DNA of 47,602 nucleotides from an uncultured Clostridia bacterium (GTDB lineage Bacteria > Bacillota > Clostridia > Christensenellales > Borkfalkiaceae): contig CALVUL010000035.1 in NCBI GenBank assembly GCA_944363555.1, positions 1 to 47,602 of the forward strand, written 5' to 3'. Position 1 is the stretch's first letter; each line of letters starts with the position of its first letter. The notes beneath the pieces were generated by a model. That model saw only the letters and a list, made by a program, of their open reading frames with translations, did no database searches and had not been told where the DNA came from. Positions 1-47,602 of this stretch are shown here, piece by piece. The position numbers and the translations under genes are program-made.

Positions 1-96
1 AAACGACGAATTAACGCAAAAAAAGACAAAAATTCTCAAATGCTTATCTATTCATATATGTTATCATAACGCTAACGAATGAACGGAGGAACATTT

Positions 97-432
97 ATGG
101 AATGCATGCTTTTGGATAAACGCACGCAGTCGCTCGTCAACGATTACGTGCCCACGGGGGAGATTTTGGACGAACTCGTGTGCTTTTTTACGATCTTTTC
201 CGATTACACGCGGCTGAAAATGATTTCCGCGCTGGCGATTTCGGAAATGTGCGTCAGCGATCTGGCGCGGATCTTGAAACTCAATCAGACCACCGTTTCG
301 CACCAACTGCGGTTGCTGAAAAATCTAAACGCCGTAACCACGAAACGGCAGGGGAAGATCGTCTTCTACGCGCTCAGGAACGAAACGCTCAACGACGTGC
401 TTTTAAAAGGCGTGGAATTTTTAGGATACTGA
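97..432 (+). CDS. ArsR/SmtB-family winged-helix transcriptional regulator
   Basis: Predicted 111-residue DNA-binding repressor. The central region (about residues 45-95) reads as a winged helix: SDYTRLKMISAL, then MCVSDLARIL, the recognition helix QTTVSHQLRLLK and a wing ending GKIVFYALR. This is the ArsR/SmtB layout. The usual metal-binding ELCVCDL box appears as EMCVSDL, so one of the two classical cysteines is missing; other Cys residues lie near the N-terminus. Ligand is unknown. I chose the ATG at 97 because GGAGG sits 7 bases upstream; an in-frame ATG at 79 has no ribosome binding site. A short inverted repeat (gttat-c-ataac, 60-70) lies just upstream and could be an operator. A terminator follows, so the gene is probably monocistronic. 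No target gene is adjacent: the next gene, uvrC, has its own promoter. Confidence 0.85.
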   Translation: MECMLLDKRTQSLVNDYVPTGEILDELVCFFTIFSDYTRLKMISALAISEMCVSDLARILKLNQTTVSHQLRLLKNLNAVTTKRQGKIVFYALRNETLNDVLLKGVEFLGY

Positions 433-439
433 AAGACGT

Positions 440-466
440 GCCGCGGCATCGCCGCGGCGTTTTTTT
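440..466 (+). terminator. Intrinsic terminator after the ArsR-family gene
   Basis: Perfect 8-bp stem (gccgcggc at 440-447 and 451-458) with a 3-base loop, followed by a run of T. Confidence 0.9.
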
Positions 467-484
467 GCATTTGGGAAAAATAAG

Positions 485-513
485 TTGTCAAACGGCGCGT
501 TTTCCGATATAAT
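485..513 (+). promoter_or_regulatory. Sigma-A-type promoter of uvrC
   Basis: TTGTCA at 485-490 and a perfect TATAAT at 508-513 with a 17-base spacer. The -10 ends 7 bases before the uvrC ATG (521), so transcription would start at or beside the start codon. Confidence 0.85.
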
Positions 514-520
514 ATAAACA

Positions 521-2332
521 ATGCTCGAAGAGAAATTAAAACTTCTCCCCGAAAACCCCGGCGTTTACGTCATGTACGATAAGGACGGCGCGGTGATCTA
601 TGTGGGGAAAGCGAAAAATCTGAAAAACAGGGTGCGGCAGTATTTTTTCAACTCCGTAAAGACCGATAAGGTAATGGCGATGGTGGAAAACGTTGCGGAT
701 TTCAGTTACATCATCACCAAATCGGAGATCGACGCGTTCAGCCTCGAAAACAATCTCATCAAAAAACACAAGCCGAAATACAACATCCTTTTAAAAGACG
801 ATAAGACCTATCCTTATTTAAAGGTCAATCTGAAGGAGGATTTCCCCGCTTTTTCCGTTACCCGCCGGATCAAAAAGGACGGGGCGAAATATTTCGGTCC
901 CTTCATGGGGGGCGTTTCGGTAAAGGACGTGCTCGAACTCGTGCAGACCACCTTTTCCATCCGCCCGTGCACGATGGCGCTGAAAGCCAAACCGCAAAAA
1001 CCGTGCCTGAATTACCACATCAAGCGCTGTCTCGCGCCCTGCGCGGGGCTGGCGGATAAGGAAGAATACCGCGCCAACGTGGAAAAAGCCATAGACTTTT
1101 TGAACGGCAACGACAAAGAACCCGAACGCATCCTGAAAGAGAAGATGCAGCAGGCTGCCGAGCGGCAGGAGTTCGAACTCGCCATGAATTACCGCGACAA
1201 ACTCCGCGGGCTGGAAAAAATCTGGCTCAAACGCATCACCAGCCTCAATTCTTTTCTTTCGGCGGATATTTTCGCCTACGAAACGGATAACATCCATTCG
1301 GCGGTGAGCGTGCTCGTCGTGCGGGGGGGAAGGATGTCGGGGGGCAGAAATTTCGCCGTAACCGACGCGGCGTTTTCCGCGGGGGAGGCGTTGACGGAAT
1401 TTCTGACCCGCTATTATAAACAGGACGCGGAAATCCCCGCGGAAATCGTTCTTTCCGCGGAAATCGACGCGGCTCTCGCCGAAAAGTATTTTGAAGAAAA
1501 ATTCGGCGCGAACGTCAGCGTTCTCGTTCCCAGACAGGGGGTCAGGAAACAGCTCGTCGACATGGCGCAGATCAACGCGCGGGAATACCTTTCCCGCAAC
1601 ATCGAAAAGATCCGCCACAAAGAGGACATGACGGCGCAAGCCTGCCGCCGCCTGCAGGGGATCTTGGGGCTTTCGCATTATCCGCGGCGGATGGAGTGTT
1701 ACGATATTTCCCACATCAGCGGCGTGGACAAGGTCGGGTCGATGACGGTGTTCATCGACGGCGAAGCGGATAAATCCCAATACCGCCGTTTCAAGATCCG
1801 CACCGTGGAGGGCAACAACGATTTCGAGAGTCTCAAAGAAGTGCTGCGCCGCCGCCTCGCCAAACTGGGGACGGAGGAGGAAGAGCGTTTTCCGAAGCCC
1901 GACCTGATCATCATCGACGGCGGCAAAGGGCAGCTTTCCTCCGTCAAAGAGGTTTTTGACGATATGGGGATAGAGGGCATCGATCTCATCTCCCTCGCCA
2001 AGCGGGAGGAGGAGATCTTCACCCTGTTTTCCCGCGAACCGGTGGCGTTGGAAAAAAGCGATTACTGCCTGCGTATGCTGCAGCGCATCCGCGACGAGGC
2101 GCACCGTTTCGCCATCACTTTCAACCGCGATCTGCGGAATAAGCGTTCGCTTTCGTCGCTGCTCGACGAAATCCCCGGTATCGGCAAGGAAAAACGCCGC
2201 GCGCTGATGGAAAAGTTCAAGGACATCAACGGCATTCTGGCGGCGGACGTGCAACAACTCTGCACGGTGGAAGGCATCGGGCGCAAGCGTGCGGAGGAGA
2301 TCTGGCAATTCTTTCACAAAAACGCGACGTGA
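521..2332 (+). CDS. uvrC: Excinuclease ABC subunit C
   Basis: Dual-incision nuclease of nucleotide excision repair; it joins UvrB at lesions and cuts 3' then 5'. The 603-residue protein has the expected order: N-terminal GIY-YIG domain (PGVYVMYD and VIYVGKAKNLKNRV in residues 12-40), a Cys-rich segment (PCLNYHIKRCLAPC), a UvrB-interacting UVR motif around residues 205-235, the C-terminal RNase H-like nuclease (CYDISHISG, IIIDGGKGQL) and a terminal helix-hairpin-helix pair (IPGIGKEKRRAL, VEGIGRKRAEEI). The start matches the usual UvrC N-terminus. There is no Shine-Dalgarno sequence, and the promoter -10 lies only 7 bases upstream, which suggests a leaderless mRNA. The HAD gene follows after 62 bases without a terminator. 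Confidence 0.97.
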   Translation: MLEEKLKLLPENPGVYVMYDKDGAVIYVGKAKNLKNRVRQYFFNSVKTDKVMAMVENVADFSYIITKSEIDAFSLENNLIKKHKPKYNILLKDDKTYPYLKVNLKEDFPAFSVTRRIKKDGAKYFGPFMGGVSVKDVLELVQTTFSIRPCTMALKAKPQKPCLNYHIKRCLAPCAGLADKEEYRANVEKAIDFLNGNDKEPERILKEKMQQAAERQEFELAMNYRDKLRGLEKIWLKRITSLNSFLSADIFAYETDNIHSAVSVLVVRGGRMSGGRNFAVTDAAFSAGEALTEFLTRYYKQDAEIPAEIVLSAEIDAALAEKYFEEKFGANVSVLVPRQGVRKQLVDMAQINAREYLSRNIEKIRHKEDMTAQACRRLQGILGLSHYPRRMECYDISHISGVDKVGSMTVFIDGEADKSQYRRFKIRTVEGNNDFESLKEVLRRRLAKLGTEEEERFPKPDLIIIDGGKGQLSSVKEVFDDMGIEGIDLISLAKREEEIFTLFSREPVALEKSDYCLRMLQRIRDEAHRFAITFNRDLRNKRSLSSLLDEIPGIGKEKRRALMEKFKDINGILAADVQQLCTVEGIGRKRAEEIWQFFHKNAT

Positions 2333-2394
2333 AGGGCGTTTCGCCGCCGCGCCGCAGATATACAAGACAGATTTAGATATACAGAGGCAGACTT

Positions 2395-3198
2395 ATGAAA
2401 TATAAAATGGTCGTTTCCGATTTCGACTGGACTTTGGGCAATTCTCCCGACCACATCGAGGAGAGCACCGTGCGGGCGATCCGCGCGTACGAACAAAAAG
2501 GGGGGATCTTCACGGTGTGCACCGGCAGGCTGTATTCCTCCATCGCCGGCATTCTGAAAAAGCACGGCTTTCACGGCTTCGTCATCGCCTGTCAGGGGGC
2601 GATCATCGCCGATATCGACACGGGCGAGCGCATCTATTCCGACGGGATCGATACCGCCGTCGCCGCGCGCGCGGTGCGGGCGCTGCGCGCGGACGGGCAT
2701 ACGGTGCTCCTCGATTACGACGACAGGCTGTGTTACACCGAAAGCACGCCCTATACCGACGCCTACGAACGGCTGGCGGGCATTTCCGGCTACGTGCGGG
2801 AGGACCTCGCGGCGTTTATCGAAGAGGGCGGCGTGGTCGTGCAGAAAATCATGGTGATGTGCGAAGCAGAGGATCTGGCGGGCATCTTGGAAAAATACGG
2901 CAAACTCTTCGGCGGCGACCTTCTGGTCAACAGCGGTTCAAAAAACCTTGTGGAGATCGTCAGCGCGAAGTGCAGTAAGGGCATATCCACCCTGCACCTT
3001 GCCGAACGCTACGGCGTAAAGCCGCAGGAGATCTTGGCGGTGGGGGATTCCACCAACGATCTTTCGCTCACGGAGCAGGGTTTTCACAGCGTTTCTGTGG
3101 GGGACGGCAGCGACGCGCTCAAAGCGGCGGCGGACGAGATCACCGTGCCTTACGCCGAAAAGCCGGTGGAAGTCCTTCTGAAAAAATATTGCTTATGA
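2395..3198 (+). CDS. Cof/HAD-IIB family sugar-phosphate-type phosphatase
   Basis: Cytoplasmic HAD-superfamily hydrolase of 267 residues. Motif I is DFDWTL near residue 9 (nucleophile and acid/base Asp), motif II is the Thr of VCTGRLYSS, motif III the Lys near residue 196 (AKCSKGIS), and motif IV is GDSTND near residue 218. The C2-type cap between motifs II and III and the KG..L spacing place it in the Cof/YwpJ group, which mostly dephosphorylates sugar phosphates or cofactor phosphates. Substrate cannot be read from sequence. It lies between uvrC and lon on the same strand and may share their transcript. Confidence 0.88.
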   Translation: MKYKMVVSDFDWTLGNSPDHIEESTVRAIRAYEQKGGIFTVCTGRLYSSIAGILKKHGFHGFVIACQGAIIADIDTGERIYSDGIDTAVAARAVRALRADGHTVLLDYDDRLCYTESTPYTDAYERLAGISGYVREDLAAFIEEGGVVVQKIMVMCEAEDLAGILEKYGKLFGGDLLVNSGSKNLVEIVSAKCSKGISTLHLAERYGVKPQEILAVGDSTNDLSLTEQGFHSVSVGDGSDALKAAADEITVPYAEKPVEVLLKKYCL

Positions 3199-3261
3199 TC
3201 CCGCCGCGGCGGCGTTTATGCGGGGGAAAAACGGGAAAAAACGAAAATAAAAAGGTGTTCC

Positions 3262-5613
3262 ATGGTAGAAAACAATCTTCAGAAACAAGAAACGGAAAAA
3301 CCGGCGGGGGATACGCTGCCGATGATCGCCTTGCGGGGCAAGGTCATTTTTCCGAAAACCTTCGTGAGTTTCGACGTGGGGCGGGCAATATCCGTCCGCG
3401 CGGCGGAAAGCGCGATGGAAACCGACGGAAAGGTTTTCCTTGCGGCGCAGAAAAACGCGCTGCAGGATAATCCCCATAAAGGGGATGTGTACGAATACGG
3501 CGTGGTCGCGCGCATCACGCAGATCACGAAACTGCCCGGCGGCGGGCAGAAACTCAGCGCGGAAGCGCTCTACCGCGCCCGCTCGGAAAACGTAACGTTT
3601 ACCGACGGGGCGTTCCGCGTCGTGGCGGTGCGCGAAGACTATATCGGCGGCGACGAAGCGGAGATCGAGGCGTATTTCCGCCTCGCGCGGCAGTCGGTGG
3701 TGGAATACACCCTTTTCGACAAACAGATGCCCAAGGACGTGATGACCCGCCTCGCGGAGATCGAGGACGCCGACGAATTTATCGACAACGTGCTGTCCGT
3801 GATCTTCTTCAAGGAAAAATCCTGTCAGGAGATCCTTCAAGAAAGCGTAACGACGGTGCGGCTGAAAAAATTCTGCAAACTGATGGCGCGGGAACTGGAG
3901 ATCGCCAAGATCGAACGGCGGGTGAGCGCGTCGGTGCGGCGGAGCATCGACAAGAACCAGAAGGAATATTATCTGCGCGAACAGCTCAAAGCCATTCACG
4001 CGGAACTCGGCGACGACGAGGACGAAAAGAAGGTGCTTTCGGACGAGATCAAGGAAAAGCATCTGCCGAAGGAAGTCGAAGAAAAGGCGCTCAAAGAACT
4101 CGCCCGTCTCGACAAGATCAACCCGTCCAGCCCCGATTATTCCGTCATTTTAAACTATCTCGACTGGATCAAGGAACTGCCCTTCAACGTCTATACGGAG
4201 GATACCGCCAGCCTGACGGAGGCGAAAGCCGTCCTTGACGGCGATCATTTCGGGCTGGAAAACGTGAAGGAGCGCATCGTGGAATACCTTGCGGTGCTGC
4301 AACTCACCAAAAAGATCAAGGGACCGGTGCTCTGTTTCGTCGGCCCGCCGGGGGTAGGCAAGACCTCCATCGCCAAATCGGTGGCGCGCGCGCTGGGCAG
4401 AAAGTTCGTGCGCATGAGCCTCGGCGGCGTGAAGGACGAGGCGGAGATCCGCGGGCACAGGCGCACCTACGTGGGGGCGATGCCCGGCAGGATCATCTAC
4501 GGGATGCGCGGCGCGGGCTCTTCCAATCCGGTGTTTCTGCTCGACGAGATCGATAAACTTTCCAACGACATTCACGGCGACCCCGCGAGCGCCCTTCTGG
4601 AAGTGCTCGACCCCGAACAGAATTACGCTTTCCGCGACAGGTATCTGGAAGTGCCGTACGATCTGTCCAAGGTCATTTTCATCACCACGGCGAACTCCCT
4701 CGACACCATTCCCTATCCGCTGCTCGACAGGATGGAGATCGTCGAGATCAACGGCTATACCGAAGAGGAGAAGGTGGAGATCGCCAAACGCTATCTCGCG
4801 CCGAGGCAGATCGCGGAAAACGGGCTGACGCAGGAAAACATCGCCTTTACCGAAAGCGGGCTGAAAGAGATCATCCGCGGCTATACGATGGAAGCGGGGG
4901 TGCGCGGTCTCGAACGCGAGATCGGCACGGTGTGCCGCAAGGTTTCCATCCGCGTGGCGGAGGGCAGGGCGAAGAAAAAGATCCTCGTCACGGAAAAGCG
5001 GGCGGAGGAATTTCTCGGCGTGCGCAAGTTCGTGAAGAACAAGCCCATCGAAAAGGACGAAGTCGGCTCCGCCACGGGGCTGGCGTGGACGGCTGTCGGC
5101 GGCACGACGCTCATCATCGAAGTGAGCCTGATGCGCGGCAAGGGGGAGATCCTCCTGACGGGCAAACTAGGCGACGTGATGAAGGAATCGGCGCGGGCGG
5201 GGATCAGTTATATCCGCGCCAACGCCGCGAAATACGGTATCGACGAAGGCGTGTTCGACAAGACGGATATCCACATCCACGTGCCGGAGGGGGCGACCCC
5301 CAAGGACGGGCCGAGCGCCGGCATCACCATGGCGACGGCGATCCTTTCCGCATTCACGGGAAGAACCGTGCGCAAGGACGTGGCGATGACGGGGGAGATC
5401 ACCCTCAGGGGCAAGGTGCTGCCCATCGGCGGTTTGAAGGAAAAGGCGCTGGCGGCGCATAGGATCGGCATTCACAACATCGTCATTCCGAAGGGCAACG
5501 AAAAAGACCTCGAAGAGATCCCGAAGGAGATCAAAAGCAAGATCAATTTCCTGTCCGTATCCGACGTGGACGAGGTGTTTAAGATCGCCCTTTCGGAGGA
5601 AAAACCGTGTTGA
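3262..5613 (+). CDS. lon: ATP-dependent protease La
   Basis: Cytosolic AAA+ serine protease that degrades misfolded and regulatory proteins. The 783-residue length is typical of LonA. An N-terminal substrate-binding domain is followed by a coiled-coil region, the AAA+ module with Walker A GPPGVGKT (around residue 360) and Walker [10 protein letters not shown], then the peptidase domain. The Ser-Lys dyad is visible: Ser685 in DGPSAG and Lys728 in GGLKEK. The ATG at 3262 has a weak AAGGTG site. The stop codon overlaps the GTG start of the next gene, so lon and ysxC are translationally coupled, an order also found in Bacillus. Confidence 0.97.
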
Positions 5614-6224
5614 AGATAACGCCGGCGTTCGTAACTTCCGCCGCGTCGCCGAAGGGTTTTCTGCATACGGAAAAGCCCCTCATCGCCGTGGCGGGGAAAT
5701 CCAACGTGGGCAAAAGTTCATTCATCAACATGCTCGCAGGCAGGTCGGGGCTGGCGCGCACGTCCAACACGCCGGGCAGAACGCGGCTGGTCAATTATTT
5801 CGATTTCGGGCCCTTCGTGCTCGCCGATCTGCCGGGCTACGGTTTCGCAAAGGCGGGCAAGGCGGAAAAGGAAAAGTGGGGGAAACTGATGGACGCTTTC
5901 TTCGCGCAGTCGGGGGTCAATCACGTGTTTTCCCTCTTCGATATCCGCTACGCCCCCACGCGGGAGGATATGCAGATGGTGCGGTATCTCTATTATTACG
6001 CCATTCCCTTCACCGCGGTGGCGACGAAGAGCGATAAACTCGGCAAAAGCAGGGTAAAACCCCGCGTGGCGGAACTCGCCGCGCAGCTGGGCGTCGCGCC
6101 CGCGAACGTCGTGGCGACTTCCGCCGAAACGGGAAGAGGGCGGGACGACGCCCTTTCCCGCGCCGAACAGGCGGCGAAGGTCTTTTACGAAGCGAAGGAA
6201 GGCATGTTTTCCGAGGAAGAATGA
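5607..6224 (+). CDS. ysxC: Ribosome biogenesis GTP-binding protein YsxC/EngB
   Basis: Essential-type GTPase needed for late assembly of the 50S subunit. The G motifs are clear: G1 GKSNVGKSS, the G2 Thr in SNTPGRT, G3 DLPGYGFA, G4 TKSDKL. The 205-residue length is normal. The start is GTG at 5607, preceded by GGAGG at 7 bases and overlapping the end of lon by 7 bases, which points to translational coupling. The C-terminal tail is Glu-rich (GMFSEEE). Confidence 0.95.
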   Translation: MLKITPAFVTSAASPKGFLHTEKPLIAVAGKSNVGKSSFINMLAGRSGLARTSNTPGRTRLVNYFDFGPFVLADLPGYGFAKAGKAEKEKWGKLMDAFFAQSGVNHVFSLFDIRYAPTREDMQMVRYLYYYAIPFTAVATKSDKLGKSRVKPRVAELAAQLGVAPANVVATSAETGRGRDDALSRAEQAAKVFYEAKEGMFSEEE

Positions 6225-6277
6225 ACGCCGCCCGCAATGGGCGGCGTTCGGAAGAGAAAAATCAGAGAAAAAAACGC

Positions 6278-6808
6278 TCAGAGAAACGCGGATAATATTT
6301 TATACGCGCCGAGGGCGAAGAGCAGAACGGAGGCCGCCGTTTTCGCGCCTTTCGTTCCGGACGGCGCGAAACGTTCGGAAAGAAAGGCGCCCGCGAGGAC
6401 GGCTGCGAAATGCGCCGCGGCGATGACGAGCGCCGAAACGATCGCGCCGTAGCCCATCATCGTAAGCGACAGCGTGGCGGCGGCGCCGTCCGCGCCGACG
6501 GCGAGCCCGACGACTGCGCCGCGTACGGCGTCGCTGCGGCCCTTTGCCGGCGGTTCCCCTTCGGAGAAGAGGTTGTATGCGCCCGCGGCGGCGAGAATGA
6601 TCCCGCCGATCAGGGCAACTTCTTCGGCGAAGAGATCGGAAAGCGCGCTGCCGAGCAGCCCCGCCGCGAGGCACAACAGCAAAACGGTCGGACAGATCCC
6701 CGCGAGCAGCGGGGCTTTTTTTCCGCCGCCGAGCGACATGGAAAATCCGCAGAAAAACGCGTCCGCGCTCACCGTGAGCGCCGTGGCGAAGAGGAAGAAA
6801 TCGTTCAT
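6278..6808 (-). CDS. MntP/YtaF-like small multi-pass membrane transporter
   Basis: About 176 residues with six hydrophobic segments in two similar halves. The first helix carries LTVSADAFFCGFSMSLGG and the fourth carries GLAVGADGAAATLSL. This acidic residue in helices 1 and 4 is the pattern of the MntP (manganese efflux) and YtaF families, so divalent-cation export is the best guess; the family split is not certain. The ATG at 6808 is the start favoured by alignment to these families, although no Shine-Dalgarno is visible. An upstream in-frame GTG (6853) would add 15 basic residues. The gene is isolated and convergent with ysxC. A terminator-like hairpin lies immediately upstream of the start. 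Confidence 0.7.
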   Translation of the reverse strand: MNDFFLFATALTVSADAFFCGFSMSLGGGKKAPLLAGICPTVLLLCLAAGLLGSALSDLFAEEVALIGGIILAAAGAYNLFSEGEPPAKGRSDAVRGAVVGLAVGADGAAATLSLTMMGYGAIVSALVIAAAHFAAVLAGAFLSERFAPSGTKGAKTAASVLLFALGAYKILSAFL

Positions 6809-6812
6809 ATGT

Positions 6813-6846
6813 AAAAAGGCGTTTTCCGCCGCAGGGAAAAAACGCC
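6813..6846 (-). promoter_or_regulatory. Terminator-like hairpin just upstream of the MntP-like start
   Basis: On the minus strand an 8-bp stem (ggcgtttt/aaaacgcc, 6839-6846 and 6818-6825) is followed by TTTTT, ending four bases before the ATG at 6808. A complete intrinsic terminator in this place would need to be overridden for expression, as in transcription attenuation. I could not recognise a known riboswitch core upstream. Confidence 0.45.
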
Positions 6847-6959
6847 GCCGCACGGGCGCGCGGAGCCCTTCCGTTACAGCATATTATGCTCTTTGCCGCG
6901 GGTTTGGTGCTTCTTTTTTCCGCCGCCCGCAAAAAATTTAAAAATCACGGGAAAGTAGT

Positions 6960-6988
6960 TTGACAAAAGGCGCGTTTTATATTAAAAT
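6960..6988 (+). promoter_or_regulatory. Sigma-A-type promoter of the surface protein gene
   Basis: TTGACA (6960-6965), 17-base spacer, TAAAAT (6983-6988), about 65 bases ahead of the start codon. Confidence 0.85.
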
Positions 6989-7053
6989 AGATAAAGCCAT
7001 ATAGTGAGAAAGTATATGGTTATGCAAGCATTTTACGGGAGTGCATCGTTTAT

Positions 7054-9048
7054 ATGAAAATCGGCATCGGTAAAAAGTTGATTTCAATGGTACTCGCCGT
7101 CGCCGCGGTATTGGCGTTCGGCGCGTTTTCCATAGAGGTATTCGCCGAAGATGGCGGGAACGCGACGGCGGATTACTTCACCGTATACGAAGACGGAGGC
7201 GGGGAGAACGACGAAGTCGCCCTCACCGACGGCGCGCTGGAAATCGCGCTGGGCGAAAACGGCCGCGCGGAGTTCAAAAGGGAACTTTTGCTCAACGATT
7301 TTTCCGTTTCGTTCGCGCTTTCTTCCCAGATGAGCAAAGCGCAGCTGAAACTGCTCTACGATTCTTACGACGTCAACGGCAATCCTTTCGTCGAGGACGG
7401 GAAAACCGTTTATAAAACGGACATCGAAACCGTCGTTTCCATCGACGGCGGGTCGGTTACCGTCGGCGGGCAGACGCAGAGCGTAACGGCGGCGGATAAA
7501 ACGTATACCGTGAGCGCGGCGATCGTCAATTCCGAAACGGAAGGGTACTCCTTCGTCGTTACGGTGAACAACGTCGCCTTCGATCTTACGGATAAGGCGG
7601 AATACAAACCGCACATGTTCGGCGGCAACGCCGTGGGGAAATTCTCCTTCCATTCGGAGGAGGGCGGCACGATCCGCGTCGATTCGATCTCGCAGTCTTC
7701 CGCCGATCCGGAGATGACGCAGGATTTCACTTTGAGCGAAGGGGAGATCGTACCCGCGAAATCCGTCGTTCTGCTCGGCGAATCGTTCTATAACAACGAA
7801 ACGGACGCCGCCGTCGTGAAACTTCCCTTTGTCGATTACTCCGTCGTACCCGCGGAATATTCCATAGACGCGCCCCATTCTTCCTCCGCGTTCAAGATCG
7901 CGGTTGCCGAAGAGGATAAAGCGTTCCTCGCTTACGACAACGATTCTTCCACAAAAACGGTGCGCGTCAAGGCGCAGAATACGGAAGTTTCCTTCGACAT
8001 CGTCGTCGAAGGCAGCGGCGACGAAGCCGACGAAGTGCTCGGCAGTTTTACGGTAAAGAGCGTCGCCGCGGACGACGCCGCCCTTTCCGCGGCGCCGGAA
8101 GTTTCGGCGAAAGCGGAAACGCTCGCCTCTTTCCTCAGCGCCCTTTACGACGCGACGAGGGACGGCGATCATTCCATCCGCATCGGTTCGGGCAATTATC
8201 TCGATCTGCCCTCGATGGAATCCATCGTCAAGGACAATCTGACCGGCTACGACGATCTCGATTATACCGTTTGGTACCGCACGAGGACGTCCGACTGGAC
8301 GAGCACGTCCTCCTTCCGGATCCCCGTGAACAGCGCGGGCGTATATCAGTTCTATGTGCTCTTTGAGGACGAGAACGGCAACGAGATGGACAGGGACGCC
8401 GTCGTTGACGACGATAACGCGTTCCTTCCCGAGATCAAGGTGTACGCCGCAAAGGAGAACGCTTCCGCCGCGGACGTTTCCGTTACCGGCAGCGAAAAGA
8501 ATTTCGCTTTCAGTTTCGAAGTGTACGACGATGCGCCCATCACCGTAACGGAAGCCAAGGGCGGGCAGGAAAAGGCGTATAAAGGCATCGTTTACACGGC
8601 GGCGGATTTCGAGGTGAAAGCCCGTTCGCCCATCAAGGAATATCAACTGTTCTATTCGGCTACGGAGGACGGCGAATACGAAGAAATCCCCGCCTCTTCC
8701 GAACTCGACGAGGAAGAGGATGAGGAAAGTTACGACAAGTACGCGAAATTCGCTTACGACGGCAGCCTCACCTTCACGCCCGCGGAAACGGGATATTACA
8801 AGATCCGCCTGACGGTGTACGGGGAAGGCAGCGTCAAGTCCGCGTCTGCGGAAACGACCATCAGCGCGCTCACCGCGCCGACGCGCGTCGTGCCCAACGA
8901 GGACAACTGGTTCTTAAACAACGTCTGGTCGCTGGTATTTTTGAGCATCGGCACGCTGGCGCTCATCGGCATCATCGTGATTTTGTGCATCAAACCGAAG
9001 GACGAGACTGCCGCGGCGCAGAGCGACGGGAAGGCTAAAAAATCATAA
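7054..9048 (+). CDS. Large cell-surface protein, signal peptide plus C-terminal membrane anchor, unknown function
   Basis: The 664-residue product starts with a signal peptide (basic GIGKKL, hydrophobic core to about residue 30, VFAED cleavage region). It ends with one membrane helix (about 623-646) and a short basic cytoplasmic tail (GKAKKS). The long extracellular part is acidic and rich in Asp, Glu, Ser and Thr, with beta-strand-like alternation and an Ig-like or bacterial surface beta-domain feel; I recognise no catalytic motif. The C-terminal half (about 500-600) reads like a further beta-sandwich (YQLFYSATEDGEY, TFTPAETGYYKIRLTV). There is no LPXTG motif, so anchoring is by the membrane helix. 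The gene has its own promoter and a strong terminator, and so is monocistronic. A GGGAG site lies about 12 bases from the ATG, longer than usual. Confidence 0.75.
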   Translation: MKIGIGKKLISMVLAVAAVLAFGAFSIEVFAEDGGNATADYFTVYEDGGGENDEVALTDGALEIALGENGRAEFKRELLLNDFSVSFALSSQMSKAQLKLLYDSYDVNGNPFVEDGKTVYKTDIETVVSIDGGSVTVGGQTQSVTAADKTYTVSAAIVNSETEGYSFVVTVNNVAFDLTDKAEYKPHMFGGNAVGKFSFHSEEGGTIRVDSISQSSADPEMTQDFTLSEGEIVPAKSVVLLGESFYNNETDAAVVKLPFVDYSVVPAEYSIDAPHSSSAFKIAVAEEDKAFLAYDNDSSTKTVRVKAQNTEVSFDIVVEGSGDEADEVLGSFTVKSVAADDAALSAAPEVSAKAETLASFLSALYDATRDGDHSIRIGSGNYLDLPSMESIVKDNLTGYDDLDYTVWYRTRTSDWTSTSSFRIPVNSAGVYQFYVLFEDENGNEMDRDAVVDDDNAFLPEIKVYAAKENASAADVSVTGSEKNFAFSFEVYDDAPITVTEAKGGQEKAYKGIVYTAADFEVKARSPIKEYQLFYSATEDGEYEEIPASSELDEEEDEESYDKYAKFAYDGSLTFTPAETGYYKIRLTVYGEGSVKSASAETTISALTAPTRVVPNEDNWFLNNVWSLVFLSIGTLALIGIIVILCIKPKDETAAAQSDGKAKKS

Positions 9049-9068
9049 ACCGTTTTTTGAAAAAACGC

Positions 9069-9116
9069 ACCGCGGGGCGGTATGATGCAAATGCATACCG
9101 CCCCGCGGTTTTTTTC
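9069..9116 (+). terminator. Strong intrinsic terminator after the surface protein
   Basis: Perfect 16-bp stem (9069-9084 with 9094-9109), 9-base loop, then seven T. Confidence 0.95.
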
Positions 9117-9218
9117 ATTGCAAAACCGCTGTTTTTTTTCGGACGCGGCGAAGATCCCGCGGCGGAAAAAAGGCTTTCGGCGGCGTATTTTTTGCGGGCG
9201 CGTTTCATACAATGAACT

Positions 9219-9440
9219 ATGAAACTGAGCGAAGCGAACATCGGCGATACGCTGAGGATCGTCGCCGTGGGCGGGGACGTCCGCGCGCGGCTGGAAAGTA
9301 TGGGGATCTGCGCGGGCAATACGGTGCGGGTGGAGCGGAAAGCCCCCCTCAACGGCGCGATTTTGGTGCGGGTCGGCGGCGCGGCGGTGGCGATGCGCAA
9401 AGACGCCGCCCGTTTTGTGGAGGCGGAAGTTGAAATCTGA
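9219..9440 (+). CDS. feoA: Ferrous iron transport protein A
   Basis: Small 73-residue SH3-like cytoplasmic protein that modulates FeoB. The family pattern is present: LRIVAVGGD, RARLESMGICAGNTVRVERKA (residues 23-43) and the closing strand GAAVAMRKDAARFVEAE. There is no Shine-Dalgarno upstream; a TACAAT hexamer at 9208-9213 ends 5 bases before the ATG, and a convincing -35 is absent. The end of feoA overlaps feoB. Confidence 0.9.
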   Translation: MKLSEANIGDTLRIVAVGGDVRARLESMGICAGNTVRVERKAPLNGAILVRVGGAAVAMRKDAARFVEAEVEI

Positions 9441-11397
9441 CGCAGCCTGCCGCGCGGCGTCGGAAGGCGTTCTTGCCGCGGATACCGTCGCCCTCGTCGG
9501 ATTTCCCAACGCGGGGAAAACCACCCTTTTCAACGCGCTTACGGGGGCGGAGGAACGGACGGGCAACTGGCACGGCGTAACGGTGGCGGCAGCGTCGCGC
9601 CGGCTGGAAACGGGGCAGCGCGTGTACGATCTGCCCGGCATTTACGGCACGGCGGCGACCTCGCCGGAAGAGAAGATCACCCGCGATTTCATCAACGCGC
9701 ATCCCGAAGCCCTGTACGTTTGCGCGATCTCCGCGCACGACGTCGCGCGGGGGCTGAAAGGTGCGGAAAAACTGCTGAAAAGCCGCCGCGCCGTCGTCGT
9801 ATTCACCTTTTACGACGAGTTTCTCCGCCGCGGCGGCAGGCTGGATACCGCTGCGATGGAGCGCGCCCTCAAAAGGAAGGTGTTCGCCGTCGACGCGAAC
9901 GATAAAAAATCGGTAAAACCGCTCGCGGAATTTCTTTTTGCCTTGCGCGCGCCGGCGGACGGAGGGGAAAAAGCCGGCGCGGCGGGGCGGAACGCCGGCG
10001 CGCGGGGCGCGGAAAAGCCTTTTTTCGGCGGTTCTTTTTCCGGTTACGCCCAAGGGGCTCCCGATCTCGCCGCGGCGCAGGGCGCGTATACCGCCCCCGC
10101 GGGGAAGACGGGCATGCTCGATAAAGCGCTTTTTCATCCCGTCGGCGCGGCGGCGGCGTTTGCGCTGACGATCGCGCTTGCCTTTTACGCCGCGTTCGGC
10201 GCGTATTCCCCCGCCGCGGCGTTGCTCGCACTGCTGAAGGGCGCGTTTTCCCTTCTGGAAGGCGCGGCGGAAAGGGCGCTTTCCGCCGCGCCGGCATGGC
10301 TCGTTTCGCTGATCTGCGACGGCGTGATCGGCGGGGCGTTTTCCGTCCTTTCCTTTCTGCCGCAGCTTCTGACGCTCTTTTTGTTCCTCACGGCTTTGGA
10401 AGAAAGCGGGCTGATGGCGCGTTTCGCCTTTATGTCCGACGGTTTTTTTGAAAAACTCGGGCTCAACGGCAGGGCGTTTTTCTCCCTGTTTTCCGGTTAC
10501 GGGTGCACCGCGGTGGCGGCGCTTTCCACCCGCTCGATGGAGGATAAATCCCTGCAAAAGAAAACCGTCCTGCTGCTGCCCTTCGTCAGTTGTTCGGCGC
10601 GGCTGCCGGTATATGTAACGGTGATAAACGCCGTCTTTCCCTTTGCGAAACCGATGCTCTTGGCGCTCATCTACCTCGGCGGGCTGGCGGCGGCGTGTCT
10701 GATTTCCGCCGCGCTCAGCAAAACCGTTTACCGCCAAAAGGCGCAATTTATCATGGAAATACCCGATTTGCGGCGGGTCGGCGCAAAAAAACTCGTGAAA
10801 GCCTTGCTATATTGCGCGAAACAATTTATAATAAGAGTCGGGGGCGTCATTCTCGCCGTAACGGCGGCGCTTTGGTTTCTGAGCAACTTTTCCTTTTCGC
10901 TTGCCTACGTCGGCGCGGCGGAAAACAGCATGCTCTGCCTGATCGGCAAGGGGATCAAAGTTCTCTTTTACCCGATGGGGATCACAGACTGGCGGGTATC
11001 CGTTTCCCTTCTGAGCGGCATTTTCGCCAAAGAGGCGGTGGCGGGCACGCTGGCGATGCTCTGCGGCGGGGATATAGGCGCGCTGTTCACGCCGGCGCAG
11101 GCGTTGGCGTTTTTAGCGTTCTTCGCCCTGTATACGCCGTGTCTTTCCGCGCTTGCCGCCGTCCGCAGGGAGATCGGGCGGAAGCGGGCTGCGGCCGTCG
11201 GGGCGGGGATGTTCGCCGTCGGGCTGCTTGCGGGATATGCGGCGTATTTTTTCGCGTTGCACAGCGCGTGGTGCACCGCCGCCGCGGCGGCGGGGTGCGT
11301 CGTCGCGGCGGCCTTGCTCATGAAAGGAAAAACTTGTAAAAACTGCGGAAAATGCCATGGTGGAAATTGTAAGTACAAAAACGGTCGGCGTCGTTAA
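9430..11397 (+). CDS. feoB: Ferrous iron transporter FeoB with Cys-rich C-terminal tail
   Basis: Polytopic inner-membrane Fe2+ transporter with an N-terminal GTPase. G1 is GFPNAGKTT and G3 DLPGIYG; the G4 position reads TFYD rather than NxxD, a substitution also known in Thermotoga FeoB. Both gate motifs are present: GYGCTAVAALSTR...SCSARLPVY and FAKEAVAGTLA. About 655 residues, at the short end of the family; the linker between G domain and membrane part is Gly/Ala-rich. The tail is Cys-rich (KTCKNCGKCHGGNCKYK), as in some Firmicute FeoB lacking FeoC. I chose TTG at 9430 since GGAGG lies 6 bases upstream; it overlaps feoA by 11 bases. Its last 41 bases overlap the next gene. Confidence 0.94.
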   Translation: MKSDAACRAASEGVLAADTVALVGFPNAGKTTLFNALTGAEERTGNWHGVTVAAASRRLETGQRVYDLPGIYGTAATSPEEKITRDFINAHPEALYVCAISAHDVARGLKGAEKLLKSRRAVVVFTFYDEFLRRGGRLDTAAMERALKRKVFAVDANDKKSVKPLAEFLFALRAPADGGEKAGAAGRNAGARGAEKPFFGGSFSGYAQGAPDLAAAQGAYTAPAGKTGMLDKALFHPVGAAAAFALTIALAFYAAFGAYSPAAALLALLKGAFSLLEGAAERALSAAPAWLVSLICDGVIGGAFSVLSFLPQLLTLFLFLTALEESGLMARFAFMSDGFFEKLGLNGRAFFSLFSGYGCTAVAALSTRSMEDKSLQKKTVLLLPFVSCSARLPVYVTVINAVFPFAKPMLLALIYLGGLAAACLISAALSKTVYRQKAQFIMEIPDLRRVGAKKLVKALLYCAKQFIIRVGGVILAVTAALWFLSNFSFSLAYVGAAENSMLCLIGKGIKVLFYPMGITDWRVSVSLLSGIFAKEAVAGTLAMLCGGDIGALFTPAQALAFLAFFALYTPCLSALAAVRREIGRKRAAAVGAGMFAVGLLAGYAAYFFALHSAWCTAAAAAGCVVAAALLMKGKTCKNCGKCHGGNCKYKNGRRR

Positions 11398-12157
11398 ACT
11401 GCTTGCGGAAAACGGCGTGCCGTACGCCGCTGCGCAGAAGGCGCTGCGGCGGCGGGACGTCAGGGTCAACGGCGTCCGCGTGGGGAAGGACGTCGCCGTA
11501 CGGGCGGGGGATAAGATCGCCGCGTATGTCGACGCCGCCCCCACCCATACCGTGCTCTACGAGGATGCAAACCTTCTCGCCGTCGATAAGCGAAAAGGGG
11601 TGGAAAGCGAAGCGCTTTTCGAGGAACTTTCCCGCCGCGGGGAAACGTATTTCATCCATCGGCTCGATACGAATACCGACGGCGTGATGCTCTTCGCCAA
11701 AAACAAGGCGGCGGAAAAGGAACTGCTGCACGGTTTTAAAACGCGCGCCTTCGAAAAATATTACCTTGCGGAAGTATACGGGTCGTTTGAACCCGACTGC
11801 GGCGTTTTGCGCGACTATCTCGTCAAGGACGCAGCCGCCTCGTCGGTGAAAATTTACAAAACGCCCGTTCCGAATTCCGTTCCCGTCGTAACGGAATATA
11901 AAACGCTGGAAAAACGGGAAAGGACAAGCCTTCTGGAAGTCAGGCTCGTTACGGGAAAGACCCACCAGATCCGCGCGCATCTGGCGTTTTACGGGCATTT
12001 CGTCATCGGGGACGGAAAATACGGCGCGGAAAGCGTGAACCGCGCGCTGAAAGCGAAAAAACAGCGGCTTACGGCGCGGCGCGTCGTGCTGCATTTCGCT
12101 GGTGGCGCGCTCGCCTATCTCGACGGAAAAACGATAGAAATAAAAAGAGGAAACTGA
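11357..12157 (+). CDS. RluA-family pseudouridine synthase with N-terminal S4 domain
   Basis: RNA-modifying enzyme converting uridine to pseudouridine. Residues 10-55 form an S4 RNA-binding domain (QKALRRRDVRVNGVRV). The catalytic domain carries the RluA motif IHRLDTNTDG with the catalytic Asp104, and the later motif VTGKTHQIRAHLAFYGH. At 266 residues it is somewhat short for RluD. The exact target base (23S rRNA or tRNA) cannot be assigned. The ATG at 11357 lies inside the 3' end of feoB in another frame (41-base overlap) with only a weak ribosome binding site; the S4 domain starts right after it, so a later start is unlikely. Confidence 0.88.
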   Translation: MVEIVSTKTVGVVKLLAENGVPYAAAQKALRRRDVRVNGVRVGKDVAVRAGDKIAAYVDAAPTHTVLYEDANLLAVDKRKGVESEALFEELSRRGETYFIHRLDTNTDGVMLFAKNKAAEKELLHGFKTRAFEKYYLAEVYGSFEPDCGVLRDYLVKDAAASSVKIYKTPVPNSVPVVTEYKTLEKRERTSLLEVRLVTGKTHQIRAHLAFYGHFVIGDGKYGAESVNRALKAKKQRLTARRVVLHFAGGALAYLDGKTIEIKRGN

Positions 12158-12158
12158 T

Positions 12159-13871
12159 ATGCCGCAGGACGCATACGCTTTATATCATCAGGCAAAGGAA
12201 CTTTGCGCAATGCTCGCCGGCGGCAGGGTCAATAAAATCGCCCAGCCGACGGAAAACGAGGTTTATCTCGACGTCTACGCCGGCGGCGCGCGGAGGAAGA
12301 TCGTCCTTTCGGCGAACGCGGCGGCGGCGCGGGTATGCACCGCCTCGGCGGAAAAGGAAAACCCGCCCGTCGCTTTCAATTTCTGCATGCTGCTCAGAAA
12401 GCACCTTTCGGGGGCGGTGCTGGAAAGCGTTTCCCTTGTCGGGTTCGACAGGGTGATCGCCCTCGATTTTTCCGTGTACGACGAACTGTTCGGCGGGGCG
12501 AAAAAGACGCTGTACGCCGAAGTGATGGGCAAATACAGCAACGTCGTTTTAACGGAAAGGGGCAAGGTGCTCGGCGCGATGAAGACGGCGGATATCGGGG
12601 AGGCCGCCCGCCGCCCCCTCATCGCGGGGCTGGAATACCGCTTTCCGCCGGCGCAGGAAAAATTCGCCCCAAACGACGCGCGCCTCGCGGGGGCGCTGGC
12701 GGCGTTCGGCGGGGGGGACCTCGGCAAATTTTTGTTTGAAACCGTCGCGGGGCTGTCCTTCCGCACGGCGGAGGAGATCGCTTACCGGTTCGGGGAAACG
12801 GGGGCTTTCGATATGAAAACGGCGGAACGCTGCTACCGCTTTATCGGGGAATTTTTGTTTTCCGAAGAAAAAAAGCCGTGCGTGCGCTACACGGAAAAGG
12901 GGGCGGAGGATTTTTTCGTGCGCCCCTATGAGAGCCTCGGCGGGGAATATCGCTTTTTCCCTTCCGTGGACGAGGCGGAGCGGGGGTATTTCGAGGAAAA
13001 GGAACGCGCGGGCGCGTTCGCCGCGTTGAAAAACCGCCTGACGGAATGTGTGAAAAAGGAAGAAAAAAAGTACGAAAAGCGGTTGAAGATCATTTTGGAA
13101 AAACAGCTTGACTGCAAGGATCTGGAACAGGACAAGATCAAAGGCGATCTGATCCTTTCCAACGTATGGCGGGCGAAGAGGGGGGATAAAACGCTCGTCT
13201 GCGAAAACTTTTACGCGGAAAACTGCCCCGAGATTTCCATTCCTCTCGACGTCAATCTCACCCCGCAGGAAAACGCGCAGAAATTCTATAAACGCTACAA
13301 CAAGCAAAAGCGTACCTTAAAGGCAGTCGCGCCGCAGAAGGAAGAGACGCTTGCGGAATTGGAATACGTGAAGTCGCTTTACAGCGAGATCGCGCTGGCG
13401 GAGGACGCCGCGGCGCTGAAATTCGTGGAAAGCGAACTTGCGGCGGCGGGTTTTCTGAAGATAAAAAACCCGCCGAAAGGCAAAAAAAAGAAAACGCCCC
13501 CTTCGGCGGGTTGGGAGTACCGAATCGGCGGGTTCACCGTGCGCGCGGGGCGCAGCAACGCGGAAAACGATTTCATTACCTCCTCCGCGCGGGGGAAGGA
13601 TATATGGCTGCACGCCAAGCGGTATCATTCCGCCCACGTCGTGGTGGAAGTGCGGGAAAAAAAGGCGGATGAAAGCGTCGTCAGGGCGGCGGCGGAGATC
13701 TGCGCCTATTTTTCCGCGGGGCGGCAGGGCACGAAGATCGACGTCGATTATACCGAAAAGAAAAACGTGAAAAAGCCCCCGAAGTCGCCGCTCGGGTTCT
13801 GGATCTATTCGGAATTTTCCACCGTTACCGTCGATCCCGACAAACACGAAGAATTTTTAAAAGTAAAGTAA
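12159..13871 (+). CDS. rqcH: Ribosome quality control factor RqcH (NFACT/Rqc2 family)
   Basis: RqcH binds the 50S subunit carrying a stalled peptidyl-tRNA and recruits Ala-tRNA to add C-terminal alanine tails. The 570-residue protein has the NFACT-N domain, a long charged coiled coil (about 290-430, EKKYEKRLKIILEKQ) and the NFACT-R domain near the C-terminus (DIWLHAKRYHSAHVVVE). The tRNA-contacting Asp-Arg pair falls at D97/R98 (VGFDRVIAL), the same numbering as in Bacillus subtilis RqcH. Older annotations call this family fibronectin-binding protein FbpA. It starts one base after the previous gene, in the same transcription unit, and precedes tig-clpP-clpX. Confidence 0.93.
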   Translation: MPQDAYALYHQAKELCAMLAGGRVNKIAQPTENEVYLDVYAGGARRKIVLSANAAAARVCTASAEKENPPVAFNFCMLLRKHLSGAVLESVSLVGFDRVIALDFSVYDELFGGAKKTLYAEVMGKYSNVVLTERGKVLGAMKTADIGEAARRPLIAGLEYRFPPAQEKFAPNDARLAGALAAFGGGDLGKFLFETVAGLSFRTAEEIAYRFGETGAFDMKTAERCYRFIGEFLFSEEKKPCVRYTEKGAEDFFVRPYESLGGEYRFFPSVDEAERGYFEEKERAGAFAALKNRLTECVKKEEKKYEKRLKIILEKQLDCKDLEQDKIKGDLILSNVWRAKRGDKTLVCENFYAENCPEISIPLDVNLTPQENAQKFYKRYNKQKRTLKAVAPQKEETLAELEYVKSLYSEIALAEDAAALKFVESELAAAGFLKIKNPPKGKKKKTPPSAGWEYRIGGFTVRAGRSNAENDFITSSARGKDIWLHAKRYHSAHVVVEVREKKADESVVRAAAEICAYFSAGRQGTKIDVDYTEKKNVKKPPKSPLGFWIYSEFSTVTVDPDKHEEFLKVK

Positions 13872-13876
13872 AAAAT

Positions 13877-13905
13877 TTGCTTTTTGCAATCATTTATGAT
13901 AGAAT
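13877..13905 (+). promoter_or_regulatory. Promoter of tig-clpP-clpX
   Basis: TTGCTT (13877-13882), 17-base spacer, TAGAAT (13900-13905), 30 bases before the tig start. Confidence 0.7.
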
Positions 13906-13935
13906 AGTTTAGAATTTAAAGAGCAGGAGAAAAAT

Positions 13936-15219
13936 ATGAATTACAAATTTGAAAAAGCCGAAAAGAGTACGGTTAAAATTTCCATCACTTTGGACGCGGC
14001 GGAATGGAGCGCGGCGCAGACGGACGCGTATAATAAAACCAAGGGCAAATATTCCCTGCCCGGGTTCAGAAAGGGCAAGGTGCCGATGCGCGTTCTGGAA
14101 AACACCTACGGCAAAGGCTTGTTTTTCGAGGACGCCGTCAACGAGGCGTTCCCCAAATATTATTTCGAGATCCTCGGCAAAGAACCCTCCATCGAGGCGG
14201 TGGGCCGCCCCTCTCTCGACGTGGAGAACATCGGCGAGGACGGCATCACGCTGGTGGCGACGGTTCCCGTGAAACCCGACGTCAAGTTGGGCGCGTACAA
14301 GGGTATAAAGTTCGAAAAAGTTGAGTATAATGTTAAGGACGAGGACGTGGATAACGCCCTGAAACGTTTGCAGGAAAGAAATTCGAGAATGGTGAACGTG
14401 GAGGACCGCGCCGCCGAAAACGGCGATACCGTCGTCATCGATTACAGCGGCAGCACGGGGGGCGTGAAGTTCGCCGGCGGCACCGCGGAAAAGCAGAATC
14501 TGGAACTCGGCAGCAACAGTTTCATCCCGGGGTTTGAAGAGCAGATCGTCGGCATGAAGATCGGCGAGGAACGCGACATCAACGTGAAATTCCCCGAAGA
14601 TTACCATGCGGAAGACTTGAAGGGCAAGGACGCCGTTTTCCACATCAAACTGCACGAGATCAAGAAGAAGGAACTGCCAGAGATCACCGACGAATTCATC
14701 AAGGACGCCGACGGCGCCGAAAGCGTGGAAGCCTTCAAGGCGGAAACGAGAAAGCGCATGCAGGAAGCGAACGAAAAACGCGCCGAACGGGAGTTGGAGG
14801 ATAAAATCGTCAAAGCCGTTACCGAAAAAGCGGAAACGGAGATCCCCGACGCCCTCGTCGAACACCAGATCGACAACATGGTGCAGGAGATGGAATACCG
14901 CCTGATGTATCAGGGGCTCAGGCTGGAAGATTATCTCAAATACGCCAAAATGAGCATGGAAGAATACCGCAAGGGCTATGCCGAACAGGCGAAAGAACTC
15001 GTAAAACAGCAGCTCGTCATCGAAAAGATCATCGCGGAAGAGAAGATCGAAGCGAGCGACGAGGAAGTGGAAAACAAGATCAGGGAAAACGCCGAGGCGC
15101 AGAACAAATCCGTCGAGGATTACAAGAAGGAGAACGCCGGACGCACGGATTACGTCAAAAACGAAATCGTCATCGGCAAACTGTTCGACTTTTTGAAGAG
15201 CGCGAACACCATCGAATAA
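13936..15219 (+). CDS. tig: Trigger factor, ribosome-associated chaperone
   Basis: Cotranslational folding chaperone and peptidyl-prolyl isomerase. The 427-residue protein has the ribosome-binding N-domain with the signature [14 protein letters not shown] (residues about 40-53, canonical G-F-R-x-G-x-x-P), the FKBP-like domain (about 155-240; [22 protein letters not shown]) and a helical C-domain with coiled-coil character. A GGAG site precedes the ATG. clpP follows after 19 bases, the usual tig-clpP-clpX order. Confidence 0.97.
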
Positions 15220-15238
15220 CACCGTAAGGAAGGGAAAT

Positions 15239-15832
15239 ATGATTAAAAACACCGTGATCCCGTACGTCGTGGAACAGACGGGCAAGGGCGAAAGAAGTTA
15301 CGACATCTATTCCAGATTGCTGGAGGACAGGATCATTTTCCTCACGGGCGAGATCAACGACGCCGTGGCGGACACCGTCGTGGCGCAGCTGATCTATCTC
15401 GAAGGGAAAGATCCTTCCAAGGACATCTGTCTGTACATCAATTCGCCGGGCGGCAGCGTTTCCGCGGGGCTGGCGATCTACGACACGATGAACTACATCA
15501 AGTGCGACGTGCAGACCATCTGCATCGGGCTGGCGGCGAGCATGGGCGCGTTTCTGCTTTCCAGCGGCGCAAAGGGCAAGCGGTTCGCCCTGCCCAACAG
15601 CGAAGTGATGATCCATCAGCCGCTCGGCGGCGCGCAGGGGCAGGCGTCGGATATTAAAATTCAGGCGGATCACATCCTGAAAACCAAGAAAAAACTCAAT
15701 GAAATACTCTCCCGCAATACCGGCAAGGATTATGAAACGGTGGAACGGGATACCGACAGGGACAATTATTTATCCGCGGCGGAGGCGAAGGAATACGGGC
15801 TGATCGACGAAATATTCGATAAGCGCCCGTAA
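15239..15832 (+). CDS. clpP: ATP-dependent Clp protease proteolytic subunit
   Basis: Barrel-forming serine protease of the ClpXP/ClpCP machines. The catalytic triad is Ser101 (AASMGAFLL), His126 (MIHQPLGG) and Asp175 ([10 protein letters not shown]), and the oxyanion-hole Gly-Gly lies in [11 protein letters not shown]. The 197-residue length is standard. An AAGGAAGGG site precedes the ATG, and clpX follows after 32 bases. Confidence 0.98.
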
Positions 15833-15864
15833 AGTCTGCGGACGGCGGAAAAACGGAGAATTGA

Positions 15865-17091
<1,227 letters not shown>

Positions 17092-17101
17092 AACGCGGAG
17101 G

Positions 17102-17137
17102 AAAAAAACGTTCCCGAAAAACGGGAACGTTTTTTTG
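17102..17137 (+). terminator. Intrinsic terminator after clpX
   Basis: 9-bp stem acgttcccg/cgggaacgt (17108-17116, 17122-17130), 5-base loop, seven T; flanking A run makes it potentially bidirectional. Confidence 0.93.
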
Positions 17138-17233
17138 TCTTTTTTACGGCAAACGCTTGCGCATACGTGGTAAAACAAGCCGTTTTTTTACAGATATGCA
17201 CAGCCGTTACGGATGTTCATACGCCGCATATGC

Positions 17234-17665
17234 TCATATATCGCCGAGATACTTCTTTTTCAGCGCGTCGAATTCTTCCTTCGTCAGTACGCCGCCGTCG
17301 AGCAGTTCTTTCATCTTTTTCAAATTTTCCAGCATCGGGCCGAGGTTGTCGTTTGCGTTCAGCGGCGCGTTTTCGCCCTCTTTATACGCCGCCGTGAAAT
17401 ATTCGGCGATGGGGGCGTTGCTTTCGCCGTACAGTTTGTTGCGGATGATCTTGACGTCCGCGGCGCAGGCGAGGGTAAACGAGAGGATCACCCAGCCGAC
17501 GACGGGCAGCGCCAGCGCGGCGAAAATGTAGAGTACGCCGTTTAACGCCGCCCCGTTCACGCAGGCGACGATGCCGAGAACGAGGTAGAGCACGCTCAGC
17601 ACGATAAGCAGGATGCCGATCGTCAGGCGCAGCAGGGGGAGAGTCTTGTCGGATCTTTCAAACAT
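17234..17665 (-). CDS. Small membrane protein with C-terminal SHOCT domain
   Basis: 143 residues. Two hydrophobic helices (about 14-36 and 43-68) are followed by a cytoplasmic segment. A C-terminal SHOCT motif (residues 115-140: MKELLDGGVLTKEEFDALKK) closes the protein; such short helical hairpins sit at the ends of many membrane proteins and are thought to mediate oligomerisation. Function is unknown. An AAGGAG site precedes the ATG and a good promoter lies 40 bases further out. It is convergent with clpX and divergent from the next gene. Confidence 0.8.
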   Translation of the reverse strand: MFERSDKTLPLLRLTIGILLIVLSVLYLVLGIVACVNGAALNGVLYIFAALALPVVGWVILSFTLACAADVKIIRNKLYGESNAPIAEYFTAAYKEGENAPLNANDNLGPMLENLKKMKELLDGGVLTKEEFDALKKKYLGDI

Positions 17666-17704
17666 TTTTCTATCTCCTTTTTGAAGCCTTGCGCTTCTAT
17701 ATAC

Positions 17705-17733
17705 AGTATACTATACGCAAACGGCGCTGTCAA
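17705..17733 (-). promoter_or_regulatory. Promoter of the SHOCT protein
   Basis: On the minus strand TTGACA (17728-17733), 17-base spacer, TATACT (17705-17710). Confidence 0.85.
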
Positions 17734-17790
17734 TACCGAATTTCCGGAAATTTCTGCATTTTGCCGCCGGAAACGAAATATATATAAACG

Positions 17791-18864
17791 ATGGCAAAAC
17801 GCGAAGAAAATCTCTTTTTAAAAAATAAAGAGAAAAAACCGGAGAAAAAACGGAAAAAATTTCTGCCGGAAAGGTCGTTTTTCAAGGGGGCGGCGGGCGT
17901 GTTTTTCTGCGCGGCGGCGCTGGCGTTCGCCTTCTGTTTCGCCCTGCCGCGCGCGGGGTATTCCGAAAGGAAATTCGGCGGAGCGGAAAATTACAAATGC
18001 ATCGTGGAACTCTGGCATATCGACAGTTTCGAAGGGGGCGTCGGTTCGCGGGCGGAGTTTTTGCTCAAACGCGCGGCGGAATTCGAAAAGACCCGCGCCG
18101 GCGTGTTCGTGATGGTAACGCCGATGACCGCCGAAACCGCTTCCGAACGCATGGCTGCGGGGGAGTATCCCGACGCCGTTTCCTACGGCTACGGGGTGGA
18201 AGTGCGTAATTTTTCCCCTATCGCCACGGAAAAAAAGAGCCCTTTCGGCACGCTGGACGGCAAGGTTTACGCCGTGCCGTGGTGCCGCGGCGGCTATGCG
18301 ATCCTCTCGCGCGGGGAACTGCCGCAGGATAAAATCTTAAAAAACGCAGTCGTGTCCAAGGGGGAATACACCCAACCCTACGCCGCGCTGGCGGAAAGCG
18401 GCTTTGTTTTGGAAAACGCGGCGGAAAAAGCGCCGTTGGACGCGTATTACCGGTTTGTCGGGGGCATGGCGGATATCCTCGTCGGCACCCAGAGGGACGT
18501 AAACCGGCTGAACGCGCGGGGGGAAACCGTTTGTATCACGCCGCTTGCGGGGTATAACGATCTGCATCAGTATTTTTCCGTAACGGCGGAATCTTCCGAA
18601 AAGAAATATTATGCCGAAACCTTTATCGATTACGTTCTGAGCGACAGCGTGCAGCGAAAACTGCCGTCGATCGGGATGCTTTCGCCGTATATCGCGCCCG
18701 CGTACGGGGCGGAGGGGCTGAACGCCATGCAGGCGGAAAAGGATTTCAAGGGCATATCGGTATTCACGCCCGCGGCGGTTTACGAGGAATTTTCCGAAAA
18801 CGCGCGGCGGGCGGCGGAAGGCGACGCCGACGCGCTGAAAAAAATAAAAAATCTTCTCGTATAG
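17791..18864 (+). CDS. Membrane-anchored extracellular solute-binding-like protein
   Basis: 357 residues. A lysine-rich N-terminus (EKKPEKKRKKF) is followed by one hydrophobic segment (about 31-52), then a large extracellular domain. The domain opens with IVELWHIDSFEGGVGSRAEF, the first strand and helix of ABC-type sugar-binding proteins, and continues with PDAVSYGYG and a late VLSDSVQRKLPSIGMLSPY helix typical of family 1 binding proteins. There is no lipobox, so it is a signal anchor rather than a lipoprotein. No permease or ATPase is adjacent, so a transport role is uncertain; it may act as a sensor or scaffold. No Shine-Dalgarno is visible and an AT-rich TATATATAAA tract runs to two bases before the ATG. 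Confidence 0.7.
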   Translation: MAKREENLFLKNKEKKPEKKRKKFLPERSFFKGAAGVFFCAAALAFAFCFALPRAGYSERKFGGAENYKCIVELWHIDSFEGGVGSRAEFLLKRAAEFEKTRAGVFVMVTPMTAETASERMAAGEYPDAVSYGYGVEVRNFSPIATEKKSPFGTLDGKVYAVPWCRGGYAILSRGELPQDKILKNAVVSKGEYTQPYAALAESGFVLENAAEKAPLDAYYRFVGGMADILVGTQRDVNRLNARGETVCITPLAGYNDLHQYFSVTAESSEKKYYAETFIDYVLSDSVQRKLPSIGMLSPYIAPAYGAEGLNAMQAEKDFKGISVFTPAAVYEEFSENARRAAEGDADALKKIKNLLV

Positions 18865-18866
18865 TC

Positions 18867-18895
18867 TTGTTAAAAAGTTCAAAGTATAGTAAAAT
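18867..18895 (+). promoter_or_regulatory. Promoter of the murB operon
   Basis: TTGTTA (18867-18872), 17-base spacer, TAAAAT (18890-18895); AAGGA then precedes the murB ATG. Confidence 0.75.
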
Positions 18896-18910
18896 AGAGG
18901 TAAGGAAAAA

Positions 18911-19786
18911 ATGATCGAAGATCTGGGCTCGGCGTCGCTCGGCGAATTTTGTCTGAGGGATTTTCCTTTAAAAGAGCGCACGGCGTTCGGCGCGGGAGGA
19001 AGGGCGAAATACGCCTTTTTCCCCGAAAACGCCGCTTCTTTCGCCGCCTGCATCGCGGCGGCGAAGCGGGAAGGAGAGCCCCTCGCGGTGCTCGGCTGCG
19101 CCAGCAACGTGCTCGTTTCCGATCGGGGGTTTGACGGCGTTGCGGTTTTCACCGCCAAGATGAACGCGATTTCCTGCGGCGGCGGAGCCGTCTATGCGGA
19201 GTGCGGCGTAAGCGCGGCGCGGCTGTTGGAATTCTGCCGCCTGCACGATCTCGGCGGCGCGGAGTTTTTAAGCGGCATCCCCGCGAGCGTGGGGGGAATG
19301 GCGGCGATGAACGCGGGGGCGTTCGGCAGGGAGATCTCTTCCGTCTTGCGCGCGGTGTACGCCGTCGACGGCGGCGTAAAGAAACTGCCTGCGGAAGAAT
19401 GCGGCTTTTCCTACCGCTGCAGCGTTTTCGGCAGCGCGCTGCCGGTATTCGCCGCGGAATTTTCCCTGCGCAAGGGGTTCGACGGGCGGCTTGCGGAGCG
19501 CATCCGCGCCATGCGGCGGGAACGCCAGCCGGAAGGGCGCACGTTCGGTTCGACCTTCAAAAACGGCAAGGACTATTTCGCGGGGGAACTGATCGAGCGC
19601 GCGGGGCTGAAAAATTGCGCCGTCGGCGGCGCGGCGGTGAGCGGCGTGCACGCCAATTTCATCGTCAACAGGGGGAACGCGACGGCGGCGGACGCGCGGG
19701 AACTGATCGAATACATAAAGAAAAAGGTGAAGGCGCGCTTCGGCGTTACGCTTTGCGAGGAGGTGCGCTATCTGGGTGAATTCTGA
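18911..19786 (+). CDS. murB: UDP-N-acetylenolpyruvoylglucosamine reductase
   Basis: FAD- and NADPH-dependent enzyme that completes UDP-MurNAc synthesis for peptidoglycan. FAD-binding signatures are visible: FGAGGRAKY, LGCASNVLV and GIPASVGGMAAMNAGAFG. The catalytic region has SYRCS, TFGSTFKNG and SGVHANFIVN, and the C-terminal Glu is in LCEEVRYLG. 291 residues, as expected for the type IIb enzymes of Firmicutes. Its stop codon overlaps the ATG of the PHP gene. Confidence 0.96.
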   Translation: MIEDLGSASLGEFCLRDFPLKERTAFGAGGRAKYAFFPENAASFAACIAAAKREGEPLAVLGCASNVLVSDRGFDGVAVFTAKMNAISCGGGAVYAECGVSAARLLEFCRLHDLGGAEFLSGIPASVGGMAAMNAGAFGREISSVLRAVYAVDGGVKKLPAEECGFSYRCSVFGSALPVFAAEFSLRKGFDGRLAERIRAMRRERQPEGRTFGSTFKNGKDYFAGELIERAGLKNCAVGGAAVSGVHANFIVNRGNATAADARELIEYIKKKVKARFGVTLCEEVRYLGEF

Positions 19787-20562
19787 TGATACTGACGGCG
19801 GATTATCACACGCATACGACGTATTCCCACGGCAAGGGCGGCGTTGCCGACAACGCGCTGGCGGCAAAGGCGCGCGGTTTGAAGGAAGTCGCCGTAACCG
19901 ACCACGGGTTCAACCACCCCGCGTTCGGGCTGAAAAAACATAAACTCCCGCATCTTAAACGGGACGTTGCCGCGGCGAACGAAACCTGCGGCGTAAAGAC
20001 GCTTTGCGGCATCGAAGCGAATATCATATCGGAGAGCGGCAAAACCGATCTCAAAGAAAAATATTACGGCGATTTCGATATTTTCCTTGCCGGCTTTCAT
20101 AAATTCGTGCTGTGCGGCGCGGGGGCGATGCTGAAACTCTATCTGCCCAATTACGGCCGCAGTTTTCTGAAAATGAGCCCCACGTCTTCCCTCGTGAGGC
20201 GCACCACAAAAACCTATATCGAGGTCATCAGGAACAATCCCGTGGACGTCATCACGCACCTCAATTTCTGCGTGTTCGCCGACGCGGCGGAAGTGGCGAA
20301 AGCCGCCGCCGATTACGGCACGTATATCGAGATCAACGCCAAAAAGACGCATCTGCGCGACGAAGAACTTGCCGACATCGCCGCCAAGACGAGCGCACGC
20401 TTCGTCATCGGCAGCGACGCCCATTCCCCCGCCCGCGTGGGGGAGATCTCGCTGGCGGAGGAACTGATCGCCCGCACGGGGCTGGACGAAAGGCGGATCG
20501 ACAACATCGACGGCAGGCTGCCGCAATTCCGTTTCCGCGCGTATAAGGAGAAACACGGGTGA
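19786..20562 (+). CDS. PHP-domain phosphoesterase (YcdX-like)
   Basis: 258-residue metal-dependent phosphoesterase of the polymerase and histidinol phosphatase superfamily. Metal ligands are DYHTHTTYSHG at the N-terminus, VTDHGFNHP near residue 42, a central FHKFV and the closing GSDAHSP near residue 208. Substrate is unknown. Overlaps murB by one base and whiA by four, so the three genes are tightly coupled. This PHP gene is a frequent neighbour of murB in Clostridia. Confidence 0.88.
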   Translation: MILTADYHTHTTYSHGKGGVADNALAAKARGLKEVAVTDHGFNHPAFGLKKHKLPHLKRDVAAANETCGVKTLCGIEANIISESGKTDLKEKYYGDFDIFLAGFHKFVLCGAGAMLKLYLPNYGRSFLKMSPTSSLVRRTTKTYIEVIRNNPVDVITHLNFCVFADAAEVAKAAADYGTYIEINAKKTHLRDEELADIAAKTSARFVIGSDAHSPARVGEISLAEELIARTGLDERRIDNIDGRLPQFRFRAYKEKHG

Positions 20563-21488
20563 GTTTTACTTCCGACATAAAAGAAGAACTGACGGCGAAA
20601 CCGCCGGCGGAGCACAGGCGGGCGTATCTTGCCGGCTTTATCCGCGCGGCGGGCTCGCTCACCATCGCCGGCGGCAGATTCGGTTTTGAATTTTCCACCG
20701 AAAGCGCCGGCGCGGCGAAGTGCGCGGCAAAACTCTTCCGCGCGGAATTTTCCTGCGAGATCGGGGAAGGGGAAAAACGGGCGGACGCCCTCAACAAAAA
20801 GGACAGGCTTTTCTTTTCCTGTTCGGGGGAGCGGGCGGCGCAGATCCTTTCCGCCCTCGGTGTTTTGACGAAGGAAGGCGTGCGCTTCGGCGCGGGGGAA
20901 ATGATCGACGGCGCGGAGGATAAGCGCGCGTTTTTGAGGGGCGCGTTCGTGGGGGCGGGCAGCATCACCGTTCCCAAACGCCACGGGGAAGGCTCTTCCA
21001 CCGGCTATCATCTGGGCTTTGCGTTCTCCAACGCGGAACTCGCCGGCGACGTGGAAAAAGCGCTTAATTCGCTGGGCTTTCACGCCAAGATCGCCGCACG
21101 CAGGGGCAGTTTCGGGCCCTACCTGAAAAGCGCGGAGGAGATCAAGGATTTTCTGGCGTTCGTCGGCGCGCCGCGCGCCGTGCTGAAAATCACGGAGATC
21201 ATGATCGAAAAGGAAGTGATGGCGAGCGCCAACCGCCAAAAAAACTGCGATCTCGCCAACGTAACCAAGCAGGTGGACGCGGCGGAAAAATCCATCGCCG
21301 CCATCGACGCGCTCATCGCGCGCGGGGAACTCGACAAACTCAAAGCGCCCCTTCGGGAAACGGCGCTGGCGCGGCGGGAATACGCAGAGGACACGCTGCA
21401 GGAACTCGCCGACAGGCTGGGCATCACGAAAAGCTGTCTCAATCACAGGCTCAGAAAACTGACGGAGTTGGAAAAAGGCGGAAAATAA
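20559..21488 (+). CDS. whiA: DNA-binding protein WhiA
   Basis: 309-residue regulator conserved in Gram-positives. An N-terminal LAGLIDADG-like domain without nuclease function (YLAGFIRAAGSLT near residue 25, FLRGAFVGAGSIT near 130) is joined to a C-terminal helix-turn-helix (about 225-305) ending LADRLGITKSCLNHRLRKL. It affects cell division and sporulation genes in studied species. GTG start at 20559 overlaps the PHP stop (GTGA). The rapZ and glmR (yvcK) genes that normally precede whiA are absent. Confidence 0.95.
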   Translation: MSFTSDIKEELTAKPPAEHRRAYLAGFIRAAGSLTIAGGRFGFEFSTESAGAAKCAAKLFRAEFSCEIGEGEKRADALNKKDRLFFSCSGERAAQILSALGVLTKEGVRFGAGEMIDGAEDKRAFLRGAFVGAGSITVPKRHGEGSSTGYHLGFAFSNAELAGDVEKALNSLGFHAKIAARRGSFGPYLKSAEEIKDFLAFVGAPRAVLKITEIMIEKEVMASANRQKNCDLANVTKQVDAAEKSIAAIDALIARGELDKLKAPLRETALARREYAEDTLQELADRLGITKSCLNHRLRKLTELEKGGK

Positions 21489-21505
21489 ACGAACGGATAA
21501 AGGAT

Positions 21506-24500
21506 ATGAGCGATTTTGTACATTTGCATTTACATACGGAATACTCCCTTTTGGACGGCGCCACGCGGCTGAAAGAGGTTTTTAAAGTCGCCAAGGCGAA
21601 GGGCATGAAGGCGGTGGCGATCACCGATCACGGCAACATGTTCGGCACGCTGACCTTTGCGGAGGAAGGGAAAAAACTCGGCATGCAGGCGATCATCGGC
21701 TGCGAGATGTACGCGTGCGACGATTATACCAACAAGGCGGGGCGGGACGATACCGACCACCTGATTTTGCTGTGCAAAAACAAAAAGGGGTATAAAAACC
21801 TCGTCAAACTCGATTCCGTCGCTTACGTGGACGGTTTTTATTACAAGCCGCGGATCGATTATAAACTTTTGCGGGAACATTCCGAAGGGCTCATCTGCCT
21901 TTCGGCGTGCCTTGCGGGCAGGGTGGCGAAACTGCTGCTCCGCAACGATTACGAGGGGGCGAAGAAGTTCGCGCTCTCCATGAAGGAGATTTTCGGGGAG
22001 GATTTTTATCTCGAAATTCAGGACCACGGTCTGGAAGAGCAGAAATACATCAATCCCATGATCGTAAAACTCTCCAAGGAAACGGGCATCAAACTCGTCG
22101 CCACCAACGACGTGCATTACGCCGAACGGGAGGACGCGGAGATTCAGGACGTCGTGATGTGCATCAGCACGAAAAAGACGATGGACGACCCTAACCGCAT
22201 GAAGATGAATTCCGATCAGATGTACATGAAATCTCCCGAGGAGATGGCCGCGGTCTTCCCCGATCTGCCCGAGGCGCTCGAAACGACGCTGGAGATCGCC
22301 GCAAAATGCGCGGAGGAAGAGGTGTTCGATCTGAACGCGAAATGCGAACCCGTCCGCGATAATTCCCTCATCCCCGGCTATACGCCGGATAACGGGCAGA
22401 GTTCCTATGATTTTTTGAAAGGGATCGCGGAAGAGGGGCTGAAAAAACGCTACCCCGTGATCACGGAAGAGATCCGCCAGCGCTTCGATTACGAACTCAA
22501 TACCATCCACACCATGGGGTATATCGATTACTATCTCATCGTGTGGGATTTCATCAATTACGCCAAGAGCGTGGATATACCCGTCGGCGCGGGGCGTGGC
22601 AGCGGCGTATCCAGCATCATCGCTTACAGCATGGGCATCACCGACGTCGATCCGCTGAAATATTCCCTCGTTTTCGAGCGGTTTCTGAACATCGAGCGCG
22701 TCAGCATGCCCGATTTCGACATCGATTTTTCCGACGAGCGCCGCGGCGAGGTGGTGGAATACGTGCGCCGCAAATACGGGTCGGACAAGGTGGCGCAGAT
22801 CGTTACGTTCGGTATGCTCAAAGCCAAAGCCGCCATCAAGGACGTGGGGCGGGTGTTCCGCATCCCGTATGCGGACGTGGACAGGATTACCAAACTGATG
22901 GACGGCAAATCGACCATCGAGGAAAGCCTCGGCTTAAAACTCACGAAGGACGGCGAAAACGTCGGCGTGAAGGAACTGAAAGAACTCTACGACGAGGACC
23001 CCAACCTCAGGAAGATCATCGACGTCGCCATCAAAGTGGAAGGGCTGCCGCGCAACACGTCGATGCACGCGGCGGGCGTGGTCATCTGCGCGAAACCCAT
23101 CGCCGACAACGTGCCGCTGCAAAGAAACGGCGACGACATCACCACGCAGTTCAACATGAAGCAGGTCGAGCAGCTCGGCATGCTGAAAATGGACTTTTTA
23201 GGGCTCATCACGCTGACCGACGTAAAGAAAGCGGTTACTTACGTTAAGGAAACGACGGGGCGGGAACTCGATTTCCATGAAATCGGTTACGAGGATCAGG
23301 GCACATACGAACTCATCGGCGCGGGGGATACCGACGCGGTGTTCCAGCTCGAAAGCCCGGGGATGAAACGCTTTATGCGCGATCTGAAGCCGACGACCTT
23401 CGAGGACATCATCGCGGGCATTTCCCTCTACCGCCCGGGGCCGATGGATTCCATCCCCGATTATATCCGCTACAAGCACAATCCGGAAACCATCGTTTAC
23501 GACCACCCGCTGATGGAGCCGATCCTCTCCAATTCCTACGGCGTGATGATCTATCAGGAACAGGTCATGGAAGTGTGCCGCAACCTCGGCGGTTTTTCCT
23601 TCGGGCAGGCGGATATCGTGCGCCGCGCCATGGGGAAGAAGAACGTGGAGGAGATGGAGCGGCAGAAAAAGATCTTCGTTTTTGGCGGCGTGGACGACAA
23701 GGGGCGCAAGATCGACGGCGCCGTGGCGCGCGGCGTGCCGGAGGGCGTGGCGGTCAAGATCTTCGACCGCATGGCGGATTTCGCCAAATACGCGTTCAAC
23801 AAATCCCACGCCGCGGCGTACGCCGTGCTCGCCTATCAGACGGCGTATCTGAAAAAATATTATCCCAACCAGTTCCTCGCGGCGATCTTGAATAACCGCA
23901 TCACGAAGATCGAGGAGATCACGAAATATTTAATGTATCTGCGCTCGCGCAACGTGCCGGTATATCCCCCCGACATCAACAGGAGTATCGGCGATTTCCG
24001 CTGCGAAGGGGCGGGCATTCGTTTCGGGCTCGCCGCCATCAAAAACGTCGGCGAAAACATCATCGCTTCCATCGTGGAGGAACGCGACCGCGGCGGCGCG
24101 TTCAAGGGGCTGGAAGATTTCGCCATGCGCTGCACGCCGCTGGGGCTCAACAAGCGGCTGGTGGAAAACCTCATTTACGCCGGCGCCTTCGATTCCCTCG
24201 GCCACACCCGTGCGGAAAACATCGCCGTTTACGAGGAGGTGCTCGACCGCGCTTCCGCCATCAACAAACAGAAAAACAGCGCGCAGATGAGCCTGTTCGG
24301 GGACATCATCAAGGAGGACGACGCCTTCACCGTCGATTATCCGCACGTGGGGGAATATCCTTCGCAGGTCAAACTGTCCAAGGAAAAGGCGGTGCTCGGC
24401 GTGTACGTTACCGGTCATCCCCTGAGCGATTATATGGACGTGTTTTCCAAGACGGGTTTCAATACCTCCCTGCTGGAATATTACGACGAGGACGAGGACG

Positions 24501-25030
24501 GCAACAGAACGTATACCGAGATCAAAGACGGCGCGCACGTTACCGTGGGGGGGATCATCGTTTCCGCGGAGCGCAAGACCACCAAGCGTGGGGACAATAT
24601 GGGCGTGATCAAGTTGGAAGACATCTACGGGCAGATCGACTGCGTGTTTTTCCCGAAAAGTTACGAGGCGAACAAGAATCTCCTTACGGAAGAGGAGATC
24701 GTCAAGGTGAGTGGCAGATTGCAGATCAAGGAAAACGAGGTGCAGATCGTCGCCGACAAACTGGAAAAATACGAACTCGCGGGCAGGGAGTCCGCCGCGC
24801 CCGCCGAACGGGAGTTTCTCGGGCTCATCGTCCCCGACGGCAAGGAGGATAAACTCGACGATCTGCTCGACATCCTCGAAAGTTACGAAGGGGATATCGG
24901 CGTCATCGTGCACATGAGCGGCAAAAACTTTTCCGCGTCTGCGAAAGTGCGCCGCTGCGAAGGGCTGATGACCGAACTCAAAGGGATCTTAAGCGAAAAG
25001 GAAATCGTTTTTTTCCGTAAAAAATCCTAA
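21506..25030 (+). CDS. dnaE: DNA polymerase III alpha subunit, DnaE type
   Basis: Replicative C-family polymerase, 1174 residues. The PHP domain opens with HLHLHTEYSLLDGA, the polymerase core has GRGSGVSS and the catalytic Asp pair in PDFDIDFSDE, followed by NTSMHAAGVVI and the palm/fingers block. Helix-hairpin-helix and OB-fold (VTVGGIIVSAERK) regions lie toward the C-terminus. No proofreading exonuclease domain, so it is DnaE rather than PolC. AAAGGA precedes the ATG. The arrangement whiA-dnaE-pfkA is common in Clostridia. Confidence 0.97.
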   Translation: MSDFVHLHLHTEYSLLDGATRLKEVFKVAKAKGMKAVAITDHGNMFGTLTFAEEGKKLGMQAIIGCEMYACDDYTNKAGRDDTDHLILLCKNKKGYKNLVKLDSVAYVDGFYYKPRIDYKLLREHSEGLICLSACLAGRVAKLLLRNDYEGAKKFALSMKEIFGEDFYLEIQDHGLEEQKYINPMIVKLSKETGIKLVATNDVHYAEREDAEIQDVVMCISTKKTMDDPNRMKMNSDQMYMKSPEEMAAVFPDLPEALETTLEIAAKCAEEEVFDLNAKCEPVRDNSLIPGYTPDNGQSSYDFLKGIAEEGLKKRYPVITEEIRQRFDYELNTIHTMGYIDYYLIVWDFINYAKSVDIPVGAGRGSGVSSIIAYSMGITDVDPLKYSLVFERFLNIERVSMPDFDIDFSDERRGEVVEYVRRKYGSDKVAQIVTFGMLKAKAAIKDVGRVFRIPYADVDRITKLMDGKSTIEESLGLKLTKDGENVGVKELKELYDEDPNLRKIIDVAIKVEGLPRNTSMHAAGVVICAKPIADNVPLQRNGDDITTQFNMKQVEQLGMLKMDFLGLITLTDVKKAVTYVKETTGRELDFHEIGYEDQGTYELIGAGDTDAVFQLESPGMKRFMRDLKPTTFEDIIAGISLYRPGPMDSIPDYIRYKHNPETIVYDHPLMEPILSNSYGVMIYQEQVMEVCRNLGGFSFGQADIVRRAMGKKNVEEMERQKKIFVFGGVDDKGRKIDGAVARGVPEGVAVKIFDRMADFAKYAFNKSHAAAYAVLAYQTAYLKKYYPNQFLAAILNNRITKIEEITKYLMYLRSRNVPVYPPDINRSIGDFRCEGAGIRFGLAAIKNVGENIIASIVEERDRGGAFKGLEDFAMRCTPLGLNKRLVENLIYAGAFDSLGHTRAENIAVYEEVLDRASAINKQKNSAQMSLFGDIIKEDDAFTVDYPHVGEYPSQVKLSKEKAVLGVYVTGHPLSDYMDVFSKTGFNTSLLEYYDEDEDGNRTYTEIKDGAHVTVGGIIVSAERKTTKRGDNMGVIKLEDIYGQIDCVFFPKSYEANKNLLTEEEIVKVSGRLQIKENEVQIVADKLEKYELAGRESAAPAEREFLGLIVPDGKEDKLDDLLDILESYEGDIGVIVHMSGKNFSASAKVRRCEGLMTELKGILSEKEIVFFRKKS

Positions 25031-25130
25031 AATATAACGCGAAAATCTTAAAATGTACTTTCAGTCGCTTTTATTTTGCGCGAATTTATGGTAAAATGGC
25101 ACTTGAAAATATCTGTGCGGGAGAACGGTT

Positions 25131-26096
25131 ATGAAAAAGATTGCGGTTTTGACCAGCGGGGGAGACGCCCCCGGCATGAACGCCTGCATCAGGGCGGTCG
25201 TAAGAACGGCGCTTTATTATAATATCGACGTGTACGGCGTGGAACGCGGCTGGGCGGGGCTCATCGACGGCAGCCTGACGCGGATGGAAACCCGTTCGGT
25301 TTCCGGTCTGATCCACAAGGGCGGCACGTTTTTAAAGACGGCGCGCTGTCCGGAATTCGTGGAGATCGAAGGTCAGCGCAGGGCGGCGGAAACGCTGTCC
25401 GCGTACGGGATCGAAGGGGTCGTCGCCATCGGCGGGGACGGTACGTTCCGCGGCGCCGTGGATCTGTGGCACAACTTCGGCGTCAAGGTGGTCGGGATCC
25501 CCGGCACGATCGACAACGATCTGGCGTATACCGATTATACGCTCGGTTTCGATTCGGCGGTGAACACCGTGCTGTGGGCGATGAACAATCTGCGCGACAC
25601 GATGACCTCCCACGACCGCGTTTCCCTTCTCGAAGTGATGGGCCGCCGCTGCGGCGACATCGCGCTGTACGCGGGGGTCGCCGGCGGCGCGGAGTACGTG
25701 CTGGTGCCGGAAGTGCCTTTCGATATCGACGCCATCGCGTCTTCCATCCGAAAGAGCCGTATGCGCGGGAAAACTTCCAACATGATCGTGCTGGCGGAGG
25801 GCGCGGGCAACCGCGACGAGATCTGCGCCGCCATCAAGGAAAAGACGGGCATCGGCCCGAAAGTAACCGTGCTGGGGCACATCCAGCGGGGGGGATCGCC
25901 GACGATGGCGGACCGCATCCTCGCGGGCAAATTCGGCGTGAAGGCGGTGGACGTGCTGCGCGATTCCAAAACGGAAAGCTGCGCGGTGGGCATCCGCCAC
26001 AACAAGATCATAGCCGTTTCCTTCGACGAGGTTTTCGCCGCGGAAAAGCGCTTTGACATGGATTTATACGAAACGTCCAAAATCCTCGGTCTGTAA
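25131..26096 (+). CDS. pfkA: ATP-dependent 6-phosphofructokinase
   Basis: Glycolytic enzyme phosphorylating fructose 6-phosphate. The ATP-type signature is clear: GGDGT with D103 and G104 in Bacillus numbering, and PGTIDND at 124-130. Further active-site blocks are EVMGRRCG (about 164) and HIQRGGSPT (about 249). The 321-residue length is standard and includes the allosteric-site arginines of bacterial PfkA. GGGAGAA precedes the ATG; a weak promoter with TAAAAT at 25092 may drive it. A second phosphofructokinase of a different type follows after 50 bases; pyruvate kinase, the usual partner, is absent. Confidence 0.96.
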   Translation: MKKIAVLTSGGDAPGMNACIRAVVRTALYYNIDVYGVERGWAGLIDGSLTRMETRSVSGLIHKGGTFLKTARCPEFVEIEGQRRAAETLSAYGIEGVVAIGGDGTFRGAVDLWHNFGVKVVGIPGTIDNDLAYTDYTLGFDSAVNTVLWAMNNLRDTMTSHDRVSLLEVMGRRCGDIALYAGVAGGAEYVLVPEVPFDIDAIASSIRKSRMRGKTSNMIVLAEGAGNRDEICAAIKEKTGIGPKVTVLGHIQRGGSPTMADRILAGKFGVKAVDVLRDSKTESCAVGIRHNKIIAVSFDEVFAAEKRFDMDLYETSKILGL

Positions 26097-26146
26097 AGAC
26101 GGAGTTCGATACGGAAAAGAAAACATTAGGTTATAAGGAGAACAGT

Positions 26147-27394
26147 ATGAAGAATCTGAAGGGCGCATTGATGTTTGCGCAGTCCGGCGGACCCACGTCG
26201 GTCATCAACAGCAGCGCGGCGGGGGTTTTCACCGCGGCTTTGGAAAGCGACGCGATCACCGCGGTATACGGCGCGGCGAACGGGATCAAGGGCGTTTTGG
26301 ACGAACGGTTTTACGACATCGGCAAAGAGGACAAAAAGGAACTCGAACTCCTCAAATACACGCCGTCCTCCGCGCTCGGCTCGGTGCGCTATAAACTGAA
26401 AGACGCATCCGTGGACGATACCGATTATAAGCGCATTCTGGAAGTTTTCGAAAAGTACAACGTGCGTTATTTCATGTATAACGGCGGCAACGATTCCATG
26501 GATACCTGCAACAAGATCTCCAAATATCTGCAGAAGGCGGGGTACGAATGCAACGTCATCGGCGTGCCCAAGACCATCGACAACGACCTTTTCGGTACGG
26601 ACCACTGCCCGGGCTACGGTTCGGCGGCGAGATACATCGCCACCACGGTGATGGAGATCAACCTCGACGCCAAGGTGTACGACACCCCGATGGTGTGCGT
26701 TATCGAGGCGATGGGCAGGAACGCCGGCTGGCTGACCGCCGCGGCGAAACTCGCCGGCGCGAAGGGGCTGGGGGCGGACCTCATCTACCTGCCGGAAGTT
26801 GCGTTCAGCGTGGATAAATTCGTCGAGGACGTGAAAAGGGTCTGCGAAAAGAACAACAACAAGTGCATCGCCGTCGTTTCCGAAGGGATCCACGACGAAA
26901 ACGGCAAACTCATCTGCGAACTGGTTTGCGAAGGCGCGCGCGACAGTTTCGGGCACGCGCAGCTCGGCGGCGTGGCGACGACGCTCGCCAACATCGTCAA
27001 GGAAAAGACGGGTTTCAAGACCCGCGGCATCGAACTGAGCCTGATGCAGCGCTGCGGCGCGCACCTCGCTTCCAAGACCGACGTGGAGGAAACTTACGCG
27101 GCGGGCAGAAAGGCGGTGGAGGCGGCGGTCGCCGGCGAGACCGACAAGATGGTCTGCTACGAAAGGAAGGCGGGCGACAAATACGAGATCGAATACAAAC
27201 TGCTGCCGCTGGAACTTGCGGCGAACACCGAAAAGAAAGTTCCCCTCGAATGGATCACCGATAACGGCACGAACATTTCCGACGAATACGTGAAGTACGC
27301 CATGCCCCTCATTCAGGGGGAGGCGAAAGCGCCGCTGGAGGACAGCCTGCCGCGTTTTGCGCGCCTGAAAAAGGTGTTTGCGGAAACGAAATAA
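26147..27394 (+). CDS. pfp: Pyrophosphate-type 6-phosphofructokinase
   Basis: 415-residue phosphofructokinase of the PPi-using clade. The two diagnostic changes are present: Asp116 in GGNDS (Gly in ATP enzymes) and Lys142 in PKTIDND (Gly in ATP enzymes), which together shut the ATP pocket and bind PPi. Other active-site elements are EAMGRNAGW and LSLMQRCG. The reaction is reversible, so it can serve glycolysis and gluconeogenesis. A strong AAGGAG site precedes the ATG and a terminator follows the stop, so it likely forms a unit with pfkA. Confidence 0.93.
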   Translation: MKNLKGALMFAQSGGPTSVINSSAAGVFTAALESDAITAVYGAANGIKGVLDERFYDIGKEDKKELELLKYTPSSALGSVRYKLKDASVDDTDYKRILEVFEKYNVRYFMYNGGNDSMDTCNKISKYLQKAGYECNVIGVPKTIDNDLFGTDHCPGYGSAARYIATTVMEINLDAKVYDTPMVCVIEAMGRNAGWLTAAAKLAGAKGLGADLIYLPEVAFSVDKFVEDVKRVCEKNNNKCIAVVSEGIHDENGKLICELVCEGARDSFGHAQLGGVATTLANIVKEKTGFKTRGIELSLMQRCGAHLASKTDVEETYAAGRKAVEAAVAGETDKMVCYERKAGDKYEIEYKLLPLELAANTEKKVPLEWITDNGTNISDEYVKYAMPLIQGEAKAPLEDSLPRFARLKKVFAETK

Positions 27395-27411
27395 AAAAAT
27401 AACGGACGAAA

Positions 27412-27447
27412 GCGCCGCGCGGAATTTTCCGCGCGGCGCAATTTTTT
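27412..27447 (+). terminator. Intrinsic terminator after pfp
   Basis: Perfect 11-bp stem (27412-27422, 27429-27439), 6-base loop, T run. Confidence 0.95.
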
Positions 27448-27488
27448 TCGGTCGGATTTTGAATTCGCATACCGTAAAAGCGTATCAT

Positions 27489-27532
27489 AAAAGCGCGCTC
27501 TGCGGCAAATCGCCGCGGAGCGCGCTTTTTTT
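27489..27532. terminator. Second, probably bidirectional terminator
   Basis: Fourteen-bp stem with one G-U pair (left arm to 27506, right arm 27512-27525), with A run before and T run after. It sits between the convergent pfp and the frameshifted membrane gene. Confidence 0.9.
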
Positions 27533-27545
27533 CGTAAATCGTTTT

Positions 27546-28045
27546 TTAGTCGGAGTCGCTTTTCTTTCGTTTTTCGAGCAGCGTTTCAATCGCTATGGCG
27601 GCGGCAGTGGCGTTTTCGCACGAGACGCCGGCTTTTTTCTCCGCGCCGTCCTTTTGATAGACAATCCAGAGCGGGCGGATGTCGTTTTTCACAACGATAA
27701 AATCGTCCAATTCCCAATCCCTCGTCCGATACGTGCCGATTTCGTCGAAGGAAACGATTTAATCGCGTCGAGGGGAATGACCTTTTTGCGGAAAATTTCA
27801 TGCAGAACAAGCGTTTCGCCCTCCTTCGTGACGGCTGTTTTCGGCACGAGCAGGATACAAACGGACATGAAAAGAAAGCAGAGCATCAATACGGTTATCA
27901 ACCAAAAGAGAAAGCCGTTCGCTTCCCCTTGCGCGTATTTGGGCACTTCTACGGAAAAATACAGGATAAGCCAAAGCAGCGAAAGCACGACGAAAATCCA
28001 TGCATGTTTTTTGTAACGCACGGCGATAATCTTTTTCTGGTCCAT
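27546..28045 (-). pseudogene. Frameshifted small membrane protein (two TM helices plus soluble domain)
   Basis: The frame from 28045 encodes two membrane helices (about residues 13-32 and 46-66) and the start of a soluble domain (KTAVTKEGETLVLHEIFRK), but it stops early at 27689. Shifting frame near 27752 restores a sensible continuation (SFDEIGTYRTRDWELDD, then FIVVKNDIRPLWIVYQKDG) that ends at 27546 just before the shared terminator. The joined protein would be about 165 residues and resembles the bacterial PH-like/YcxB-type small membrane proteins, though I am not sure of the family. A GGGG-rich site precedes the ATG. Either a real single-base indel or an assembly error. Confidence 0.75.
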
Positions 28046-28171
28046 ATCCCGTTTCCCCTTTTTTATATTATATTATACAGGGAACGCCGCGTTTTGTCAA
28101 CGGAAGAATTCCGCGCGGGCGGCCGCGTTTTCCGCGGAAGAAAAATTTTTTGGGAATTTCGCATAAAACGC

Positions 28172-28200
28172 TTGACAAGGTCATATAATAGATGTAAAAT
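28172..28200 (+). promoter_or_regulatory. Promoter of the hrcA-dnaK operon
   Basis: TTGACA (28172-28177), 17-base spacer, TAAAAT (28195-28200), 12 bases before the CIRCE element. Confidence 0.9.
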
Positions 28201-28211
28201 TATCTCGAAAG

Positions 28212-28238
28212 TTGGCACTTAGAAGGCAAGAGTGCTGA
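28212..28238 (+). promoter_or_regulatory. CIRCE operator for HrcA
   Basis: TTGGCACTT-N9-GAGTGCTGA, matching the consensus TTAGCACTC-N9-GAGTGCTAA with three changes. It overlaps the expected transcription start, so HrcA binding would block the operon until heat shock. Confidence 0.93.
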
Positions 28239-28272
28239 CACGGCAAACTTTCAAGTGCTAACGGGGCGCGAT

Positions 28273-29289
28273 ATGAAACTTTCGGACAGAAAAAAGAAAA
28301 TATTGCAGATCGTGGTGGATGAATACATCAGCAACGCGCAGCCTGTTTCCAGCAAGAGCATCACGCAGAACTATATGCGGGACGTGAGCTCCGCCACGGT
28401 GCGCAGCGAACTTGCCGCGCTTGAAGAAATGGGGTATTTATCCCAGCTGCACACGTCGAGCGGCAGGGTGCCTTCCATCGAGGCGTATAAACTGTACGTT
28501 TCCGAACTGATGGACAAAGGCAAACTGACGGGGAAGGAACTCACGCAGATCAAAACGGCGTTCGCTCGGCAGAGCGGCAACATGGAAGAAGTCGTAAAAA
28601 ACGCCGCCAAGGTCATATCGGAACTCACCGATTACACTTCCATCGCCGTCGCCGCGCACGACGAGGACGACGTGATCGAAAAGATCAGCATCTTTCCCTT
28701 CAAAGAAGATACCGCGCTTTTGCTCATCGTAACCGATCGGGCGCTCATTCGGGACAAATTCATTTCCATCCCGACCGATATGACGGAAGAACAACTCGAA
28801 AGCGCCAACAGGCTGGTGAACAGAACTTTCGCCGGAAAACGCCTCGGCGAGGCGATGGCGGCGTCGCTGGAAGCGGAAGAGCAGTTTGAAAGTTATCGCA
28901 CGATCTTCGACCGCGTTATCGACGCCATTACCGATTACGTCAACGACAAGAGCGGCGGCGTGGTGATGGCGGGGGAGGATAAGATCCTCAACCATCCCGA
29001 ATACGCGGAGGCGGACAAGGTGAAAAATTTCCTTTCCGTGGTAACCAGCCGCGACAGGATCGCGGATATGCTGACGGAGGATAACGACATCGAGATCAGC
29101 ATCAAGATCGGCGGCGAGGACAAGAACCTGCCGGACGATTGCTCGCTGGTAACGGCAACCTATTCCGCCGGCAACGTGAAACTGGGCACCTACGGCGTGA
29201 TCGGGCCGCTCAGGATGGATTATCAGAAAGTCGTTTCCGTGCTGGAAGGCGTGGGCAAAATTTTGGAGGATATGGTCAACAAAAAGTAG
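28273..29289 (+). CDS. hrcA: Heat-inducible transcription repressor HrcA
   Basis: Repressor of chaperone operons that binds CIRCE; its folding depends on GroEL. Winged helix in residues 1-75 (KLSDRKKKILQIVVDEYI, SSATVRSELAALEEMGYL), then the GAF-like dimerisation domain with the family C-terminus (LGTYGVIGPLRMDYQKV). About 338 residues. I favour ATG 28273 by similarity to the usual HrcA start (M-x-L-S-x-R); an in-frame GTG at 28255 would add six residues. Neither has a strong ribosome binding site. First gene of the operon and autoregulated through the adjacent CIRCE. Confidence 0.95.
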   Translation: MKLSDRKKKILQIVVDEYISNAQPVSSKSITQNYMRDVSSATVRSELAALEEMGYLSQLHTSSGRVPSIEAYKLYVSELMDKGKLTGKELTQIKTAFARQSGNMEEVVKNAAKVISELTDYTSIAVAAHDEDDVIEKISIFPFKEDTALLLIVTDRALIRDKFISIPTDMTEEQLESANRLVNRTFAGKRLGEAMAASLEAEEQFESYRTIFDRVIDAITDYVNDKSGGVVMAGEDKILNHPEYAEADKVKNFLSVVTSRDRIADMLTEDNDIEISIKIGGEDKNLPDDCSLVTATYSAGNVKLGTYGVIGPLRMDYQKVVSVLEGVGKILEDMVNKK

Positions 29290-29301
29290 ACCGAAAGCGA
29301 C

Positions 29302-29883
29302 ATGAAAGAAGAGAAGAAAAAGGAAAAAGAGAAATTAGGGGCGGAAGATCCCGCCGCGGCGGAAACGGAACAGCCATCCGCTGCACCTTCCGAAGAGGAG
29401 ATCGAAGCGCTGCGGGAAAAAGCCGCGGCGCTGGAAAAGGAAAACGAGGAGATCAAGGCGGCGGATAAAACGGCGGAATACAAGGATAAATGGATGCGTT
29501 CCGTCGCGGAGTTCGACAATTATAAAAAGCGCAACGCCAATCTGTACAGGGAGGCTTACGACGACGGGCGGAAGGACATTCTGACGAAGGTTTTCGTCGT
29601 GGGGGACACGCTGGAACGGGCGCTTTCCATGGAACTCGACGAAAAGACGAAGGAAGGCGTGGCGATGATCCTGAGAAGTTTCGAAGAGATGCTCAAAAGC
29701 CAGAACGTTACGGAGATCAACCCCGTCGGGGAAAAGTTCGACCCCAACGAATGCGAGGCGGTCATGCAGGCGCCCGCGGAAGAAGGGGAAGAGGCGGAAA
29801 TCGTGAAAACGGTTTTCCAGAAAGGATATAAAATAGGCGATAAAATCGTGCGTTACGCGAAAGTCAGCGTAACCGTGAAATAA
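29302..29883 (+). CDS. grpE: Nucleotide exchange factor GrpE
   Basis: DnaK cochaperone that releases ADP. The 193-residue protein has a charged, low-complexity N-terminus (EEKKKEKEKLG), a long coiled coil (about 35-95) including KWMRSVAEFDNYKKR, and the C-terminal beta domain (EEGEEAEIVKTVFQKGYK). It starts 12 bases after hrcA and precedes dnaK. Confidence 0.96.
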   Translation: MKEEKKKEKEKLGAEDPAAAETEQPSAAPSEEEIEALREKAAALEKENEEIKAADKTAEYKDKWMRSVAEFDNYKKRNANLYREAYDDGRKDILTKVFVVGDTLERALSMELDEKTKEGVAMILRSFEEMLKSQNVTEINPVGEKFDPNECEAVMQAPAEEGEEAEIVKTVFQKGYKIGDKIVRYAKVSVTVK

Positions 29884-29934
29884 AAAAACATCGGCGGCAA
29901 GCCGAAATACATCGACGAAAGGAGTAAATTGATT

Positions 29935-31731
29935 ATGGGAAAGACAATCGGTATCGATTTGGGAACGACAAACTCGTGCGTAGCCGTTATGGAAAACGGC
30001 GAGCCGGTGGTAATAACGAACGCGGAAGGCAACAGGACGACGCCTTCGGTAGTCGGTTTTCAGAAGGACGGCGAACGCCTTGTGGGGCAGGTGGCGAAAC
30101 GTCAGGCGGTGGCAAACGCCGACAGAACGGTAACCTCCATCAAACGCCACATGGGTTCGGATTACAGGGTGCATATCGACGATAAGTCGTACAGCCCGCA
30201 GGAAATTTCCGCGATGATTTTAAGCAAACTCAAAAAGGACGCGGAAGCCTACCTCGGCGGTCCGGTTACCGACGCCGTCATCACCTGCCCCGCTTACTTT
30301 ACCGACAGCCAGCGGCAGGCGACGAAGGACGCCGGCAAGATCGCGGGGCTCAACGTTCTGAGGATCATCAACGAACCGACGGCGGCGGCGCTTTCGTACG
30401 GGCTCGATAAGGAAGGCAAGAGCCAGAAGGTCATCATCTACGACCTCGGCGGCGGCACATTCGACGTGTCCATCATGGAGATCGGCGACGGCGTGTTCGA
30501 AGTGCTCGCCACCAACGGCAACAACATGCTCGGCGGCGACGATTTCGATAAGCGCATCATCGACTATCTCGTATCGGAATTCAAGGCGAAGGAAGGCATC
30601 GACCTTTCGGGCGACAAACTGGCGATGCAGCGGCTCAAAGAGGCGGCGGAAAAGGCGAAGATCGAACTTTCCGGCGTAACGAAAACCAACATCAATCTGC
30701 CGTTCATCACGGCGGACGCCACGGGGCCGAAACACCTCGACGTGGATCTTACCCGCCAGAAGTTCGACGCCCTCACGGCGGATCTGGTGGAAGCCACCCT
30801 CGAGCCGTTGAAAAAGGCGATGGCGGATGCGAAACTGAGTTATTCCGACATCGAAAAGGTCATCCTCGTCGGCGGTTCGACAAGAATCCCCGCCGTGCAG
30901 GAAGAGGTGCGCAAAGTAACCGGCAAAGAGCCTTTCAAGGGCATCAACCCCGATGAATGCGTCGCCATCGGCGCGGCGATCCAAGGGGGCGTTCTGAGCG
31001 GCGAAGTGAAAGACGTTCTGCTGCTCGACGTCATGCCCCTTTCGCTCGGCATCGAAACGCTGGGCGGGGTAACGACGAAACTCATCGAAAGAAACACCAC
31101 CATTCCGGTAAAGAAATCGCAGGTATTCTCGACGGCGGCGGACAATCAGACGCAGGTCGACATCCATATCCTGCAGGGCGAGAGGGAATTTGCCAAGGAC
31201 AACAAAACGCTCGGCAGATTCGAACTGACGGGCATCGCCCCCGCGCCGCGCGGCGTGCCGCAGATCGAAGTTACCTTCGACGTGGACGCCAACGGTATCG
31301 TCAACGTGTCGGCGAAAGACCTCGGCACGGGCGCGGAGCAGAAGATCACCATTACCTCCTCCACCAACCTTTCGGAAGCGGATATCGACAAGGCGGTGAA
31401 AGAGGCGCAGCAGTACGAAGCGGAAGATAAAAAGCGCAAAGAGGCGGTGGAAAACCACAACAAACTCGACGGGCTGATCTTCACCATCGAAAAGACGGTG
31501 AAGGATTCCGGCGACAAACTGTCCGCGGAGGACAAAGCCGCCGTGGAGGACGCCGTGAAGAAGGCGAAGGAAGAACTCGCCAGCAACGACAACGACCGCA
31601 TCGTGAAGGCGACGGAAGAACTTTCCAACGCCACGCAGGCGATCTTTGCGAAACTCTATCAGCAAACGCAGGGCGCGCAGGGCGCGCCGAACGACGGCGA
31701 CACCGAATTCCATCAGGGCGGCGAGAACTGA
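29935..31731 (+). CDS. dnaK: Molecular chaperone DnaK (Hsp70)
   Basis: 598-residue Hsp70. The nucleotide-binding domain opens with [10 protein letters not shown] and contains [13 protein letters not shown] and [11 protein letters not shown]; it lacks the extra subdomain segment of proteobacterial DnaK, as expected for Gram-positives. The linker [16 protein letters not shown] leads to the substrate-binding domain. The C-terminus is short ([11 protein letters not shown]) and lacks the EEVD-like or acidic tail of many orthologues. ATG at 29935 chosen over an in-frame TTG at 29929; GGAG lies 10 bases upstream. Confidence 0.98.
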
Positions 31732-31759
31732 TCGTTTTTCAGAAATGAATGATTGAAAA

Positions 31760-31799
31760 CGCATATCGGAAGGCGGTTTTCCGCCTTTCGGTATTTGCG
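31760..31799 (+). other. Intergenic hairpin between dnaK and dnaJ
   Basis: Inverted repeat built around ggcgg-tttt-ccgcc with extended, imperfect flanks; no T run follows. More likely an mRNA-processing or stabilising stem that sets the DnaK:DnaJ ratio than a full terminator. Confidence 0.5.
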
Positions 31800-31813
31800 T
31801 AAAAAGGGAACTT

Positions 31814-32962
31814 ATGGCTAAAAATTATTACGAAACGTTAGGGGTTTCCAAAACGGCGAGTCAGGACGAGATCAAAAGCGCGTACAGAAAACTCGTCAAG
31901 CAGTATCATCCGGACCTGCACCCCAACGACCCGAAATGCGCGGAAAAATTCAAGGAGATCAACGAAGCCAACGAAGTGCTTTCCGACGAAAAGAAACGCA
32001 AGCAGTACGACTTCGAACTCGAACATCCCAACATGGGCGGTTTCGGCGGCTTCTCCGGCGGGGGATTTTCCAACGGCGGAACGGGCGGATTTTCCGGTTT
32101 CGGCGGTTTCGAGGATATATTCGGCGATATATTCGGCGGTTTCGGCGGCGGAACGCGCGCGCAGGCGAAAACGCAGGGCGAGGACATCACCGTGGAAGTT
32201 CGCCTCAGTTTTCTGGACGCCGCGAAGGGCTGCCGCAAGGAGATCGCCTATACGAGAAACGAACCGTGCGCGGCGTGCAAGGGCACGGGCGCGAAGAACG
32301 GCACGGCGTATAAGACATGCGAAAAGTGCGGCGGCACGGGGCAGATCAAATACGTAAGCAACGGCGGCATATTCCGCTCGGTCAACGTGCGCGCCTGCGA
32401 CGAATGCCGCGGCACGGGCAAAAAGATCTTGGAAAACTGCCCCGACTGCAAGGGCAAGGGATATATCCGCGCCAATACGAAAGTTACGCTCGATATTCCC
32501 GCCGGCGCGGATACCGGCAGTTACATCCGCAAACGCGGCTACGGCGAGGCGAGCGCCAACGGCGGGCCCGCCGGCGATCTGATCGTGCTCTTCAAAGTGG
32601 AAGAGAGCAAGATCTTCACGCGGAAGAACTTCGATTTATACGTCGAACTGCCCGTTTCTTTCAAAACGGCGGCGCTCGGCGGCAGGGTGCTCGTGCCGAC
32701 GATTGACGACACGGTGTCCTATCAGATCCCCGAAGGCACGCAGAACGGCAAGATCTTCTGTATCCGCGGCAAGGGCATCGCCAGCCCGAGAAGGACGGGG
32801 GATTTATACCTCGTCGTCAACGTGGAAGTGCCGGCGAAACTCACGCGGGAGCAAAAGAAAGCCATCGAGGATCTCGACGGCAGGATCGACGTGAAGCAAT
32901 GCGACAAAATGCGCCGCTACAAAGAGAACATGGAAGCGATGTACGGCAAAAACCCCTATTGA
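31814..32962 (+). CDS. dnaJ: Chaperone DnaJ (Hsp40)
   Basis: Class A J-protein stimulating DnaK. J domain at residues 1-70 with YHPDLHPND (HPD motif), then a Gly/Phe-rich region (about 75-115), a zinc-binding domain with four CxxCxGxG repeats ([32 protein letters not shown]) and the C-terminal substrate-binding domains. 382 residues. AGGGAAC precedes the ATG. Confidence 0.98.
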
Positions 32963-32994
32963 AGGGGCTTTTGTTTTAGAAAGAGGAAACACGC

Positions 32995-33918
32995 ATGAAA
33001 TATACGGAAATTACGGTCTGCACCACCTCGCTCGGCAGCGAACTCGTCGGCGATATTTTCTGGCGGTATACCGAGGACGGCGTGGCGATTTCCGACGTCA
33101 ACGACGTCATCGCCCTTTCGCGGGAAAAAAAGGGCACGTGGGACTACATAGAGGAAAACCTGCTCGCCCCCGCGCCGGTGCTCTGCAAGGGATACGTCCC
33201 TGCCGGAGACGGCGCGCGCGTGAAAAAGATCGAAGAGGAACTGCGCGCGCTCAAAGAGAGCGCCGCCGTGGACGTAGGCACGCTGGAAGTCGGCAAACGG
33301 GAAGTGGAAGGCGACGCGTGGGTGGAAACGTGGAAAGCGCATTTCCGCCCCTTTCACATCGGCGAAGTCGTCGTATGCCCCGCGTGGATCGATTACGCGC
33401 CGAAAGCGGGGGAAACGACGGTGAAGATCGATTCCTTTATGGCGTTCGGCACGGGCGAGCACGAAACCACGGCGATGTGCGTGGAACTTTTGCAGGAATT
33501 TGTCGAAAAAGACAGCGCCGTGATCGACGTGGGGTGCGGCAGCGGCATCCTCGGCATCACCGCCGCCCTGCTGGGGGCGAAAGACGTTCTGATGACGGAT
33601 ATCGACGAATGCGCCGTAACGGCGGCGAAACGCAACGCGGAACTCAACGGCGTGAAAAACTGCCGCGCGGAACTGAAAAATCTTTTGGACGACGAAACGC
33701 TGCGGGGCGACGTCGTTCTCGCCAACATCATGGCGGAAATTTTGGTCGGCTTTTCCAAGGACATCAAAAAGAACGTGGCGGAAAACGGCGTAATTATTTT
33801 GAGCGGCATCCTTTTGAGCAAGGAGGATTTCGTGAAAGACGCTTATAAAAACGCCGGCTTTACGGAAATAAAGACCCTGCGCCGCGGCGAATGGGTCGCG
33901 GTGGCGATGAAACGATGA
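32995..33918 (+). CDS. prmA: Ribosomal protein L11 methyltransferase
   Basis: SAM-dependent enzyme methylating L11. An N-terminal substrate-recognition part is followed by the Rossmann fold with motif I VIDVGCGSGILGITAA (about residue 178), the DID acidic loop and the motif IV VVLANIMAEIL. FMAFGTGEHETTAMC is the characteristic PrmA signature. 307 residues. Directly downstream of dnaJ, as in Bacillus; its stop overlaps the next start (ATGA). Confidence 0.95.
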   Translation: MKYTEITVCTTSLGSELVGDIFWRYTEDGVAISDVNDVIALSREKKGTWDYIEENLLAPAPVLCKGYVPAGDGARVKKIEEELRALKESAAVDVGTLEVGKREVEGDAWVETWKAHFRPFHIGEVVVCPAWIDYAPKAGETTVKIDSFMAFGTGEHETTAMCVELLQEFVEKDSAVIDVGCGSGILGITAALLGAKDVLMTDIDECAVTAAKRNAELNGVKNCRAELKNLLDDETLRGDVVLANIMAEILVGFSKDIKKNVAENGVIILSGILLSKEDFVKDAYKNAGFTEIKTLRRGEWVAVAMKR

Positions 33919-34625
33919 GCGAAAGAAGATTTTTTGTCGATAAAATCGAGCCGGTAACCGCCGTTACGGGGGAGGAATTCCGCCACGCCGCCGGCGTTCT
34001 GCGCGTCAAAAAAGGCGACTTCGTGATCCTTTGCGACAATACCCGTTTCGAATACAGGGGCGAAGTGATCTCCGTCGATAAAGTTTCCTTTTCCGTAAAG
34101 ATCGCGGAAAAGAGGGAAAACGACAGGGAGGCGAAAGCCGACGTAACGCTTCTTTGCGGTTACTTAAAGGGCGATAAAACGGAATACTCCGTGCAGAAAG
34201 CCGCGGAACTCGGCGTAAAGCGCGTCGTCGTATTCCGTTCGGAACACTGCGCGGCGTATATGAACGAAAACAAACTTTCGCGCCTAAACAAGGTGGCGGC
34301 GGAGGCGGCGAAACAATGCGGCAGGAGCGTCGCGCCCCAAGTCGTCTATTTCGACGATTTCGCCGCCGCGCTGTCCTCCGTAAACGCCGAAAACAAACTT
34401 TTCGCCTGCGAGTTCGCAAGCGAAACGACGCGCGATATGAGCCGTTTGAGCGGTTCGGCGGCGGTCGTCGTCGGGCCGGAGGGGGGCTTTACCGAAGCGG
34501 AGGCGCGCCGCGCGCGGGAACTCGGGTACGATACGCTGTATCTCGGCAGGCGGATCCTCCGCGCGGATACCGCGGCGGTTACGGCGCTTTCCGTCGTCAT
34601 GTGGCTGTTGGGGGAACTGAAATGA
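33915..34625 (+). CDS. rsmE: 16S rRNA m3U1498 methyltransferase
   Basis: SPOUT-class methyltransferase that modifies U1498 of 16S rRNA. An N-terminal PUA-like domain (EEFRHAAGVLRVKKGD) is followed by the trefoil-knot domain with VVGPEGGFTEAEARRA and LGRRILRADTAAVTAL. 236 residues. ATG overlaps the prmA stop by four bases; its own stop overlaps mtaB in the same way, so the three are coupled. Confidence 0.95.
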   Translation: MSERRFFVDKIEPVTAVTGEEFRHAAGVLRVKKGDFVILCDNTRFEYRGEVISVDKVSFSVKIAEKRENDREAKADVTLLCGYLKGDKTEYSVQKAAELGVKRVVVFRSEHCAAYMNENKLSRLNKVAAEAAKQCGRSVAPQVVYFDDFAAALSSVNAENKLFACEFASETTRDMSRLSGSAAVVVGPEGGFTEAEARRARELGYDTLYLGRRILRADTAAVTALSVVMWLLGELK

Positions 34626-35860
34626 AAATCTGCGTATTCACCCTCGGCTGCAAGGTCAACGCCTCGGAAAGCGAATCGCTGGCGCGCGCGTTGCGGGAAG
34701 CGGGGCATACCGTTACCGAAAAACTGGAAAACGCCGATCTTTTTATCGTCAATACCTGCGCCGTTACGGCGGAGGCGGAAAAGAAATCCCGCCAGACGGC
34801 GGCGCGCATCCGCGCCCTCAACCCCGCGGCGGAGATCGTCTACACGGGGTGCGCCTGCCAAAAAGACCCCGCCGCGTTTTTAAAAAAGAGCAACGCGCGG
34901 CTGGTAACGGGCGTGTTCGACAAGGGGAAGATCGCCGCCATGCTGGAAGATAGCGGGGTAAAGATCGCCCCCGAGCGGAAGGATTTCGAGGAGATGCCCG
35001 CCCCCGAAACGCGGCGCGCGCGGCAGTATATCAAGGTGCAGGACGGGTGCGACAATTTCTGTTCCTACTGCATCATTCCCTATCTGCGCGGCAGATCGCG
35101 TTCCCGCGCCAAGGAGAGCGTGAAAAAGGAGATCGACGGCGCGGCGTGCGCGGAAGTCGTTTTAAACGGCATCAACCTTTCTGCGTATCGGGATAAAAAT
35201 ACCGATCTCGCGGGGCTGATGCGCTATCTTGCCGATACCGAAAAACGGGTACGGCTGGGGTCCTTGGAAGTGCGCGCGATTACCGACGATCTGCTTTCGG
35301 CGCTGAAAAATATGAGAAATTTCGCGCCGCATTTCCACCTTTCGCTGCAATCGGGCTCGGATAAAGTGCTCGCGGCGATGAACCGCCGCTACACGGCGGA
35401 GGAGTATCTCGAAAAGGTTTCGCTCATCCGCAAGTATTTTCCCTTTGCGGGAATTACGACCGACATCATCGTCGGTTTCCCCGCGGAAACGGAGGCGGAT
35501 TTTGCCGAAACGCTGGCGTTGGCGGCAGCGGCGGAATTTTCCGATATTCACTGTTTTCCCTATTCGCCCCGCAGCGGCACGCGGGCGTTTGCCTTGCGGG
35601 ATCTGCCGCCGGCGGTCAAAAAGGAACGCCTCGAACGCCTGCTTGCCGTAAAGGAAAACTGTCGCGCCGCTTTCGCGCGGAAAAACTTCGGTAGGGCGGA
35701 AAAAGCGGTGATCGAGGAAGAGGACGGGGAATATTTTGTCGGCTATACCGGCAATTATTTGCGGGTTTATGTGAAAAAAGCCTTGCCTTGCGGCGAGATC
35801 GGCGTTATAATAAAAGAAACGTTCCGCGACGGCGTACGCGCGGAGATCGAAGGAGAATAA
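34622..35860 (+). CDS. mtaB: tRNA t6A37 methylthiotransferase MtaB
   Basis: Radical-SAM enzyme converting t6A37 to ms2t6A37 in tRNAs that read ANN codons. The N-terminal UPF0004 domain has three cluster cysteines (LGCKVN, NTCAV, GCACQ). The radical-SAM motif is CDNFCSYCIIPYLRG (about residues 140-154), and a TRAM domain closes the 412-residue protein. The absence of MiaB-specific features and the start MKICVFTLGCKVN fit MtaB. Start overlaps rsmE by four bases (ATGA). Confidence 0.94.
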   Translation: MKICVFTLGCKVNASESESLARALREAGHTVTEKLENADLFIVNTCAVTAEAEKKSRQTAARIRALNPAAEIVYTGCACQKDPAAFLKKSNARLVTGVFDKGKIAAMLEDSGVKIAPERKDFEEMPAPETRRARQYIKVQDGCDNFCSYCIIPYLRGRSRSRAKESVKKEIDGAACAEVVLNGINLSAYRDKNTDLAGLMRYLADTEKRVRLGSLEVRAITDDLLSALKNMRNFAPHFHLSLQSGSDKVLAAMNRRYTAEEYLEKVSLIRKYFPFAGITTDIIVGFPAETEADFAETLALAAAAEFSDIHCFPYSPRSGTRAFALRDLPPAVKKERLERLLAVKENCRAAFARKNFGRAEKAVIEEEDGEYFVGYTGNYLRVYVKKALPCGEIGVIIKETFRDGVRAEIEGE

Positions 35861-35864
35861 ACGT

Positions 35865-36206
35865 ATGGAAGATTGTATTTTCTGTAAGATCAGGAAGGGC
35901 GAGATCCCTTCGCAGAAGGTGTATGAGGACGACGCGATGATGATCATCAAGGATATCGATCCCAAGGCGAAGAACCACTTTCTCTGCATCCCGAAAAATC
36001 ATTTCAAACTGCTTTCGGAAATGACGGAAGAAGACGCCGCGCAGCTTGCCCGCTGTTTCAAAACGATCCCCGCGCTCGAAAAGGAGCTGGGGCTGGAAGG
36101 GGGGTATCGGCTGATCGTCAATCAGGGCGACAACGCGGGGCAAAGCGTGTTCCATCTGCACATCCATATCCTTTCGGGGCAGAAGATGGGGTGGACTCCG
36201 GCGTAA
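35865..36206 (+). CDS. HIT-family nucleotide-binding hydrolase
   Basis: 113-residue histidine-triad protein of the Hint branch. It begins CIFCKIRKGEIPS and ends with the His triad FHLHIHIL followed by the W-containing GQKMGW; the central histidine is the nucleophile for nucleoside phosphoramidates or adenylated substrates. It starts four bases after mtaB with GGAG upstream. A new promoter for rpsU follows. Confidence 0.93.
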   Translation: MEDCIFCKIRKGEIPSQKVYEDDAMMIIKDIDPKAKNHFLCIPKNHFKLLSEMTEEDAAQLARCFKTIPALEKELGLEGGYRLIVNQGDNAGQSVFHLHIHILSGQKMGWTPA

Positions 36207-36234
36207 AAGTTTTCGGAAAATTGCGTGAAAATCG

Positions 36235-36263
36235 TTGACATTTTTCCGTCTTTTTGGTATCAT
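36235..36263 (+). promoter_or_regulatory. Promoter of rpsU
   Basis: TTGACA (36235-36240), 17-base spacer, TATCAT (36258-36263). Confidence 0.88.
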
Positions 36264-36311
36264 AAACAGGCTGAAAGCAAATAAACGCCGCAGGGCAAAG
36301 GAGGGTTTGGA

Positions 36312-36491
36312 ATGTCTACGGTTCGCGTGGGTGAAAACGAGAGTATCGACAGCGCGCTGAGAAGATTTAAAAGAAAATGTTCTCGGGACGGCATCATCGG
36401 CGATCTCCGCCGCAAAGAGCATTACGAAAAGCCTTCCGTAAGAAAAAAGAAAAAATCGGAAGCGGCGAGAAAAAGAAGCATGAAAGGATAA
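36312..36491 (+). CDS. rpsU: 30S ribosomal protein S21
   Basis: 59-residue basic protein of the small-subunit platform near the anti-Shine-Dalgarno region. It begins [20 protein letters not shown] and ends in a lysine/arginine-rich tail, both hallmarks of S21. GGAGGG lies upstream of the ATG. A terminator follows six bases after the stop. Confidence 0.96.
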
Positions 36492-36497
36492 AAAATT

Positions 36498-36529
36498 ACC
36501 TGCTGTTTACAACGGCGGGTATTTTTTTT
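36498..36529 (+). terminator. Intrinsic terminator after rpsU
   Basis: Eight-bp stem with two G-U pairs (36498-36505, 36513-36520), 7-base loop, then eight T. The following gene lies close by, so partial read-through is possible. Confidence 0.85.
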
Positions 36530-36575
36530 GCCTTTGCGAAAAATCGGGAAATTTGTCGAAAGAGGAACGAAGAAC

Positions 36576-36980
36576 ATGGCAAACGAATTGAAAAGTTTCA
36601 AACAGTATGCAAGAGAGGCGAAACTGCGCATGAAATCGGGGTTCTGGCAGGATTACCGCGCCGCACTCGAACGGGAGACCGCGCGGGCGGAAGAGGCGGG
36701 CGTGGAGCCTTCCAAGTTCATCGAATATTATATGAAAAAGACCGAGCGTTCCCTGCGTTACGACTGCGCGGAAGAGGACGCGTTTTACGAAAAGGTCAAA
36801 AAGATCCTCGACGAGGAAGGCGAGGTTACCGACGTCATCGGCAGGCTGACGGACAAGCGCGCGTTTGAAAAACTCACTTACGAACAGCAGCAGCGTTACA
36901 CGCTGGAACTTTCCCGTCGCTACCGCCGCGCGCTGGACCGCTACGAAAGGGAAAAGGAGTTCGATTTTCCCAAGGATTGA
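36576..36980 (+). CDS. Uncharacterised charged helical protein, 134 residues
   Basis: I do not recognise this family. The protein is almost entirely helical and highly charged, starting NELKSFKQYAREAKLRMKSG and ending RYEREKEFDFPKD, with no membrane segment, Cys pair or catalytic motif. The centre (EPSKFIEYYMKKTERSLRYD) may pack as a helical bundle. It occupies the position behind rpsU where yqeY is usual in Firmicutes, but does not resemble YqeY. ATG 36576 chosen on length and a GAGG site about 10 bases upstream. A bidirectional terminator follows. Codon usage looks like that of its neighbours. Confidence 0.75.
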   Translation: MANELKSFKQYAREAKLRMKSGFWQDYRAALERETARAEEAGVEPSKFIEYYMKKTERSLRYDCAEEDAFYEKVKKILDEEGEVTDVIGRLTDKRAFEKLTYEQQQRYTLELSRRYRRALDRYEREKEFDFPKD

Positions 36981-37006
36981 AAAGGGGCTTTGCGCCGCGG
37001 GATAAA

Positions 37007-37036
37007 GAAAAAGCCGTTTTTGAAAACGGCTTTTTC
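37007..37036. terminator. Bidirectional terminator
   Basis: Stem gaaaaagccgtttt/aaaacggctttttc (37007-37020, 37023-37036) between convergent genes, A-rich on one side and T-rich on the other. Confidence 0.88.
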
Positions 37037-37043
37037 AGGTTGG

Positions 37044-37397
37044 TTATTTGGCTTCCCGATTGAATCCCAGACTGATCAAAAGCGCTGCCTCCACTTTGCG
37101 CATAAAAGTCGGGGAGAGCGCGCCGATGCGCTCTTTCAAGCGGCGTTTATCCAGCGTGCGGATCTGTTCCAGCAAAACGACGGAATCCCGCGCAAGCCCG
37201 AAATCCGTTGCCGCAAGTTCGATATGCGTGGGCAGTTTCGCCTTGTTGATCTTGCTCGTTACCGCGGCGGCGATGACCGTGGGGGAATACTTGTTGCCGA
37301 TATCGTTCTGCACGATGAGAATCGGGCGCACTCCGCCTTGCTCGCTGCCGACGACGGGGCTCAGGTCCGCATAGTAAAGTTCTCCACGTTTAATCAT
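37044..37397 (-). CDS. MazF/PemK-family endoribonuclease, solitary
   Basis: 117-residue sequence-specific mRNA interferase of the NdoA/EndoA type. The family core is present: [32 protein letters not shown] and the Thr-containing [17 protein letters not shown]. Catalytic Arg and Thr are therefore in place. The ATG at 37397 has GGGAG five bases upstream; an in-frame TTG at 37409 is less likely. No MazE-type antitoxin is encoded upstream in the remaining 170 bases, which hold the divergent SGNH promoter. Confidence 0.9.
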
Positions 37398-37504
37398 AGC
37401 ATCTCCCAAACGCTTGCCGACCCCTTATTTACAGAATATGTAATTTCCGTTTGCGGGGTTAATTCGATTATTGCCCGTTATCTTCGTTTTATACCTTCAT
37501 TCGC

Positions 37505-37533
37505 TTTACAACCGGCGTTTTTTGGTGTAAAAT
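37505..37533 (+). promoter_or_regulatory. Promoter of the SGNH hydrolase
   Basis: TTTACA (37505-37510), 17-base spacer, TAAAAT (37528-37533). Confidence 0.75.
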
Positions 37534-37564
37534 AAAATAGATTTTCAAAGCGGCGGAAAAAGTT

Positions 37565-38158
37565 ATGAAAATTTTGTTTCAAGGGGACAGCATTACCGAT
37601 TGCGGCAGGGACCGGAGCGACAGCCATAACCTTTCCGGTTACACCGCGATGGTCGCTGCAAAATTGGGCAAACAACACGAATACGTGAATCTCGGCGAAA
37701 GCGGCAACCGCAGTGCGGACGTGCTTGCCCGCTACGATGCGGATATAAAAGCCGTCGCGCCCGACATCATGACGCTGCTTATCGGCATCAACGACGTGTG
37801 GCGGCGTTTCGACAGGAATGCGTACACTTCTCCCGCGGCGTTCGAAGCGAATTTAAGGCGGATCTGCGAAAAGTTCAAGGCGGATTTTCCGCAGGCGAAA
37901 CTCGTTTTGCTGGAACCGTTTACCGTTCCCGCGGCGGATAAGGGGCACTGGCGGCGCGATCTCATCGAGATCATCGACGTCGTGCGCGCTCTTGCCAAGG
38001 AATTTGCGGACGGGTTCGTCCCGTTGGACGGGTTGTTTGCAAAAGCCGCGATGACGGCGGATTACGCCGCGCTTTCTCCCGACGGGGTGCATCCCGACGT
38101 CGCGGGGCAGGAACTGATCGCCGATGCGCTTTCAGAAGAACTGAAACGGTTTTTGTAA
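37565..38158 (+). CDS. SGNH/GDSL-family hydrolase
   Basis: 197-residue cytoplasmic esterase-type enzyme. Block I holds the nucleophile in FQGDSITDCGRD, block II is GESGNRSADV, block III is IGINDVW and block V is DGVHPD, giving the Ser-Gly-Asn-His set. No signal peptide, so it acts inside the cell, possibly on acetylated sugars or lysophospholipids; the substrate is not evident. The ribosome binding site is weak (GGCGG, 10 bases). It has its own promoter and stands alone next to tRNA-Arg. Confidence 0.9.
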   Translation: MKILFQGDSITDCGRDRSDSHNLSGYTAMVAAKLGKQHEYVNLGESGNRSADVLARYDADIKAVAPDIMTLLIGINDVWRRFDRNAYTSPAAFEANLRRICEKFKADFPQAKLVLLEPFTVPAADKGHWRRDLIEIIDVVRALAKEFADGFVPLDGLFAKAAMTADYAALSPDGVHPDVAGQELIADALSEELKRFL

Positions 38159-38268
38159 GGAAATTTTTTAAAACGCAACGCATGTGGTGCCGGACGGGGA
38201 CGCGGTTTTAACGCGGTTTTAGCGCCGCAGACAAACCCGCCGGCAATTTTTGCGGAATATCGTTTTTT

Positions 38269-38343
38269 GTCCTCATAGTTAAACGGATATAATAAGCCCC
38301 TCCTAAGGGCTAGTTCGGGGTTCGATTCCCTGTGGGGACGCCA
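38269..38343 (+). tRNA. tRNA-Arg (anticodon CCU)
   Basis: Complete cloverleaf: 7-bp acceptor stem (gtcctca/tggggac, one G-U), anticodon stem agccc/gggct with loop ctcctaa giving CCU, T-arm with ggttcgattcc, and encoded CCA (38341-38343). It reads AGG codons. A decayed integrase abuts its 3' side, so it likely served as an integration site. Confidence 0.96.
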
Positions 38344-38348
38344 AAAAA

Positions 38349-38381
38349 GCCTGAAAGACAAAGATCTTTCGGGCAATTTTT
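38349..38381 (+). terminator. Terminator of tRNA-Arg
   Basis: Ten-bp stem with one wobble pair (38349-38358, 38365-38374), 6-base loop, tail aattttt. Confidence 0.85.
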
Positions 38382-38584
38382 ATGTAATTAAAGAGTCGAG
38401 CGCACGGAGGGCGCGCTCCTGCGTATCGGGAATAAAGAAAGCAGGCGTTTGCTTTAAGCGTAAGCGCGGGATCGCTGTGCCATAAATATTTGCTTACCGT
38501 CTGTATCGGGACATTCTGCGACAAAAGCAGGCTGCAATAGGTGTGTTGTAAGCCGTGGCAGGTAACGTGACGGAATCCATGCTT
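38380..38584 (-). pseudogene. Decayed tyrosine recombinase (integrase) C-terminus
   Basis: The minus strand encodes KHGFRHVTCHGLQHTYCS followed by LLLSQNVPIQTVSKYLWHSDP, the box II region of phage/ICE tyrosine integrases. The catalytic Arg of HxLRH is replaced by Gln. A frameshift around 38445-38455 follows; in the next frame FIPDTQERALRALDSLIT runs to a stop at 38380, the typical integrase C-terminus. The catalytic Tyr region is lost and the N-terminal two thirds are missing. Lying 37 bases from the tRNA-Arg 3' end with its C-terminus toward the tRNA, it fits the scar of an integrated element. Confidence 0.9.
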
Positions 38585-38585
38585 A

Positions 38586-38774
38586 GTGAAGCATATCAAA
38601 CTGGAAAGCATGTTTTTGCGTTATGCGCTGATTACTTTGCATGCCGGTACGTATGATGTGAATACCCTCCGTGAAATGAGATTGGAATTTAAAAAGGACT
38701 GCGAAGAATTTAAGATTATCAACAGCAGCGAAGGCGTGCCTATGCAGGAGTCTTACACGGCATGGGGAATTTAG
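38586..38774 (+). other. Possible remnant open frame, 62 residues, unknown
   Basis: Open frame starting GTG (or ATG 38610) and encoding a mixed-charge peptide ending VPMQESYTAWGI. No clear ribosome binding site and no family recognised. Lower GC than the flanking core genes and position between two mobile-element remnants suggest a fragment rather than a working gene. Confidence 0.25.
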
Positions 38775-38819
38775 TTGAGAATATTGTTAGTGCATCAAAG
38801 AGAAACAATATACTTGGAT

Positions 38820-38963
38820 TCAGGCGGTTTGCGCGTGGATATGCGCAGCAAATGCAAACTCGTATTCTCCGGATAACCGAGAAAGCGACTTTCCGTTTTG
38901 ATGCAAAGTAACAATACTCTTTTTGAACTCGTCTGTGTACTTAGGATATGTGTCGGTTGACAT
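38820..38963 (-). pseudogene. IS3-type transposase OrfA remnant (N-terminus only)
   Basis: 47 residues. The first 35 match IS3-family OrfA N-termini (TYPKYTDEFKKSIVTLHQNG, then KSLSRLSGEYE), the start of a helix-turn-helix. After that the frame diverges to unrelated sequence and stops, so the second half of OrfA and all of OrfB are missing. An intact AAGGAG ribosome binding site precedes the ATG. I see no terminal inverted repeats. Confidence 0.8.
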
Positions 38964-39106
38964 AATTTGTTTCTCCTTTTTTATATAAAATATTATAATA
39001 CATTTTTTCTATTTTTTTGAGTATGGTTTCAAACCAATCTGTATATTTAATATTTCCTTCATCGTGCCGGAAAACGAATTTTTCGGGGAATAGAAAAGGA
39101 AAAAGA

Positions 39107-39136
39107 GAAAAAGCGCGGCAAAAGCCGCGCTTTTTC
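39107..39136 (-). terminator. Terminator of tRNA-Gly
   Basis: 13-bp perfect stem (39107-39119, 39124-39136) with 4-base loop, directly behind the tRNA CCA end; flanks allow function on either strand. Confidence 0.88.
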
Positions 39137-39138
39137 AT

Positions 39139-39212
39139 TGGAGCAGGTGATGAGAATCGAACTCACAACCACAGCTTGGGAAGCTGTTGTTTTGCCACTA
39201 AACTACACCTGC
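39139..39212 (-). tRNA. tRNA-Gly (anticodon CCC)
   Basis: Cloverleaf with acceptor gcaggtg/cacctgc, D-arm tagtttagtggc, anticodon stem acagc/gctgt with loop ttcccaa (CCC), T-arm ggttcgattct-like sequence, discriminator U as in bacterial tRNA-Gly and encoded CCA (39139-39141). Reads GGG. Confidence 0.93.
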
Positions 39213-39266
39213 GTAAAATATCGTAAATTGTGATGAGAATTTGCCTTGCCGGAGCATGCCGTTTTT
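39158..39266. repeat. Tandem duplication, copy 1 (contains most of tRNA-Gly)
   Basis: Same as 39312-39416 except for five bases replaced by one. The last 83 bases (39184-39266) are identical to 39334-39416. It covers the tRNA 5' half, the T-loop start and upstream flank. Confidence 0.95.
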
Positions 39267-39311
39267 ACGTTGCGTTATCGCTCACGGCAAGAGCGTGCGT
39301 TCCGCCCGCAC

Positions 39312-39362
39312 CGAACTCACAACCACAGCTTGCCTGTTGTTTTGCCACTAAACTACACCTGC
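39312..39362 (-). pseudogene. tRNA-Gly pseudogene with deleted anticodon
   Basis: Minus-strand copy of tRNA-Gly from its 5' end through the T-loop. The anticodon loop bases are deleted (acagc-ttcccaa-gctgt becomes acag-gcaa-gctgt) and the 3' acceptor half is replaced by unrelated sequence, so it cannot fold as a tRNA. Confidence 0.9.
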
Positions 39363-39416
39363 GTAAAATATCGTAAATTGTGATGAGAATTTGCCTTGCC
39401 GGAGCATGCCGTTTTT
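39312..39416. repeat. Tandem duplication, copy 2
   Basis: Second copy, about 150 bases from the first. Identical except that ggaag is replaced by c in the anticodon region. Confidence 0.95.
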
Positions 39417-39514
39417 TCGGGCAATCGACGCCCGAAATTCGCTTTCTTTTCGGTGTCGCCATATATTATAGCACGATTAAAACAAAAAGTAAACCAAAAG
39501 AATGTAAAAAATAT

Positions 39515-39543
39515 TTGTCAACTTGCATAGTTTGTGATATAAT
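39515..39543 (+). promoter_or_regulatory. Promoter of the SPFH/zinc-ribbon gene
   Basis: TTGTCA (39515-39520), 17-base spacer, perfect TATAAT (39538-39543). Confidence 0.9.
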
Positions 39544-39626
39544 TGTTTCCGTAAATGCCGCAGGCGCGGAAAATTGCTTTTTCGCGCGGGCGGCGGAAGT
39601 TTCTGCAAACAGGGGAGGATAGGATA

Positions 39627-40715
39627 ATGGCATTATTTTTACGGATCATCGAATGGGCGGACGATTCCAAAAATCAGATCGTCTATAAATATCCGCTGAA
39701 AAACGCGGGCAGAGAGGTCAACCAGAAAAGTAAACTGGTGGTGCGGGAATCGCAGGAGGCTGTATTTGTGCATAAAGGGCAGATCTGCGACATTTTTCCT
39801 GCCGGCACATACGATCTGAACACCGATATTTTCCCGATTTTATCCAAACTCGCGGGATGGAAGTACGGTTTTCAGACGCCCATCACGGTGGATATTTACT
39901 ATGTGAACGTAAAACAGTTCACGGGGATCAAATGGGGTACGGCGAACCCTATCATGATGCGCGATCCCGAATTCGGCATGGTCCGCGTCAAAGGCTACGG
40001 CTCGTTCGCCTTCAAGGTCAACGACGTGGGCGTGTTCCTCAAAGAGTTGTTCGGCACGAATTCCTCCTTTGAAACGGGGGATATCACCGACTGGCTGAAA
40101 ACCATGCTCATTTCCGCGCTGACCGACGCCATCGGGGAAAGCAAGATCTCCGCGCTGGATCTTGCCGGCAACACGCTGGAATTCAACGACATCGTAAAAC
40201 ACAGCATTCAGGATAAATTCAAGTCCATCGGGCTGTTGCTGACCAATTTGTTCATCGAAAACATGTCCGTGCCCGAAGAGGTGGAAAAAGCCATCGACGA
40301 GCGCAGCAAACTGGGCATTCTGGGCGACAAGACAGACGTGCTTTTGAAGGTTTCCGCCGCCGAAGCGATGAAGGACGCGGCGAAAAACGAGGGCATGGGC
40401 GGCGCGTTCGTCGGCGCAGGCATGGGCATCGGCGCGGGCGCGGGGCTCGGCTCGATTTTCGGGGAGGCGTTCCGCGGCGCGCAGCAGCCGAATAACAACG
40501 TTGCCGGCACGGCAGCGGCGGGCGCGGCTGCCGGAGCCGCAGCGGGCGCGGGCGACGGAAAGGTTTGCCCGAAATGCGGCGCGCACGTCGGCGCGCGGGC
40601 GAAGTTCTGCCCCGAATGCGGGGAAAAACTGGCTGCGAAAAAGTTCTGCCCGCAGTGTGGCGCGGAAGTGAAGAGCACGGCGAAGTTCTGCCCCGAATGC
40701 GGCAATAAATTTTGA
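39627..40715 (+). CDS. SPFH-domain (YdjI-like) protein with C-terminal zinc ribbons
   Basis: 362 residues. An SPFH-like domain fills residues 1-250 (FLRIIEWADDSKNQIVYKYP, VFVHKGQICDIFPAGTYDLN). A Gly/Ala-rich linker (about 265-310) leads to two zinc ribbons with four CxxC pairs (CPKCG, CPECG, CPQCG, CPECG). This is the YdjI family, once called virion core protein, whose Bacillus member works with PspA-like membrane-stress proteins; no PspA homologue is seen here. A membrane-surface scaffold role is inferred. ATG 39627 chosen for its GGGAGGAT site; an upstream in-frame start adds 24 unlikely residues. Confidence 0.85.
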   Translation: MALFLRIIEWADDSKNQIVYKYPLKNAGREVNQKSKLVVRESQEAVFVHKGQICDIFPAGTYDLNTDIFPILSKLAGWKYGFQTPITVDIYYVNVKQFTGIKWGTANPIMMRDPEFGMVRVKGYGSFAFKVNDVGVFLKELFGTNSSFETGDITDWLKTMLISALTDAIGESKISALDLAGNTLEFNDIVKHSIQDKFKSIGLLLTNLFIENMSVPEEVEKAIDERSKLGILGDKTDVLLKVSAAEAMKDAAKNEGMGGAFVGAGMGIGAGAGLGSIFGEAFRGAQQPNNNVAGTAAAGAAAGAAAGAGDGKVCPKCGAHVGARAKFCPECGEKLAAKKFCPQCGAEVKSTAKFCPECGNKF

Positions 40716-40752
40716 AAAATAACGCGTTAAGCGATTCAGGAGGAGTAAGACA

Positions 40753-40950
40753 ATGGCAAATAAGATCACGGCGGAAACGAAGATTTTCGACGCGCTGGAA
40801 ATCAACCCCAAAGCGGGTGAAATTCTCATGAATTACGGTATGCACTGCTTGGGCTGCGCTCTCGCGCACGGCGAAACGGTGGGCGAGGCTGCGGACGTTC
40901 ACGGCGCGGACCTCGAAAAGATGCTTGAAGAACTCAACAACGTGCAGTAA
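40753..40950 (+). CDS. DUF1858-domain protein
   Basis: 65-residue DUF1858 protein. Features: ITAETKIFDALEINPKAGEI, then LMNYGMHCLGCALAHGETV with the CxxC pair typical of this domain. DUF1858 occurs alone or fused to ScdA/Ric and hybrid-cluster redox proteins, so a redox or Fe-S link is possible. Strong GGAGGAG site. It lies 37 bases after the SPFH gene and may be cotranscribed. Confidence 0.9.
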   Translation: MANKITAETKIFDALEINPKAGEILMNYGMHCLGCALAHGETVGEAADVHGADLEKMLEELNNVQ

Positions 40951-41040
40951 AAAACGAAGCGCGGCGGTCAGATGACCGCCGCGCTTTCGGATCGCAGAAA
41001 AAAGCGGGGCGAAACAATAAAAGCGCCGCGCAAAAAGCGG

Positions 41041-41079
41041 CGCGCCCCGAAAACCGTTTCGGTTTTCGGGGCGCGTTTT
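41041..41079 (+). terminator. Terminator between the DUF1858 gene and convergent XRE gene
   Basis: Perfect 15-bp stem (41041-41055, 41061-41075), 5-base loop, four T. A second GC-rich hairpin without T run (left arm from about 40958) lies upstream. Confidence 0.8.
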
Positions 41080-41118
41080 AAAAGGCGCGCGGATTTACGC
41101 CGCGTAAATTCTCTCGGT

Positions 41119-41343
41119 TCAGCCGCCGTCCATGGAGATCAGTCCGGCGAGGTAATCGATGCTCACGTTAAAAAACTGCGCGATGGCGATCAGATTGGTC
41201 AGCGTGGGTTCGCATTTGTCGCGTTCCCACAGGCTGATGATCGATTTGCCCACGTCCAGCGCCTTTGCCAGTTCGATTTGCCCCAGCCCCTTTTCCAGAC
41301 GCAGGGTTTTCAGCCTTTCCCCGAATGTTTCCTTCATATCCAT
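41119..41343 (-). CDS. XRE-family helix-turn-helix regulator
   Basis: About 74 residues, a minimal Cro/C1-type domain: FGERLKTLRLEKGLGQIELA, then KALDVGKSIISLWERDKCEP, TLTNLIAIAQFFNVSIDYLAG. No sensor domain. I chose ATG 41343 (GGGA eight bases upstream); an in-frame ATG at 41385 would place the inverted repeats inside the gene. The start abuts putative operators, so autoregulation is likely. It is divergent from the zinc-ribbon membrane gene. Confidence 0.88.
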   Translation of the reverse strand: MDMKETFGERLKTLRLEKGLGQIELAKALDVGKSIISLWERDKCEPTLTNLIAIAQFFNVSIDYLAGLISMDGG

Positions 41344-41396
41344 ATTATTTTCCCATAAAAGAAAATAATTGGCACCGATTCCCATTATTATGGGAA
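41344..41396. promoter_or_regulatory. Inverted repeats, probable XRE operators
   Basis: attattttc (41344-41352) pairs perfectly with gaaaataat (41361-41369). ttcccat (41379-41385) pairs with atgggaa (41390-41396). The half site ttcccat also occurs at 41350-41356. All lie between the XRE start and the divergent gene. Confidence 0.65.
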
Positions 41397-41460
41397 AAGG
41401 GGATTTTAAATTTTACTCCGCATATAATTAAGGTACGATATTATACGGAGGAGAAGTGGA

Positions 41461-41784
41461 GTGTTTTGCAGAAATTGCGGCAAACAAATCGATGACAGGG
41501 CGGAATTCTGCCCGAACTGCGGCGTTCGCGTGAACGGCGGGAGATCCGGCGGCGTCGCGCCGGACGACGCGCCCAGCGCAGGTTTCGCTTTTTTGTGTTT
41601 TCTGTTCCCCGTCGTGGGGCTGATCCTGTATCTTGTCTGGAAGGATAATTATCCCCTGAAAGCGCGTTCCTGCGGCAAAGGCGCGCTCATCGGGGTGATC
41701 GTGAGCGTCGCGGCGTCCGTCTTGTACGTGATACTGATCTTGGGGCTTGCGAGCTGCCTTGCCGCGGGAGGATATTATTACTGA
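41461..41784 (+). CDS. Small zinc-ribbon membrane protein
   Basis: 107 residues. An N-terminal zinc ribbon (FCRNCGKQIDDRAEFCPNCG), a short linker and two hydrophobic helices (about 40-60 and 78-102) ending AAGGYYY. Proteins of this kind are common in Clostridia, and their function is not known. GTG start with GGAGGAG 7 bases upstream. A TATAAT at 41423 likely serves as its -10. Location next to an XRE gene with shared operators suggests XRE control. Confidence 0.82.
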   Translation: MFCRNCGKQIDDRAEFCPNCGVRVNGGRSGGVAPDDAPSAGFAFLCFLFPVVGLILYLVWKDNYPLKARSCGKGALIGVIVSVAASVLYVILILGLASCLAAGGYYY

Positions 41785-41906
41785 TAACGCGTTATGCGCG
41801 ATGCGGTAAAGACCCGCGGCGAAGGGATCCGCCCGAACGGCGGCGCTTATCGTTACGCTTGCTCGGCGCCCGCGGCGCGGGCGAATAATCGGGATCGGGA
41901 AAAACC
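41785..41906. other. Short intergenic, no gene seen
   Basis: GC-rich spacer between the zinc-ribbon gene and the convergent kinase gene; only the terminator at its right edge is recognisable. Confidence 0.6.
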
Positions 41907-41936
41907 AAAGCCCGCGGAAGTTTCCGCGGGCTTTTT
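41907..41936. terminator. Bidirectional terminator
   Basis: Eleven-bp stem aaagcccgcgg/ccgcgggcttt (41907-41917, 41924-41934) between convergent genes. Confidence 0.88.
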
Positions 41937-41945
41937 CATCGCCGT

Positions 41946-42815
41946 TTACCGGTGCATTTTCAATACGTTATGTACGATCTCCGCTTTGAAGGGGCGGTTT
42001 TCGTACAGTTCGCCGTCGATGTTCATCACGGGGCAGTTTTCGCTTTCGATCTCGATCTTTTCGCAAAGTTCGATGTGCGCCTGTTTGATTTCGCAGATCT
42101 TCCCTTTTTTGAGTTTCAGCAGCGCGGGCAGGAGTTTCAGCCCCCTGATCTCGTCCACGTATACGAAATTGAGTTTTCCGTCGGCAACGTCGGAATCGGG
42201 GGAGATCTTCAGCCCGCCGCCGAACATGCTGGCGTTCGCCAGCGCGGAGATAAAGGACTTATACGTTTTCTTCTCCCCGTTGACCGTGGCGGTGAAGCGG
42301 GTGCATTTATAGGAAAAAAGCGCGCGGATCAGGCTGTTGAAATAGCCGATCTTGGTTTTTTTCTGCAATTTGGAATACAGTTGCAGTACCCGTACGTCCA
42401 GCCCCGTGCCGATCACGTTGATGGCGCGCAGGTCCGGCATTTGGATAAAGTCTATGTACGTCGCGGGTTTTGTCAGGATCACGTCCAGCGCGTCCTCCAC
42501 GTTTTCCGGCAGCCGGCAGTGATTTGCAAAATCGTTTCCCGTGCCGCAGGGGAGCAGCCCGAAGGTGATGTTGTCAAAATTGTCCAGCCCGTTGAGCACT
42601 TCGTTCAAAGTGCCGTCCCCGCCCATCGCCACCACGGTTTTCGCGCCGGAGGCGACGGCTTTTTTCGTCAGTTCGATGGCGTGGCGCGCGTATTCGCTTC
42701 TGTGCAGACGGTAGAGCACTTTCAGATTGTCGAGTTTATTTTTCACCAGCGTCAGGTTTTTCTTCATGCGCCTTTCGCCGCCGGCAAAGGGGTTGTAGAT
42801 GATGTCGAGTTCCAT
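41946..42815 (-). CDS. Diacylglycerol kinase-family lipid kinase (DagK/YegS type)
   Basis: 289-residue soluble lipid kinase. N-terminal LDIIYNPFAGG, then the catalytic VVAMGGDGTLNEVLNGL and GLLPCGTGNDFANHC. These are the glycine-rich loop and metal/ATP blocks of the family that phosphorylates diacylglycerol for phosphatidylglycerol recycling in Gram-positives. The ATG at 42815 has AAGGAAGGA upstream; a longer in-frame extension to 42947 would run into the cca start and is not believed. Its promoter overlaps that of cca. Confidence 0.9.
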   Translation of the reverse strand: MELDIIYNPFAGGERRMKKNLTLVKNKLDNLKVLYRLHRSEYARHAIELTKKAVASGAKTVVAMGGDGTLNEVLNGLDNFDNITFGLLPCGTGNDFANHCRLPENVEDALDVILTKPATYIDFIQMPDLRAINVIGTGLDVRVLQLYSKLQKKTKIGYFNSLIRALFSYKCTRFTATVNGEKKTYKSFISALANASMFGGGLKISPDSDVADGKLNFVYVDEIRGLKLLPALLKLKKGKICEIKQAHIELCEKIEIESENCPVMNIDGELYENRPFKAEIVHNVLKMHR

Positions 42816-42886
42816 TTCCTTCCTTGTAAAGGGCAAAGCCGCGCGGTTTTGCCCCGATCGTCCGAGGTAAAAATAATCCACTAAAA

Positions 42887-42915
42887 ATATTACTACAATT
42901 TTGCAAAAATTACAA
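42887..42915 (-). promoter_or_regulatory. Promoter of the lipid kinase, overlapping the cca promoter
   Basis: On the minus strand TTGTAA (42910-42915), 17-base spacer, TAATAT (42887-42892), about 70 bases before the start codon. Confidence 0.7.
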
Positions 42916-42930
42916 CTTTTATGATATAAT
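42901..42930 (+). promoter_or_regulatory. Promoter of cca
   Basis: TTGCAA (42901-42906), 18-base spacer, perfect TATAAT (42925-42930). Six bases separate the -10 from the cca ATG. Confidence 0.8.
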
Positions 42931-42936
42931 AATTTT

Positions 42937-44292
42937 ATGATTGACAAAATTAACGCAACGCTTTACCGTCTGGCGGGAAAATTACATAAGGATTTATACA
43001 TTGTCGGCGGGCTGGTGCGCAATTTTCTGATCGACGGGAGCGTAGGCGGCGATTACGATCTGGCGTCGGCAAACACGGCGGAGGAACTGGAAGGCGCGCT
43101 TTCCGCGCTGGGGCTGAAGCCCGCCGCCGTCTATAAGCGCACGGGCACGGTGATGTTCCGCCTGCCCGACGGGCAGCATTGCGAGCACACCACTTTCCGC
43201 GCCGAGGAGTACGGCGCGGGCGGAGCGCATACCCCCGAACGCACGTATTTTACCGAGGACATCGGGGAGGACGCCCGCCGCAGGGATTTTAAGTGCAACG
43301 CCGTGTATTATAACGTGAAAAAGGCGGCGTTCGCCGATCCGCTGGGGGGCGTGGAGGATATTCGGGATCGCAGGATCGATACCGTCGTCAGTCCGGAAGA
43401 GGTGTTCAGGGTGGACGGGCTCAGGCTGCTGCGCCTCTGCCGCTTTTCCGCGGAACTCGGTTTCGCGCCGTCGGAAGGCGCGGTGGAAGGGGCGCGCGCG
43501 CATTGCCGCAATATCCGCGATATTTCCGCGGAGCGCGTTTTCGACGAGATGAAGAAGATGCTTTCCGCCGATACAAAATATCCTTTTTCCGATCCCCGCG
43601 GGCATTATTTTGCCTTTAAGCTGTGCCACAGGATCGGCGTGCTGGATCTCGTCATGCCGGAACTTACCGCGGGGGACGGCATGCCGCAGCGCGCGGATTT
43701 CCACGATTACGACGTGCTGGAACATTCCTTCCGCACCCTGCTTTACGCCGATAAAAGCGTGCGGCTCGCCGCGTTGCTGCACGATGTGGGCAAACCCTAT
43801 GCCATGAAGCGATACGGCGCGTATAAAACGCATAACGCCGAAGGGGAGCGCATCGCGCGGGACATTCTGACCCGCCTCAAGGCGCCGAAAAGCGTCGTCG
43901 AGGAGGTGTGCGCCCTTACGTATCTGCACATGGCGGATCTCGACTTAAAAATGAAGGAAGGCAAAGTGCGGCTGTTCATGGCGGAGCACGAAAACCTGCT
44001 GAGTAAACTCTTCCTTTTGAAACAGGCGGATTATTCCGCCTGCAAGGACGATCTTTCCCCCGCGCCCACCGTCGTCAAATGGAAAAACATCCTCGAAAAG
44101 ATGCGGGCGGAAGGCGCGCCGCTCACGAAAAGGGCGCTCGCCGTTAACGGCGGCGATCTGGCGGCGATCGGGTACAGGGGGGAGGAGATCGGGAAAGAAC
44201 TCGACGAACTGTTCCGCGCCGCCGTGCTCGACGGGCGGCTCAACGACAGGGCGAAACTGATAAAGATCGCCCGCTGCCGGAAGGAGAAATAG
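42937..44292 (+). CDS. cca: CCA tRNA nucleotidyltransferase / polyA-polymerase family with HD domain
   Basis: 451-residue class II nucleotidyltransferase. The head domain has IVGGLVRNFLI and the metal-binding DYD (GGDYDLAS), then RRRDFKCNAVYYN and VDGLRLLRLCRFSAELGF, matching the CCA-enzyme motifs that bind tRNA and select nucleotides. A C-terminal HD domain follows (LAALLHDVGKP; THNAEGERIARDIL). Since tRNA genes here encode CCA, repair is its likely role. No Shine-Dalgarno is present and the promoter -10 ends six bases upstream, pointing to a leaderless mRNA. Confidence 0.93.
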   Translation: MIDKINATLYRLAGKLHKDLYIVGGLVRNFLIDGSVGGDYDLASANTAEELEGALSALGLKPAAVYKRTGTVMFRLPDGQHCEHTTFRAEEYGAGGAHTPERTYFTEDIGEDARRRDFKCNAVYYNVKKAAFADPLGGVEDIRDRRIDTVVSPEEVFRVDGLRLLRLCRFSAELGFAPSEGAVEGARAHCRNIRDISAERVFDEMKKMLSADTKYPFSDPRGHYFAFKLCHRIGVLDLVMPELTAGDGMPQRADFHDYDVLEHSFRTLLYADKSVRLAALLHDVGKPYAMKRYGAYKTHNAEGERIARDILTRLKAPKSVVEEVCALTYLHMADLDLKMKEGKVRLFMAEHENLLSKLFLLKQADYSACKDDLSPAPTVVKWKNILEKMRAEGAPLTKRALAVNGGDLAAIGYRGEEIGKELDELFRAAVLDGRLNDRAKLIKIARCRKEK

Positions 44293-44334
44293 GGGAAAGT
44301 CTCTTCCTCCCGCGGCGCAACAGGGAAAAATCGT

Positions 44335-44363
44335 TTGCAATCCCGCCGCGAATGATGTATAAT
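44335..44363 (+). promoter_or_regulatory. Promoter of the repeat protein gene
   Basis: TTGCAA (44335-44340), 17-base spacer, perfect TATAAT (44358-44363). Confidence 0.88.
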
Positions 44364-44416
44364 GATGAATGTAATATCGAAGAAGGAATATTCAGACAGG
44401 GAGATTCGGTTTCGTT

Positions 44417-46492
44417 ATGTTGGGTAAAATTTTCAAATATGCGCTGGTCATTCTGCTGGGGATGATCCTCGGCGTCGGCGCGACGGTCGGCGCGGTGTAT
44501 CTGATCGTCACCAAGACCAAGGTGGGCACGATCACGGAAAAGGTGCCTTCCTTAAATCAGTATATCGGCGAATCCCTCGGCGATTACACCGTGCTGGAAA
44601 TCGTGGAGGTCCTCGGCGCGCCCGATACCACCATCGGCACGTATACGGAGTATTTCCCTTTCCTCGACGACGCCCTTACCGGTCTCGTCGATTCGGAGGA
44701 ACTCAAACAGTTCGCCACGTTCGATCTCGATAAACTCAAGACGATGACGTTTTCGCAGGTGGGCTCGGATCTCGCGTCCGTCGTCAGCGTGACGGCGTCC
44801 CTCGATTCGCTTTCCTCTTCCATGAACTTCACGCTGCCCGATATGCCGGTATTCACCTCCGCGGAAAATTACGTGAAGATCACGAACGACCAATTCGTCG
44901 TCACCAATCTCTATTATAAGGATAAAACGGCGGAGATCTATTACGACGTTTCTTATACCGCCCCCGATCCGGACGTTCCCGAAGGCGGGGCGGAAACGCC
45001 GGCGGAAACCGGCGCCGGCGAACCCGTTTACGCCCGCGCTTACGACGACGAGGGCAACCTTCTCGCCGCGGCGGAAGGGAAACCGCTGTATTACCGCGCG
45101 GAGGGCATAACGTCCCTGCCGGTAACCGACGCCGTTACCGCCCTTTCCGGCGTGTTTTCGGATGTCGATTCGATGACCATCGGCGATCTCGACGAGAATT
45201 TCGGGATCGACGTCATCGGGGAAGATCCCGACAGCCTGATCGCAAAACTGCTTTCGCCTTCCGACGAAATCTCCGATCTCGGCGTGGTGGAGGAGCGGAT
45301 CGACGCGCTGCGCCTCGTCGAAGATCTGGGCTTTACCAACATCGAGGGCACGGTGCTCGGCGAGATCCTCCCGAACGAGGAGGACCGCACGGTCGGCGCG
45401 CTGAAAACCATGCCTGTCGACGAGCGCATCGAAAATCTGCGCATCGATCAGATCATCGATGTTACGGAGGATAGTTCGCTGATCATGAAAGCGCTTGCGG
45501 ACACCACCGTCGGCGGGTTGGACGCGAAGATCAAAACGCTCACGGTAAGCGACGTAACCGAGATCACGGAGGATAGTTCCGCGATCATGAAATCGCTCGC
45601 CGATACAACCATCGAAGATCTGGACGCGAAGATCAAAACGCTTACGGTAAGCGACGTAACCGAGATCACGGAAAACAGTTCGCCGATCATGAAAGCGCTT
45701 GCCGCTACCGCCATCGAAGAGCTGGATGCGAGGATCAAGACGCTCACGGTCGGGGAAGTCGTGGAGATCGACGAAACCAGCGAGCCCATTCTGCGCGCGC
45801 TGCAGAACGCCGAGATCACCTCTCTGAACGACAGCATCAAGGACCTTACGGTTGCCGACGTCATGAGCGCGGAGCAGATCGAAAACAACAAAATTCTGAA
45901 ATGGCTGAGCGATAAGAACGCGAAGATCGCCGCGATCGGGGACGAGATCAACGCCATGCCGCTGGATGTGCTCGTGGAAAAAGGAACCAACCCCATTACC
46001 GACGCCCTCATCGAAAAGGAGGCGACCGTCGTCAATCTGGGAGAGGTCATCAACACCCTCACCGTCTCGGAGATCTACGATACCGGCGCGTTCGTGAAGA
46101 TCGGCGGCGGCGAAGGGGAAACGCCTTATGACGAAACCATGCGCTGCTTCGAGTTTACGGACGGCGTTTATCGGGAAACGGCGTACGCGGCGGATAAGGA
46201 ACTGTATCAGATCAAAAAGACTTCCGGCATCTGGCTGATCACGCTGTACGACAAGGCGGAAGGCGGCGCGGCGTATACGCCGGTGGCGGATGAGCCCGCG
46301 CTCGTCGACCTCGCCGATTATCTCCCCGCGCGGCTGATGGGGGAAACGACGGGTCTGGGCGCCTGCTCGCTGCAGGAACTTTACGAAGTCGGTTTCATTT
46401 CCGCGCAGCCCGACGAAAGCGTGCGGGATCTCGCCCTGAACGACGTCGTTTCCCGTTTCGGGCAGGCGGGAATTGCGGAAAACGCGGCGTGA
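44417..46492 (+). CDS. Membrane-anchored extracellular protein with 34-residue tandem repeats, unknown function
   Basis: 691 residues. One N-terminal hydrophobic helix (about 7-33) anchors the protein, and the rest is predicted outside the cell. Residues 40-190 form a first domain; an acidic Pro/Glu-rich linker (PDPDVPEGGAETPAETGAG) follows. From about residue 351 four head-to-tail repeats of 34 residues appear (EDSSAIMKSLADTTIEDLDA, then KIKTLTVSDVTEIT), with more divergent versions before and after. The regular helix/short strand rhythm suggests a solenoid or stalk. The final 130 residues form another domain (PYDETMRCFEFTDGVYRETA). No catalytic motif or sorting signal. It has its own promoter, between cca and the rpsF operon. 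Confidence 0.8.
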   Translation: MLGKIFKYALVILLGMILGVGATVGAVYLIVTKTKVGTITEKVPSLNQYIGESLGDYTVLEIVEVLGAPDTTIGTYTEYFPFLDDALTGLVDSEELKQFATFDLDKLKTMTFSQVGSDLASVVSVTASLDSLSSSMNFTLPDMPVFTSAENYVKITNDQFVVTNLYYKDKTAEIYYDVSYTAPDPDVPEGGAETPAETGAGEPVYARAYDDEGNLLAAAEGKPLYYRAEGITSLPVTDAVTALSGVFSDVDSMTIGDLDENFGIDVIGEDPDSLIAKLLSPSDEISDLGVVEERIDALRLVEDLGFTNIEGTVLGEILPNEEDRTVGALKTMPVDERIENLRIDQIIDVTEDSSLIMKALADTTVGGLDAKIKTLTVSDVTEITEDSSAIMKSLADTTIEDLDAKIKTLTVSDVTEITENSSPIMKALAATAIEELDARIKTLTVGEVVEIDETSEPILRALQNAEITSLNDSIKDLTVADVMSAEQIENNKILKWLSDKNAKIAAIGDEINAMPLDVLVEKGTNPITDALIEKEATVVNLGEVINTLTVSEIYDTGAFVKIGGGEGETPYDETMRCFEFTDGVYRETAYAADKELYQIKKTSGIWLITLYDKAEGGAAYTPVADEPALVDLADYLPARLMGETTGLGACSLQELYEVGFISAQPDESVRDLALNDVVSRFGQAGIAENAA
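45467..45874 (+). repeat. Four tandem 102-bp repeats inside the anchored protein gene
   Basis: Units start at 45467, 45569, 45671 and 45773, each exactly 102 bases. Units 1 and 2 are nearly identical over their second half; units 3 and 4 diverge progressively. Confidence 0.93.
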
Positions 46493-46516
46493 GCGGCGCA
46501 AACTTCAATAAATAAG

Positions 46517-46545
46517 TTGACAAAGAAAAGATAATTTGCTAAAAT
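46517..46545 (+). promoter_or_regulatory. Promoter of rpsF-ssb-rpsR
   Basis: TTGACA (46517-46522), 17-base spacer, TAAAAT (46540-46545). Confidence 0.9.
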
Positions 46546-46553
46546 AAAATGAC

Positions 46554-46584
46554 CTTGATTGCGGCAGGACGCAATCCGAATAAG
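46554..46584 (+). promoter_or_regulatory. Probable S6:S18 leader RNA structure
   Basis: A 7-bp stem gattgcg/cgcaatc (46557-46563, 46570-46576) is extended by ctt/aag through a 5-base one-sided bulge (cgaat, 46577-46581) that starts inside a CCG. Known rpsF leaders bound by S6:S18 share a helix with a large asymmetric CCG bulge, so feedback control of the operon is likely. Confidence 0.6.
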
Positions 46585-46601
46585 ACCGGGAGGTAAGAAT
46601 A

Positions 46602-46883
46602 ATGACGAAATACGATATGCTTTACATTTTGGCTCCGGAGCTCGAAGAAGAAGCGAGAGAAGTCATTATCAAAAAGTTCGAGGATCTGGTTACCGCCAAC
46701 GGCGGCGTCGTCGAAAAGACCGACAGGTGGGGCATGAAAAAACTGCAGTACCCCATCAACTATAAATCCGAAGGCTTTTATGTGGTAATGACCTTTGAAA
46801 GCGACAAGAACTTCGTTGTGGAACTGAAACGCGTTGTGGGCATTACGGACGGGATCATGAGAAGACTGATCACCAAGGCTTAA
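46602..46883 (+). CDS. rpsF: 30S ribosomal protein S6
   Basis: 93-residue small-subunit protein that pairs with S18. The S6 fold is recognisable from KYDMLYILAPELEEEAREVI, TDRWGMKKLQYPI and the terminal GIMRRLITK. GGGAGGT site upstream. First gene of the rpsF-ssb-rpsR operon. Confidence 0.97.
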   Translation: MTKYDMLYILAPELEEEAREVIIKKFEDLVTANGGVVEKTDRWGMKKLQYPINYKSEGFYVVMTFESDKNFVVELKRVVGITDGIMRRLITKA

Positions 46884-46897
46884 ACGGGAGAGAAACG

Positions 46898-47314
46898 ATG
46901 AACAAAGTATTACTGATCGGGAATCTCACGAGGGATCCGGAACTTTCCGAAACGTCGGGCGGGGTGGCGGTCTGCCACTTTTCCGTGGCGGTTACGCGCG
47001 ATTTCGCTTCGGCGGACGGCACCCGCGAAACGGACTTTTTCAACGTTACGGTGTGGCGCGGAAGGGCGGAAACCTGCGGGAAATACCTTAAAAAAGGCAA
47101 TAAAGTTGCCGTGATGGGCAGTTTGCAGAACCGTTCGTATGACGATAAGGACGGCATCAGAAGAACGGTTACGGAAGTCATCGCCAGCGACGTGGAGTTT
47201 TTGACCCCGAAGAACGCGCAGGGGGGCGAACCCTTCGCGGAAGAGGTCGTGGCGGTAAAGAAACAGCGCCCGCAGCTCGAGGCGCTTGACGACGACAACG
47301 ATTTGCCGTTCTGA
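46898..47314 (+). CDS. ssb: Single-stranded DNA-binding protein
   Basis: 138-residue SSB: OB fold opening [16 protein letters not shown], with [12 protein letters not shown] and [16 protein letters not shown], and the conserved acidic tip DDDNDLPF that recruits repair and replication proteins. The linker between OB fold and tip is short. It sits between rpsF and rpsR as usual. Confidence 0.97.
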
Positions 47315-47334
47315 TTTTTCAAAGGAGTAAAAAA

Positions 47335-47586
47335 ATGGAAGAAAATAAGACTGCGGTCAAAAAGAATGGAAAGAGGATGCCCAGAAAGAAGGTTTGCGCG
47401 TTCTGTCAGGGCAAGGTGGAAAACATCGATTACAAAGATGTCGCCACGCTGAAAAAGTACGTATCGGAAAACGGAAAGATCCTGCCGCGCAGGATGACCG
47501 GCGTTTGCGCCAAGCACCAGCGCGTGCTTGCCACCGCCGTGAAACGCGCGCGGATCACCGATCTGCTCCCTTTCAAAGGCGAATAA
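47335..47586 (+). CDS. rpsR: 30S ribosomal protein S18, zinc-binding form
   Basis: 83-residue S18 with [20 protein letters not shown] and the basic C-terminus. It keeps a C-x2-C (VCAFC) and a C-x2-H (GVCAKH), so this is the zinc-ribbon version of S18. AAAGGAG precedes the ATG. Last complete gene of the window. Confidence 0.96.
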
Positions 47587-47602
47587 GAAAAGAGAAAAAC
47601 GA

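Follow-up and report, generated by a model that had tools for sequence, protein, structure and literature searches.

Repeats of 34 residues with a helical fold are known from the TPR and TAL-effector proteins, and the protein described here resembles both in the length of its unit and in a predicted, mostly helical solenoid. The TPR and TAL-effector unit is a two-helix hairpin, whereas the unit considered here is predicted to hold three short helices and two beta bridges and matches neither in Pfam. In functional kind, the closest proteins that we met are Giant1-5 of Apilactobacillus kunkeei, which are reported to be very long extracellular proteins, predicted to be elongated and encoded in a fixed gene cluster of a small genome (PMC12863079). 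Great length, an elongated prediction and a fixed locus are common to both; however, Giant1-4 are described as carrying, at the N-terminus, a beta-solenoid akin to serine-rich repeat proteins (PMC12863079), whereas our protein is modelled as mostly short helices and single bridges, without a structural match. A further point of reference is CvpA (Colicin_V, PF02674), likewise a membrane protein, whose gene is adjacent to that of the repeat protein in two related families; the repeat protein itself has no PF02674 match and is a possible partner of CvpA, not a member of its family. Resistance to deoxycholate requires cvpA in EHEC and in two species of Vibrio (PMC6705877), and cvpA insertions in Agrobacterium are synthetically lethal with the loss of LD-transpeptidase groups (PMC11527210).

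The stretch of DNA analysed here (the window, 47,602 nt from an uncultured member of the Clostridia) encodes the repeat protein in an ATG-initiated open frame of 691 aa at 44417-46492 on the plus strand, exactly where the initial annotation had placed an anchored extracellular protein with exact 102-bp tandem repeats. The frame, the four units, the anchor and the neighbouring genes of that description all hold; the word "exact" does not. An antisense open frame of 649 aa (44552-46501, minus strand) overlies the gene and is probably a shadow of its codon usage, because the homologues belong to the plus-strand protein. The features of the region are as follows.

42937-44292, plus strand: CCA tRNA nucleotidyltransferase-like gene, upstream neighbour (loci compared)
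44335-44363, plus strand: promoter-like site TTGCAA-17-TATAAT, 5' of the repeat-protein gene (consensus match only)
44417-46492, plus strand: repeat-protein gene, 691 aa (open frame; homologues at the equivalent position)
44420-44512, plus strand: N-terminal membrane helix, aa 2-32 (predicted helix 2-32; hydropathy)
44519-44830, plus strand: first run of bridge-plus-helix elements, aa 35-138 (prediction)
44864-45103, plus strand: beta-strand insertion in the solenoid, aa 150-229 (prediction; pLDDT <50 at aa 189-199)
45464-45565, plus strand: 34-aa unit 1, aa 350-383 (unit search, DNA comparison)
45566-45667, plus strand: 34-aa unit 2, aa 384-417 (87/102 nt against unit 1)
45668-45769, plus strand: 34-aa unit 3, aa 418-451 (79/102 nt against unit 2)
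45770-45871, plus strand: 34-aa unit 4, aa 452-485, older (counterpart in congener G005, 76/102 nt)
45881-46084, plus strand: two degenerate units, aa 489-517 and 524-556 (scores 7.2 and 14.9 bits)
46082-46489, plus strand: conserved C-terminal cap, aa 556-691 (motif G-x-W-x-x-L-L, then L-x-x-L-x-x-x-G)
46517-46545, plus strand: promoter-like site TTGACA-17-TAAAAT, 5' of rpsF (consensus match only)
46602-47586, plus strand: rpsF, ssb and rpsR, conserved downstream neighbours (loci compared)

The four units lie in register at aa 350-485 (45464-45871) and are of constant length, as had been read from the letters, and the repetition reaches past them into the weaker units at aa 489-517 and 524-556. 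At the DNA level, TRF reports an array at 45464-45750 with a period of 102, 2.8 copies and a score of 404; of the four arrays that TRF detects in the window, none scores higher. Identity is 87/102 nt between units 1 and 2, 78/102 between units 1 and 3, 79/102 between units 2 and 3, and 46-53/102 between unit 4 and the other three; the 15 differences between units 1 and 2 amount to seven silent and five changed codons. At a shift of 102 the best 102-nt self-match reaches 90/102 and no identical run is longer than 29 nt, so that the repeats are similar but not exact. Because 500 codon shuffles of the gene, compared over all shifts of 60-300 nt in steps of 3, never gave a best match above 56/102, a chance origin of the DNA repeats is excluded. 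Collapse of the array during assembly was considered and is unlikely, since no identical run at a shift of 102 exceeds 29 nt.

In the window protein every Pfam and NCBIfam family stays below its cut-off (three weak Pfam matches, E 0.1-0.27), a PDB sequence search returned nothing below E 0.78, and a PHROGs search with this protein and two relatives gave no usable match. In the 21-row alignment, single rows matched TrkA_C (3.3e-5), SporV_AA (6.1e-5), chaper_lep (7.7e-6) and FlgEFG (0.0056), and these matches were set aside because they are common to none of the other rows; SporV_AA also matched the window protein across the repeats at E 0.1. Several named kinds of protein were considered and rejected. 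No TPR family was found in Pfam (window protein, E up to 1; 21 rows, E up to 0.01), and a TPR needs two antiparallel helices per 34 residues where the modelled unit combines three short helices with two beta bridges. The TAL-effector repeat gave no PDB sequence match and no chain with Z>=2 among the 718 Foldseek picks that were re-aligned. Neither sortase-anchor nor SLH families appeared in Pfam or NCBIfam across the 21 rows, and the sole membrane segment is N-terminal; a beta-solenoid giant adhesin was rejected on a predicted secondary structure that is mostly helical. The Pfam and NCBIfam scans likewise returned no cell-wall-binding or adhesin domain and no partner for the cap, and a literature search of titles and abstract openings found no description of this protein family. 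The earlier statement that the protein has no known domain is thus correct as far as the searched sequence and structure libraries extend.

AlphaFold2 modelled the whole protein with pLDDT 80.9 and pTM 0.40, and aa 340-691 with pLDDT 89.7 and pTM 0.62 (89.1-89.7 over five models), values to be read alongside the low whole-model pTM, shallow alignments (21 and 15 rows) and possible over-confidence on repeats. In the whole model, DSSP assigns 24 elements, each a single beta bridge plus a helix, all of them along the outer part, and the predicted spacing of 22/12 in the array corresponds to two elements per 34-residue unit. Most of these elements carry the motif [TL]-[TPA]-[IV]-x-x-[LV]. Counted by sequence alone, a similar motif occurs 16 times in the window protein against a maximum of 13 in 500 shuffles, and the count also exceeds every shuffle in G051, G023 and G038, making four of the five genus members with the window; in G005 it is 9, below the shuffle maximum of 11. 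Prediction of the array and its flanks, which the initial annotation had proposed as a check, therefore yields an outer part that is predicted to be one continuous solenoid ending in a conserved cap. Foldseek searches with the whole model (best E 1.9 in the PDB and 1.2 among viral structures; nothing at Z>=2 among 471 re-aligned chains) and with aa 340-691 (best E 0.77 in the PDB; nothing at Z>=2 among 718) found no relative, the re-alignment being limited to Foldseek's own picks, so that a fold overlooked by Foldseek could not surface.

The window protein has a single strong hydrophobic stretch, which is N-terminal (hydropathy 2.42 at aa 9-27 and at most 1.09 elsewhere). Charge was scored in 26 proteins, the window's and 25 relatives, with eight incomplete or uncertain ones excluded: the inner flank of the helix is net positive and the outer part net negative in all 26, and the outer part of the window protein carries a net charge of -78. 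Of the two flanks, the inner carries more positive charge in 18 of the 26, the same in four and less in four; the window protein is one of the ties (+2/+2), and the excess is clearest in relatives with a long N-terminal tail. Judged from charge, the bulk of the repeat protein probably faces outward, as the description of an anchored, extracellular protein had supposed. One anchor, an array of variable length and a conserved far end are all present, as expected of an elongated membrane-anchored stalk.

Searched with the single protein (E up to 1e-5), 104 of 301 genomes of the window's taxonomic family were matched, its own included; the gene occurs in all five genomes of the genus, and with the 21-row profile, matches were obtained in 81 of the order's 297 genomes at 1e-5 and in 8 of the class's 391 at 1e-6, all eight within the order, these match rates being lower bounds. 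Within the searches made, the repeat protein is a family confined to one order of Clostridia. Among 20 genomes of the window's family that gave no single-protein match, seven hold a profile-positive ORF before rpsF and four more a long unlabelled open ORF in the same place, and the remaining nine have no such ORF there. In three of the nine (G014, G024 and G063, at loci L094, L099 and L105 respectively) the CCA gene directly adjoins rpsF at a distance of 131-360 nt, and a genome-wide profile search of these three found no match. Because the gene is absent from G014 and present in its congener G031, it has been lost or gained and is probably dispensable, and its absence from the locus in some relatives argues that the function of the protein is probably not essential. 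Within the CCA-rpsF interval of L105, at about 6380-6755, lies a stretch whose ends resemble a long inverted repeat by eye, perhaps a small inserted element.

The position of the gene is conserved on its downstream side. Across 22 homologue loci of the window's family (20 chosen from the family matches plus two congener records), rpsF-ssb-rpsR follows in 20, and the gap between the repeat gene and rpsF is 54-226 nt in 19 loci and 883 nt in L052. In L052 (2928-3810) the two genes are separated by an open frame of 252 aa whose motifs look similar and which is perhaps a broken-off end of the repeat gene. Upstream, a CCA tRNA nucleotidyltransferase gene is found in 15 of the 22 loci, several of the stretches being incomplete. 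It directly adjoins the repeat gene (17-148 nt) in six of the 15, as it does in the window (124 nt), and is separated from it by 1.2-1.8 kb in the other nine, which include all four congeners. An ORF of about 376-406 aa, which by eye we take to be RmuC-like, fills this interval in seven of the nine; the intervening ORF of L045 and L047, unlike those seven, is left unnamed. In the congeners (L031-L034) the extra frame measures about 376-390 aa and looks RmuC-like by eye, the corresponding interval of the window being 44293-44416. The placement between two housekeeping loci, as first noted, is therefore correct for the window, and its downstream half is kept in 20 of the 22 loci compared.

Members of the family differ widely in length. 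Complete copies fetched range from 381 aa (L130, family f8) to 10,218 aa (G013, in the window's family), a 609-aa homologue at L037 has eight strong units, and in an alignment of the window protein with 20 relatives the N- and C-terminal parts align while the middle is very different in length. The five species of the genus have proteins of 691, 562, 559, 653 and 657 aa, with alignment gaps chiefly within the array; the comparison of repeats among related genomes that had been called for thus finds differences between species, mainly in the array. It is important to note that such species-level differences demonstrate evolvability of length, not its functional importance. Units 1-3 of the window match no in-frame 34-codon stretch of the four congeners at more than 66/102 nt, and unit 4 matches one unit of G005 at 76/102. 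Because units 1-3 are closest to one another (78-87/102), the extra units of the window probably arose after its split from G005, although not very recently. Of the recent expansion that had been proposed, the lineage-specific origin stands; a very recent date, with 15 of 102 nt differing between units 1 and 2, does not.

Comparison with other relatives points to expansion elsewhere. The arrays of G023 and G038 (L031 and L032) have a period of 40-41 aa, which suggests a separate expansion within the genus. The G013 protein is encoded beside rpsF by one open frame at roughly 87.9-118.6 kb of G013:C21 (L182, L183), begins with a membrane helix and ends in a C-terminus like that of other family members, and at 10,218 aa ranks, to our knowledge, with the longest proteins of any bacterium. 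Modules of about 95-100 aa make up its array, the most similar copies agreeing at 98/100 positions by shift identity, and only two 34-aa units score above 8 bits, both near the C-terminus. These near-identical modules indicate that the family does expand by duplication. On its far side the giant gene has a neighbour that looks lipid-kinase-like by eye, and another very long relative, an open frame of 4,899 aa (L184, G328:C15), occurs in a different family of the order.

Elsewhere in the order the repeat gene has a different neighbour. In families f3 (14 loci) and f24 (17 loci), a cvpA-like gene lies directly upstream on the same strand in 31 of the 31 loci fetched, at a distance of 3-89 nt in all but one, where the gap is 220 nt. 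Because 11 of the 31 upstream genes served, together with two genes of the window genome, to build the CvpA profile, 20 loci form the independent count. A Pfam scan of ten upstream genes matched nine to PF02674 at E <1e-5, including that of L146, which lies slightly below the curated cut-off; the upstream gene of L135 reached 0.0025 only. No cvpA was found in 42 fetched stretches of the window's family, of which 20 had been selected as rpsF loci, nor in nine stretches of families f8, f18, f19, f28 and f29, among which L134 is a weak member (E 0.0048) and L142 ends upstream at a contig edge. A PF02674 match occurs in 30 of the 34 genomes where the repeat protein was matched and in 21 of the 25 where it was not, the repeat-protein calls overlooking some divergent copies. 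In the window genome cvpA lies on another contig, divergent from DUF1256, and the same arrangement recurs at L137 and L140, which are f24 and f3 loci (both names checked); this correspondence suggests that the repeat gene has moved between loci. The link between CvpA and the repeat protein is suggestive, and co-occurrence gives it no backing.

Taken together, the hydrophobic helix, the repeats, the conserved ends, the changes in length and the gene position make up an anatomy that is well supported from sequence. Our preferred reading, which we hold somewhat more readily than we doubt it, is a membrane-anchored, outward-facing solenoid that acts in the zone of the cell wall as a spacer or tether whose length can evolve. 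The single N-terminal helix would sit in the cytoplasmic membrane, with a short tail inside and the long, strongly acidic part outside; this outer part would form a solenoid of bridge and short-helix elements, two per 34-residue unit, interrupted by some beta-strand insertions and closed by the conserved cap at its far end. Units, inserted hairpins or larger modules could be gained or lost, changing the length while both ends are kept, and the solenoid would fix how far the cap stands from the membrane, lying within the cell wall or spanning it. The stalk or spacer first suggested for this protein fits the anatomy; the role itself, together with the existence and identity of a partner for the cap, is what we infer from it. 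More tentatively, the family may represent an undescribed bridge-and-short-helix solenoid acting as an order-specific membrane ruler, tuned at conserved gene positions to lengths of 381 to 10,218 residues, with CvpA as its ancestral partner and a conserved cap whose distance from the membrane is critical.

The main rival, which is compatible with the spacer reading, makes the protein an outer-side partner of a CvpA-type membrane protein in the upkeep of envelope or peptidoglycan, its length variation being tolerated drift. The invariable neighbourhood in f3 and f24 and the divergent cvpA-DUF1256 pair shared by the window genome with L137 and L140 speak for it, as do genetic studies connecting cvpA with resistance to bile salts (PMC6705877) and with LD-transpeptidase mutants (PMC11527210); however, cvpA was found in none of the 42 stretches of the window's own family and in none of the nine of five other families, and genomes with and without the repeat protein carry it about equally (30/34 against 21/25), so that we regard this role as possible but doubtful. 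In our judgement the protein is unlikely to be an adhesin or a variable antigen at the cell surface with strain-to-strain differences in repeat number. Such a protein would also be expected to face outward, as this one probably does, to be rich in repeats and to vary in length, here between species, but no adhesin, sortase-anchor or SLH family was found in Pfam or NCBIfam. Slippage at the level of strains is not favoured either, because the units have diverged (46-87/102 nt) and no identical run at a shift of 102 exceeds 29 nt. A conserved position and conserved ends are, moreover, atypical of a variable antigen.

Two other readings bear on the solenoid and on its orientation. A continuous solenoid with inserted strands, as predicted, might bind or guide a ligand such as a polysaccharide or lipid along its length, the size of the ligand setting that of the array; we found no match to solved carrier or transfer folds and no support in the gene context, and consider this quite improbable. 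That the protein is instead tethered to the membrane with its C-terminus in the cytoplasm draws on the equal flank charges of the window protein and on the four of 26 in which the outer flank is the more positive, but the opposite bias in 18 of the 26 and the very acidic remainder in every one of them make it very unlikely indeed.

A nameless, widespread protein of uncultured Clostridia gains an anatomy, a conserved gene context and a candidate partner in CvpA, itself poorly understood. Its confident model, to which the searches returned no solved relative, makes it a promising target for anyone seeking a new solenoid fold. With their natural length variants, conserved ends and clean absences, these proteins would make it possible to test directly whether it matters to a cell how long one of its surface proteins is.
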